The position numbers and the translations under genes were made by a program. The notes below the pieces were generated by a model that did not search any database, was not told where the DNA came from, and saw nothing but the letters and a program-made list of their open reading frames with translations. Of a stretch of 64,000 nucleotides of DNA, positions 1-64,000 are shown piece by piece (within the stretch, counting starts at the first letter, position 1; every line of letters starts with the position of its first letter). The DNA comes from Citrus sinensis (Eukaryota; Streptophyta; Magnoliopsida; Sapindales; Rutaceae): NCBI RefSeq assembly GCF_022201045.2, contig NC_068559.1:17727501-17791500 (forward strand). Reading direction: 5' to 3'.

Positions 1-330
1 GGTGACTTTCAAATGCCTCACAGATTTTCAAGATAAGTGGGCAAAGGGTTGTGTTTTCGATGCAATGAGAAATTTTCACCGAGGCATCGATGTAAAGCAA
101 ATCACTACAGGTCTTGGCTGTGTATGATGAGGAAGAATGCGAGGAATAAGCCAAGGAAGAAGAGGTAATGGAGGCAAAACACCCCCATTTGGATGTAACT
201 GAGGTGGTGGAGGAAGAACATCACTTAAAACCATGAAAAGGGCGATTCAAGTATGAGGCGAAGATTCTTAGTGAAGCTGTATAGCCAAAAAGAGGGATAG
301 ACAGCGGCATCAACGATAATTTCGGAATCG
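1..330. other. Unresolved left edge
   Basis: No intact coding region is visible. On the plus strand there are short acidic stretches between stops that could be the region between protease and reverse transcriptase of the gypsy remnant that follows, but I cannot align them securely. Confidence 0.3.
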
Positions 331-336
331 ATTTAG

Positions 337-1047
337 CAGGTGTTGGAGTGATTTGAGGGGTTTTTTCAGATGCCCAGTGGCTTACCTCCGCAACAAGAAC
401 ATGAGCACGTGATAGTATTGAGGGAAAAGGCCTCCTCTACTAGTGTCTGGCCATACCCATATCCCTAGTTATAAAATGATGAGGTTGAGGCTAGCTAATG
501 AAATATTGGAGGCCGAAATAATACAATCGAACGTTAGTCTGTTTTCGAGACTGATCTTGCTAGTAAAAAAAAATAGGGGCCAGAGATTTTGCATTGACTA
601 TCGAGCCCTAAACAGGAAATGATGCTTGACAAGTTCCCTATTTTGATGGTCGATGAGTTGGTGGATGAGTTGCATGGGGTGATGATATTTCCAAAGATAA
701 ATTTGAAGTCGAGATATCACCAGATTAGGATGTGACCAGAGAATGTGCATAAGACTACATTTCAGACTCACGAGAGACATTATGAATTTCTGGTCATATT
801 GTTTGGGCTCATAAATACGCCAACCACTTTTTTATCATTGATGAATAAGGTATTTTAGCCATATTTAAGAAAGTTGTCATTGTTTTCTTTGATGACATCT
901 TGGTCTATATTTGCACTTTGGATGATCATGTGGGTCATTTGGAGTTAGTGTTGATAGAGTTATAGAAACATCAGCTGGGGCATATGGGGTCAGCTGAAAG
1001 GGTTTCAGCAGATCAGTTGGAGTGGTCTTTACCTAAGACACTAAGGT
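337..1047 (+). pseudogene. Ty3/gypsy reverse transcriptase remnant
   Basis: Plus-strand translation in shifting frames gives the order of conserved blocks of a gypsy pol. A GLPP-type block before RT lies near 380. [13 protein letters not shown] block lies near 590, then DKFPI and [10 protein letters not shown] near 630-680. A YHQIRM block lies near 720, [11 protein letters not shown] near 780-810, and a WSLPKTLR block (normally WP-PKTLR) lies near 1020-1045. Several stops and frameshifts interrupt it, and the catalytic YxDD motif is destroyed (the stretch near 880-900 reads through several frames). The pattern resembles the Tekay/Del lineage. It is dead and ends abruptly against the fold-back element at about 1048. 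Confidence 0.75.
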
Positions 1048-1845
1048 AGCGTTTACATTTTGGATTGGAGTGAGAATCCTAGGATTAGGAGTATGGAGTG
1101 GGAGTGGGAGTGGGAGTAGGTTATTTACTTATATTGGAATGGGAGAATCGAATTGAAACCAGAATCTAATTTATGTGTTTACATTGTCTTGGATTAGGAG
1201 TAAATAGTTTTAAATTAAAATTTTACCCTTATTTAAAGAATTATAATTTGTAATTAAAAAATAATAAAAAATATGTTTAAAAAATAAAATAAATGTTTTA
1301 TTATATTTGTAAATTAATAATAATTATTAATATTCTTAATTATGTAAATCATAATTTTTAATTAATTTTAATTTAAATTATGTGAATAAAAATTATTAAT
1401 AATAGCAACACAAATGAAACATTATTATTGATAATATAGTATAAAATTAATATTTTGTTAGAATAAAATATTTATTATTATTAATTAAATAAATAATTAA
1501 TATTTATTAAAATTAATGTTTGATATTATTATTTTTAATGAATTTAATTTATAAAATAATATAATAATATTATTTAGATAAATATAATATTTATTTATTT
1601 ATATTTATTAAATTTAATAAAATAAATATGTTTATAATTATTATTTTTAATAAATATGATATTATTTATTTTATTAAATATTATTTATTTATTTTAATTA
1701 TGAGGGTAAAAAGGGTAGAGGGGGGAGTGGATTCCCACTCCCACCTCCCCCCATGGGAGTGGGAATCCCACTCCTCCCTTAAAAATGGTAAGTAAACACT
1801 GGAGTGGGAGGAATCTACACTCCACACTCCCACTCCAGAAAGTAA
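1048..1845. mobile_element. Fold-back, hAT-like non-autonomous element
   Basis: Both ends are rich in GGAGTGGGAGTGGGAG and its complement (about 1090-1125 and 1735-1835), giving imperfect inverted ends, and both termini contain a GTTTAC motif (about 1050 and 1795). Between them lies about 500 bp of nearly pure A+T (1220-1700). The left flank is gypsy sequence and the right flank is copia sequence, so one side was also deleted or rearranged. I found no convincing target duplication, so the superfamily is an inference. Confidence 0.5.
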
Positions 1846-1846
1846 A

Positions 1847-3041
1847 AATCTCTATACAATTTCAAATAGGCACCGAGGTGTTGGTATAAAAGATTTGATT
1901 CCTTCATCATGAGCCTTGGATACAACAGACTTAGTTTACACTATTATGCATATTACAAGAGGTTTGAGGATAATGATTCCATCATTTTACTGTTGTATGT
2001 GGATGACATGTTGGTAGCAAGCCTCAACAAAGATCGAGTCCAAGAATTAAAGGCACAGTTGCATAAGGAGTTTGAAATAAAGGACTTAGGACTAGCAAAC
2101 AAGATTCTAAGGATGCAGATTCACCAAGACAGAAATAACAGGAAAATTTGGCTTTCTCAGAAGAATTACTTGAAGAAAATCTTGTGACGGTTCAACATGC
2201 AAGATTGTAAGACAATTTCTACCACACTTCTTATTAATTTTAAGTTATCCTCAAGTATGTGTCCTAGCAATGAAGTAGAGAGGAAGGAAATGTCTCGAGT
2301 ACCGTATGCATCAGCAATGAAAAGTCTAATGTTCGCTATGATATGTACTTGACCAGACATTACACAAGCAGTGGGAGCAGTCAGTCGATACATGGCGAAT
2401 CTTGGTAGAGAACATTGGAAAACTGTGAAGAGGATTCTGAGAGACATTACAGAAACCTCAGATGTTGCATTATGTTACGAAAGATCAAAATTTACTATCA
2501 GGGGCTAAATTGATTCAGATTTTGTAGGAGACCTTAATAAAGGAAATCAACTATTGGCTATGTGTTTACACTTGCAATAGGTGCTATAAGCTAGGTTTCA
2601 AGCTGCAAATTGTTGTAGCTTTATCTACTACAGTAGCAGAATACATGGCAACTACATAAATTTGCAAGGAAGCTATTTGGATGCAAAGTTTATTGGAGGA
2701 GCTCGAAAACAAACAAGAGAAAATTTATGTGTTTTGGGACAGTAAGAGTGTCTTGCACATTGCAAGGAATCTAACCTTTCATTTCAGGACAAAGCACATA
2801 CGGGTACAGTATCACTTCGTTCATGAAGTAGTGGAAGACCGAAGTGTGGATTTACTGAAAATTCATACCAAGTAGAACCCAGTAGATGTTTTGACCAAGC
2901 CAATAAATGCTAACAAGTTTGTATAGAGTAGATCCTCTTGTGGCCTAACAAAGACGTAAGCAACATAACAATGGCGAAGCAGAAAGGATGGTGCAGAGAT
3001 ATGATTAGTTCGCATTGCAATCAAATCTTTAGGTGGGAGAA
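1847..3041 (+). pseudogene. Ty1/copia RT-RNase H remnant
   Basis: This is the C-terminal part of a copia polyprotein. It starts at a KSLYxxK-APR-WYKRFD block and continues in frame through LLLYVDDM (about 1996-2020, the copia YVDD active site) to a SQKNYLKKIL block ending near 2185. After a stop it continues as SAMKSLMFAM and then PDI-QAVGAVSRYM near 2310-2395. RNase H blocks follow: EAIWMQSLLEELE, then SKSVLHIARN and FRTKHI near 2670-2800. A DVLTKP-type end lies near 2885. Stop codons at about 2188, 2350, 2507 and 2875 and small frameshifts show it is a pseudogene. A polypurine tract (AGGTGGGAGAA, 3031-3041) joins it to an LTR. The upstream gag, protease and integrase are absent. Confidence 0.85.
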
Positions 3042-3570
3042 TGTCAAAATTTGTGGCTATCAAAATTGGTGAGCAAACTCACTTTTGACAACCAATGCCT
3101 AACGATTGTCAAAATTGCATGCGGCAGCAAGTTGAATTTTTTGGATGCACTGAAAATTGAGAGGAAAACTCAAGGATGGCACCGAATGTTGAAATAAGAA
3201 AATAAAATAAAATGTTGCATGAACATTAGCCAATTTTGGCTATAAAAGAGGCGCTTCACCTCATTTGCATTCATCCCATTTTTTCTTTAGCTTATTTCTT
3301 CTCTTAAGAGTGAGAAGCAGATAGTTCAAAGTGTGCTTTTGTTATAGTGATTTGAAATATTGATTGTATTGAGGTTTTGAGTAGTAAGTCAAAATATTAC
3401 AATACTTGTAATCTTCATTTCATTAGTAAAATATTTTTCTTCTATCTTCACCCGTGAACGTAAACTAAAAGCCGAATCACGTAAATTCTTGTGTCCTCTT
3501 TGTACTTGTTCCTCATTTTCTTTCCAATTTTATTTTAGTTGTGCCTCTACTTCACCCATCAATCTCCTAA
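3042..3570 (+). repeat. 3' LTR of the copia remnant
   Basis: It begins TGTCAAAATT directly after the polypurine tract and contains a TATA-like GCTATAAAAGAG at about 3239-3250. The right boundary is uncertain: no upstream LTR remains in the window for comparison, so the end coordinate is an estimate. Confidence 0.55.
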
Positions 3571-4326
3571 TAATTCATCGTATTTTGAGTTTTTCTTTCA
3601 TTTTCATTCTAGTTTTATTAAGATATAAGATTGTGATGGTGTACTCATTATTATTGTGGGCACATTTGAACTTTTACGTAAACCTCAGGAGATCAAAACA
3701 AAACAAAAAATTACAGACGTGATGTTGTTTTTCTTATTTGATAAGTATCTAATTAGTAGTATAAGTGCTACAAAATAGAGTTGTAATCTTAATTGTTTCC
3801 TTTTTATATTTTTGTTTTGAATAAAAATAATCAGCTAATTTATTCTTTTCTTTGTTTGTTTGTTTGTTTGTTTAAATCTCATATATCCAAGTCCTTTAGA
3901 ATGACATCTCATTTTTTTTATGACGCGAGGATTGTTTATCACTGCTCACTAGGGCCAATTTGGTAACATGGGGTTTTTGAAAATGAATGGAATTAACTTC
4001 CTTTCGAATGACGAAGATGCGCCCGAAAGAAACTTCGACGGCGTGGATGGTCATGCATTTGATTATTTATATGTTTTATTTATTTCACATTATTAAATAA
4101 CTCTCATGCATTTAATAGCACATGGTCATGCAAATCATACTAGAAATAAGTCAAAATGTAGACAAATCTCAATTTTTATAACTTCTTAAAAGAAAATATG
4201 ATATTCAATTCTAAATATGCTTCACTTTACTAATGTCGAATTCTTCAAAACTCATTTGATGAACATAAAATCTGTAAAATACTAACATACATATATGTGA
4301 TGCTCAAACTTAACTAATTTCACCGT
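3571..4326. other. Intergenic, no gene seen
   Basis: AT-rich DNA with a TTTG microsatellite at 3851-3873 (five repeats plus a partial unit). A GGGCCAATTTGGTAACAT motif near 3952 resembles hAT element ends, but no partner end was found. Confidence 0.5.
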
Positions 4327-4340
4327 TCACGTATTAATTT

Positions 4341-4568
4341 TTTTTTTTTTTTTTGTCTGAACCACGAGATGGTCCTGAGTTGGCTCCAACTGTGGGAGGC
4401 ACCTTTAAGCACGTACCACAACTCAGACTAATCCCCGCTCGCACCGGGTCGGCCCGTAAGGAGTAAAGTGCTGGCCAAAATGGTGATTTCATACGAGAGC
4501 GATGCTTGAAACCCTGACCTCTCTTAAGGAGTGAGAGTGCCGAACTATTCACAACAACTAACTTTGGT
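4341..4568 (-). mobile_element. SINE with 15-bp target duplication
   Basis: A 228-bp element flanked by a perfect 15-bp direct repeat, TTCACGTATTAATTT (4326-4340 and 4569-4583). The plus strand starts with a T run (4341-4354), which is the A-tail of an element on the minus strand. Read on the minus strand, the head has a TAGTTCGGCAC segment and, about 40 bp later, GGGTTTCAAGC. These are possible degenerate pol III A and B boxes of a tRNA-derived SINE. There is no coding capacity. The family is not recognised. The sequence-perfect duplication suggests a fairly recent insertion. Confidence 0.8.
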
Positions 4569-4583
4569 TTCACGTATTAATTT

Positions 4584-5680
4584 ATGATTGCAGGTCTTTT
4601 TAACCCAAGGGAAAAAATAATAAACTAATTCTCAAGTTACTCCTCAAATTCATCAACCAAAATAAAATTACACAATTAATCATCAAACGTTTCACAGCCT
4701 AAGTTGACATAATTGGGTTTTCATGCATAGGCTATGAAATATCGTATAATTCTTTTGAAAACTATGAAATCCAATTACAAATACTTCGATCAATGTCTTA
4801 TCCACAGCCATAGAGCACATAAGATAAAATTTCATAATATGTACAACATTACTGCTTGTATATATAATCTTGCTAAGCATTAAAATTTATCTTTAATACT
4901 AATTTTACTCCTTTATTTATTACTTTACAATTCAATTAAGAATTAAAAAATTATTGAGAGTCTTAGTTTCATCATCTTAACTTTATTTGTAGTGGCTAAC
5001 ACTAAAAGCATGCTAATTTCAGTTACTAGGACTTTCCAAGAATCTAACCTATATGCTTCATTTTCTATTAATCCTACGGCATCATGTGACAATGTTGACT
5101 ACTCTGGACATACAAGTAAAGAATGTTTGATCGAGAATAAGAGAGCTCACAAAGACTATATCTATAATTGCCTCCCAGGGGATGCCATTAATTTTGTTAA
5201 TAAGTTATTACTCTTATTTTGTATGAGTACTTTTGTAATAATGATAGACTATAGAGAAACTAAAATTCTATTTTAATAATAAAAAAAGAAATTTATTCAT
5301 AATGGGTATTTGATGTGACGTGTTATATGTGAGTGCTATCCGATGCTGCTTTTCTATACATATCATTAAATCAATTGTGAGAAAGCAACATTTTGAACAA
5401 TAATGATGATCAAACGATTAGATAACTGTGTTAGTACCATTTATCTTATTTCTACTTTATGTATGTTGCTTTTAGGTTGGTGTTATTTGTATCCAAAAAC
5501 AAAAAATGAAAACTTATGCTTTTCCAAAGCTTATATTACTAAACTATCTGCGATGTAATTAATTTAATTAATATAAAAAAATTTCATATTATTTTTTCCT
5601 CTAATTTACTACATCCACTAACACATACAAGCATCTTTCTCTAACCTTAATAATTCCTATATCTATCTCAAATCTAATAT
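4584..5680. other. Intergenic, no gene seen
   Basis: AT-rich. A 94-codon plus-strand frame at 4992-5276 has a CDN-DYSGHTSKEC stretch that vaguely resembles a gag zinc knuckle with one cysteine missing. This is not enough to call a gene. Confidence 0.5.
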
Positions 5681-5688
5681 TTAAAATT

Positions 5689-6111
5689 AGGGATGGGCAC
5701 CAACCCGTGAAACCGACCCAACCCGTGTGATTTTTTGCGGGTTGGGTTGGGTTGTTAAATTCCCAACCCGTCAACCTGTATATATATAAAAATTATTATA
5801 TAAATTTTGATATTTTATAAAAAAATTAAAAAATATATAAATATAAAAACTTTGAAATATTGAATTTGTTTTAAGGATTTTAATATTTGCATTTTTTTTT
5901 GTTTTTCTAATTTATTAATTTATTTTTGTTTACTATTTAATTAGACTATAAAAATGGGCTTTTTCAAAAGCCCAACCCAATCAACCCAACCCGCAAAACT
6001 GCGGCTTGAGTCGAGATATGCAATGGGTTGGGTCGGGTTGAAATTTTTCAACCCGTTCTATATGCAAGTTGGGTCGGGTTGAATATCAACCCGATCTGTG
6101 CCTACCCCTAC
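5689..6111. mobile_element. hAT-type MITE with 8-bp TSD
   Basis: A 423-bp element with target duplication TTAAAATT at 5681-5688 and 6112-6119. The termini are AGGGATGGGCAC on the left and the complement of GTAGGGGTAGGCAC on the right. The subterminal regions are full of GGGTTGGGT and its complement, and the centre is AT-rich. Terminal consensus and 8-bp duplication are typical of hAT elements. It has no transposase. Confidence 0.8.
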
Positions 6112-6465
6112 TTAAAATTAACAAATATTTACCCATTTTGAATTACATCAACTTTTTGGCATGATGATTGTTATTCCTTAATCGATTAAAGATCAATCCA
6201 AAAAACCCAAGATCTCACTGAACTCTGTAATTAAAGATTAAGAAATAGCAATGATTAACACACACAATCAGATCACACCGAAATAAGTAATCAAGAGATA
6301 AAGGTTTAAGTGGTTCGATCTGGGGATAGCCTACGTTCACTGAAGAAGAGAGCAGCAAATATATTTCATTCACAAAGAACAAGATACAAGTCTCATATTG
6401 AAGTTAAAAGTTTTCAATTATTGAAATTCTCACCCTTTAAGACTATATATACAGATCTAGAGTAG

Positions 6466-7150
6466 AAATGGCCAACAAGCCGGGCCAGCAAAGGAAGGCC
6501 TATGCATGTTTGTGCTTGTGCTTGTGCCATGCCTGGCCCACCATGCACTTCGTGTCGTGTCATGCCATACCCAATTTTTTTTTTCCTTAGGCCCAACCCG
6601 GCGTGCCATGCCCACACGTGTCATGTCGTGTTGTGCCTAAGAAAAAAAAAGCACAATAAGCTTTTTCCTTTTTTTTTTAAGAGGATATGCCAAGTTGTTG
6701 GCATACTTTTTTCAAGCCTACGGACTTTTTGGTTCATGTGCTTTTAGTCAAATTCAATATAATCAAAAGTACCCAAGTCTATATTTAACAATAATAAATT
6801 AATGACAGTAAGAGAATATAATACTAATTATTAAGTTAAACCCTACGGTATTCAAATTCTTTTTTAATACTTAACAACAACTATAGTTATAGATCATAAT
6901 CCATAATAACATTAATACATATTTATAAAATCATGATATCAATTATTAATTTAATAAATTACAAACATAAATCAATTAGAGTATTTTTTTAACTAAGAAT
7001 TAAATTAATTTAAAAATTTGCGCTAATAAAATATATTAAAAAAATTCAATTTCAAGTTATTTGAAAAAATATAAAATTTTAAGTTTACTTTTATTAAAAA
7101 GTCAAGCACGCTTGTTATATACCGCGCTTTATCCCATCTCTAATCATACC
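6466..7150. mobile_element. Probable hAT-like non-autonomous element
   Basis: The left end TAGAAATGGCCAACAAGCC and the complement of the right end, TAGAGATGGGATAAAGCG (about 7125-7142), match each other and the common plant hAT terminal form. The subterminal DNA is GC-rich with repeated TGTGCTTGTGC and TGCCATGCC motifs, and the centre is AT-rich. I could not find an 8-bp target duplication, and GC-rich subterminal-like sequence continues to about 7235, so the right boundary is uncertain. Confidence 0.5.
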
Positions 7151-7380
7151 ATGCTTTTAAGGCTCATGTGCTTAAAATTCTAAATCTGACCCAACCCGCG
7201 TGTGTGCTATGACATGCCACGTACAGCTTAATTGTCATCGCCCTCTATGTGATATTTGTTTTCACTTTCTTATACTTTTCATGAAAACAATGCTACGGCG
7301 GATAAGCTAACTAATCTTGGTGTGCATTTTCATGAGTTTACTTGACAGAGACAGTTGCCACTCACTTGCCAGGTGATATT

Positions 7381-8100
7381 TAGACTTGGCAAAATCTAGG
7401 TCCTGTCCGGGTTTTGGTGTAGCCCGGGACCGGATCGGATGAGTGAAACTCAAGACCGGACCCAGGTTAAAACCCGGCTTTTCCGAGTGCGGTCTGGGCT
7501 CAAGCCCGGCATCCCCAGGCGGGGGTTTTTGATCCGGGTTTCTAAGCCCGCATGTGATAACATCAATTTTTTTTCTTCAATTTTTTCTTTCATTTATCTA
7601 ATAATGTAAATTTTAGAAAAAGAAAATAGTCAAATAAACTCATTCAATCTCAAGCTTTAAAAAAGAAAATAATCAAATACAAATATATAACATGCTAACA
7701 ATACAAATTTTACACAAATAAGAAATAAAAATTGTTTCAATCTACTTTTTAATACCTAAATTCATCCAATTTCTAATCTAAATTCATTCAATCTATATAA
7801 AAAATAAAATAAAATTCAACAACACAATAAATCTAAATAACATCCAACATATCATAAATTCATAATTATATATATAATATATAATATATTTATATTTATA
7901 TTTTCTTTTTTTTTTAATTTATTAAGAAACTGGGTCCAGGTTTGAGTTCTGGGTTTTTGGTGTTGAACCTGGACCCAGGCCCGAAAATGTCTGGTTTTGA
8001 AAATTTCAAATTCAGGTCCCGTTTTTTTTGTGTATGCGGTCCGGGAGTTGCCCGGTCCGAGTCAGATCCGGTCCGAACGGGCTTTTTTGACACCCCTAAA
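7381..8100. mobile_element. hAT-type non-autonomous element
   Basis: A 720-bp element. The flanks are GTGATATT (7373-7380) and CTGATATT (8101-8108), an 8-bp duplication with one mismatch. The right terminus, read outward on the complement, is TTTAGGGGTGTCAAAA, and the left is TAGACTTGGCAAAA. Subterminal CCGGGTCC/GGACCCGG-type motifs surround an AT-rich centre. Open frames crossing it (for example 7942-8358) are chance frames over the terminal repeats. Confidence 0.7.
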
Positions 8101-8108
8101 CTGATATT

Positions 8109-9043
8109 AGGCAACTTTTCTCAGAAGATGCCAATGGTCTTCCTAATTAAAGATTTCATTAATTCTAGCAGGTCCTGTATGTTGGCTTTATCATGCATTT
8201 ACTTTTATTGTAATGCTTTGGCACCATTTTGTATTAGTGTTACGCATTATATAATGGGTAATACTCATTATATAATGAATCGCTGCAAATATTTCTCTTA
8301 TCTCTTGGTAAACAATAGAGATATCATAGATTTAATACTCGCCGTAGTATTGTTGTAACGTAGCTCATCATAGTACCGCAGGCGTTGCTACATAGGTTAG
8401 AACATAGGTTCCCTTCATCAGCATCCACAAGTGTTGCGAAAAGCCAAAGGTTCATTTGATCCCAATAATTCATTGAGTTGATTAATCCTTCTTTAAACAT
8501 TAGTAATTACCCATTGTACATGGAAAATATTGTACATGTACTTTGTAATAGCTATATTTTACGGATGAAAGTGGAATTAATAGCTCTGACTATGCATCCA
8601 ATAGTAATACAAAACATGATATGTTGTTGCAGTAAAAGGATTGAAATAATTAATGTAAAAGATATGGCAAAAAGAAATTATTGGCTGCTCCAATAATAAA
8701 TTATAATATATTGATATAATTAAAAAATTACAGTTACAAATTCTTGAGACAATACAAACATTCTGACCGAATAATAAACAATGTTATATCTCATAATTAA
8801 TTTAATATTTATTTTAACGTACTAATAATTAATAACACAAATTTATTATATTTATTAAAGACATTTTACATAGTTGGTGTTGCTTAAGAACTATAGCACC
8901 TCAATATCGAACCAATCCTTAGCTTCAATTTATAGCGAATTATCTCTTTTGCAGAATTATCTCATCCAAAGGACTGATACAAATTAAAGCTTAAAATGGC
9001 GAAGGTTACATCTTACGCAATTAATTAACCTCAAAGAGAGTAA
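8109..9043. other. Intergenic, 3' flank of the HIPP gene
   Basis: AT-rich sequence in which I see no coding region, RNA gene or bounded repeat. The part next to 9044 presumably holds the 3' untranslated region of the minus-strand HIPP gene. Confidence 0.5.
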
Positions 9044-10110
9044 TCACATTACAGTACAAGCGTGAGGATTTTCATCACTGAACATGGCACCAGTCCGTTC
9101 ATCAAATATATGAGGATAAGGTGCCTGCTGATAGTAACCAAAATCGCCGCTGTAGCCATGCTTTTCATAATTGTATGAAGAAGAAGGCTGCTGGAACATG
9201 TAGTTGTATGCGATTGGAATCTGGCTATGATGATGATGCTGGCGCTGCTGCTGCTGCTGCTGCTGCTTATAATAGTAGTAGTGTTGAGTGAAATTTTGGT
9301 ACTCTGGATTGTAAGGATATGGCCACAGCTCCGCTCTCCTACCAGTCTTCCTCACTGTTTTGAGAACCTTCTTCTGGTCTGCCCAACCCATTACTGTCAC
9401 CTTTTGCATGGCCATATCAATGTCAACGTCGTCCACTCCTGCAATCCAATCATCAGATCATTGCTTGAGACGTGTCAATTTACCAGATGATCAAACTAAA
9501 TAATCACTTATGTATATATGTATATACCATCTAATTTTTTAAGAGCCTTCTTAATCTTGGTCTCACAGCCAGCACAGTCCATATGCACTCTCATCTCTAC
9601 GATCTATTTACAGGCAAAAACCGATTAATAAGATGAACAAAATTACTTGCATTAATACAGCTTATGGTGGTCAAGATACACATATTTTTGGTAAAACGTC
9701 GCTTTAGTCAATATCTTTCTTTATTCTTGTGTATATTAACCAAAAAAGGGAAGTGGCAGAACTAGAGCACATCCATTAAAAAAGTTGCATCTTTTGCATG
9801 TGACATATATGCTTTTTCTAACTTCATGCTCAAGATGTTGAGAAATCACCTAGAGCACTTTCTGTAAAAGTGCCTAATAGACACTTCTTCAAAAAGCAAA
9901 TCGAAGATCTATTGACAACGAAAAATAATATCAAGCATAATCCAAAATGAAGCAGCTACATACCAAGCACTCAAAACTTGGCAAAATTGCCAGTTTCCCA
10001 CAATTATATAACACAAATATGTTCATGCACCTAAGTCCTGAACACACGACACAAGCAGATGTATGAATTAATAGAGGAAGAGAATGAAGAGAGAGGGCTC
10101 GAACCGTCAT
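9044..10110 (-). CDS. HIPP: Heavy metal-associated isoprenylated plant protein
   Basis: Three coding exons on the minus strand: 10110-10105, 9603-9528 and 9438-9044, giving 158 residues. Exon 1 contributes only Met-Thr (ATGACG, donor GT at 10104). Exon 2 has acceptor AG at 9605-9604 and donor GTATAT. Exon 3 has acceptor GCAG. The spliced protein has an N-terminal HMA fold with the metal-binding MDCAGC motif (M-x-C-x-x-C) near residues 10-15. A His-, Tyr- and Gln-rich middle follows (a seven-Gln run and HHHH). The C-terminus is CTVM, a CaaX box for prenylation. HIPPs bind heavy metals or act as membrane-attached adaptors in stress responses. All frames join without a stop. The six-base coding exon is the least certain part; an alternative start is the Met at residue 6 in exon 2. 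The symbol names the family; I cannot assign the member. Confidence 0.88.
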
Positions 10111-10176
10111 GTCGAAGAAAGTGATTCTGACTTCTGTTGTTATGCTTTGAGGATGAAAATATATTGAGAAAACAAT

Positions 10177-10185
10177 CTATATATA
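10177..10185 (-). promoter_or_regulatory. Candidate TATA box of the HIPP gene
   Basis: TATATATAGA on the minus strand, about 70 bp upstream of the ATG at 10110, a plausible plant TATA distance for a short leader. Confidence 0.5.
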
Positions 10186-10299
10186 CAGAATTGTAGATAG
10201 ATCACAAAGAATCATTTTTCTAACTAGTCCTTGTGAGAGAAGATACGCGGGATAAGATAGAATATTTTACATGAATATGTACACACAGTCCCCACAGAC

Positions 10300-10372
10300 C
10301 TAAAGCAGCGTTAGCCGTTAATATTTTCAACTTGCTTCCAAGCAAGAAAACTAAAGCAGCGTTAGCCGTTAA
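10300..10372. repeat. 22-bp direct repeat upstream of HIPP
   Basis: CTAAAGCAGCGTTAGCCGTTAA occurs at 10300-10321, and an almost complete second copy starts at 10351, with 29 bp between them. It lies about 200 bp upstream of the HIPP start codon. Confidence 0.7.
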
Positions 10373-10809
10373 GATTCTGAGGAAAGTGCAACGCAGATGC
10401 TTACAAGTTATATGTAATATGTAAATGGGGCTAATGCTATTGTGCTAAGCAAACGTTACCAACCCTTACATGTAAAAAATAGGTCACCTCATTTCAAACA
10501 TATGTAATTATAGAGGAAATAATAGATCTACTTTTATTATTATTATTTTAACGCATATTAAAAAGAGAATATCCAATCTATCAACTTCCAGTCATAGCAA
10601 ATAGTATATGCTATGTTTAGATGCTGGTATTTAAGTAACCGTGTTAGTAGTGAGTAAATTATTATTGATGGAAATCAATGTGGTGCAGGTGTTTGGTAAA
10701 TTACATGACGGCGACCTTAAATCCTTCAATGGAAATTGTCTTTGTATAAATTATTTTCAGCAACCATCGAAATTGTTAAGTCTGGTCGAGTTTTCTTAAT
10801 TAAATTAAC

Positions 10810-11302
10810 AGAACTTTTTATTTATTTATTTATTGTCTTTTGGTTGGAAAGACATTCAAAATCCAGCAAGTGATGAGGTAACTTACAAATATAAAACAGA
10901 ATATTGGCAACTTGCATCAGTATTACCCGTCATATAACATATTATGTTACCCAATCATATAATGTTTTAAAAAGTTTCTAGTTTGATTCCTAAATTAAGA
11001 TCTTCTATTTGACTAATTCCTGCGGTCATAGGATCAATGGCGCAGTATGATTACATTGATAGAACTTTTTATTTATTTATTGTCTTTTGGTTGGAAAGAT
11101 ATCCAAAATCCCGCAAGTGATAAGGTAACTTGCAAATATAAAACAGAATATTGGCAACTTGCATCACTATTACCCGTCATATAGCATATTATGTTACCCA
11201 ATCATATAATGTCTTAAAAAGTTTCTAGCTTGACTCCTAAATTAAGATCTTCTATTTGACTAATTCCTGCGGTCGTAGCATCAATGGCGTAGTATGATTA
11301 CA
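10810..11302. repeat. 251-bp tandem duplication
   Basis: Two adjacent copies, 10810-11060 and 11061-about 11302, both starting AGAACTTTTTATTTATT. They differ by a few substitutions and a 4-bp length change in the ATTT run. They lie in the upstream flank of the HIPP gene. Confidence 0.85.
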
Positions 11303-11793
11303 TAATCGATGTTTACAAAGAATAAACTTGTAGTTATCATCAGGAAAGAACCTTGAAAATACCTGGTATTTTGCGTGCAAAACTGTCGTGTTATATGATT
11401 CAAGATAGTGACCAATTATCTACTCATATTCGGTAACAAAGCTATGTCATTGGCAAATTCTGGGGAAATTTACGAAAATAATCATAAAATTTTTGCTATT
11501 TTCATAATTAACCCTCTCAACTTTTTTCTATCAACATTAGCCAAACACACGTTTTTCTCCCCAAATTACCCTTCTTTACAAACCAAAAATAACTTTCTTT
11601 CTCCCATTTCGTCAAACCAAAGCCAGCTTTCCACTCTTGAATCATCAACCAACGGCGACGGTACAAGGCAACGATAAAAGTGAAATCCGATCATAATCTA
11701 TCCGGATCCAACACTAATCGGCATCACATAGTGGTATGAGTTATTTTCTGAACTTGCTCGAGAGTTTCAGTAAACTGCGAGTCGGGGTGAATT

Positions 11794-11935
11794 TGGCGAC
11801 AGGCAGCCTGTCGCACGAAGCTTGGTGCGACAGGCTGCCTGTCGCACCAAAACTTAGTGCGACAGGCTGCCTGTCGCACCAAAACTTAGTGCGACAGGCA
11901 CCTGTCGCACCAAGCCTTGGTGCGACAAGCACTTG
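11794..11935. repeat. Array of near-perfect palindromes, 32-bp period
   Basis: A 23-bp palindrome (GTGCGACAGGC, a central A/T, then its reverse complement) occurs at 11794-11816 (imperfect left arm), 11825-11847, 11857-11879 and 11889-11910 (1 bp shorter). A half copy follows at about 11919. The spacers are 8-9 bp and also similar (CAAAACTTA, CGAAGCTTG, CAAGCCTTG). Each unit could form a hairpin or cruciform. Confidence 0.9.
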
Positions 11936-12129
11936 TAATTTGGTGACCATTGTATTCGGCTTTTGTAATAATGAAGCTCGAAATATGACGAAAAAAAGGG
12001 CGGGATGGGGGGAAAAATATAAAAAGAATGCATTCACATTTTGATGATTGAACCTGAAGAAAAGAACGTGATTGAATTATAAAGTGGTTGGACAGAGATA
12101 TGCCAGCAAACGAAATCGTCTATTCCAAA

Positions 12130-12360
12130 CTTCAATAATTTCTTTCCTCCATGCTTCTCAGACCAACAGGAGCCACCTTTGTTATCGTACTCAATCTGGA
12201 TGGAGTCGATGCCAGCTCCATGAGCTATCACCAGCTGCCTCACTGTCGTGTGAACTCCATCATCCCAACGAGTACCGTTCTGACCTCCCCATGGTCCGAC
12301 CGCTATTGGTTTGAGCTGGGGATGATACATTCTCAACATTGCCGCCGACGCCGCTGACAA
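12130..12360 (-). pseudogene. Jacalin-related lectin exon captured by MULE
   Basis: A 108-codon minus-strand frame starts at 12360 and runs to 12034; only its first part is lectin-like. Near residues 19-30 it reads IAVGPWGGQNGTRWDDG, then LVIAHGAGIDSIQIEYD and WSEKHGG by residue 72 (about 12144). These are the N-terminal blocks of a jacalin (mannose-binding) domain. After KHGG the sequence stops resembling the family, probably because it enters a former intron. The C-terminal half of the domain is missing. The fragment lies wholly inside the Pack-MULE, next to the inverted repeat, and may be transcribed, but it cannot make a complete lectin. Confidence 0.8.
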
Positions 12361-12829
12361 TGAGAGGCTCTTCGATTTGGGAGAGATGGGAGAAAGAGAG
12401 ATTGTTGGGGGAGAGATGAGAGAGAGGGGTATTTTGGTCTGAAATGCTTTTTTATGGCTAATGTTGATAGAAGTTTGTTTAGAGGGTTAAGATAGAAAAA
12501 GCCAAAATTTTTATGGCTATTGGTGTAAATTTCCCCAAATTCTGGGCAAGTTTGCAGCTCCAGCTGTTTGAAAGTATAGACAAATACATAAATTTGGCTG
12601 CAGATGCTCTCAAAGCAAGTTGGGTAATTGAGAAACAAGAAGCAAGTTGGGTAATTGAAAAACAAGAGCTTAAGAAAAGCACAAACATTATCGGGTCAAT
12701 ACCAAAAGTTTAGCTCAAAAACAGAGTAAGGGATGAATTTGCGGCAGCACCAACTTCAAAGGTTTAGGAGCTGCCAAGGAGTTGGCATGCACTTAAAATG
12801 CCATGACTTAGGAAATGAATTACAAGACC

Positions 12830-14279
12830 TGACACAACTTAAAAGTAAATTTTAACTCCCAAGTATAAGAGTGTCTTGTTGTATTATAACTCGGTGAGTC
12901 CGAGGTCGATCCACAGAGAAAAGATTTAATTAGTTTATTTTATTTTATCTAAAAATTGAAATTAAAACTTGAATATAAACAACTTAATTTAAATGAAACT
13001 ATGGAATTGAACTAGTTAGGGTTATGGATCCACTCTTAGAAATAAATAAAACTTAATAAATTCTTTTTGCCAATTTGTTTTAGATTTATTACTCAAAAGA
13101 TTAATTATACAAATTATTATTATTTTCCCTTTAATTTTATGATGGATTAAGTATTTATTGTGCCAAAATTTAATTTGTCTACAATAAGTCAAAATACCAT
13201 TTCACCATGCCTTATATTAAGATCTTAAGAATTTATTGTGCCAAATTCATTTGTTTGTCTACAATAAATCAAATTTTCAAAATATAAAACATGTATAAAA
13301 TTAAATAGAAAATAATTTAATTTATAAAATTAAACATAGAATTTGATTAAATCATATTTATTTCTAAAGAGTTTCACCTTCCCCTAACTAATATTATTTA
13401 GTTAAGCATAATTAAAATAAAAAGAAGTAGTAAAATTGAATTACTTATAATTAAAAGAAATAAAAACAACTAAAATTGGAAATAAAACTAATTTTATTAA
13501 TGAAAATAATTATACAAAATATTAAAAACACACCTGGAAATCAAGATTACAAGGAGATGGAGAGAATTTGAGAAGAAGAGAGTTGTAGAGAGATGATTAA
13601 AACATAAAAATGAGGCTCTATTTATAGAAAAATAAATTCATAATCCAGTGCTTTGCGGTCCATCATAGGCTTCATGCATGTGCTCCTCACAACCCTTAGA
13701 TCAAGATCCAATGGCTGGTCAAACTTCAAAAGTCAACATCACACATGGCATCATTTGACTCGTCCGATTTACCCAAAGAACGGTTGAGATTTGGCGGGTT
13801 AATGGGTGGATCGGGTCGACCCGAATACAAAGATTCGGATCCTCCAACTTGCTTCACCAACCATTGCCACGTGGCACAATCATGGCCATTGAATCATGAA
13901 CGGTTGAGATTTAGTCAAGATTGCCAATTATCCCATGCACTCATATCTATTGTAAGCTCATTTCATCATCCAATCAGTGCTCGGTCAACAGGAAAAGTCA
14001 ACTTTTTTTACACAAGCCCAATTTTAAGCCGATCTTGATTGATCTTAAGGTTTTCGGACCTCCGGAATCCAAATTTGACCTCCGTTTATCTGTTTGGAGC
14101 CTCGAAGTACGTGAAATTAATAATTTTCCTAATAAACACATAAAAATACACAAAATTAAATATATTTAAAACATAATTAATAATTCATAATATATTACAT
14201 AAACACAAATATAAATTATAACATAAGCATAAAATAACATATTATCGCTTGATAATTAAACAATTTTTAATACTAATCA
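12830..14279 (-). repeat. 3' LTR of Athila element
   Basis: 1450 bp. In element orientation it starts TGATTAGTATT and ends GTTGTGTCA, so it has TG...CA ends. The other copy lies exactly 11,298 bp to the right. A TATA box (CTATAAATAG on the minus strand, about 13618-13627) marks the U3/R area. Short open frames inside it are duplicated exactly in the other LTR and are not genes. Confidence 0.95.
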
Positions 14280-14290
14280 CACCCCCCAAC
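14280..14290 (-). other. Terminal polypurine tract of Athila element
   Basis: GTTGGGGGGTG on the minus strand, directly before the 3' LTR start (TGATTAG). This is the plus-strand DNA primer site for reverse transcription. Confidence 0.85.
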
Positions 14291-14599
14291 CAGCTTATTG
14301 CTAGCCCTCTAGCAATTTAAAGCGTTATATTAAGATTTATAAAATTCACATGCAAGTTAATAGTTGTTCATCTATCCTCTAAATTACCAAATAAATGAAC
14401 TCTCCCAAATTCCTTTACCACATTGATGTTCACTCATTATCCAGAATATCATCAAACCTTCTTTTGTGCTCAAGTAATTAACACAATACTTATGGGGCTT
14501 CATTAAAAGAAAAACAACATTTTCGTTCTAAAATTCATTAGAAATTATATCTTTAGGCAATAGATTATTCACACATTTTTTTTTTTATATTACATTTCT

Positions 14600-14821
14600 A
14601 ACCCGTGTAGCGAGCTTTAGGTCAATGACTCCCAGACCAGTTGGCCTTAGGGCACTAGGTGTTGAAGCACCCCTACGGACTTAATTACTCGGGTTTCTAA
14701 TAAACAAACAATATATCTATTACCCATGTAGCGAGCTTTATGCCAGTGACTCCCAGACCAGTTGACCTTAGGGCACTAGGTGTTGAAACACCCCTACGGA
14801 CTTAATTACTCGGGTTTCTAG
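14600..14821. repeat. Tandem repeat in 3' region of Athila element
   Basis: Two copies with a 121-bp offset (starting about 14601 and 14722). Each runs from ACCC-TGTAGCGAGCTTT through CCAGACCAGTTG and GGGCACTAGGTGTTGAA to CTCGGGTTTCTA. They differ by a handful of substitutions. They lie between the internal and terminal polypurine tracts. Confidence 0.9.
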
Positions 14822-15673
14822 ATATAACAAAATTAAAAACATTTTTTCTTCTTCTTTTTTTTTGATTTTTTTTTTTTGGTTTTTTTGTTTTTTTGTTTTT
14901 GGAAATATACACTTTCTACTACCTTAGATACTATTCCTAATAAATCAAAAGAACTAAATGCTGTAAAACTTTAACTTACAACCCACTAGTATGTGTCATA
15001 GTGTGTGTGTGAAGAATGATTCAATAATACCTGTTAAATGAGTAAACAATTAAATAACTTAATAACCAAGTGGAGAGTTCACAAATTTGAGTAATTCAAA
15101 GAAAAGGGAACAAAAACAACTTACTATGAATCTCAAAATCAAAATATAATACAACAAGACTATTAGGATGCGTCTCAAAAGTCGTGACTCTTTACACGGC
15201 CATCCTAGACAAAAAACAAAATTTTTTTTTTTTTGGTTTTTTTTTAACAAAGAAAAGAAAAGAGAAAAGAGAAAAACAACACACATATTTAAAATATACG
15301 TCAATTATCCCCACCCCACAACCTAATCTAAACATTATCTTAACATTTTATAATTTTACAGATATGCAAAAAAATAAAAATAAAAGAAAATAATAAAAGA
15401 AGAAGAAGAAGAGATCTCACCTGAACTGGATGCAGAAGCTTAAAAGCAAATAACAAAGATGAAGAAAGAGTCAATTTTTTTTTTTAACAACACCCTTAAG
15501 ATTAAGAAGATGCGTTTCTAGAGAGACTACATTCTCTATATCCTGCCATCTTCGACTCAAATTTGTCCTAAGTTAGTCTTTACAGAAAAAAAAAAAATTT
15601 TTTTTTGTTTTTTTTTTTTTTTTTTTTTTGTAAACACATAACCAGGACTAAGACATTCCACAATTATCAACTA

Positions 15674-15689
15674 TTCCCTCCCCCCAACC
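15674..15689 (-). other. Internal polypurine tract after LOG
   Basis: AGGTTGGGGGGAGGGAATAG on the minus strand, preceded by ACATTGAGGACAATG. The same pair occurs after the LOG pseudogene of the second element (about 58045-58061). It is a second, internal polypurine tract 1.4 kb before the terminal one. It could be a central plus-strand primer or a relic of an earlier 3' end. Confidence 0.7.
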
Positions 15690-15772
15690 TGAAAAAGACA
15701 TTGTCCTCAATGTTTTAAAAGGAAAGAGAAAGAGTGTAGAAGACATCACATGAACACTACAACAGAAAATAT

Positions 15773-16447
15773 TTACAAACGGAGAGTTAAATCTAAATCG
15801 CACTTCTTATTACTGCTACTGTTACCGTTACCGTCATTAGTCGACCAATTCAGTGCAACAGTCTGTGGATCTGGCTCTGGTGTATAAGCTTGCAAAAGAT
15901 CAAGTAACTCATTAGCAGTAGAAGCAGAGATAAAGAGTTTTTTTACAGAATGTGGAACAAAATGATTCTTTATTGCATGGTTAATAAAAGTTAGCAAGCC
16001 GTCATAAAAATTATTAACATTTAACAAACCGATGGGTTTTTGATGAATGTTCAAGTGGGCCCAAGATGCAAATGTAATTAGTGCCTCAAAAGTTGCAAGA
16101 TCTCCTGGCAAGAAAATAAAAGCATCAGCATGATTCATCATTTCAGATATTCTCTCTTGCATACTTGATACCACTAATTCTTCTCCAATTGGTGGGCCAG
16201 ACATGCACACTAGCGGTTTCATGGGTTTTGGGATAATGCCGAGTACTTGGCTTCCTCTGGTAAAAACAGCTTCTGAGACAAGTCTTGATAACCCTCGTTC
16301 ACCTCCTCCATATACAAGATGCAGTTTCCTCTCTGCTATGACACGACCAAGATCTACAGCTGCCTGAACGAACTCTTTGTACTTTCCATAGTGAAACCCA
16401 GAAAGCACACAAATATTTTTGAATTGTTTACTCGAAGATGATGCCAT
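15773..16447 (-). CDS. LOG-like protein carried by retrotransposon
   Basis: 224 residues, slightly longer than a typical LOG protein. LOG enzymes release active cytokinin bases from riboside monophosphates. The Rossmann-type core is present: ICVLSG (12-17), LVYGGG (44-49), GLSRLVSEAV, VLGIIPK (68-74), the conserved Arg at 99 in MQERISEM, and KPIGLLNVNNFYDGLL (137-152). The signature PGGxGTxxE reads PGDLATFEA at 114-122. Two glycines and the final catalytic Glu (now Ala122) are replaced, so ordinary activity is doubtful. It is intronless and lies about 370 bp after the 184-aa gene and before the internal polypurine tract. The ATG at 16447 is the only sensible start. A degenerate homologue sits at the same place in the element at 57.9-64 kb. 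Its role is unknown; a binding, decoy or altered enzyme are possible. No intact progenitor gene is in the window. Confidence 0.9.
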   Translation of the reverse strand: MASSSSKQFKNICVLSGFHYGKYKEFVQAAVDLGRVIAERKLHLVYGGGERGLSRLVSEAVFTRGSQVLGIIPKPMKPLVCMSGPPIGEELVVSSMQERISEMMNHADAFIFLPGDLATFEALITFASWAHLNIHQKPIGLLNVNNFYDGLLTFINHAIKNHFVPHSVKKLFISASTANELLDLLQAYTPEPDPQTVALNWSTNDGNGNSSSNKKCDLDLTLRL

Positions 16448-16680
16448 TGGACTAATTTTTCAAAAACAAGTTGTGAGTGTTTGAAAAATGAGCTCATATT
16501 TAAAGATCTTGGTAACATAAATAATGAGAAACAGCTGTAAATGGGTTGGCAATATTTGTCAAATGACGAGTAAAGCTCGTGGCTCAATAATTCAAAAACA
16601 AACAGTAAAAAGAAAGTAATGATTAGAAAAAGCAAACAGTAAAAGAAAACCAAATATTTATTAAATACAAAATCACATCG

Positions 16681-16929
16681 CTAAATGCAATAATGCAAAT
16701 GATAAAATAACAGTAAAGTAAAATAACAGTGAAGTGAAAGGATATTTACTAGTAGTTGTGATTGTGGCTCACATCTTCCTCTGGTTTTACGTCCAGTAAC
16801 GGCTTGAACGCCCTCTATGGGTCGAGGATCGGCTTCCCATCCAGTTTTCTTATAAACTGGCAAACAGGGTCTTTTTGAGTCAGATTCCCAAGACTTAACT
16901 GTGCACTTTGTTTTTGGAATAGTATCCAC
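16681..16929 (-). other. Overlapping ORF with hydrophobic tail, doubtful
   Basis: An 82-codon minus-strand frame overlapping the 3' end of the 184-aa gene in another frame. The last 60 residues (from LPVYKKTGWEA to a hydrophobic stretch ending YCI) match a 60-codon frame at 58996-59178 in the second element. About 48 positions are identical by eye. The last 25 residues are mostly Leu, Ile, Phe, Tyr and could span a membrane. Conservation may simply reflect the overlapping gene for the first half; the hydrophobic half lies beyond that gene's stop. Whether it is translated is unknown. Confidence 0.35.
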
Positions 16930-17369
16930 AAATTGTAAATCTCACGTTGCACAATTCCGCTTCGATGCGTCTCAAGAGATCGTAAGATATCATCCAACGA
17001 TTCTTTACTCATGCCATCTTTAACGAATTTAATTTTATCTTCACGAGTATCAGAAACCATTCCTAAAGATTTACAATCTGGTCGTTTGCAACCAAGTCTC
17101 ACACAGTTATGACATTTTGAGCCAAGTCGTTTAGCTCTCCTTTTCTTAGCAAACGTACTTTTACCAAAACCAGGCATGTAAGAAACAAATTGACCAGAAA
17201 ACTCACCTGCTAATCGGACCTTTGCTTCAATTAACCAACGAATGTCAGAAGGAATGCCATTGATCATTAACAAACGCAGTCGTTCACAACGAGCTTTGTA
17301 AATTTTCCTGAGGGCATTCTGAGGGAGAGAGGGAAAATGCTTATGGAGTTTATGTTGTATTTCTTCCAT
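16815..17369 (-). CDS. Basic Cys-finger protein of retrotransposon
   Basis: 184 residues. The N-terminal half is probably helical (FPSLPQNALRKIYKARCERL, then IPSDIRWLIEAK). A basic patch AKKRRAKR follows near 74-81, a likely nuclear or nucleic-acid-binding signal. Immediately after it comes a four-cysteine finger C86-x2-C89-x4-C94-x4-C99. The C-terminal part (100-184) is not recognised. A basic patch followed by a Cys finger is the layout of the cysteine-rich nucleic-acid-binding proteins of carlaviruses and related plant RNA viruses, several of which suppress RNA silencing. The similarity is at motif level and may be convergent. The gene follows pol and precedes LOG, the position of env-like genes in Athila elements. 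The broken homologue at 59130-59687 keeps all four cysteines. The start matches the homologue's Met. Confidence 0.75.
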   Translation of the reverse strand: MEEIQHKLHKHFPSLPQNALRKIYKARCERLRLLMINGIPSDIRWLIEAKVRLAGEFSGQFVSYMPGFGKSTFAKKRRAKRLGSKCHNCVRLGCKRPDCKSLGMVSDTREDKIKFVKDGMSKESLDDILRSLETHRSGIVQREIYNLWILFQKQSAQLSLGNLTQKDPVCQFIRKLDGKPILDP

Positions 17370-17552
17370 GTATGATTTTGGGGTTTCAGTTATTGTGGGA
17401 AACTGAAGATACCGACTTAAGAAGTCACGGAGTACCGTTATCCGCCATTTATACGGGAAAATAAATCAAAACACACCAAAATCAAATCTGCAAAATCAAA
17501 TCAAGCGTGAAAGCAAGCAAAAAGAAGCACACAATATAAAAGGAAAATGAAC

Positions 17553-17786
17553 TTACATTCGTCCTCTCATTGAGTTAACCTCAAGCTCCATTTGAAATTC
17601 ATATATGCCACTCTCTACTGTTCTGAGTTGTCCCTCTAGATCCTCAACATAGGACACGAATTCTGGTGGTTGCAGATCCCAAAGTGGATGTGATTTACAG
17701 CTTTGTATCAGGCCTCTTAAGTGAAATTTTATACGCCGAAATCTTTTAAGATGTGCGAACAGGTATTTTCTCATTGAGGTGCTCAT
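17553..17786 (-). CDS. Small conserved ORF downstream of pol
   Basis: 77 residues starting at MSTSMRKYLF; an earlier in-frame Met at 17831 exists, but the homologue in the second element (59831-60064) begins at the equivalent of the second Met. The sequence is basic at the N-terminus (LKRFRRIKFHLRG) and has an acidic, probably coiled-coil tail (VSYVEDLEGQLRTVESGIYEFQMELEVN). No family is recognised. The last codons run into a strong splice donor, AAT|GTAAGT, and a TTTTGCAG acceptor lies about 70 bp further on, before the 184-aa gene. The pair could make a spliced mRNA, although the simple join does not keep a long frame open. Function unknown. Confidence 0.6.
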   Translation of the reverse strand: MSTSMRKYLFAHLKRFRRIKFHLRGLIQSCKSHPLWDLQPPEFVSYVEDLEGQLRTVESGIYEFQMELEVNSMRGRM

Positions 17787-17962
17787 GATGTAAAATGAAA
17801 ATTGATGAGAGAATGTACAACTGTCAAACAAACACGCTTACACAAGAAAAACAATGTTAAAAAAAAAAAAAACTATGTACAGTGCATCAATCTAAGGAAA
17901 AAAAAAAGTCAAACAATGAAACGGTAAAATAATAGTAAAACAAAAAAAAAATCATTAAAAAC

Positions 17963-20900
17963 TTAATCAAGAATTGGTGGGTCATCCAAATTAATTTCGG
18001 TGTCCTCGTCACGTGGGTGATGTTCCAGATATGGTTTTAATCTTTGACCATTAACTTTAAATGTGACACCATTATTTGGATTCTCAATTTCTATGGCCCC
18101 ATATGAATATACATTTTTTACAACAAATGGGCCACTCCATTTTGACTTTAACTTTCCTGGAAATAAATGAAGACGAGAATTATAAAGCAACACTTTTTGA
18201 CCAATCTCAAATGTTTTTCGAAAAATTCTTTTATCATGAAATGCTTTTGTTCTTGCCTTAATAATTCTTGAATTTTCATATGCATCATTCCTTAATTCCT
18301 CAAGTTCATTCAATTGCAATTTTCGCACATTACCAGCATCAACCAAATTTGAATTAAAAGCTTTAATAGCCCAAAGTGATTTATGTTCAAGTTCAACAGG
18401 TAAATGACAAGGTTTACCATAAATTAACCGATAGGGTGACATTCCTAATGATGTTTTAAATGCAGTGCGGTAAGCCCAAAGTGCATCATTAAGTCTAAGA
18501 GACCAATCTTTTCGGTTTGGGTTAACCGTTTTTTCCAAAATTCGTTTTATCTCCCTATTTGCTAATTCAACTTGACCATTTGTTTGAGGATGATAAGGGG
18601 TAGCAATTTTATGTGTAATTCCATATTTCTTCATTAAAGACTCAAATGACTTATTACAAAAATGCTTACCTCCATCACTGATAATGGCTCGAGGGATTCC
18701 AAATCGACTTAAAATGTTTTCTCTTAAAAATTTAATCACAGTTTTACTGTCATTATTTCGACAAGAAATTGCTTCAATCCATTTTGAGACATAATCAACT
18801 GCAACTAATATATACACAAATCCAAAAGATGATGGAAATGGACCCATGAAATCAATTCCCCAACAGTCAAATATTTCAATTTCAAGTATGGGATTTAAGG
18901 GCATCATGTTTCTTTTTGTAATTGATCCCAATTTTTGACATTTTTCACAACTTTTGCAAAATTCATATGTGTCTTTAAACATGGTAGGCCAATAAAATCC
19001 ACACTGCAAAATTTTAGCAGTAGTTTTTCTTGAAGAAAAGTGACCACCACATGCTTCAGAATGACAAAAATTAATGACACTACTTACCTCATTATCAGGA
19101 ATACATCGCCGAAAAATTTGATCTGGGCAATATTTGAACAAATAAGGATCATCCCAATAAAATTTCTTTACTTCAACAAAAAATTTCTTCTTCTCTTGAG
19201 CATTCCATTGCAAAGGCATTTTACCTGTAACAAGAAAATTAACAATATTAGCATACCATGGCATTGAAGTAACAGAAAATAAAAATTCATCAGGGAAAGA
19301 ATCATTTATGGGTGTTATATCATTGCAGAATTCGGATGTGAGTCTTGATAGATGATCAGCAACAACATTTTCAGCACCCTTTTTATCTTTGATGGTAAGG
19401 TCAAATTCTTGTAGTAACAAAATCCAACGAATTAGTCTCGGTTTGGCATCCTGTTTACTCATCAAATATCTCACAGCAGCATGGTCAGTAAACACAACAG
19501 ATTTAGAGCCAAGCAAATATGAACGGAATTTGTTTAATGCAAATACCACAGCAAGTAATTCTTTTTCAGTTGTAGAATAATTCATTTGAGCACTATCCAA
19601 AGTCTTGCTCGCATAATAAATCACAAAAGGCTTACCATCCCTTCTTTGTCCTAAAACAGCACCAACAGCAAAATCACTTGCATCACACATTAATTCAAAT
19701 GGCAAAGACCAATCAGGAGATTGCATAATAGGTGCAGATGTTAAAAGACAAATTATTTTTTCAAAAGATTTTTGGCAATCATCATTCCATTCAAACGGTG
19801 CATCTTTTAATAAGAGGTTACAAAGTGGTTTAGATATGGCACTAAAGTTTTTTATAAACCTCCTATAAAATCCTGCATGTCCTAAAAAGGATCGCACATC
19901 TCTAACTGTTTTTGGTTGTGGCAATTTAGATATGACTTCGATTTTTGCTTTGTCAACTTCAATTCCTTTAATAGAAACAACATGACCCAAAACAATTCCA
20001 GAAGTAACCATGTAGTGACATTTTTCCCAATTCAACACGAGTTCTTTTTCAACACATCTTTTTAAAACTTTCTCCAAATTATCAAGGCAATCATCAAAAG
20101 AATTCCCAAACACAGTCAAATCATCCATAAAGACCTCTAAACAATGTTCAACCATATCACAAAAAATGCTTAACATACATCTTTGAAATGTTGCAGGAGC
20201 ATTACAAAGCCCGAATGGCATTCTTTTAAATGCAAATGTTCCAAAAGGACATGTGAATGTGGTCTTTTCTTGGTCCTCAAGTGCTATAGGAATTTGATAA
20301 TAACCTGAATATCCATCTAAAAAACAATAGTAGGGATGTCCTGCTACTCTTTCTAAGATTTGGTCAAGGAATGGTAATGGAAAATGATCTTTTCTAGTGG
20401 CTTCATTTAATTTTCTATAATCAATGCACATGCGCCAACTAGATGTAATTCGTGTTGGAATTAATTCACCTTTTTCATTTTTAACAACAGTGATTCCAGA
20501 TTTTTTAGGCACTACTTGTGTAGGACTTACCCACTTACTATCAGAAATAGGGTAGATAATTCCCACATCAAGTAATTTAAGGACTTCTGTTTTGACTACC
20601 TCTTTCATGTGTGGGTTTAATCTTCTTTGAGGTTGTTGACATATTTTAGCATTTTCTTCCAAATTAATTCTATGTGTGCAGATTAAGGGATTAATGCCTT
20701 TAATGTCATTTAAAGTCCATCCTATTGCATTTTTATGCTTTTTAAGAACAATTAGTAACTTACCTTCTTGGTCGCTTGTTAAAGTAGAAGAAATCACAAC
20801 AGGATAAGTTTGTTCTTCTCCAAGAAAAGCATATTTCAATCCTTCAGGCAAAGGTTTCAATTCCATTTTAGGTGCTTCTTGTTGTTCTGTCTTTTCAATA

Positions 20901-23350
20901 CTTCCAAGCTCCTCAAATTTTGGCTCGTCATCATAATTTTGCGAAGTCTGCATAGAATCAAGCAACGAATTTATATTAGAAATATCAAGTTTAAGTTGCT
21001 TATTTGACTCAATTGAATTAACTAAACAAACATTAGAAAGTTCAGAAAAATCCCCTTTTTGAATATTTTCCTCGATACAAGATTCAAACAATTCCTTTTG
21101 TTCATCAGTATCATCTTCATTCTCATTTTCTTCATTAGGTTGCCTGCACATGTTGAAAACATTCAATTCCAAAGTCATATTCCCAAAGGATAAATTCATT
21201 AAACCATTCCTACAATTAATCAAAGTATTAGCAGTTGCTAAAAATGGTCGACCTAAAATTACAGGAATTGGTTTGTAATTATTCACAACAGGTTCAGTTT
21301 CCAAGACAATAAAATCCACAGGATAAATAAATTTATCAACTTGTACTAAAACATCTTCCACTATTCCTTTTGGTACTTTAACTGATCTATCGGCAAGCAA
21401 AAGTGTAGTTGAAGTTGATTTTAACTCACCAAGATTAAGTTGAAGATAAACTGAATATGGAAGCAAATTAACACTAGCACCAAGATCTAGTAAAGCATGC
21501 TCAATTCTGTGGTTACCAATAATACAAGAAATGGTAGGACAACCAGGATCTTTATATTTCAACTTATTATTAGTAGACAGAATTGTACTTACCTGTTCGG
21601 CCATGAAAGCACTCTTTCTTACCTTCAATTTCCTCTTAACAGTGCACAAGTCCTTTAAAAATTTGGCATATGAAGGAACCTGCTTGATTGCATCTAATAG
21701 AGGAATGTTAACTTTCACTTGCTTAAAGATTTCATAAATTTCAGAAGAGTGGTTTGATTTCTTTGGTTTATTCAATGCATGCGGAAATGGTGGTTCAGGT
21801 GGAACACTAGTTATTTCTTCACTAGGTGTAAGTTCATTTAGTCCTTCCTTACCCTTTGAATTTTCATCATTTTCATAAGGTTCAGGCATAGGTCTATCAA
21901 CAACCTTACCACTACGAAGAGTTATAACTGACTTGACTTGGTCTGTGGGTGGATTTTGTTGAATTTTAGGATTTGGTTGTGGTTGGGCTGGAAATTTTCC
22001 TTTTTCTTGAATGGTGAGTGCAGAAGCAATTTTAGCAAGAGTATCTTTCAAATCAGAAAAAGTTTGTGCATTTTGATTGTTAATAACATCTTGCTTTCTG
22101 ATGAATGAATGCATTGTGTCCTCCAGATTTTTCCAAGGTGGTGGAACATATGGTGCATAAGGCTGAGGATTTTGAAAATTTTGTGGAGGTGGTGCTTGTG
22201 AAGATTGTGCATTATTATTATTCCTCCAACTGAAATTCGGATGATTTTTCCAACCAGGATTATAAGTCTGTGAATATGGGTTTGGTTTATTGAAAGTGTT
22301 AATAACATTAGCTTGATCATTTAGACATTCTTTAAGTGCAGGCAAAGTGGGACACTCTTGAGTGAAATGATCATTCGAATTACATATGTTACATGCAATT
22401 TCTTGAACAGATTTTACTTGATCACTCTTTTTATGCTCCAAAGCTTCAACTTTCCTAACTAGGGATGCAAATTTTGCTTGTAAATCATGATCTTCCCTAA
22501 GGTTATGGATTCCTCCACTAGATGGAGATGATTGTTGCTTATTTGTCAATTCAAAAGTTCCAACAGTATCCCAATGTTGTGCATTTTCAGCTAATTGGTC
22601 AAGGTAATCTAGTGCATCTTCAGGATTTTTATCCCTAAATTCACCATTACACATCATTTCAACAACCTGTCTACTTTGGGGTATTAAGCCTTCGTAGAAA
22701 TAAGTGACCAATCGCCAAGTTTCAAAACCATGATGTGGGCATATGTTAAGCAACTCTTTAAACCTATCCCAACATTGGTATAATGTTTCTCCATTTTTTT
22801 GAGTGAAAGAAGTGATTTGCCTTTTAAAAGAATTTGTTCTATGAGGTGGAAAGAATTTTTTCAAAAACTGTTCTTGCATGTTATTCCAAGTTCTTACTGA
22901 TCCAGATCTAAGGTTTTGTAGCCAAGTTTTAGCTTTATCTTTTAATGAAAAAGGAAAAAGCTTTAATCTAATTATGTTCATGCTACAATTTTGGTCCGTG
23001 TATGTATTACAAACTTCCTCAAAATCTCTTAGATGCAAGTACGGATTCTCAGATTCTAAACCATGAAATGTTGGTAAAAGTTGGATAATACCTGGTTTAA
23101 AATTGAATCGAGATGCTTCTGGAGGAAATACTATACACGACGGTGCTCCGGTTCTGGTTGGATTCATGTAGTCTCTCAGAGTCCTTGGTTGATTCTGATC
23201 ATGCCCATGTTGAGATTGGTTGTCTCCCTGATCAATTTGAGGATTAGGTTCGCCCAAAACGTTTTCGCCTTGATTCTCATCCATGATTGGTGGTGGAGAT
23301 TGAGATCTACGAATTAACCTGCCACTTGAAGATCGAGACCAATGTCTCAT
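17963..23350 (-). CDS. Athila gag-pol polyprotein, intact
   Basis: 1795 residues in one uninterrupted frame. Gag: capsid-like blocks at about 130-220 and a CCHC zinc knuckle C-x2-C-x4-H-x4-C at 320-333. Protease: [12 protein letters not shown] at about 620. Reverse transcriptase: [20 protein letters not shown], and FMDD near 1073 as the catalytic motif. RNase [15 protein letters not shown] near 1222. Integrase: an HHCC zinc-binding region ending CKSCEKCQ near 1465. The DDE residues lie in WGIDFMGP (about 1498), IISDGGKHF (about 1558) and [11 protein letters not shown] (about 1593). A GPF/Y-type module (WSGPFVVKN) lies near 1740. No chromodomain is seen. All catalytic motifs are present, so the protein is probably functional. 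Gag and pol are fused without frameshift. The Met at 23350 is the first in frame, and the leader before it has no competing long frame. Confidence 0.95.
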
Positions 23351-24103
23351 GCAAGGGTTATGTTATAAAGATAATATTTACACAAATTGATAACAAAATA
23401 AAATAAAATAAATAAATAAGCAAATAATATAAGTATACAAAAGAAAATTAAATAACAAAAATGGTGGTTGAACCCACCAATTAAAAAAATAAAAAATGCA
23501 AAATTAAATAAATACTGAAAATTAAATAACTGAAAATAAAAGTTAAGGGTTAGTAGTTAGTTTGGTGGTTAAACCCACCAATAAAGCAAAAAAATAAAAA
23601 AATAAAAAAATAAATACGAAATAAAATAAATGCAGAAAATTAAATAACTGAAATTAAATAAAAGTTAGGAGTTAGCAGTTAGTAAGTTAAGAGTTAGTAA
23701 TTAGAGTTAGTAGTTAAAGTTAGTTTGGTCCAAAATAAGTCCAAATATGTCCAAAGTATGTCCAAATATGTCCAAAGTATGTCCAAATATGTCCAAGTCT
23801 TGATTATGTTGAGGAATTTCGTCTAGGGATTCTATTGCAAATTATTTTTAATTTTATGGTCAAACTATAATTTTTAGAAGTTTAGAATTAGCAATTTGGG
23901 ATGAAAGTGAAACAATTGAAAGATATCGGGGTCCGAACGTAATTACCAGAAGATTGGGCTAGAAACGGAAACTGTTGGGGTGAAACGAGAATTATGAAAG
24001 ATATGGGGACAAAAGAGAATTTAAGAAAAGGAAAAGGGGGCAAACGAAATTTTACATATAAGAGAAAAATAAAAACGGAAAAACAAACCAAATAAAAAAC
24101 TTT
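23351..24103 (-). other. Retrotransposon leader with short repeats
   Basis: Untranslated leader between primer site and gag. It contains repeated TATGTCCAAA units (about 23727-23800, roughly 21-bp period) and repeats of GTTAGTAGTTA (about 23540-23720). A phrase around GAACCCACCAAT-type sequence occurs twice (about 23470 and 23572). No long coding frame. Confidence 0.7.
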
Positions 24104-24121
24104 TCCCCGGCAACGGCGCCA
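24104..24121 (-). other. Primer-binding site, tRNA-Asp
   Basis: TGGCGCCGTTGCCGGGGA on the minus strand, close to the inner end of the 5' LTR. This complements the 3' end of a plant tRNA-Asp including CCA, the primer expected for Athila elements. Confidence 0.9.
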
Positions 24122-24127
24122 AAAACT

Positions 24128-25577
24128 TGACACAACTTAAAAGTAAATTTTAACTCCCAAGTATAAGAGTGTCTTGTTGTATTATAACTCGGTGAGTCCG
24201 AGGTCGATCCACAGAGAAAAGATTTAATTAGTTTATTTTATTTTATCTAAAAATTGAAATTAAAACTTGAATATAAACAACTTAATTTAAATGAAACTAT
24301 GGAATTGAACTAGTTAGGGTTATGGATCCACTCTTAGAAATAAATAAAACTTAATAAATTCTTTTTGCCAATTTGTTTTAGATTTATTACTCAAAAGATT
24401 AATTATACAAATTATTATTATTTTCCCTTTAATTTTATGATGGATTAAGTATTTATTGTGCCAAAATTTAATTTGTCTACAATAAGTCAAAATACCATTT
24501 CACCATGCCTTATATTAAGATCTTAAGAATTTATTGTGCCAAATTCATTTGTTTGTCTACAATAAATCAAATTTTCAAAATATAAAACATGTATAAAATT
24601 AAATAGAAAATAATTTAATTTATAAAATTAAACATAGAATTTGATTAAATCATATTTATTTCTAAAGAGTTTCACCTTCCCCTAACTAATATTATTTAGT
24701 TAAGCATAATTAAAATAAAAAGAAGTAGTAAAATTGAATTACTTATAATTAAAAGAAATAAAAACAACTAAAATTGGAAATAAAACTAATTTTATTAATG
24801 AAAATAATTATACAAAATATTAAAAACACACCTGGAAATCAAGATTACAAGGAGATGGAGAGAATTTGAGAAGAAGAGAGTTGTAGAGAGATGATTAAAA
24901 CATAAAAATGAGGCTCTATTTATAGAAAAATAAATTCATAATCCAGTGCTTTGCGGTCCATCATAGGCTTCATGCATGTGCTCCTCACAACCCTTAGATC
25001 AAGATCCAATGGCTGGTCAAACTTCAAAAGTCAACATCACACATGGCATCATTTGACTCGTCCGATTTACCCAAAGAACGGTTGAGATTTGGCGGGTTAA
25101 TGGGTGGATCGGGTCGACCCGAATACAAAGATTCGGATCCTCCAACTTGCTTCACCAACCATTGCCACGTGGCACAATCATGGCCATTGAATCATGAACG
25201 GTTGAGATTTAGTCAAGATTGCCAATTATCCCATGCACTCATATCTATTGTAAGCTCATTTCATCATCCAATCAGTGCTCGGTCAACAGGAAAAGTCAAC
25301 TTTTTTTACACAAGCCCAATTTTAAGCCGATCTTGATTGATCTTAAGGTTTTCGGACCTCCGGAATCCAAATTTGACCTCCGTTTATCTGTTTGGAGCCT
25401 CGAAGTACGTGAAATTAATAATTTTCCTAATAAACACATAAAAATACACAAAATTAAATATATTTAAAACATAATTAATAATTCATAATATATTACATAA
25501 ACACAAATATAAATTATAACATAAGCATAAAATAACATATTATCGCTTGATAATTAAACAATTTTTAATACTAATCA
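24128..25577 (-). repeat. 5' LTR of Athila element, promoter copy
   Basis: Second copy of the 1450-bp LTR, next to the primer-binding site, so this is the copy that would drive transcription. The TATA box is at about 24916-24925 on the minus strand. I saw no mismatch with the other LTR, but this was by reading and not by computed alignment. Confidence 0.95.
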
Positions 25578-25582
25578 AGACC

Positions 25583-27078
25583 CAGCAGCAAGTAGTGTAA
25601 TGACCATAATCTCACTATCCAATTTTGAAGAAACTCAAAACAAAATCTTAAATTGAGTGCTTCCCTATCACTTATTGCCATATATCTATGAGAGAGAAAC
25701 CGCTAACCATAATCTCACTATCCACTAACGCTATTACCGAAACCGTACAGGATAGCTATCTCCATTTCTGCAAATGTCTCTCATAAAGCAACCACTAACA
25801 CTAAGATACTTTGAGAAAAGTTTGGAAACGAAACCAGATGAAACACGATGGTATGAACAAAGAGCAGGGAAGAGATGTTTCCATTACCATAAAGAGTGCA
25901 ACATACAGCCACAAAAACTATAAGCCCACAAAAGTAACCAGTACCTTGTAATCTCAATCACCACTCCACTTTAAACACAAGAAGCCACACACTACCTCCA
26001 TATTCATCACCAAAATCAAATTACATAATAAAAGGACATTTGTCAACTTTTATGAAGTTAAAGAAACTACTAAGCCGAAAAGAGCATAACCCTAACATCT
26101 TCATTACCCCAATCATATTTAACTATGATAACAAGCCCAAGCACATAAAACATGCCTGAAGCTTTCATGTGAATCATCACCCTAGTCTGAAGTCATAGCA
26201 AAGCCATAGCGACCAAATTTCTAAAACAGGAAACTGGAAAAGGGCTGTAGTTGATTCCTTGTTGGGCAAGCATCACTATGCATCAAAGATCAACGATAAT
26301 AGATTGTCTTTTTTGGAGAAGAGGAAAATTTTGTACCATTAATTTTTAAAAAAAAGAAATAATAGCTAATACAAGAATTAAACAATTTTTTAAAAAAATG
26401 CTGCAGAAGCATGGGATTACATAACTGAAACAAAATACCTTATGAACTTGTAAATGCTCAAATATCGTAATAACTGTATTTTTACTGGGATTCAGGAATA
26501 AATATAGAATTGACTTTCTGCTGCTGTATGAGTATACATTGGATATATGCCCAGAAGGTTTCTTCAATCAGGCAGTCAATAAGCATGACTATATCTATCT
26601 GTAATGCTTTCCGCGCTGGAACCATTCATATTACAGAAGCATTCAGGAATCATTAAAAGATCCCTTAAACTTTACTCTGAAGTCATTACCCCAGTCACCA
26701 TGCCAATATTCCCAAAACAAAGAAATGTATTCTTGTGGAGCTCTTGTAAGGAAAAGCATAATCTTGAATCAAAGATTAATGACCTTAGAATTATTGTATT
26801 GAGGAAAGTGGAACATATACAGAGAAGCCACATAACAGTATCAAAAAGATAATGGGAAAAAGCAAGAAGCAAAATCTATAACTGAAAAGTAATACTATAA
26901 GATCATGTAATTTCTTAGATTTTCTAATAATAAATCAATTAATTTTACAGGGGTTAAGGTATAAGAGTAAAAATGGCATTCTAGCTGCTGGAAGTGTTTA
27001 CATAAATTATCTGCTCCAAAATGTTAAATCATTCAGTCAATAAGTATGTCTATACTCTGACTCTGATGCTGGCACCTT
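25583..27078. other. Intergenic, no gene seen
   Basis: No domain-bearing frame. The part near 26,600-27,078 may include the 3' untranslated region of the minus-strand PTF2-like gene. Frames at 26346-26872 are short and unrecognised. Confidence 0.5.
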
Positions 27079-28671
27079 TTACATAATCCCTGAGTTGAAC
27101 ACATGCAAGTCCAACAATGTATTATAGTGCCCTGCCTCAATTTCCTCTTCCTTCACCTGATGGAGGAGAAGGGTCTCAATGATTAAATCTTCCCAATCAA
27201 TTTCAGCAACTGGCTTTCGTTTTCTCTTCCTGGTATGTACACTTTCCAAAAAGTAAACATTGTCAACATCACCAGTACTAGCCCTCGAGGGATTCATAAT
27301 CTTATCAATCCGTATCTTAGCAGCATTTATCTTTGCTCTCCTCCTCTCATTCACCATGCAACCATTAACAAAAGATGGAGGCATAACATCCAACCCAACG
27401 TCTTTCTCCAGTATTTTCTTCAGCAAAACCTTCTTGCTCAATTCTGATTTTCCACACCACCAATCCCTATATGCATGAAGCTCATACCCTCCCCTTCCCT
27501 TCACTCCATGTATCACCTCACTCTCTTCCAACAGCTTACCATCATCAATCTCATTTGCAAACCTAGTATAAATCATCGCCAAGCATTCATGAGAAAGTTG
27601 AGTCTTATGAACACAATCAACCCCTGTTAATGCGAGCCCGCTTCTTTCTTCCACCTCCAAATACCGAGGATCACTTTCCACCCCACCCCCTTCAATTCTG
27701 TACTCAACGTCTTTCTTTAAACACTCACTAACCACATCACCCAAATCAATGCCGCCACAGTTCAACCCATCCCTCTCTTCTTTCCTCTTCTCCATCGACT
27801 TCATCTCCATATAATTCATCACAAACGGAGAATTCTTCAGAACATTCTTGACAGTCACATCCTTCCCCCAAGGCAATGCCTGTGCCACTTTCACAAGCGC
27901 TTCCAACAACTCCTTATATCGCTTCCTACATGTAACCACTGTGCAATGTACCTCCTTCGCAACATTCTCAATCTTCACACTGACCCCATTCAACTCCACC
28001 ACAAACACCAACACTGCCACCACCACTGGCATTGGCCTCCTTCCAGTAGTCAAAAACCATTTCACCGCACAATTCAACAAAAGCACTCCTTGCTTTCTCA
28101 TCCTGTCCAACATACTCTCATCCAAATTGGTAAACCCTTGCAACCTGGAGTTCCTAATGACTCTCTCGAACATACTCACAATGTCAACTTCAGGTAATTT
28201 TAAATTCAAAAACTCAACAACACGTGTAATCATTCTACCTAATTCGTACACATCACAGTTGAGAACCGATGCTACTTCGGAAATTGGTAGCGATTTATCA
28301 TCCAGTCTCATTACAACATAACTACACGCGCCGATTAAAATAGGGAACCAATCTCCTAACCCGAACTCGCCGTCGGTGATTTTATCGATCATGTTTTTTA
28401 TTTGAATAGATCTTTGACCGGTCAAATCTAGCTTAAAGGTTAACTCATCGATTAATTTATTAGATTCGTAGATTTTTTTTTCTTTATAGTTCAAGGCAGA
28501 ACCCGTACCTGCAGTGCCGACGTGGACGTAGATTCCAGTCGGCCCGTCGCGGCCGTATAATTGGGCGTCGTAGTTGTCGAATGCTTGAACGACGCCGCAT
28601 GACACGCATATTAGGCTGCCGGAGATGTCTTCGCGGGTGAGGGTCTTTGACCCGCAACTTGTGCATGGCAT
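27079..28671 (-). CDS. PTF2: Plant-specific TFIIB-related protein, PTF2-like
   Basis: 530 residues, intronless. The N-terminus is a TFIIB-type zinc ribbon, C3-x2-C6 and C22-x2-C25 (ending SCGVV). It is followed by a linker and two cyclin-like helical repeats at about 90-175 and 185-275 (LGRMITRVVEFLNLKLPEVD; VAKEVHCTVVTCRKRYKELLEAL). The C-terminal half is plant-specific, with a basic RKRKRKP stretch near 485 and an acidic end. TFIIB-type proteins recruit RNA polymerase to promoters; PTF2 of Arabidopsis is a plant-specific member needed in pollen and embryo development. Assignment to PTF2 rather than BRF or pBRP rests on overall recognition of the long C-terminal half. The start codon at 28671 is directly before the zinc ribbon. 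Its promoter side carries a palindrome and a small MITE. Confidence 0.85.
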   Translation of the reverse strand: MPCTSCGSKTLTREDISGSLICVSCGVVQAFDNYDAQLYGRDGPTGIYVHVGTAGTGSALNYKEKKIYESNKLIDELTFKLDLTGQRSIQIKNMIDKITDGEFGLGDWFPILIGACSYVVMRLDDKSLPISEVASVLNCDVYELGRMITRVVEFLNLKLPEVDIVSMFERVIRNSRLQGFTNLDESMLDRMRKQGVLLLNCAVKWFLTTGRRPMPVVVAVLVFVVELNGVSVKIENVAKEVHCTVVTCRKRYKELLEALVKVAQALPWGKDVTVKNVLKNSPFVMNYMEMKSMEKRKEERDGLNCGGIDLGDVVSECLKKDVEYRIEGGGVESDPRYLEVEERSGLALTGVDCVHKTQLSHECLAMIYTRFANEIDDGKLLEESEVIHGVKGRGGYELHAYRDWWCGKSELSKKVLLKKILEKDVGLDVMPPSFVNGCMVNERRRAKINAAKIRIDKIMNPSRASTGDVDNVYFLESVHTRKRKRKPVAEIDWEDLIIETLLLHQVKEEEIEAGHYNTLLDLHVFNSGIM

Positions 28672-28771
28672 GTTTTGTTTCAGTCAGCTGATTCTCTGAA
28701 TTGCTAAAAAGCCGTTCGGCGCCCGAGTTCGTATTATTGAAGCAAAACAGAGGTCATAGCCAGTAAGCTAG

Positions 28772-28783
28772 AACGACGTCGTT
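28772..28783. promoter_or_regulatory. AACGACGTCGTT palindrome upstream of PTF2
   Basis: A perfect 12-bp palindrome about 100 bp upstream of the PTF2-like start codon. It contains the ACGT/GACGTC core bound by plant bZIP factors. Its role is inferred from position only. Confidence 0.45.
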
Positions 28784-28939
28784 TTAAGTGTGGGCTTTCA
28801 GTTTTCACCCCCACCGCTCGGCTCCTTCAAAACTTTTGAGAGCGGTGCTGTGGTGCTTTTAAATGCCTCTTCATGTACTGATGACTCACCTCCTCCTCGA
28901 CTTTAAATTACTTTTTGGGACAAACTTATGGGCAAAATT

Positions 28940-29060
28940 ATGTTGCAACTGTAGTATGGTACCACAATTATTTTCAACTATTGAATTTATAGTTATATAG
29001 TTACATTAATTAGATTTAATGACTAAAAATAACTGTGGTACCGTACCACAGTTGCAACAT
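28940..29060. mobile_element. Small MITE in the PTF2 promoter region
   Basis: About 121 bp. The left end ATGTTGCAACTG-AGTATGGTACCACA and the complement of the right end, ATGTTGCAACTGTGGTACGGTACCACAG, pair almost completely, leaving a short AT-rich loop. Possibly a TA duplication; too short to assign a superfamily. Confidence 0.7.
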
Positions 29061-29389
29061 AGTTGGACCCCAAACTTAAATATAACGGGCATATATATTT
29101 TCTCTCTCTTTCGTCTCCGCTTCAATAGGTATGCTCTTTTTTCTTTTTTCTTTTTTCTTTTTTCCTATTTGTTGTAAATTTAGATTTATCATCAATCTAT
29201 TTTTTATTTCTTTAATTCATGACTCTCATCTATTCAATTTATTTACAAAAATTATAATAATTTATATTTTTAAATCTATTTTAGATTAATTTTATTTATT
29301 CTTAACTAGCTAGTATTTTTGAGTTATGTAAATAGAGAAATTTTAAAGAAAGACATTAATAGTGAGAAAAATGATAAAAATTAAAGAAT

Positions 29390-29642
29390 CGTAATAGATA
29401 AGGCAACAATAATTAATGAAAAAAGTAAATTTAAGTGAGAAAAATAATGAGTCTTATTCTCTTTTGTGTAGTAGAATAAGGAGATAATAAGAATTGGATG
29501 ATCTTTCACTTACAATCTCGTGACTATTTATAGTAAAAATTTCCATCAGTTTTAATTTGTAAAATGAATAAACCGTAGGCTTATTAAATTTAAGCCATAA
29601 ATGAACTATACTAAAGTGGTAGTAAATCCATTGTTACATAAC
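29390..29642 (-). repeat. 3' LTR of old copia element
   Basis: In element orientation it starts TGTTATGTAACAATGG. The outer end is mutated from TG/CA form (C at 29390 where the other LTR has T). Diverged from the 5' LTR by substitutions and indels throughout. Confidence 0.85.
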
Positions 29643-30450
29643 ACTCCCCCTTGGATGTAGATGATCATAAAATGACACTAGATGTGTCATAATAACTATC
29701 TCATTAAAAACCTTAACTAGTAAAAACCCAGTAGAAAAAATTGGTCATAAGAAAAAGAGTACAGTACACATATGTCCAGCTTTTGTAGTAGTTTTTCTCT
29801 TAGATATTTATGCTCCCCCGATTAAATGTTCCCCCTCAAAGAGACAAATATCAATTTGATAATCTACTGAGTTGACACGTGCAAATGCTAGACTAACTTC
29901 TCAAACGTTAAAGTGGGCAACACTTTAGTAAAGAGATCTGCAAAATTATCAGTAGAGCGTATTTGTTTGACATCAATTTTTTTATTGTGCTAGAACTCAA
30001 GAGTGTAGAAAGTTCTATCTCTCTTGATATATACTCCTCTAACTTTTGCCATACAAGCTGCATTTTCTTCAAATATTACTATTGGAATGTTTGTAACAAA
30101 AGTTAGATTACATATGCTCTGAATATAATGGATAAGAGACAGTAGCCATATACATCCCCTATTTGTTTCATGTAGAGCAAGAATCTCTAAGTGATTAGAG
30201 AATGTGGCAACAAAATTTTGCTTTATAAATCACCATGAAATTACTGTATTAATATATGTAAAAACATATTCTTTCTGTGAATGAACTTTATAAGGATAAA
30301 AAAGATAACCTACATGTGTATAACCAACAAGATCTAATTTTTTTGTTGGTTTGTGTGAATAAAATAAATCCAAGTCCGTATTTCCATGAAAATAACAAAA
30401 AGCATGTTTACTGTCATTCTAATGTCGTTGAGTTGGTGCAAAGTTAAATC

Positions 30451-33400
30451 CTACAATAATTTTATTGAGAATGCAATGTCTGGACTTGTGCACTGAGCTA
30501 AATACAATAAAGCACCACTAGCATTCAGATATAATGCTTCTAGACCAAGTATATATTCATCATGTTCTTCAGGGTAGAATAGATTCTTTTTACTATCAAA
30601 GGGTCGCACCACCATATGAGTACTTAACAGATGAGCATTACCCGTGTTGAAGCACTTCAAGATTTTCTCAACGTAGGCAAACTAATAGATAAGTACCCCA
30701 TTAGTGTTATGCTCAATCTACAAGGCGAGGCATTATTTTGTTTTCTTTAAATCTTTCATTTCAAATTCTTTTTTTAAATATTTAGTAGTTTTTAGGAGCT
30801 CTTTAGGAGTTCCAATTAAGTTCATGTCATCAATATAGACTACTATAATAGTGAATCCAAATTCAATTTTTTAATAAATATACATGGGCAAATATGATCA
30901 TTTATGTATCCTTTTTTTATTAAATATTCACTTAAATGATTATGCCACATGATCTCAGATTGTTTTAATCCATATAAAGTTCATTGTAGCTTGATTGAGT
31001 ACAAATTACGATCACTAAATTTATATGCTTTAGGAATTTTAAATCCTTCAGGGATTTTCATATAAATATTGGAATCAAGCGACCCATATAAAATATGTTG
31101 TCACTACATCCATGAGATGCATATCAAGTATTTCTAAGACTGTCAAATTAATTAAAAATCGAAATGAAATGGTATTCATCACTAGAAAATATGTATCTTG
31201 ATAATCAATATCAGGTCTTTATATATTGTGATTTCATTATATTCATTACATTTCATTATAAATACTTATTTGTATCTAATAGGTTTGATATCTTCAGGAA
31301 CCTGGACTACAGGGCTAAATACATTACATTTGGCTAGAGAAGTGAATTATGCTTGAATTACTTTTTTTCCATTAAGGTCAATCATGCATTTGTTTGCGTT
31401 CATCGACAGTTTTCAACTCAAAATCATTTGTAATTTCAGTAGTTACTATAAATGAGAATACAATATGGATGATTATTTCATTATGATCCCACATTTTCTT
31501 TGTATAAGTATAATTTGTAGACTTTTCTTTATTTTTTGATTTTTGTGCTTCTTCAAGAGCTAATGTTTTCTCAGGGACTTCCATCACTCCTAGAACTTGT
31601 GTCTCTGCTAAGACATGAGTCTCTGCCTGGATTATCAGTTCATCCAGAACTGGAGCTTTAAGTAATGTAGAAATATTAATTGCTCAAGCATTATTTTCAT
31701 TAGGATCCTAATTTTTCATTCTCCTCTTTTAAGGAATGGTATCTTTAGAACTAAGTGGTCTACCACACTTCTAGCATGCAACAAACAACTCATTATCTAC
31801 CTTTATACTTGATTGTTCGGCATGAACAATCACTCAGGCTGGTGCATTAGTAGCTAGTATACGTGACTTGGTTACTTTTGATGTATATGTAAATATATCT
31901 GCTAAAAGATTTATAATTTTCTGTAAATGAACCATCTTTTGCACTTCCGTTTCGCACTCACTCGTGTGGTGATCTAAATGAGATATAGTGGAAATTTTTT
32001 TTAAAGTTCATGCCTTACTTCATAATGCACTTTTCATTCCCATATTGATGGGAAAATTGTCTTATCAAAGTAACAATCCGCAAATCATGCTGTAAAAAGA
32101 TCATCTATCAGGGGTTCCAAATATCTAATAATCAATGGTGAGTTAAACCTAACATAGATCTCTAAATGAAATTGAAGTCCCATTTTTGTGCGTTGTGGGG
32201 TTGATATAGGAACATACACAACACAACTAAAAGTATATAGATGAAAAATATTAGGCTGACGACCAAGCACAAGTTGTAATAGAGAATACCGATGATAAGA
32301 AAAAGACAAACCAATGCTACATGTAAAATAGTATAACCCATACAAATATTGGTAATTGTGTACTTAATAGCAGTGTTTGTGAAATTACCTAAAGTTATTT
32401 AATTAATGATTCTGCCAATTCATTTTGTGCATGTACATGTGGAACTTGATGTTCTACATCGATTCCAATAGATATACAATAGTCATCAAATGTTTTAGAA
32501 GTTAACTCACCAGCATTATCAAGAAGTATGGTTTTGATAGGATAATCTAGAGTAATTCCGCTTCTCATAGCTAGAGCTAGGAGGTATCTAGGTTGTGGGT
32601 GGGCATCCAGTCTCAATAAGAGAGGAAACCCTTAATGGGACTTCTAGCTCTCGAAGCGAGTTTGCTTCCCCTGCCTAAAGGTAAGAGTTGCTCCCTATCT
32701 TAATCTTAGTCCACAACTAATTGTGCAAGAGACTAGGTCCCTCCCCTCTAAGCTAAATGACTGTGTGTTTCAATCTTATAATTTGGGCAAGTAGTCTGGC
32801 AAATGTAATATTACATGTGGATAATAAATAAACATGTGACCATTATGTTGATGCATCAATCAAAACCATAAAGGAAGGAAATGGTCCACTTGATGAATGG
32901 ATTTTCCTACATATATCCCCTTGAATTCTTTGGGAAAAATTGGAGATTCAAAACTAATATTAAAAAAAGATGGCATAACCACAATTTTGCACAATGATAA
33001 AGCGATACAACTAATTTCATTAGACAATAGAATTTTATGGTTTTTAAAGGGTGCCTATGAGAATTCTCAATGATTCTAAGTATCATTATAAATCCCTTTT
33101 AATTGGATTTATAATTATATAAAACAATCTAGGTAAGAAAGTTGAAAGATTTTCCGATATGTATTTTTTGCCTGAGATATTTTTAATAATGCAGAAATAT
33201 TCTACATTAGTTTTATTTAAAGTGTTAATGTGATATCCATTTCTATAGATATCTCAAAAACTCAACAGATTTCTTCTAAATCTTGCTGGAATATAAGGCA
33301 TTCGGAATACATAATGTTGTTCTATTTGCTAACAAGATTATTGCTCTTCCAAAGCTTTCAATTAAGCCTACAAGATCGAGAATAATGCTTACCTTTCTTT

Positions 33401-33569
33401 CAAGGAATTTTAATTCCAAGAAATTTTTTTTTATCTTGAAGAATAGTTGGTACAACTGCACTATTAGCCAAGCATACATCCTCAATTTTCCTTTCCAAGA
33501 TAGACAATTCATTTCTAAAATTAATATCCTTTTATTCTTAGACATCCAAATTATTAAAACATAAAACAT
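30451..33569 (-). pseudogene. Copia integrase to RNase H remnant
   Basis: Fragments in several frames, read right to left. At 33569-33276 is a pre-integrase piece. At 32616-32395 is an integrase piece with IKTILLDNAGELTSKTFDDYC and a second acid-like NELAESL block. At 32345-32085 is the integrase end (LVLGRQPNIFHLYTFSC). Near 30840-31100 are RT fragments. At 30660-30451 is the RT tail, TSPDIAFSIKLL. A VDDM catalytic motif is not intact. An 8-kb element with this many stops cannot be expressed as a polyprotein. Confidence 0.75.
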
Positions 33570-33844
33570 AAGGTAAATCTAATGTGATAATAAAAGTACA
33601 ATATAAATAAAAGATAAGTAGAGTAATAAATAAAGCTTAATTAGCATGGGTATTTCCATCACTAATTAAATGATTAGTCCTTCATCTTTCGGTTCTCAGC
33701 AAAGTCAGAGACATCAAGATGAGTGAGTGAGTTCTGCAGGATCTGTTTCATCGATGAAATGAGCCTTAATGTTCTTTTCTTTTCTTATTTTGGATGCCTA
33801 ATAAAAAATCATCTCTTGTTTACTTGCACGGTAGAGATGTGACC

Positions 33845-35228
33845 TGTTGAGTGTTAGAAAATGCATATTTATAAAGGAGAAAACCGTCATTTTACATTTT
33901 AAGTCTTACTAACAACCCTTACTTTTATATATTTAACCTTCTTGTGATTTAATTACATGTGTTTTATTTTAATTAAGTATTTTATGTATTTTAGGGGCAT
34001 TATAGTCATTTCACAATAAAGGAGAGATCAGACGGCAAAACGGACATCACTTTTGAACTCAGGACGGTCGAAAACCTTAGGAGGAGCATAAAAGGAAAAA
34101 TGGCACTATTCACATGTACGGTACTATTCACGTGTACGGTACTGTATACGTTACTGTTCACGACACTGTTCACATAGACGGATGATGACGTGGCATTGAC
34201 TGATGATGTGGCATTGACTGATGAGGTGTCACGATCCTGTTGGACTAAAATTCTTATGTACTGTTGATGGTGACGTGGCAGCATATCAGTGGACGAAAAA
34301 TCTCGCGTACGGTGCATGCATCACACAGGATTATTTTCAACCAAACCGCGTTACTGTTCATCCGGGTCAAACGCGTTACTGTTCAAAGTCGGGTCAAACC
34401 GTGTTACTGTTCATCCGCGTGGTCAAACCGTGGACTGTTGACTGATGACGTGGCGCAATCCTGAGCGTCCAAACTGTTTTTAATCCGATGGCCATGATTT
34501 ACTCCATGTATCTATAAAAAGGGGGCCTCCCCCCCCCCTAATTTGATATCTCTGAATCCATTTTTGGGATCCATTTTCTGTAATTCATTCTCCATCTTGT
34601 ATTTTCTTCGTATTTTAATAAATTCCCATTTTGCCCCTAGTTCAATTATGAGTGGCTAATTTTCTTTCAAGCTTGGGTTGAAGGTGAAGTCTCAACATGT
34701 GTCATGGGCTTTATTTGGTAAATTTATTTTCTCATCCCCTCTAGTTTTTGTGGATGTTTTGACTTCTCGTCGACAAATAATACTAATCTTGTCTAGTACC
34801 GCCTTGGTTTCACCGGCCCTCTAGTATAAGATTATTATTATTTGGCACGATAAGCCCTTAGCACCATATTGATTAGAGCGTGGTTCATGAGGTGTGGATT
34901 CCCCCCTCATGATTTAATTGGTATTAATAAGGAATATTTAGCCCATGATGCATGTTGATACGGATCCAGATACCCAAGTACGTCATTTCAATAGAATTCT
35001 CTTCAATTTCTTCTCGCCATTTCAATACCAATTTTAGAATTTATTCTCGCCATTTTAATTTAAGTTGTAGCATATTTCAAATCATTTCCACCACAAATCC
35101 AATCAACCATTCACAAAATTAATTCTACACAATTAAAATCCACCTCCTCGTGGGATCGACACTCGTCACCATTGATCTATACTATAATAGATTCGTGCGC
35201 TTGCGAGTACATTAAAATTTGCACAACA
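33845..35228 (+). mobile_element. Solo LTR of a gypsy-type element
   Basis: 1384 bp with TGTTGAG...CACAACA ends and a perfect 5-bp target duplication TGACC (33840-33844 and 35229-35233). There is no internal region, so it is a solo LTR left by unequal recombination. It lies inside the gag zinc-knuckle region of the copia element. A TATA box (TATAAAA, 34513-34519) and AATAAA near 34616 set the plus orientation. A CGTGGGATCGACACTCG motif precedes the end. Frames inside are not genes. Confidence 0.88.
34187..34519 (+). promoter_or_regulatory. Promoter region of solo LTR with ACGTGGC boxes
   Basis: Three TGACGTGGC copies (about 34188, 34271 and 34446) upstream of the TATA box at 34513. ACGTGGC is the ABA-response-element core bound by plant bZIP factors. 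TTACTGTTCA and GGGTCAAAC repeats lie between them. Activity is inferred. Confidence 0.5.
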
Positions 35229-35281
35229 TGACCCATGCCATTTTTTTCCACACCGATAACAAATATCATCATTATTGCTTT

Positions 35282-36053
35282 CTAGGGGTGGGCATATTTT
35301 AACCGAACCGATCCAAACCGACCATATGCAATCCAATAAACCGAAACTAGTTTTTTTACTAATGAAACCGATCCAAACTGATCCAAACCGATCATTTGGA
35401 TCGGTTTGGATCGGTTTCATTAGTAAAAAAACTGGTTTCGGTTTATTGGATTGCAAACTGACATCACTCGATTTGGATTTCGGTTTGGAAGGATTCCAAA
35501 CCGATTCAAACCGATCCAATCCAGAAATATTATATAATTACATTATATTCTAAGTTAAGCAATCTAACTAACTATATTTATCATTTTATGCCGATTTTGA
35601 CAAATAAAAATAATTGGGCCATAAGTTTTGATGGACAAGATGCACAATATTTTAATTGTCAAATGTTGTTCAAGTTTATTTTAATTTTGTGAGTTTGTTT
35701 TGAATGAACATGTTAAGAACTTGTTTATTAGGATGTATTATGTTGTAAACTTGTATGGATGTATCTTTAAATTATTATGTAGATATCAAAGTAGATATGA
35801 ATAATATAAAAGAGGTATCAATTTGGATTACAGACACAAAAAATAACAAATAATTTAGGTAAAATAATATAAAAGAAGTGGGATTTTAGCTAATAAGCTC
35901 AAACCGAGGATCCAAACTGATCCAATCGGTTTGGATCGGTTCGGTTTGAAAAAATTTTAGGTTGATATCGGTTTGAAAATATTTCAAACCGATAAGTTTG
36001 GATCGGTTTGAGAATATATCTCAAACCGATCCAAACCGAATTTGCCCACCCAT
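35282..36053. mobile_element. hAT-type non-autonomous element, 8-bp TSD
   Basis: 772 bp with target duplication ATTGCTTT (35274-35281 and 36054-36061). The ends are CTAGGGGTGGGCA on the left and TGCCCACCCA on the right. Subterminal arrays of CCGATCCAAACCGATC-type motifs face each other, and a near-perfect hairpin occupies about 35330-35455. No transposase. It interrupts the copia element 50 bp from the solo LTR. Confidence 0.85.
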
Positions 36054-36368
36054 ATTGCTTTCGTGATATCTCTCTTATGGGCCCTTGTCTTTACTCTCTC
36101 TTTTATAGACATCCCACTTGTAGTGGTGTACATATTTGTTATTTTTATTTTTTAGGTTTTTGTGACCTCCACAGGAGCGTTAACCACGGTTTTTTCCGCC
36201 TCCTTGATTACGTCCCTTATTTCTTTGTTCATTTCTATTCACTTTTAGGAATGGTTTAGGACTAGATTGACGTGATTGATAATTCTTCATCAAAAGCTAA
36301 TTGTTTTGTTCAACTATTAGAAGACATGATATCAGATCTGAATATTTGCTAAAGTAGCGCTCTCGGTA

Positions 36369-36629
36369 CTATTGTTGTAACACTATATTTGATGCATGAA
36401 AAGTGGAAAGTGTCCTTTCAAACATCGCATTTTCGATAACTTGTTCTCCACACAATTTCAACTGTGAGATGATGCGAAATAACTTAGAGTTATAATTAGA
36501 TACTCTCGAGTAGTCCTGCAATCTTAAGTTCATCCATTCATATTGTGTTTTAGGGGGGAATATGTCTCTCTGATGGTCATATCTTTTTTTTACATTATCC
36601 CTGAGAGTTAGTGGGTCATGTATTGTCAA
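36369..36629 (-). pseudogene. Copia gag remnant
   Basis: An 86-codon open piece of copia gag with LRDNVKKRYDHQRDIFPPKTQYEWMNLRLQDYSRVSNYNSKLFRI, typical of the UBN2-type gag region upstream of the zinc knuckle. Truncated by stops at both ends. Its own zinc knuckle lies at about 35250, on the far side of the hAT insertion. Confidence 0.75.
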
Positions 36630-37251
36630 ATATTAAGGTTTTAAGCTTCCACATAAATGGTGATGGAGAAAAATCATTGCTTTTGCCTTATCTTGTTGGG
36701 ATGTAGATTTTCTTGCTTCATAGTGTCTTCTGGACCTATAGTTCGGAGGTACATATTAACATCTAAAGCCCAGGGAAGATAATTACTTCCAGAGACCTTG
36801 AGAGTGGGAATTTGTAAATTTGTAAGGTTTGACATGTTTTCAAGAATACCTTGCTAATAAAGAAACATAAATATCAAATTCAAAGTATATTAGATATAAA
36901 GAAATAATGATGTAGAATTTCATATATCAATTTAGAACTTCAAGTTCATATATAAATGGCAAGGATTTTAGAACTTTCAATTCTAAGAATTACATTTTAA
37001 ATTTCAAAACTTCATGTTCTTCTTTCTTTTCACAAACATCAGGTTGCATTAATAATTAATATCTATATGATTATATAACTTCAAAAGAATCATAATAAAT
37101 GATATCAAATCATAATCCTTATTTTTTGATATGGAAGATCCAACTTAGTGGCAACCATGAAGCATATTTATAGGGACTACTATAATAAAAGTAAAATTAA
37201 ATTCTACACTTTTCAATAGTAAGCTTAGATTAGCTAGTTGTGCTGATAACA

Positions 37252-37489
37252 TGTAATAAACAAGGCAAAAATAATTAATAAGAAAGTAAATTTAAGAGAG
37301 AAAAATAATCAGTCTTAATTTTCTTTTGTGCATTCGAATAACGAGATAATAAGAATTGGATGATCTTTCACTTACAATCTCATGACTATTTATAGTGAAA
37401 ATTTCCATCAGCTTTAATTTGTAAAATGAATGAACCTTAAGCATAAATGAACTACATTAAAGTGGTAGTAAATCCACTATTACACAACA
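37252..37489 (-). repeat. 5' LTR of old copia element
   Basis: In element orientation it starts TGTTGTGTAATAGTGG and ends TTACA, directly next to the tRNA-Met-like primer site. It shares the GATGATCTTTCACTTACAATCT block (complement) with the 3' LTR. Confidence 0.85.
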
Positions 37490-37494
37490 AGAAT

Positions 37495-38444
37495 CACATA
37501 GAAAGAGTGTTAATTTAAAGAGAAATGGTGCTCTGATATTAAATAGAGTATAATTGAAGAATGAATTTAAAAGTATAATACAAGGGTGTTGGCGCCAATT
37601 TGGCAACATGATACCTTTTAAAATAATTATTATTTGTTGTACTGTAGATTCATTAGTGATTCCTTTGAGTTTTGAACCTTTATCATAAATGTTTTCTTGG
37701 AATCATTTTTTTTATATTGTATACTAAAAAATTGACATGAAAATGAGAAAGAGATTAAGGGCCAGCTTAGTAATACTATAAGTATTAAAATAATTATTAT
37801 TTATTGTGTTGTAAAAATAATCAGTTGTGAAGAGAACCCGATTAAAGGTTGGTAAAATTTGTTTTTAAAAGTACCATGAGTTTTAGAAGTAGTCTTATTA
37901 ATAAATTTGGTGTTAAATTGCTATAAGAATATGTAAATTACTGAATTAGACATAATGTTGCATAAAATTTTATTTACAAATTTTTAGGCATGTATATATA
38001 AAATACTTTTTTATTGTAAATATATAATAATTGATAACTAAAATAAATATTTTATATTATTAATTTTATTTTTTATTTTGTTATCTCAATATAATTGGTG
38101 ATATATCCAAGTGCCAGAACCCTACAAATTATGTGGAGGGTCGGGCTCTGACTTTGGAAAGCCCGAGCCCGACTCCGCCCAAATCCATCCTTAGTGATAT
38201 ATCCAAGGAGAATAGCAGATAATTCGATATAAACAAACAATCATCTAGTGCCAATCATATTGTAAGTGACAAATTCTGTTATGATGGACAGTGACTAATT
38301 GCTGAGTCCAAAGTCATCACAAACATTCCCCAATGTAACATTCCATCACAACTAACCTACAACATAAATATAATTGATTAGGTAAGTTAATTCGGTAATT
38401 AGATTCTCTATTCTCTCTTTCAACAAGCAAATAGCGACGGCGTA
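37495..38444. other. Intergenic, 3' flank of LEAFY
   Basis: AT-rich. A phrase AAAATAATTATTATTT-TTGT occurs twice (about 37620 and 37787). A 14-bp direct repeat GTGATATATCCAAG (38098-38111 and 38194-38207) brackets an 82-bp GC-richer insert with CCCGAGCCCGACTCCG. No gene. Confidence 0.5.
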
Positions 38445-40531
38445 TCAGTATGGCTTCAAAATGACGGAATGTTCAGCCCCGGCAGAAACAGAGCTAGAAG
38501 CGGCAGCGCCAGCACCATTGCGCTCAGCATGACAAAGTTGGCGAAGCCTGGTGGGCACGTACCAAATGCCAAGACGGGGATGAGCATTGAAAATGGCATC
38601 AATATCCCAACCTTGGCGGGCAGCAATGGCTACAAGAGGCTTGTAGCATGCCTGTCTCCATGCCCCAACATTCTCCCCTCTCTCCTTGAAAGCCCTCCTC
38701 AGTGCATTCGATGCTTCCTCGTCCAGGCAGTGCAATGCGTAGCAATGCACATAGTGCCGCATTTTTGGCTTGTTAATATAGCTCGCTCCGGCCTTCTTCG
38801 CATACCTAAACACCTGATTAGTCACCTGCAATTTGCATGACAAGCTAAATTTTGCCATATTTCTAAAATCATATACTAAATTCAATTTATTTTTTTTTTT
38901 TGGGGGTCCTCAGTAGTCATGTGCTATTTGCAAATTTTTTTTATCACAGCCAGGATAAGCCAACTCCATGTATGGACTGGTAAAAAGGACTTCGAGCGCA
39001 GTATTAAATTTTAACCATGCAATTTCTAGCCCACAATTGACAGGCCTCCACCAGCCTGTACTTACTTGACCAGTCATATTTTCTGCAAGAACTTTTAACC
39101 ACAGCATATCACATTTTCTAATGGCGCGAGCTATCCACCATTAAGGGAGTCATCGCTATTCTTTCACGACTCACGAGTCAGTCAATTAACACTGAGTCAC
39201 CACAAATGCTAAATGTGAACGTATGGAGACTTATAGTTGCATTGTATCCGGCCAATTCAATTAATGAATCGAACGGTTTGGATTAAAAGTCCAAATTAAA
39301 TTACCTTGGTTGGGCATTTTTCGCCGCGCTCCTTGGCGATGTTCTGGACCTGGATCAAGAAATCACGGCATTGCTCGTAGAGATGGAAGAGGTAATCGAG
39401 GCCGTTCTTTTTGCCACGTGCCACCTCACCAGGTTCGGTCACAATGAATGGGTGCTCTCGCTGTCTCTCCATGCCACCGCAACCACCACCATATTCATCG
39501 TCATCATTCTCGTCTTCAAGATTAACATCCACCACCTTCCTCGGTCTCGGTCCCTTCCTCCCCCGCTGTTTCTTCTTCTTCTCCGCCACCTCCCACGGTC
39601 CCCCTCCACCGCTCCCTGCCGCCTCCTTATCTTGCTGCACCGGCTCCTCCGATAACCCTACCCACCAAAAAATCACAACCCCACCCACAGAAAACAAAAT
39701 AAATATACACATTATTATTACAAAGTTATTACACGCTACTACAAGTATACAGTAGTCACGGACTTGGGGTTAGAGGCAAAAGCAAGCAACCATAGACCAA
39801 ATAAAAAAAAAAAAACTCCTAGAAGTGCTGGTACAATGCAATGTTTTGACTATGGATACTAACTATATAGGCTCAAACAAGCTGTGATCCACTAGGGCAC
39901 TAACCTAAAAATCTTGAGTTCAAGTCTATAATTCTTGGAGTTGGAACTTCATTTCCTTTCTTATCAATAACTTCAAAAGAAAAAAAATAACAAGAAAACC
40001 AAATTGACATTAAAAATCAACTACTATATATACTATTTTGCTCTGGCAGAAAGAATGTGACCACATACCTTCTTGGGACAAAGCATCAACAGCGTTGGTA
40101 GTAGTATCACTAGACAGAAAGTGACGCCGTCGTAAATCATCTTCGTCAAGCCTTCTCCTCTCAGCCCTAACAGCAGCTTTGATGCCGTATCTCTCTCCAA
40201 CGAGCAGCTCCCACCTGAACAAGTGACCCAAGCTGTTCATCATCTCATCGAGCTCCTCGTCTTTCATGTCCAACAGCGTGTTCACCGTGAACCCGAGCTC
40301 CGCTATCTTCGCTGCTGTGTGGTATCTTATCCCATAAGCCTGGAACAGCTCCTCCAGCCCACCCAACTCCCTTGGACGCACCAGCGCCGAGTAGGCTGCC
40401 GCCGCCGCAGCACCAAGCGGCACTGCTGGTGGTTGTGACACCTGTTCCAGCTGCACCCTGGCCGGTGGTGGTGCCACGACCACTCGTGGGTCCCACTTGA
40501 ACAAACTCGCCGTGAAAGCTTCCGGGTCCAT
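38445..40531 (-). CDS. LFY: LEAFY/FLORICAULA transcription factor
   Basis: Three exons on the minus strand: 40531-40069, 39657-39305 and 38825-38445, giving 398 residues. All introns are GT-AG (411 and 479 bp), with phases 1 and 0 as in other LFY genes. Exon 1 encodes [13 protein letters not shown], an Ala/Pro-rich segment and the SAM-like oligomerisation domain ([20 protein letters not shown]). Exon 2 has the variable acidic and basic linker ([15 protein letters not shown]) and the start of the DNA-binding domain ([23 protein letters not shown]). Exon 3 completes the helix-turn-helix domain ([40 protein letters not shown]). LFY specifies floral meristem identity and activates AP1, AP3 and AG. 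The length is normal, no defect is seen, and the gene looks functional. Downstream of it lies a TE-rich stretch. Confidence 0.96.
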
Positions 40532-40604
40532 CGTCTTTCTCTCTCTCTCAAGTCTGAAACGCTACTGTACTCTGCTGTTCGTCAAATTTCAAAGCTGTTG
40601 GTTT

Positions 40605-40614
40605 GATATAAATA
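40605..40614 (-). promoter_or_regulatory. Candidate TATA box of LEAFY
   Basis: TATTTATATC on the minus strand, about 75 bp upstream of the LFY start codon. Confidence 0.4.
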
Positions 40615-43600
40615 AAGGCGACTGTTTTTGGGTTCTCAAAACTGCCCTTAAGTCAAGTGTGACTGATCTTTATGGGAAACCTGAGAGAACGAAATCTAAT
40701 CGATGTCTCGTTTGTTCAGAACTTGACATTTGGAAACTAACCAGTCAAAAGTCAGTCGCTTTGGGATCCTTTTGCGTGATTGCGTCCCACATTTTAGCGA
40801 TCGGTTTCTTCTGTCCATTCAAATTTCGACACGTCATCCAAACGTAATTTAGTATCCTGCAACTGTTGATTGAATTGAGAAAAATGATGACGTGCTTAGG
40901 TGTGATTGCTGTTTGTGACCACCTACCGGTGATTGAATTACCCGGAGTTTAATTTGGAGGCATGGTTCAAAGTATGTAACATGGTTCTGAGTTTGCCAGA
41001 TACTGTCCCTATGTCATTTCTCGTTACGCATGAACCTGTGAACTTTGTTGGAGTTGCATTGCATGGTCTACTGGCGTTAACCGAATCAGCGTTCCCCACT
41101 TCCCCTAGTCCAAGTACGAAAATGCCCCCCCACATTGTCCTTAATCAACTTGCTTCTTGTAATTTTAGAAGAGTGCTTGGAGTACCAAGTTCTTAAAATA
41201 AAATAAAAAAAATTATTTGTTCACAAATGTCACAGGTTAACCAAGTTGTATAGAAACTACGAGCCTACAACTCTTTACAAATGTCATGGATTAATTCAGT
41301 TATATAGAAGCCCTCCATTTTTCAAAATAAACTTGTCATTAGGCATATTGCATTCAAGTTGTCTCAAAGATTTCCTCCCCCACAAATCCATTGTCAAAAA
41401 ATAATTATATTACGAACAAATATCTAAATGTCAACAGGCATACTGCACTATTGGAATCAAGTTGCCCGATAGATTTTTTCCCCCCAAAAAAAATCCATTA
41501 ATATATAATTATACGATATAAACAAATTTCTCAGTTTTTTTTTTTGCATAAAATGCACTAGAGTTATTACATACAGAACTTTTAAGTGCGTAAGAAAATG
41601 AAGTATTTAGAATCTGTATTATACTTTATTAGCCAATAAAATTGTTTGAGATTGAACAAGTATTGATTAAAAATTCATATACAATTCATACATTCAAGCG
41701 CGGAACTTGTATAAGGTTAGAGGCGCCACGACCACCTGTAAAATTTGAAATTTCTTTAGTATTTCTAAATAAAATGTAAAAAATTAGGTTAAGAAAAATC
41801 AAATTTGCTATTTTGACATTTAGCCTTTATATCTAAGATAAAATGTATTTTATATGTTTTACTACTATTAATGTGAAATCAAGTCAAAGTTGTTAGTAAA
41901 TAAAAGTAACCAAAAATAAATAAATGAACAGCTAAGACCCATATTCTAAAAGATAGGAGTTAATAAAGCTTGGGCCATGGCTGTTTGTATTTTATTTTGT
42001 TGCTTTTTTATTTCTTTCATTAACACTTACCTTAGCCTTCAGTTATGCAATTAAGCCTCAATTTTTTGTCTGTCATGTTATTTCTTTAATACCTCATTTA
42101 CAATCTAAGCATATTACTTACACTATAGAAGGATTTGGCCCCTTGGAGATTTACTCTGGGCTCCATCTTATTCTCTGCATACATTGCAAAGACCTTTTTA
42201 TCTAAAATTGTTTTTTCTTTTCTTTTCCTTCCTCTTTTTAAATTACAATAAAAACTCATGAAATTTATTTAACTTAAAATAATGCTATTAAAAATAAGTT
42301 AGAGAAAATTTACAATATATTAGAGGTATCAGAGATACCACATTAATCATATAATAAGTAAACAGTACTATGATAGATGTATATTTATTTTTAAAAAAAT
42401 TACATATAAATGATTGGTTATATTAAATTTAATTATATGTGTCATGCATGCATAAGTTAGTTATAATTCTGAAAAATTATTCAAGAATTGGTGCCTAGCA
42501 TTTATTTTTAGGACTAATTACTACTTGAAAGCACTGTTAAGGGGGACCAATTAATGAGCTGGCGATAAATTGCCTTCATTTCCACCCACGTGATGAATGA
42601 TTTAAGTCCTCGGGTGTGGAAATTTTTCTTTAGAGAGTAGGGGGCATTTTGGATAATCGACACTTTCGGTTCTCTTTTACGTTTTGGCGAGACTGCCGTC
42701 CTACTTTAAGCAAATGCTGCCACTAAATCCAATACCCCGAGGAAACTCAAAGCCTCATTTGGAATTTTGGAGTGCAGCCAAGGCGGAGGAGAAGGTCTAA
42801 GGGCTAAGGCCATCTGAAACTGCAGGGTTTAGCTTCATTGAGACACAAGTTAACCAATAACCAAGGGTTAATTCGTAAATTCAATGAAAATTCAAGTAAA
42901 GTTAATGAGATGATACAAGAAAATTTAACCAGTATCCGTTGTCGTTGGCGAAGTGAAAAACGTGCAGGGAAAGTACAAAAAACCATAAGGTGCTTCAGCA
43001 GAGTCAGTTTGCTGAACCCCCCTCTCTCTCTCTCCTATCCTCTGAAAAAGACTGTTTCTTGTACTTTAAAAACAACTTTTAGATTACGGTGCCACAATGT
43101 AGTGCATCTGTCCCCATCCACTCTGGTCGCTCCAATTCAATCTGTACGGCTGACAACGTATTACCCCAACATTACTGGCCACGTGTCGCAAGCCCAACGG
43201 AAGAGTCAGATGGTAGTATGGTACTTGTATATTCGCATTCAGATTCTGTAACTGATACTGTTGAGTGATGTACAGTAGAAAATGGAAAGATGGCGAACGA
43301 CACTCGTGAGATTTCTTTATCTTCTTTTCAGAGAGTAATTAAAAAAGACTTTCGGTCAACTGGACGGTAAGATTTCATGCCAATGGACTGATGACACGTC
43401 ATGATCCTGTCGGAGGCTGACAAGTCGTTTTATGACTGAGTCAATTCACTCAGGCTATAGCTTGCATGTGCAAACAGTTTTCTTCCTTTTACTTATTTAT
43501 TTATTTATTTATTTTTATTTTCCAAAATCTTTTGAAATATCTTTCTTCCTTTAACTCTGGTTTGTCAGTTTCTTTCCCTCTCTTTTCCTCCTTAAATTAT

Positions 43601-43883
43601 TTTATCTTATAATTTTAAAACTATTAAATGTGGTTATATTATTTATGTTTATTACGTTATTATGTAAGGTAATAAAATTTTATTATTTTTTTAATAAAAT
43701 CAAAAAATATCTTCTAAAGCCTATCGCACATTGTCTTCAACATTCTTAAGTGAAGGAATACTCAATCCTTTGAAAGTTACCAAATTAGATGGCCCCGGAT
43801 TAGATTGGGACTCAACCCAACTATATGCAACGAATATGGATTAAAAAAATTTAACCCAACCCAACCTTACTCAACTCAATTTA
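40615..43883. other. LEAFY upstream region, no gene seen
   Basis: 3.3 kb without a convincing gene. It presumably holds LFY regulatory DNA. It contains CT-rich stretches (about 43020-43045) and an ATTT microsatellite (about 43491-43517). A duplicated phrase around TTTACAAATGTCA occurs near 41220-41320. Frames such as 42838-43251 lack any recognisable domain. Confidence 0.5.
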
Positions 43884-43892
43884 TTTATTTAT

Positions 43893-44933
43893 GGGAAAAA
43901 ATCATTTTCATCCCTAGAGTTTTATGTAATAGCTCATTTCATCCCTATTTTTTAAATAATAGCCCAAAACATCATTCCGCTAACTCACCATTAGTTTAAT
44001 ACCGTTAACTAGTAATTCATTAAGGACAAAATAAGATTTTTTTTATTAAAGTGGTACAAACTATATCAAAATAATTTTTTACACAATTAAATAACACTAC
44101 AAAATATATAAATTTTATTAATTTTTTCTTAAATGAAATCAACGATGAAATAATTTGATATAGCCATTGAATAATCATTATAAGTAACAAATTGTAATTA
44201 GCACGATATCTTTAAATCATTGGAAGAAAAACTCAAAAAATACAACCAATTTTTATGTGCTTGCATGTGCTGAAAATCTTTTTAATCTTCAACCAATTTT
44301 ATTTTGAACTTTGCCACCACTCTTCTTTGACCATTATTTTCTCCTCAAGTCCTTACCACTGTCCTCCCAAGTCGGCTCACAGTGCGATTAGAGAGTATAC
44401 TTATACGAATATGAAAATTGTGATTATTTTTTGTACTTAAATATAGGGTTTATGGGGCTTTCATGCCGCAAAAATAGAGAGAAGTGCAAAATAATTGCTT
44501 GAAATAGAAGTTTTCATCTTTTTCAGTCTGTTTAATGGGATTAGATAAACATCATTTTTAGTTAAATGTCAACTTTTATTTATTTTCTAATTTTCTCTTA
44601 AATGGAAAATCCTTTTTTGTCCTCAGTAAATAACTAACAAACAACATTTAATTAACAGTGAATTAATATAAGGATGTTTTAAAATATAAGTTTTCATCTT
44701 TTTCAGCCTGTTTAATGAGATTAGATAAATATTATTTTTAGTTATATGTCAATTTTTATTTATTTTTTAATTTTCTCTTAAATGGAAAATCTTTTTTTAC
44801 CCTCAATGAATAACTAACAAACGACATTTAACTAAGAGTGAATTAATAGAAGGATGTTTTGAGTTATTGTTTAAAAAATAAGGATAAAATAGACTATTAT
44901 ATGAAACCCTGAGGATGAGAATGAATTTTTCCC
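43893..44933. mobile_element. MULE-type non-autonomous element
   Basis: 1041 bp with a 9-bp target duplication TTTATTTAT (43884-43892 and 44934-44942). The terminal inverted repeats start GGGAAAAA-TCATT-TCATCC and extend about 100 bp, through CCTTATTTTTTAAA-AATA-C and CAAAACATC. Long inverted ends and 9-bp duplications mark Mutator-like elements. The duplication is low-complexity, which weakens it a little. No captured gene is recognised; the right half contains a 180-bp tandem duplication. Confidence 0.75.
44510..44869. repeat. 180-bp tandem duplication inside MULE
   Basis: Two copies, starting at 44510 and 44690 with GTTTTCATCTTTTTCAG. They are about 90% identical by eye. Each ends in GGATGTTTT-type sequence that belongs to the inner part of the terminal repeat. 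Confidence 0.85.
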
Positions 44934-44942
44934 TTTATTTAT

Positions 44943-45937
44943 CCCCCTAATAGTGCATGTGCTGAATTGGTAATTGAATTGTCTGCTTCGTTTTTTCCCT
45001 TTCTTCTTCATTCATTTATCTCTTTTTCACAATAATAATATAAATAAGATTCGAGCATTAAAAATCCACAAGATTTAGTTCTTTTAGATTTACGAGTATT
45101 CTTAAAATTAATGTGAGTTTTATTTTATCTTTACAATATTATTTCGACTAAATAGACAAAATGTTGCAAAACATTATAACCCTGCAACAATTTTTCCCTT
45201 TTGCTTTATAGTAAGTTGAGTTGAATAAATATACATTTGTATTTTAGTATTTTCACAATGCTTTTGAGGACATCTGCAGAAAAACTAAAATTCCACCAAG
45301 TCAAAGTACATATTTGGTGTCTTGATGTAATTGGGGGCGTATCAGTTTCAGTCCTTAATTTTATTGGTCTTTTCTACGGTCTCTTTGCATGCTCTACATA
45401 TATGATGCACTTTAAAGTTTTAACATTATCTTTCTTTTAATTTCTTATGAAATATAGTCAAATTTATCATTAATACATTTACTTTTGGTAACACGCTTTG
45501 CACATAATTTTTATATACATGTTTTTGACTCTGCATGCTTTATAAAGCCATCTTTTATATATATATATATATATATCGTGTGGATTGCGATGATTAAGAA
45601 AATGGATGCATGAAAACTGGGCTATAGAGCCCTCCCATTTCTTCAAAGTTTTTCTTCAGAGGAGAAGAAGCAGGCAATATGCTTAACTTTTACCACTTTA
45701 TATGCGGACATTATTGGTTAAAATGCTGCAAATTAAAACTGCGGGTCTATGCAATTTGATGGCCTTTAGTTTCTTAGAAAATAAAATCGAATATGTAAGC
45801 AGTTGTCTTTACAACTACTTTGTCTACTTTCAAGCTAAATAGCTTGTTGCAGTAGTCTTGTGTACCTAAAGATGATATTCGGGATACTGTTTAAAATCTT
45901 GTAAACGTATTTTTACAGTGGCACTTGTTACCTTACA
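44943..45937. other. Intergenic, no gene seen
   Basis: AT-rich, with an AT dinucleotide microsatellite at about 45556-45576. No recognised coding sequence. Confidence 0.5.
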
Positions 45938-46084
45938 TAATAATGTAAGATATATAATTGTCTCATAACTGTTTGATAAAAATATAACGATTGTAAAAGT
46001 ATAAAGTAGCAGAATCCTATTTTTTTCACAGTCGTTAAATTTTCATTAAACGGTTATGAGACAATTATATACCTTACATTATTA
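45938..46084. mobile_element. 147-bp MITE
   Basis: The inverted ends are about 58 bp. The left reads TAATAATGTAAGATATATAA and continues TTGTCTCATAAC. The complement of the right is the same with a few changes. The short loop is AT-rich. TA or TAA-type duplication; Stowaway- or Tourist-like, not resolved. Confidence 0.8.
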
Positions 46085-47764
46085 CAATTTTATTCGTAAA
46101 TCGTGAATCAATCACTGATTCGATAAATGACAATATGCGCATAAAAGTGTTAGCTTTGCTTGAAGAAAGTGAGATCTATATTAGTCAATCATGTCGGTTT
46201 CTTGTAGTGGAAGAAAGACAAAGACACATAGGATTTTTTGGGGAGCTTTTGAAATAAAACATGATTGCAAAGAAGTTAATCCTAAAATTTGCACTAGGTT
46301 ATTTTACTAGTGCAACCAAGTTGTTTTTTTAATGGTAAAATTTAGTAATTCTTTTTGGTCTTCTTAAAGTATATTTAATATAACTTATAAGGCAGCGCTT
46401 ATCTTACATTTGCTGCAAGTAACATCTCGATAAAATGGATCGCTGGATTTGTCAAATTTCCCATCCAACGGATGTAAAGGAATCTAACACAAAACCAGGT
46501 ACATGTGTAAGTGATAAAAGGCTTAAAATAAACAAAAGAAGGGCAACTTGCTGCTACGGTTTTGGAATAATGCAGTTAAGGGGTTATTCGGTAATGAAAT
46601 TTATAGAGGGAAAAGAAGAGTGATGAGCGGGTACCTAGGCAAGCGAAAATTTGAAGAGGGAAAAAATACAGAAATTAGGTTTAGAAAGAGGGGAAAACAT
46701 TATCAATTTACTCGTTCAATTTTACTGATACACTAATTGGGCAAACCAAAAAACAATTGCTGCATTCCAAAACTGAAGCTACAAGCACACGAACGTCATT
46801 GAAAAATACATTCCAAAATCGAAGCTACAGGTGCACGAACGTCACTGAAAAAGGTAAAATTTCCAACCTCTTCTTGTTAAGTTGTCTTAATCCAATAACT
46901 TCCCTCACATCATTCATTGTTATGGGTGGCTCATTATAATTTTAACACCTTTATTTGGAATACTTCCAGAATCGATCCTGACGAACCCCACAGGTTAAGA
47001 GTGTGGGTTAAGGTTGTAGTCGAAACTCATTGAAGAGCACATATCAAAGGTTAGGAATGGAAATATGGAAATAGGAAATTGGTTTGTTTCATTGTGTGAA
47101 AAGGGAAAATGAGTTACAGATGGAAAGAAATGGCAGGGCAAAGGGAAGAAGGTTACTGTGAAATTTGGGTCAATGATTTAACAAGTTCAGCAAATTTAAA
47201 GCAGATCATTTATCGTGAAGAGAAGAAAGTGGAGGCTAAAAACAATGTAGACGATAAGAAAAACGAGAGCATTAATTACGGTTTTATTTTGTACTTGTGA
47301 GTAAGATGATGGTATTCTTGGTAAATAATATATTGGAGGTTATTGTTAATTGATATGAGTCCAGTGTTTGAATTTCTATTTAAGTGTTAGGTTAATGAAT
47401 ATATGAGAATAAGTAATAGATTATGGAAATTTAATTAATGGGTGCAATTGATATTTTGAATGGAGTAATTGAAGAACAATATCCATATTTGATAGTTTAG
47501 TGGTAAATGTCATGTAGTTAATGTTCTTTATTCTATGGTTGGTCACATGACGATGATAGGGAAGTATGATGATAAAGGAAAATAAGAAAGACTAAAATAA
47601 ATGAACCTAGATATACAAAAAGCAAAAGTTTAGTAGTTTTAATGTATGGGATTGATGCGGTGATATTTTTATTTATTTATTTTATTTGTTTACTTCAGTA
47701 AAGAAGCTGTACAGAAGATAAAGGAAAATGATGAAAAGGCATGTATAACTAAAGAGGTTAGTGG
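46085..47764. other. Intergenic, possible 5' part of Ulp1-like gene
   Basis: Short frames only. A phrase ACATTCCAAAA-CGAAGCTACA-G is duplicated near 46762-46850. A frame at 47109-47300 could be an exon of the decayed gene that follows, but no family match is evident. Confidence 0.4.
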
Positions 47765-50700
47765 ATGAAGTTGAAAAATGTGAATAATAAACAAGATTGT
47801 GTGAATAATGAGAGCTTAGTTTATTTTATTACTACATTGCAAATTAGGAAGGAAATTAGAATGGCATTAAAGAATTTGCCGAATGATAAAAGGCACAAGT
47901 ACATTGTTGGAAGGCACAGAGGAGTTCGTTTGAATGGAGAAACACCGAAGTTTGTATCGAGGTGTGTGCCAAAGCGATTGGCTTGCGTTGTGGGTAAACT
48001 TCGGGTAGAACAAAGAGCAGTTGTGTGCTCTATTGGATTTGGGCAATTACTAGATATGAAGTGTAACCATTTGAAATGAAAACTTTGTGAGTGGTTATTA
48101 CAGAGGGTTGACACGGCAAGGTCGGTATTATGTGTTAACGGTCGGGAGTTAGAGCTAAGTGCACAAAGTTTTGGACATATAATGAGTATTTCTGATGGAG
48201 GAATGCATGTGGAATTAAATTGTGACACTAAACAAGTTTCTTGATATGTAGAGACGTTTGAAGCCACGTCTAGGGTATAAACATTAAGAACTTAGTTCAA
48301 ATATTAAGTAGATCAAGTCGTGATAATGATGAATTTAAAGTAGCATTTATGTTGTTTGCACTATATTCAGTGTTATGTCCACCAGGGGGAGTCCATATCA
48401 ATTTAGAATTTTTGTTTTCATTGACGGATGTGAAAATAATAAAATTAAGGAATTGGGCGTCGTTTTGCTTTGGTAAGCTAATGGATGGGATAACAAGATA
48501 CAAGGAAGAAAAGTTGGCATATGTTGGTGGTTGTTTGCTTTATCTTCAGGTAAATATGTTTACAGCACAAGTTATTTTCTTTTTTTTTTTATTTAATTTT
48601 TTGATGGATATTTCCTGTAGAAGTTGGATGTGTGATGAAAAACTGATTTACAATCCAAGGGCCTGAAAATTAAACAAGTATTTAATTTGAAATCATTTAA
48701 TCATTAACCTATAAGATTTGATATATTATTAAAGATAGTTGGTTATTTAATGTTTCGGTCTAATATTATGAATTCAATACTAATTTGCATTATTTGTATT
48801 ATGTGTATATGAATCTTAATGTTTGTAATTGTATTGTTTGTCTATTTTTCTGATGTCCAAGTACTGCACATAAATTTTGTGCTATATGGGAAAATTAGAA
48901 AAGATGCATCAATGTGTCCGGTTGTTAGGTGGGATGCTTATGAAATTAGAAGATTTATGAAGTGGTTGGATAAATAAGGAGGTATTGGGACAGACAAGGT
49001 ATGCAAGAATGAATTTATGAACATAGATTGTAATTGTAGCTTTTTATGTAGGACGTTAATTAGAAATTCCGAGTATAATATATGTTTCAAGCTTGTTCTA
49101 TTTGCCTAACGATATTAGTGTCGTATGAATAATGGTGACATGTGGGTGTTAAATTTGATACATGTGTCCATTCAAGGCCTATATTTAAAATGTATTGAGA
49201 TGTGAATATTTGATTTTGATATAATTGGCCCTTAGGATTGATGGAAAATTCAACATGAATTGAACCGGAATCACAAGTTGCAGAATGTTGTAAAATTTTT
49301 GGAATCTTGCAGAATGCTATTTGTTTATTAAGATTAGAGAACCTAGTGTTTTGTTTTTTAAATATTTCATAATTTATTGTAGAATGTTATTTTATTTTAA
49401 TATTTAGGTATGGACGATTTGGTTAATTCATGTGTTTGGCTTTCAATATAAAAAGGAAAATACTTAATTTGTCAAACTGTTGATAACACTTATAAAATAT
49501 TTCCTGGGGAATTCGTGTGTTCTCTTTGGTCTTGCTTTTGTTTGTGTTAGGTGAGGCCTTATATTTAATAGATTATTGGGGTTGGAAGGCCTAATGGTGA
49601 AAGTAATTACAATTTAAAAGGTTTATAATCAGAGTTATAAGTTGGTGTTTGTAAGGGATGGTTGAATAAAGGCTAACAAATTGAAAAATGGTAAATTATG
49701 GTGGTATGAGTTTAGGATGTAACAATCGTTTGATCATAAGATAACATGTAAATGATTGATGATCGGAAAAAGGGGAAAAAAGAAAAAGTTAACTCGATGA
49801 ATTGGTTTAAGCATGTCATTGTATAATAATCGAATTATAAAAAATCCTTGCTGCAGGTTGCTTTGCGTGGGAGTGTAATGGAAGGTTACAAAGCAGTCAA
49901 TCAAGTTAGTGCAACTTATCAATCGGTCGATACCAAGCAGAAAGAGTATGGTAACGGCATAAAGATTGGACAATGGTCACATGAGCTGCATGCTGATGTT
50001 GCTGATATAAACCAAGTGACTGCTGATATTGTTTGTCAAATAAAGGACATGCGAGGCAATTCAGTTGAAATTGGACAAATTATAGCTATGAATTATGAAC
50101 CGATTGAAATGGATAGTTCAAGTAATAAAATTGTCGAATGGATCATATGACATGGTAATGGTAGTGGAAAGAAAAGTAAGATTGTGAGGAAGGATGGTGT
50201 GAGTGATGAACATGTTTGAACGGAGAAAAATGATTTATTGTCTAACAAAAGACTACATATAAAAAAGCCTCTTTTTGGAAGGTTGGAGGTGAGTGATAAA
50301 TACTGATTAGTTAGCGAGTAATTTTTGCTGTGACTTAGGGTTATTAAGCTTGTGTTCAAATGAATTTTAAAAGTCATTTTCTTAAGATAATAAAGAATAT
50401 GGGGGGATTATTGTCAGGTTAAATATTATAGCACATTGTTTACTTTTTTTGTGATCGAAATAGGATAAAATGGATAATATGAAAAATTTATCGTTCTCGA
50501 TAAATAGTCCTTCGATGTATTATGCTAAAATGCTTGTTGGGTTGGTGAACGGACAAGTGAATGATCGGGAAAGTGAATATACACATATAGGTTGTTTCAA
50601 GGCTGGCCCATTTGTTGTGCATTGGCCTGTGTCTGATCTTCATATGAAGCTTATTGAATATATAATGAATGAAGATCTAGATAAAAGATATGGTGCTTGG

Positions 50701-52656
50701 TCCTTTAAGCATATGTTGAAAAACTATGCATTTTTAATCCTTAGTAATATGTTTGTCTAACAACTTGTGATTTTTGGCTGCTTTATAGTGAATATGTTGT
50801 CATTACAAAAATGATTTGGTTGAGTCGAAAGGAGATGTAGTCACTATGAATAAAAAGATGGATAAATGGTTCGGTGAGTAAAAGGTGTTGGAGAAATTGT
50901 ATGGTTGTTTAGTGGTTAGAAAATTAAATTTTCATTTAACTCAAATTCGTTCTTCTATGTTCAGATAATTTATGTTGTTGTTGAGAGGCTATTAAAGAAT
51001 GAACAGGAAAATGGCCCAAAGATTCCAAAGAAATGGTTCCTTCCAAAATATTTTGCAGTAAGTAATATGTCACTTGTGTCAATTTACGGCGTGCACAAGT
51101 TATGTAGTGACTAAAAAATAGAAATGATATTAAATTATGTATAATGGAGATAGTTCTGACAATTATGTTTTCATGTTGTTTCTCTGTATTTGTCTATCAA
51201 ACATGTCCGTGAAGCAATATGATGCTTTAAGTTTTTGGACGTGCATGTAACTACTGTGATAGCCATTGTACTAAGCACATGAACAAATTGTTAGTATTAT
51301 ATACAGTTTGCCCATTAATTATTTAAATCTAATTAAGTTGTTTAGTACTAGAAAAATATGAGCCATTGGAGTGGGATTGACAACTATCAAAGTGGAACTA
51401 AGCTGGAACGAAACAAAGTAGGACAATTTTGAGAATTTGTGGTCTTTTTTTATTTTACAGATTGAAAGATCTCTGAGTTTTGTTTTATATTTAAAACAAC
51501 GTGACATATGACATTCTGTAGCATAACATAATTATTTGAATTTACTTAACAATAGAGCAATGGGCCTGTAATCTTGGTTATCTGACATGCTTGTGATTGA
51601 ATACAGCAAAAGGTTTTGGTTGAAGGAAGTGATGTTTCATGGCTAGGGACATAGATGGGGTTGAGGACGGGGTACATGCAAGACTTATCGTACTGTAATC
51701 AGGTATAGAAAAACATTGCTACTAACAATAATGATGAACAAAATGCGATTTGTTGATATAATGGAATTTATGATTGGCCCAAATATATATCCCAATAAAC
51801 TATGAGGAGTTGCGCTGGTATACTGTTGTTCTGAACATTCCTCATAGATGTACTGAGATATGGGATCCACTGCAAAGTTCTTGGAGTGAAAATTCTTTAT
51901 ATGAATAAGCAAAAACAATGGTAATAATAGATTATGTAATGGTGAATCATAGATGTAATAATTATAAAAAAGTGATTGTTATTTTAAAAAAGTAATTTGG
52001 TATTTGTTTTGTTATAGATGAGTGAGCTAGATGAAGTATTGCAGGATGACATAAAGATGTTATTTGGAAGTGATTTCTCATTTCAGAGTTTAACTGTGGT
52101 TCACAGCAAGAGAATGCACAGACAACTTAATAGTTACGATTGTGGACTATTTGTCATCTGGTATATGCAGAACCTTGGGCAAGAATGAGAACTGGACGCA
52201 AATAAGGTATATTGACAAGTTAAACACGATGCTGCATTATTTTAGTGGCTAGAGTGGCATTTACAAATCATTATATATGTCGTTTCTGTATGAAAACTCT
52301 CTATATGGTTTCTGTTGAAGTTACATTATAATGATAGTAAGATTGAAATTTTTTCCCTACTGTAGCATATGTTTCTAGAACACTAATAATATTCTACATA
52401 CTAAATTTTTAATCTTGGTTCATTTGGTTTATAATGGATTGTACAGTATAATTCAGACAAGGCTAGAAAGAATTTGGTCATTCAGCTGGTGATGTGCTGT
52501 AATAACGAGGTAAAGGAAAAAATACTTGAATGTTCCCATAGATTTAGTGTGATTCAAACAAACGAGGTTGAACAACATGCATGTGCCAAGCTGTTCGAGA
52601 AGAAGTATCATGCTCAGTGCAGAAGGTCGAACCATAAGAGCCATGGCCATAGAAAG
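47765..52656 (+). pseudogene. Decayed Ulp1-type (C48) protease gene, TE-like
   Basis: A chain of plus-strand pieces separated by intron-like gaps and stops. At 47850-48240 lies the N-terminal domain common to plant transposon-borne Ulp1 proteins (FVSRCVPKRLACVVGKL; GFGQLLDMKCNHLK; VNGRELELSAQSFGHIM), with a TGA in the middle. At 48300-48549 lies LFALYSVLCPPGG...NWASFCFGKL...YVGGCLLYLQ, followed by a GTAAAT donor. Further pieces lie at 48862-48977, 49848-50150 and 50470-50757. At 52021-52186 lies the C-terminal protease core with RQLNSYDCGLFVIWYM, where Cys at 52141 would be the nucleophile. The histidine/aspartate region is not recognisable. Ulp1 enzymes remove SUMO; copies like this are common inside Mutator-like and CACTA elements. 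It is broken and probably silent. Confidence 0.75.
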
Positions 52657-54512
52657 TAGGCTCAATATTTTATTTATAGTTCTATCAACTAAGATGTCCA
52701 GAATCTTTTCCCATGATATTTTACATGTAAGCTTAAAATGGTTCGCTTTCGTCCTTAAGGATTGATTGAACCTAGAACTAGAAAAAATAAATGCAACAAG
52801 TCATTGTTTAATTTTAGTTATTTACCAGCAACTGACCACCGAGATTGCTTAGTTTTTCTATTTCTTTATGTGAGCTTGAGATTGGAATGTTGCCAGAAAA
52901 TACTGGTGAGCCAACATCCTGCACAAATTAGGTTGTTGAAAAATATAAATAATGTTGTGCTTCTGTACAATTTCCATAAAGAACATGGTCTCATAACATG
53001 AAGGCGAAATAAATTTGGAAAAATGCCCCTTCGCTAATCTTTCCTATGCAATTGACAGCAAACATATGTTCAAGGAAAATGGAATCTTATTTAGATTGCT
53101 AGAAAAAACCGGAAAACCCATTGTTACTTCTCTTAATTTGTTGCCGAGTAACCCATGTATCACCAACACCAAACTCTTTCCATTGGATTAGCCCTTTGTC
53201 CAAGCATTTGCCCTGAAAAATATATTAAACATAAATTCACGTATTCAACTATCTTTATTAATATCCTATAGGTATTATGATAAAGGCTGAAAAATGGAAA
53301 GAACATCAAAAATTGTCGTCACATATTTTACTCTTACATGGATACAAAAAGTAAAACCTCCATTACAGCCATTAGCTTTCAATTTCAGAAATGTATGCAA
53401 GTTCCTCAAGTTGTACGTTGTCATCAAGTACTGCAGGAGTAATGTCCGATTGGTACTTATTAGGACATATTGACATCTATCGAAATTGATAATATAAAAA
53501 ACATATAGATTTGTTTTTACAAATTCTGACTGCCAAAACAAATAATCAAGCCCAACAGATTAAATAAACATAGTTTGTTGTCATCCCAAGAATTTTCTCC
53601 TGTTCTCATACTGCCAACCCACCCACAATAATTGCACCAAATGAAGTACGTATTGCGAAATTGACATTACCAACAAGAAAGAAGCTAAGGAAAATATCTT
53701 TTTTTAATCAGGCCAAATGCTTGATATATCCTCTTAGATAAATAGACACGGTTGTTTATCGCATTGAGCTTTGATTTGTTTCCACAATGATCCAAATATA
53801 TCGTGACAAGATTGTTAACTGAACGCGGATCATTACATACGACTTCCTCAGTTAATATATACTTAATCAAATAGTTGAAACCAAGATATTTTCACACACA
53901 CAAGAGGACGAGATAATATGCATATAACACCAAGACCAGTAGCATAAATTGAAGGAAAATGAAGGTACATAATACCTTTTAATGTGGATGATTAAACTTA
54001 TAGAAGGCACGAATAGTTTATTCTATCAAGCTTTTAAGCATCAGCATTTGAGGCATTAGTGGGAGACACACCTTTCAATCACCCCTAAAATATCAGTGCA
54101 CCAGAACTTTAAGACAACATGATTAACTTGTATCTCTGTTCAATGTTAATATAAGTAAAGGCTCCCTAATGTAAACTTTCATGTAGTTCGATTCAATGAC
54201 AATTGGAAGTTATTACTTTACTACGTTGGCTACTCCTATTGTACAAGAACTTATGGTAGAAATATTCATCTACAAATAACAGAAATAGTTACAACAGTTG
54301 AAAAATTTCGGACGCAATGTAACTATAAGTGATCGTGATGATTCAAACTACTAAATAATTCTTATTGCTTGCATGTATTTTGCAATATAGATCATTCCTG
54401 CAATCTTCTAACATCTTCCTATAATGGAATATCTCACAATTTTGAGAAACCAAATTTAAAAGTACCTAAAAGAGATCATCATATCAACCAAATTAGTATA
54501 ATATATGTGTAC
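52657..54512. other. No gene seen
   Basis: AT-rich sequence between the Ulp1-like and FAR1-like remnants. Frames at 52762-53001, 53275-53541 and 53685-53870 carry no recognised domain. Confidence 0.5.
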
Positions 54513-55187
54513 CTAGTTGTATGACATGTGCTCAGTCCAGAAGCGATCAATGTTGGCTGAATTATATGATAATTCACACTGACTTTGTGGCAGCGCAAAT
54601 GCATCATTACAGCTGTCTCGACTCTGTTGTTCGTACTGCTCAATTGTTGATGGAATAATAAACAGATTCAGGTCAAATAGGCCATTATTGTTGGTGTTTC
54701 TATTGTCATCCCTGGATGCTTGTGAGGGCTGCGATGGGTTAGGATCTGCACTATCAACCGAATTGATCTTGCTCCAACCCAAGCAATTAGTGTTTGAATT
54801 TTCCCTTTTGTCATCTAACATGTTGTCACTATTTTTATTTATGCCTTTAAAGTTGAATGGGATTTGTGCTTCCATATCCTTAGAAGTTTTGATTATGTGT
54901 CCAGGTTGGCCAAATCTTCTACATTTCCTTGACTTGTGGGGCCCCGACTTTACTTGTTTATGTGATCCTTTTGTCAGTACATATGAAGGGTCTTTAATTA
55001 GTTGCGGGTTTCCTCCCCTCTGTCTATCATTCGATTGTGTTAAAGGCAATGACATAGCCCCAAGATGCAATATCAGATCATGAATAGTTTTAATTGCTTC
55101 ATTGTAGGCATCTATGCTTTTTGCTGCATACTTGTTTAAGTTTCTGCAAGCTGAGTGGATCAAGCCTATCCAAGCTTGAGTGCTCAT
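54513..55187 (-). pseudogene. FAR1/MULE transposase C-terminal remnant
   Basis: A 224-codon minus-strand frame. Its first 60 residues (ACRNLNKYAAKSIDAYNEAIKTI) and the segment DPSYVLTKGSHKQVKSGPHKSRKCRRFGQPGHIIKTS match the C-terminal region of FAR1-related and MULE transposase-like proteins. That region normally ends in a CxxCGxxGHxxxTC zinc knuckle. Here the second cysteine is Phe and the last is Ser, so the knuckle is lost. The upstream transposase and SWIM domains are absent; the frame begins at a Met with no support for a true start. It converges with the Ulp1-like remnant, and both may come from one Ulp1-carrying MULE. A decayed host FRS gene is the alternative. Confidence 0.6.
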
Positions 55188-57892
55188 GATGTTATTTGCA
55201 GTGGAGCCTTTGTTGTGTCGGCTGAAGTAATAATATTTTGTAGATAAACATAATCAAATTTTCTTAATGGTAACTTATATCATCTTTACTTTTGTAATAA
55301 CAAGATTTATAAAAATATAAGTATTGAAAGTAAATTTTATAAGGCATATAGTCCCAATTAACCCATAAATATCGGTAAATTAATATAAAATATAACTAAA
55401 ATAATTAGAGCTGTAAAAGTCCAACGCAGGGTTTTATGTTTACAAGCCATAGGAATTAAATGGCTTATGTTATTGGCGGCCCAAAAATAAAGGCCATATG
55501 CAAGCTGAGAAACCTTATTAAAATGAACAAAATCTCATCGCAGAGACCACCTTACAAAGACAAAAGGGCAAAAAAATCCCTAAATTCTATTAAGCGGTAG
55601 TCAAATAATCATATAATTATTTCATAAATTTCAGCTTAATTACAGAGATTAGTGACAAAAGCAAGTGACATCGGACACAAGATCGTCGTTATCTTCACTT
55701 TTGAAACGTATTGCAAACAATAACCTTGTTTAATGCCTGCTGAAAAATTTTGTCAACTTAATTGGATTAAACTGTTCTTTTGTTGGAAATTGACGTCTAA
55801 TGGTTGTTCTCATATATGGATCTGTTTTGGGTGTTTCCGACATTAAGAACATATAGTGTTGAGGGAAAAAAAATTCAGTTCCATAGAGGTACAAAATAAA
55901 TTGTCAAATTTATATTTGTCGTCATTGTGTAAACTTCATATCTCATATATGAACAATTGATACAATACCCAACTAAAAATTATAATGTCTGCAAGTGGAA
56001 ATATTGGCAAAATTAATTGTGTGCCACGATAGAAGTTAAAGTATTTGCAAGTGGAAATATTTATTCTTTTTCCCTGTTATTGTAACAACTGCAAACATCG
56101 TATGTGCAGCAAAAGTTTTTGGAAACATAGTCAACTAAACGTGTTTGATGGTAACGCTATATGTTCATGGACTTCACATCAGACAAATTGTAGAAAGTGA
56201 TAAATTTTGGTTTATTCAATATGCAAGAAAAATTTTGTAGTTCATTGTATCATGAATAATGCTTTGCAATACAAGTAGGTATGAAGGAGGAAGGTGGAAT
56301 TGAAAAACAAATTCACAATTTGGTGAGGGACACAATATGGGAAGCCTGGTGCTAGTCGATAGGCACTGGTTTGGCCAGCTCGACAGGCTACTGCATAAAG
56401 CGAATAATTAGTATGAGAATTTTTCCGAAAAGTTGACGGTGATAGTCTTTCATTCATCAGACAATTAAGTGGTAGGATGCCAGATAAGAATGATATATGG
56501 AATCAATTATCTATTTGGGACAATGTGTATGTATAAGAACATTGTGGGACATTTATCATAAATCATGGGGAATATTGACGGGGCTGCAACAAGTATAATC
56601 AAGGAAAATGAAAATGATGTAACAATATCGGAGTGGGATTTTGTGATCAGAGGAGTCCACTTGTGCTTCATTCCAGACGAATAACTAATGTCTAGTAAGA
56701 TTCTCTGTTAAACGTAATAGATAAAAAAAAATTCAATTGAATCATGTACAATAACGGAATTTCGTATTTGCAAGAAGCTGGACTAAATTGCATAACCCAA
56801 ATGTGTGGATTGAGAATTTGTATGGTTGATTAGTGGGGCTGCATTGTACATGTAGTAATTAGTACATGGTTTACAACATTATTATATTATGTCTAATTTC
56901 CACAGTCGATGGGGGTAGATGCAATATCACCATAGGAGAAGCAAAAATAGGGAGATGACCAATTAACAGCCATTGTTAATGTGTTGCTATACAACACGTA
57001 AATTATTAGAATGAAATTTACTTATCTTCGCAAAAATATTGGGTTTGTATTGTGATTTATGTATTCTACTTATGAAGCATAAGACAATACATACAATTTT
57101 TTAAACAAATATGTTGTAGCTATAATGATGTTTATCGCATGCCATGACTTTCATATGCCCGGTTAAGCTTGCTCATTCTGTGTCATTTGTTGTCATCTAA
57201 TATTAAAAATGGTCTAATTAAAACAGTTTTTAGAAGAATAATTGAGGGGTTTGAATGTGACGAATGGATTTAAGTTTTAATGTGATGGGCCTGCGGAGAT
57301 GTAATCAAATCCATTGTTCTTTATGATGGGCCATAGGCCATAAACATTGTAAGCGGGCATTAAATAAGGCATGGGCTTAAAGGCCTATAATTACTAGTTG
57401 TACATCAAAGACGAGAACAAAATCTATGTATAAGATTATGTTTTGAGGAATTAATTACAAATTTAAAATAAAATTCACACCTTGTTATCCAAGAAACAAA
57501 AAGGTAGGGATGAACATTAGTGGAATGTAATCTTGCAGAAGAAGTACAAAGTCGCTGTCGATTTGGGCCTCTGCTACAATTGCGAGAATTTCGTGTACAA
57601 GGAGCAAGTCCATGTCAAATATCCTCAAACTTGGGCCATAAGTTTGTCAGAATGGTGAAAGAAGAGATGGTGGATATTAATCGGGTTGCATGTGGAACTT
57701 AATAAATCAGTAACAACAGCATCCTGCTACAAAATTTTTACTTGAAAAAGAGGTAAAAATATTAAAAAAATTAAAAGAAAACCCGCTGGAGTGGGAGTGA
57801 GTATATGAACAATTGTATATTTATAAAGGAGAAATTAGAAAGAAAAAGAAAAATGATTGTTAAAACTTAATAAAGAAAAAGAAAATGTCCGA
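55188..57892. other. No gene seen
   Basis: 2.7 kb of AT-rich DNA. Near 57540-57625 a plus-strand frame reads DLGLCYNCENFVYKEQVH, which resembles a degenerate gypsy gag zinc knuckle, but too little is left to be sure. No long inverted ends bounding the Ulp1/FAR1 remnants were found here. Confidence 0.45.
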
Positions 57893-58149
57893 ATTTTTTT
57901 TTGTTTTTTTTTAAGCGAAGAAGATGGGTTTCTAAAGTCACTACACTCCATATTCAGCCATCTTCAACACAAAAAGTTAACCACGGTTAGTCTCTACAAC
58001 AAATAATTAGTAAAAACTAAACCAAGATTCTACAATTATCGACTATTCCCTCCCCCCAACCAGAACGAAACATTGTCCTCAATGTTTTAAAGGAAAGAAG
58101 TAGAGTTTAGAAAACATCACCTGGGTGGTGCAACACAGAAGAAAATATT

Positions 58150-58810
58150 TACAAGCGGAGACTTAAATCTAATTTGTACTTCTTACTGCTGCTACTGTCA
58201 CCATCATTATTTGGAGACTCCAACACAAAGGTCCTTGAATCTGGCTCTGGTTTATAAGCTTGTAACAGATCAAGTAGCTCATTAGCAGTGTGAGCACAAA
58301 TAAAAAGTTTTTCGTTGTGGAATGAATGAAATAGTTTTTTATTGCATGGTTAAGAAATGCGATGAAGCCATCATAAAAGTTATTGACATTTAACAAACCA
58401 ATGAGTTTCTAATGGATGTGCAGATCGGCCCAAGATGCTAATGTGATAACTGCCTCTAGAGTTACAAGATCTCTTAGTGGGAAAATAAAAGCATCAGCAT
58501 GATTAAGCATTTCAGTTATTCTTTCTTGCATACCTGAGACGATTAATTTTTCTCCAGTTGGTGAGTCAGACAAATTGCTCAAAGGTTTAGGGCTCTAGGG
58601 ATGATGCCTAACACTTGGCCTCCTTTGACAAAAGCAGCTTCTGAGACGAATTTTGATAACCCTCGGTTACCTCCTCCATACGCTAAATGTAATTTTCTCT
58701 CTGCTATACTTCGACCAAGATCTATGGCTGTCTCAATGAACTCTTTATGTTTGCCATAGTTAAATCCAGAAAGCACACAAATGTTATTGAATTATTTATT
58801 GGGAGTAGCT
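58150..58810 (-). pseudogene. LOG-like pseudogene in second Athila element
   Basis: The N-terminal part keeps ICVLSGFNYGKHKEF, LAYGGGNRGL and VLGIIPR. The middle reads FPLRDLVTLEAVITLASWADLHIH and the C-terminal part LNVNNFYDGFIAFLNHAIKN. The start codon is ATA, a TAA follows seven codons later, and at least two frameshifts break the rest. At the active-site signature the residue aligned to the catalytic Glu is Ala, as in the intact copy. Confidence 0.88.
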
Positions 58811-58995
58811 GCTATTGGGATACTTCTAAAAAATAATTTGTGAATGCTTGATAAAAAATCATATTTAAGAATCTTCGTGATAGTGGGTCACAACTGTGTA
58901 TAAGGTAGCATGTCAGTGTCAATTAACGCGTAAAGCACATGGCTCAAGAGTCAAAAAGCAAACAGTAAAAAGGAAAAAATGACAAAATAAAATTA

Positions 58996-59178
58996 TTAAA
59001 GACAATAATACAAATGATAAAACAACAGTGAAATAAAACAACAGTAAAGTAAAAGAATATTTACAGGTAGTTGCAACTGTGGCTCACATCTTCCTCTGAT
59101 TTTCCGTCCAAAAACGGCTTGAACGCCCTCTATGAGTCGAGGATAGGCTTCCCATTCAGTTTTCTTATAAACTGGCAA
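58996..59178 (-). other. Counterpart of the hydrophobic overlapping ORF
   Basis: A 60-codon frame starting MPVYKKTEWEA and ending in a hydrophobic stretch (ILLLYCCFISLLFYHLYYCL). It stays open although the neighbouring genes of this element are broken. It may be chance in so short a frame. Confidence 0.35.
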
Positions 59179-59687
59179 ACATGGTCGTTTATAGTCAGAT
59201 TCCCGAGACTATATCGTGCATGCTCTTTCTGGAATAATGGCCATAACTGGATAATCGCTCCTTGTACATATCCACTAGGATGCGTTTCAAAAGACAAAAG
59301 GATATTATTCAATGACTCCTTATTCAAGCCATCCCTAATTAATTGAATCTTATCTTCCCTGTTATCAGACACTATTCTTAAAGAACATAGTTTTTTATCG
59401 CATCTCATTCTGGCACACTTATGACAAGCAACAGAAATTCTTCGAGCTCTTCATTTTCTTGCATAATTTCCTTTACCACAACCAGGCATGTATGCAATAA
59501 ATTTTGGAGGTAACTCACCTGCCAATTGTACTTTGACCTCGATTAACCAACGGATGTCAGCAGGTATGTTATTCCTAATTAACAATCGCATGCATTCGGA
59601 CCGAGCTTTATAGATTATAAGGAGGGCATTCCGAGAAAGTGAAGGGAATCGATTGTGAAGCTTTGCTAAAATCTCAGTTTTGTCCAT
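59130..59687 (-). pseudogene. Cys-finger protein pseudogene, second element
   Basis: Homologue of the 184-aa gene. The N-terminal 78 codons (FPSLSRNALLIIYKARSE; IPADIRWLIEVK) are open. A single TGA interrupts the basic patch. The finger continues as CHKCARMRCDKKLC with the same C-x2-C-x4-C-x4-C spacing. The C-terminal end (YSLGNLTINDHVCQFIRKL) is conserved and lies in one open frame. Apart from the stop it is remarkably well kept. Confidence 0.85.
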
Positions 59688-59830
59688 ACATTCACCTCAG
59701 AATGTCTATTATTATGGGAAACTGAAGTAACCGACTTGATTGTCACGGATTACCGTTATCCGCCACTTCACTGGGGTAACAAACTAAACCACACAAACAA
59801 AGAAAAACAAACTAAAACGCATAAAGAAAA

Positions 59831-60064
59831 TTACAATCGTTCTCTAATTGAATTTACCTCAAGCTCCAACTGGATGTTGTAGACACCTCTCTCAATGTCT
59901 CTGAGTTGGCTTTCTAAATCCTCAACATAAGATATTAACTCTCGTGATTGCAAAGCCTAAATATGATGTGTTTTACAAAATCGAATCTGCCTTTTGAGAT
60001 GAGATTTTACACGTTGAAGTGGTCTAAGAATGTCCAGGAGGAACTGTTTAGTTATGACACTCAT
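59831..60064 (-). pseudogene. 77-aa ORF homologue, second element
   Basis: Starts MSVITKQFLLDILRPL, equivalent to the second Met of the ORF at 17553-17786, and ends LELEVNSIRERL. One in-frame TAG replaces the Trp of the other copy. The acidic VEDLESQLRDIERG block is conserved. Confidence 0.75.
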
Positions 60065-60178
60065 TATTAATAATGATAAGAGAAAATTTAATGGTTAAAC
60101 AAACACACTTATGCAAAAATAATTTCAATTAGCAAAAGAATAGTAAAAAATCAAATCATTGAAAAGAAATAAAAAAAC

Positions 60179-63100
60179 TCAATTCAAATCTGGTGGGTCA
60201 CTCAAATTTATTTCGGTGTCCTCTCCATGTGGTTAGTACTCTAGATATGGCTTTAATCTTTGACCATTAACTTTAAACATAACACCGTTCTTTGGGTCCT
60301 TAATTTCAATTGCCCCATGTGGAAAAACAGTGTGAACAATAAAAGGGCCAGACCATCGAGAGCGTAATTTACCTGGGAATAAGTGCAAGCGAGAATTGAA
60401 TAAAAGCATTTTCTGACCTAGAGTGAAAGATTTTCTCATAATTTACTTGTCATGAAAGACTTTCATTCGCTGCTTGTAAATCTTGGCATTTTCATATGCA
60501 TCATTGCGAATTTCTTCAAGTTCTGCCAGCTGTAATATTCTTTCTGATCTAGCTTGCTGCATGTCAAACTTGAATTTCTTGATGGCCCAGTACGCACGAT
60601 GCTCGAGTTCCACAAATAGGTAGCAAGCTTTTCCATACACTAGCCTGTAAGGTGACATCCCAATCGAGGTCTTGAAAGTCGTTCTATATACCCATAATGC
60701 ATCATCGAGTCTTAATGACCAATCTTTTCTGTCTGGCCTCACCGTCTTTTCTAATATGTTCTTTATTTCTTTGGAGATTTCAACTTGGCCACTAGTTTGC
60801 GGATGATATGGGGTCGCCACTTTGTGAGTGATTGAATACTTCGTCAAAAGAGTTTTGAATGCTTTGTTACAAAAGTGGGCACCACCATCACTGATTATTG
60901 CTCGAGGGAATCCAAAATGTGAAACAATGTTGCTTTTCAAAAATCCTATCACCACCTTGTGATCATTGGTTCTACATAGAATTGCTCCTACCCATTTCGA
61001 TACGTAGTCAACAGCAACCAATATGTATTGATGGCCAAAAGAATAGGGAAATGATCCCATGAAGTCGATACCACATACATCAAAAATCTCGACCACTAAA
61101 ATTGGGTTTAGTGGCATCATATTCCTTCGTGTAATGCTCTCCATTCGTTGACACCTATCATATGAAGACCAAAAGGTGTAAGCATCTCGAAATATAGTTG
61201 GCCAATAGAAACCATATTGTAAAATTTTAGTTGCTGTTTTCTTACCACTGAAATGGCCTCTACAAGCTTGTTCATGGCAGAATGAAAGAATATTCTGAAT
61301 TTCATTTTCTAGGACACATCGTCTAACAATTTATCCTACTTGGTCTAATGCTCTAGAAGTTGACCTGTAATAAGATAATTAACGATATCAGCATACCACA
61401 GTAATACTTCCACACTCATCAATTGTTCATCTGGGAATGACTCATTCAATGTTAATAGTTCTGTAATTTGTCAAAATGGAGACGAGAGGCATGGTCTGCC
61501 ACAATATTTTCTGTGCCTTTTTTATCTTTAAATTCCAAGTCGAATTCCTGCAAAAGTAACACCCAACGAATTAGTCTAGCTTTTGCATCTTTCTTTGTGA
61601 GAAGATATTTAAGAGCAGCATGATCTGGAATATAATTATTTTACAACCAATGAGATAAGATCGAAATTTCACTAATGCAAACACTATTGATATCATTTCT
61701 TTTTCAGTAGTTGAATAGTTCAATTGTGCATCATTCAATGTCATACTAGCATAGTAAATAACATGGGGAATTCGATCAACTCTTTGTCCTAATACTGTTC
61801 CTACTGCATAATCAGATGCATTACACATGAGTTCGAATGGTAAGCTTCAGTTTGGGGGCTCAATGATGGGTGATAATGTCAACAACTACTTTAATTTTTC
61901 AAATGCCACAAGACATGAATCATCAAAAACAAAAGGTACATCCTTAGCAAGTAAATTGCATAAGGGTCTAGAAACTTTACTAACATCTTTAATGAAACGT
62001 CTATAAAAACCAGCATGCCCAGGGAAATATCTTACTTCTCTGACTGTTTTAGGTGGAGGGAGATTAGAAATGAGATCCACCTTGGCTTTATCAAACTCAA
62101 TACCTTTGCTTGAAATGATGCGACAAGAACAATACCTTGTTTTACCATAAAATGACACTTCTCCTAATTTAAGACTAAGTTTTTCTCGATACATCTCTGC
62201 AGAACTAATGTTAGATGATGTAAACATTGATTAAACGAGTCACCAAAGATAGAAAAGTCATCCATAAAGACTTCAAGGAATCGTTCAACCATATCAGAAA
62301 AAATGTTCAACATGCATTGTTGAAATGTAGCAGGTGCATTACATAATCCAAATGGCATCCTCTTATATGCAAAAGTGTCAAAAGGGCAAGTGAAAGTAGT
62401 TTTCTCTTGATCTTTTGGTGCTATGTGAATCTGATTATATCCTGAGTAGCCATCTAGAAAGCAATAACATTCACAGCCTATTAATCTATCAAGCATTTGA
62501 TCGATAAATGGTAAAGGAAAATGGTCTTTACGTGTGACAAAATTCAACTTTCTATAATCAATGCATACACGCCATCTTGTAGTCACTCTAGTGGGTATCA
62601 ATTTATTATCAACATTGGTAACTACTGAGACTCCTGACATTTTGGGTACAATTTGCACATGATTGACCCATGAACTATCAAAAATGGGATAAATGATACC
62701 TGCGTCTAATAGTTTAAAGACTTCAGTTCTAACAACTTCTTTCATATTATGATTTAACTTACGTTACATTTCCCTAGTAGGTTTAGCATTTTCATCAAGG
62801 TGAATGTAATGCATGCAGTCTACTAGGTTTATACCTTTTATATCACATATGGTCCATCATAATGCTCCTTTGTGCTCTTTTAAAACATCCAACAACTTAC
62901 CTTTTTGTTCGTCATTTAGGGATGATGAGATAATTACCGGTAAAGTACTTTCTTTTCCCAAAAATGCATATTCCAGAGTGTTGGGTAATGGTTTGAACTC
63001 GAGTTTCGGCGGTGATTCTAATGATGGAATGAGTTTCTTCTCTAATGGTGCTATATGTTCAACTCTTGACTTCTATTTATTAGTGTCCACGGATGGTGCT

Positions 63101-64000
63101 GAGTTAAGTAGAGCGTTGACCTCATCGACTGATCTGTCAATATCAAAATCCAAACCAAAGTGAGTTAAACATGTTTGTAAAGGATCATCACTAAGGTTTG
63201 AAAGAAAAGTATTATCAATTAATGCTTCTATTAAATCCATATCAACAATTTCATCATCTGCATTGTGAGGTTGTTTGGTAATGCTGAAAATGTTTAGCTC
63301 CATAATCATGTTGCTGAAGAACAACTGCATATTTTCAGTCCTGCATTGAATGTGAGCATCCGCAGTTGCCAAGAAAGGTCGGTCTAGGATAATGGAGATG
63401 TGCTTCCTTGAATCCTGGATTGGTTGAGTGTTAATTACAATAAAAGTCCTCCACAATACCACGGGATATTTTCGTGGACCGATCTGCAAGTTGTAACACC
63501 ACTGGAGTTGGGTGTAATTCTCCCAGTTCAAGTTTCACAAACACTGATTAAGGTAACAAATTTACACTAGCTCTTAAATCCAACAAAACATTCTCAATTG
63601 TGTAGTTCCCTATACTATATGAGATAGTGGGGGAGTCTGGGTCTTTGCATTTTAGAGGAATTTTATGTTGGAGGATAGAACTAACGTTTTCTATTAAAAA
63701 TGTCTTCTTTTAAACATGAATATTTTCTTTTTAGTACAAACGTCTTTAAGAAACTTGGCATAAGATGGAACTTGTTTTATAGCATCAAGTAAAGGGATGT
63801 TAACACTTACCTGTTTGAAGATTTCAAAAATCTCACCTGTGTACTTTCATTTCTTTCCTTTAGCTAATCTCTAAGAAAATGGTGTTTTGGGAACGTATTC
63901 TCGTGGGTTGGTTTCTTATTTCTCCTTCGGTGATGAGTCATCAGCATTTACAGGTACAATTTGATTTGTTTTTGTCACTGGCATCTCCACTTTGTTGTCG
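60179..64000 (-). pseudogene. Athila pol pseudogene, right end cut by window
   Basis: Read right to left. 63531-63073 carries the region after protease (a LDRPFLATADAHIQCRTENM block). 62745-62164 carries RT with [13 protein letters not shown] [20 protein letters not shown] and FMDDFSIFG. 62227-61886 carries the thumb and connection, 61828-61571 RNase H (MCNASDYAVGTVLGQR), and 61305-61117 the integrase zinc region. 61144-60443 is the integrase core ([29 protein letters not shown]), and 60439-60233 the GPF module. The frames are interrupted by stops and single-base indels throughout, so it is non-functional. The stop codon at 60179-60181 aligns with that of the intact pol. Confidence 0.9.

Follow-up and report, generated by a model that had tools for sequence, protein, structure and literature searches.

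A recent Athila-type retrotransposon of Citrus sinensis with a three-frame cargo kept across its family and a LOG-like gene lacking the catalytic glutamate

An earlier note on a 64,000-nt stretch of Citrus sinensis DNA (GCF_022201045.2, NC_068559.1, 17,727,501-17,791,500, forward strand; hereafter the window) described a young Athila retrotransposon with three host-type cargo genes, one of them a LOG gene of the cytokinin pathway. The locus thus raises the question of whether the element and its cargo are what they appear to be, and of what such a cargo might do for the element that carries it.

A recent Athila-type insertion and its cargo

The element is a real and recent insertion, whose features are collected in Table 1. 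Its LTRs, in which no difference had been visible by eye, were aligned and proved identical at 1450/1450 bases, as the two mismatches reported by BLAST fall outside the TG..CA ends. The LTR pairs of three other copies showed 0, 0, and 1 differences per 1450 bases, and that of a fourth showed 0 in 360 comparable bases. Diverged LTRs are ruled out by these results. The AGACC target duplication was present at both element ends, gag-pol was open as a single frame, and the primer site matched tRNA-Asp genes of the same genome (14 sites, with both of those inspected being tRNA-Asp(GTC)). Together, the identical LTRs and the anatomy bear out the young Athila-type element proposed in the earlier note.

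Table 1. Coordinates of the element and its parts within the window
Feature	Position	Strand	Remark
Whole element	12830-25577	-	Athila-type Ty3/gypsy
Target site duplication AGACC, left	12825-12829	.	flanks element end
Target site duplication AGACC, right	25578-25582	.	flanks element end
5' LTR, 1450 bp	24128-25577	-	identical to 3' LTR
3' LTR, 1450 bp	12830-14279	-	identical to 5' LTR
Primer binding site, tRNA-Asp	24104-24121	-	complementary to tRNA-Asp gene 3' ends
gag-pol, one frame, 1795 aa	17963-23350	-	gag, RT, RNase H, and integrase domains
ORFX, 77 aa, small protein	17553-17786	-	open frame
Spacer segment before ORF2	17370-17446	-	conserved, two lineages compared
ORF2, 184 aa, C4 zinc-finger protein	16815-17369	-	family-level match to viral nucleic-acid-binding profiles
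Segment after ORF2 stop	16737-16814	-	conserved, two lineages compared
LOG-like frame, 224 aa, intronless	15773-16447	-	PF03641 E 1.3e-29; catalytic motif replaced

The element resembles the Athila clade in its single gag-pol frame and in the extra sense frames between pol and the 3' LTR, which are usual but not obligatory in Athila. It also shares with the clade the lack of a second RNase H and of a chromodomain, neither of which was among the ten Pfam families found in the element at E up to 0.1; as described in PMC6317226, the former marks Tat and the latter chromoviruses. It departs from the clade in its LOG-like gene and in its zinc-finger gene of virus type. PF03078 (ATHILA ORF-1), which the same source reports in 16% of Athila elements, was not found in the element by the Pfam scan.

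All three open frames noted earlier downstream of pol (77, 184, and 224 aa) were present, and a genome search for further copies established that the three-frame cargo is a family trait. The cargo region (2014 bases) was fully covered in 39 of the 40 scored genome matches, window included, which rules out a single-copy capture or artefact. The element-type LOG motif occurred at 944 sites in the 300-Mb genome as compared to 1 in the reversed control; one part of the analysis used a selected subset of the C1 sites from this search. In a second lineage, the three frames were found in the same order in 30/30 loci; thus, their presence downstream of pol is more than chance. Frames of at least 90% full length were counted in 30/30 (ORFX), 29/30 (ORF2), and 30/30 (LOG) of these loci, numbers that are biased toward intact frames because the loci were the top protein matches. 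The corresponding counts in the window's own lineage were 20/20, 18/20, and 16/20, and some copies carry stops in the cargo frames. Dropping frames below 90% of the window length left 50/50, 47/50, and 46/50, respectively. The segment following the ORF2 stop showed 5 differences in 78 bases between the two lineages (counted by eye, stop codon included). Matches of the second lineage to the window LTR were uninformative, as the stretches end about where an LTR would begin.

LOG-type domains in Citrus Gypsy elements had already been published (PMC9289625, citing a 2011 report), so the presence of LOG in such an element is not new. The YgdH/LOG elements described there share with ours the host species, the LOG-type domain, and the Gypsy affiliation, and very likely belong to the same group. 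The passages of that paper on these elements make no mention of catalytic-motif loss, selection, or a second frame.

ORF2 and viral nucleic-acid-binding proteins

The LOG homologue (PF03641) is kept in the family, but the description of all three cargo frames as host-type was not supported, as the family of the 184-aa frame matches virus-type zinc-finger profiles. Two carlavirus-type profiles (PF01623 and PF05515) matched 57 and 56 of the 66 aligned ORF2 members, with best E values of 1.1e-8 and 3.7e-8. This alignment comprised the window copy, 64 database relatives (drawn from 120 listed out of a total of 465), and a frame from one locus; a further alignment held the window copy and 37 relatives. 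Among eight hand-chosen relatives scanned singly, six passed the Carla_C4 cutoff and five that of Viral_NABP, with the matched stretches reaching ~90 residues. The family, which has entries from several rosids, shares four conserved cysteines with the viral proteins, and differs from them in a longer C-terminal part (184 aa in total) and in being retrotransposon-borne. On these profile matches, ORF2 is probably not host cargo, and its family may be related to the virus-type zinc-finger proteins.

We also considered that ORF2 could be an element-born zinc-finger protein whose viral likeness, a basic stretch with four cysteines, reflects convergence and not descent. The window copy itself scored just below both cutoffs (20.8 of 20.9 bits for PF01623 and 20.3 of 23 for PF05515), and five of seven reversed controls matched an unrelated cysteine-rich family with similar, spurious sub-cutoff strength. 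A fold search with the low-confidence structure model (pLDDT 63.6) gave no match at E up to 0.001. However, the reversed controls gave no match to either viral family and none above cutoff, in contrast to the family-wide profile matches and the relatives that passed the cutoffs singly. Convergence appears rather unlikely. A carlavirus nucleic-acid-binding protein was among eight weak fold matches of ORF2 (E 5.9), which proves nothing.

A scan of viral contigs for ORF2 relatives yielded 104 pattern matches, none of which was confirmed, and searches of open-licence PMC papers turned up no carlavirus-type protein in a plant retrotransposon. The carla-type group of viral proteins includes suppressors of silencing, as described in PMC12172455.

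A LOG-like frame under purifying selection without the catalytic glutamate

The plant LOG phosphoribohydrolases 2a33 and 1ydh matched the LOG-like frame over almost its whole length (E 6.6e-49 and 4.7e-45), indicating homology over the LOG fold; the structure model of the protein was of low confidence (pLDDT 38.4). Unlike these enzymes, the element LOG is intronless and has its PGGYGTLEE, MHxRK, and YGGGSxGLMG motifs replaced. In the window copy, the LOG motif PGGxGTxxE reads PGDLATFEA, and the replacement of the catalytic glutamate and of two glycines is family-wide. The search expression detected the motif in 102 relatives and missed it in 18 of the 120 listed; none of the 102 had a glutamate at the catalytic place. 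Among the 86 of these 120 that are 200-240 aa long, the derived residues D, A, and A were present in 98, 89, and 88%. The arginine of the MHxRK motif is present in the window copy and held in 89% of the 86; the active-site arginine and threonine are mostly kept, as is the first glutamate of the motif region. The element LOGs group on a branch of their own, which is long, and the host genes contain introns; on these grounds, recent capture of an extant Citrus LOG was rejected, although the tree is rough, as its host rows are projections from exons that in some cases run into introns.

The frame is nevertheless under purifying selection. Its dN/dS among three element lineages was 0.16-0.23 at dS 0.58-0.83, while the values between lineages were 0.25 for ORF2 and 0.32 for ORFX (490/500 bootstrap replicates usable for the latter). 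The bootstrap intervals lay below 0.4 for both LOG and ORF2. Because the catalytic glutamate is lost family-wide and yet dN/dS is this low, the element LOG is a preserved, probably non-catalytic LOG; the idea of a working cytokinin-pathway gene was not supported by the comparison of the motif across the family.

Because the active-site arginine and threonine are mostly kept, a residual or changed activity is possible, and the protein could still be an enzyme of altered chemistry or substrate that increases the level of active cytokinin, or of another base, in the cells of the host. The selection on the frame and the retained first glutamate would fit this, and plant LOGs whose critical residues are alike may still yield different products, as noted in PMC11593424. 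We regard it as unlikely, since the catalytic glutamate is absent in 102/102 relatives whose motif was detected and, as described in PMC4979012, alanine at the corresponding place nearly abolished the activity of a bacterial LOG.

LTR elements are generally known to capture host sequence, and the cargo could be functionless passengers copied with the element, as the stops in some copies might suggest; however, the low dN/dS of LOG and ORF2 at high dS and the same frame order in two lineages disfavour this and make it very improbable.

Proposed role of the module and its implications

The reading we favour, tentatively and a little short of even confidence, is an Athila-type element whose accessory module of three genes, placed between pol and the 3' LTR, comprises an anti-silencing binder and a LOG that acts by binding. 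As a putative relative of the nucleic-acid-binding proteins of carla-type RNA viruses, ORF2, if expressed, would most likely bind nucleic acids and weaken the silencing of the element by its host. With its catalytic glutamate lost, the LOG-like protein would most likely act through binding and not through cleavage. The pockets of LOG proteins are formed where the two subunits of a dimer meet, and the protein may pair with host LOG subunits or hold a nucleotide ligand; host signalling would thereby be dampened or buffered where the element replicates. A more far-reaching proposal is that of a counter-defence cassette, in which a zinc-finger silencing suppressor sharing descent with plant RNA viruses is joined to a catalytically dead LOG that intercepts nucleotide or cytokinin signals of the host, either as a nucleotide-binding sponge or as a dominant-negative subunit; this we consider quite unlikely.

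Retroelements with host- or virus-derived accessory domains have been described in orchids (AlkB-type, in a passage of PMC9289625) and insects (viral helicase, in a passage of PMC6338049). These resemble the citrus element in that the extra domain is lineage-fixed and has been proposed to act against silencing or at the RNA level, while both the domains and the hosts are different.

Among the Citrus proteins named cytokinin riboside 5'-monophosphate phosphoribohydrolase, many resemble the element frames described here, which can distort estimates of the size of the LOG gene family.

If our reading is correct, selection has maintained a hormone enzyme in non-catalytic form in a high-copy element, which would mean that retrotransposons can influence the physiology of their hosts through binding instead of catalysis. 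The presence in plant retroelements of a gene of the same kind as viral silencing suppressors would link the counter-defence of elements with that of viruses. Should the cassette proposal hold, it would imply an exchange of anti-silencing genes between RNA viruses and plant LTR retrotransposons.

Anatomy and age of the element

The earlier note had described a complete Athila retrotransposon, and this is what we observed: base-by-base alignment of the LTRs gave zero differences in 1450 bp, AGACC stands on both sides, and gag-pol forms a single frame of 1795 amino acids. The tRNA 3' end matching the primer site occurred at 14 places in the genome (299.7 Mb in 11 contigs, with the window at C4:17727501-17791500) and the reversed control at none; both tRNA genes retrieved at such matches (2/2) were tRNA-Asp(GTC), as proposed. 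Because a Pfam search (E up to 0.1) detected neither a second RNase H nor a chromodomain in the element, and the additional frames follow pol in sense orientation, its domain content and layout fit Athila rather than Tat or chromoviruses on sequence grounds, by the criteria in an excerpt of PMC6317226.

Three other features were observed. Two tandem repeats of 109 nt, 91% alike, lie between LOG and the 3' LTR. Shortly beyond the end of the element there is an inverted repeat whose arms, 122 nt each and 74% complementary, are separated by 847 nt. An Rfam match to snoR71 (45.3 bits against a gathering cutoff of 40; E 1.2e-6), antisense within the gag part, represents either a snoRNA-like segment or the Rfam model picking up gag sequence.

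Features of the element and its surroundings (window coordinates)
Feature	Position	Strand	Remark
Athila element	12830-25577	minus	LTRs 1450 bp each, AGACC on both sides
Cargo region	15773-17786		three frames
ORFX	17553-17786	minus	
Spacer	17370-17446	minus	directly before ORF2 start
ORF2	16815-17369	minus	
Conserved segment	16737-16814	minus	from ORF2 stop on
LOG	15773-16447	minus	
Tandem repeats	14591-14820		
Inverted repeat	11454-12544		
snoR71 match	22725-22833	plus	

The insertion is recent. With no difference in the 1450 LTR bases, the element is most likely younger than about 80,000 years if plants accumulate 1.3e-8 substitutions per site and year, although the rate may be lower in trees. 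Four other copies carry separate 5-bp duplications (ACTAG, ACCGG, TTGGC, and AATGT). Their LTR pairs were identical over 1450 bases in two cases and differed at 1/1450 in a third, while the comparison in the fourth was limited to 360 bases, with zero differences.

The cargo as a family trait under selection

Further copies, for which a genome search had been suggested, were abundant: among the best candidates, which alone were scored, the 2014-base cargo region was whole in 39 of 40 (window included; 97-100%), the remaining one covering 1594 bases. A second lineage of related elements, found by protein similarity, shows these three frames in unchanged order at 30/30 loci, with DNA identities to the window of about 78% for LOG, 74% for ORF2, and 73% for ORFX. 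A degenerate pattern placed the element-type LOG motif at 944 genome sites (487+457; reversed control 1). Contig C1 held 15 of the 150 ORF2 matches listed; 13 of these are followed at a distance of 663-688 bases by a LOG motif site in the same orientation, against a chance expectation of about 0.06. The cargo is a family trait. Three Citrus gene models (database proteins P0083, P0102, and P0117) fuse Carla_C4 and LOG domains in one protein, apparently because annotation joined the ORF2 and LOG frames of elements of this kind.

All three frames have evolved under selection. Nei-Gojobori dN/dS between the window's lineage and the second was 0.21 for LOG (510 pairs), 0.25 for ORF2 (551), and 0.32 for ORFX (630), and bootstrap 95% intervals between the window and one locus, L010, were 0.13-0.32, 0.14-0.37, and 0.13-0.64, respectively. 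With a third lineage (two loci) added, LOG gave 0.16-0.23 between lineages at dS 0.58-0.83. Selecting the second lineage for protein similarity, and restricting the analysis to near-full-length frames, biases within-group dN/dS and intactness, so that the argument depends on the comparisons between lineages. With substitution rates of 6.5e-9 to 1.3e-8, dS roughly suggests maintenance over tens of millions of years.

ORFX encodes 77 amino acids. Of the 13 proteins listed for it, one is the window's own and the other 12 have neither a name nor a family; its Pfam scan gave no match above cutoff.

The abstract of a 2011 paper reportedly describes two Athila-like elements resembling LOGL4. According to passages of PMC9289625, Gypsy consensus sequences from Citrus sinensis and C. 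clementina contain a YgdH/LOG domain, as do those from poplar under a looser filter, in agreement with the 2011 report cited there. In the open-licence PMC literature, we found no report of LOG motif loss, selection, or a virus-type second frame in such elements.

The LOG-like protein

The element LOG is intronless, matches PF03641 (E 1.3e-29), and aligns with Arabidopsis At2g37210 (2a33; LOG3 in the naming of an excerpt of PMC4979012) over residues 5-202 (E 6.6e-49). The host-type motif YGGGSxGLMG occurs at nine loci in the genome, where LOG coding is split over exons. The canonical LOG motif pattern had a single genome match because host genes tend to be interrupted there by an intron, and thus the number of host LOG genes cannot be read from this count.

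The element protein reads YGGGERGLSR against the host YGGGSxGLMG, MQERI against MHxRK, and PGDLATFEA against PGGYGTLEE. The catalytic motif was detected in 102 of the 120 relatives listed, and none of the 102 ends it in Glu; the last residue is mostly Ala, in some Thr, Val, Gly, or Ser, and in one Asp. In an alignment of 86 relatives, 98, 89, and 88% share the derived D, A, and A, respectively, and 89% have the Arg. For Corynebacterium LOG, parts of PMC4979012 propose Arg99 and Glu122, the latter being the last motif Glu, as catalytic and report that Ala at the tested active-site residues, S19A excepted, almost fully abolished activity; the same Arg and Glu are named critical in a portion of the review PMC8234997. 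The solved LOGs 5zbj and 5zbk differ in the alignment by Glu versus Ala at this very position, the exchange found in the element, and 5zbk is presumably an engineered variant. Thus, given the absence of this Glu from all 102 relatives, the LOG, in the earlier note a cytokinin-pathway gene, probably does not encode a working cytokinin enzyme.

ORF2 and a proposed role for the module

The earlier note had counted LOG and two other cargo genes. The LOG homologue stands, but ORF2 is probably not host cargo, since members scanned singly (E up to 0.01) matched the carlavirus-type zinc-finger profiles Viral_NABP in 57/66 cases (best 1.1e-8) and Carla_C4 in 56/66 (best 3.7e-8). Cysteines 86, 89, 94, and 99 hardly vary across the alignment of 66 sequences. 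Among eight relatives, five passed the curated cutoff for Viral_NABP and six that for Carla_C4, with the window's ORF2 just under both. Seven reversed relatives gave zero matches to either viral family; 5/7 gave sub-cutoff matches to a cysteine-rich family that is unrelated (best E 6.1e-4). Therefore, matches near 1e-3, the window copy's included, say little by themselves, and it is the stronger members that support the viral-profile case. Structure prediction gave a weak model, and the fold search was uninformative. Protein relatives numbered 465, and the 120 listed included named proteins of Citrus, Populus, Xanthoceras, Acer, and Rhamnella.

Both flanks of ORF2 are conserved. Two lineages with an ORF2 dS of about 0.9 differ at only five of the 78 bases from its stop on, as counted by eye; this segment may be a regulatory RNA or an overlapping frame. 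The spacer before its start contains short inverted repeats and changes length between the lineages, which argues against its being coding; judged from sequence, it may serve ORF2 expression as an RNA element.

For the viral proteins of this group, an excerpt of PMC12172455 describes roles in silencing suppression and pathogenicity and, for one, a role as a transcription factor that induces hyperplasia. Insect retrotransposons with RNA-virus helicase domains show weak silencing suppression in passages of PMC6338049 and thus offer a precedent for the role proposed here. The module most likely acts by binding: ORF2 would be an anti-silencing zinc finger, and the noncatalytic LOG may interfere with host LOG or hold a nucleotide.
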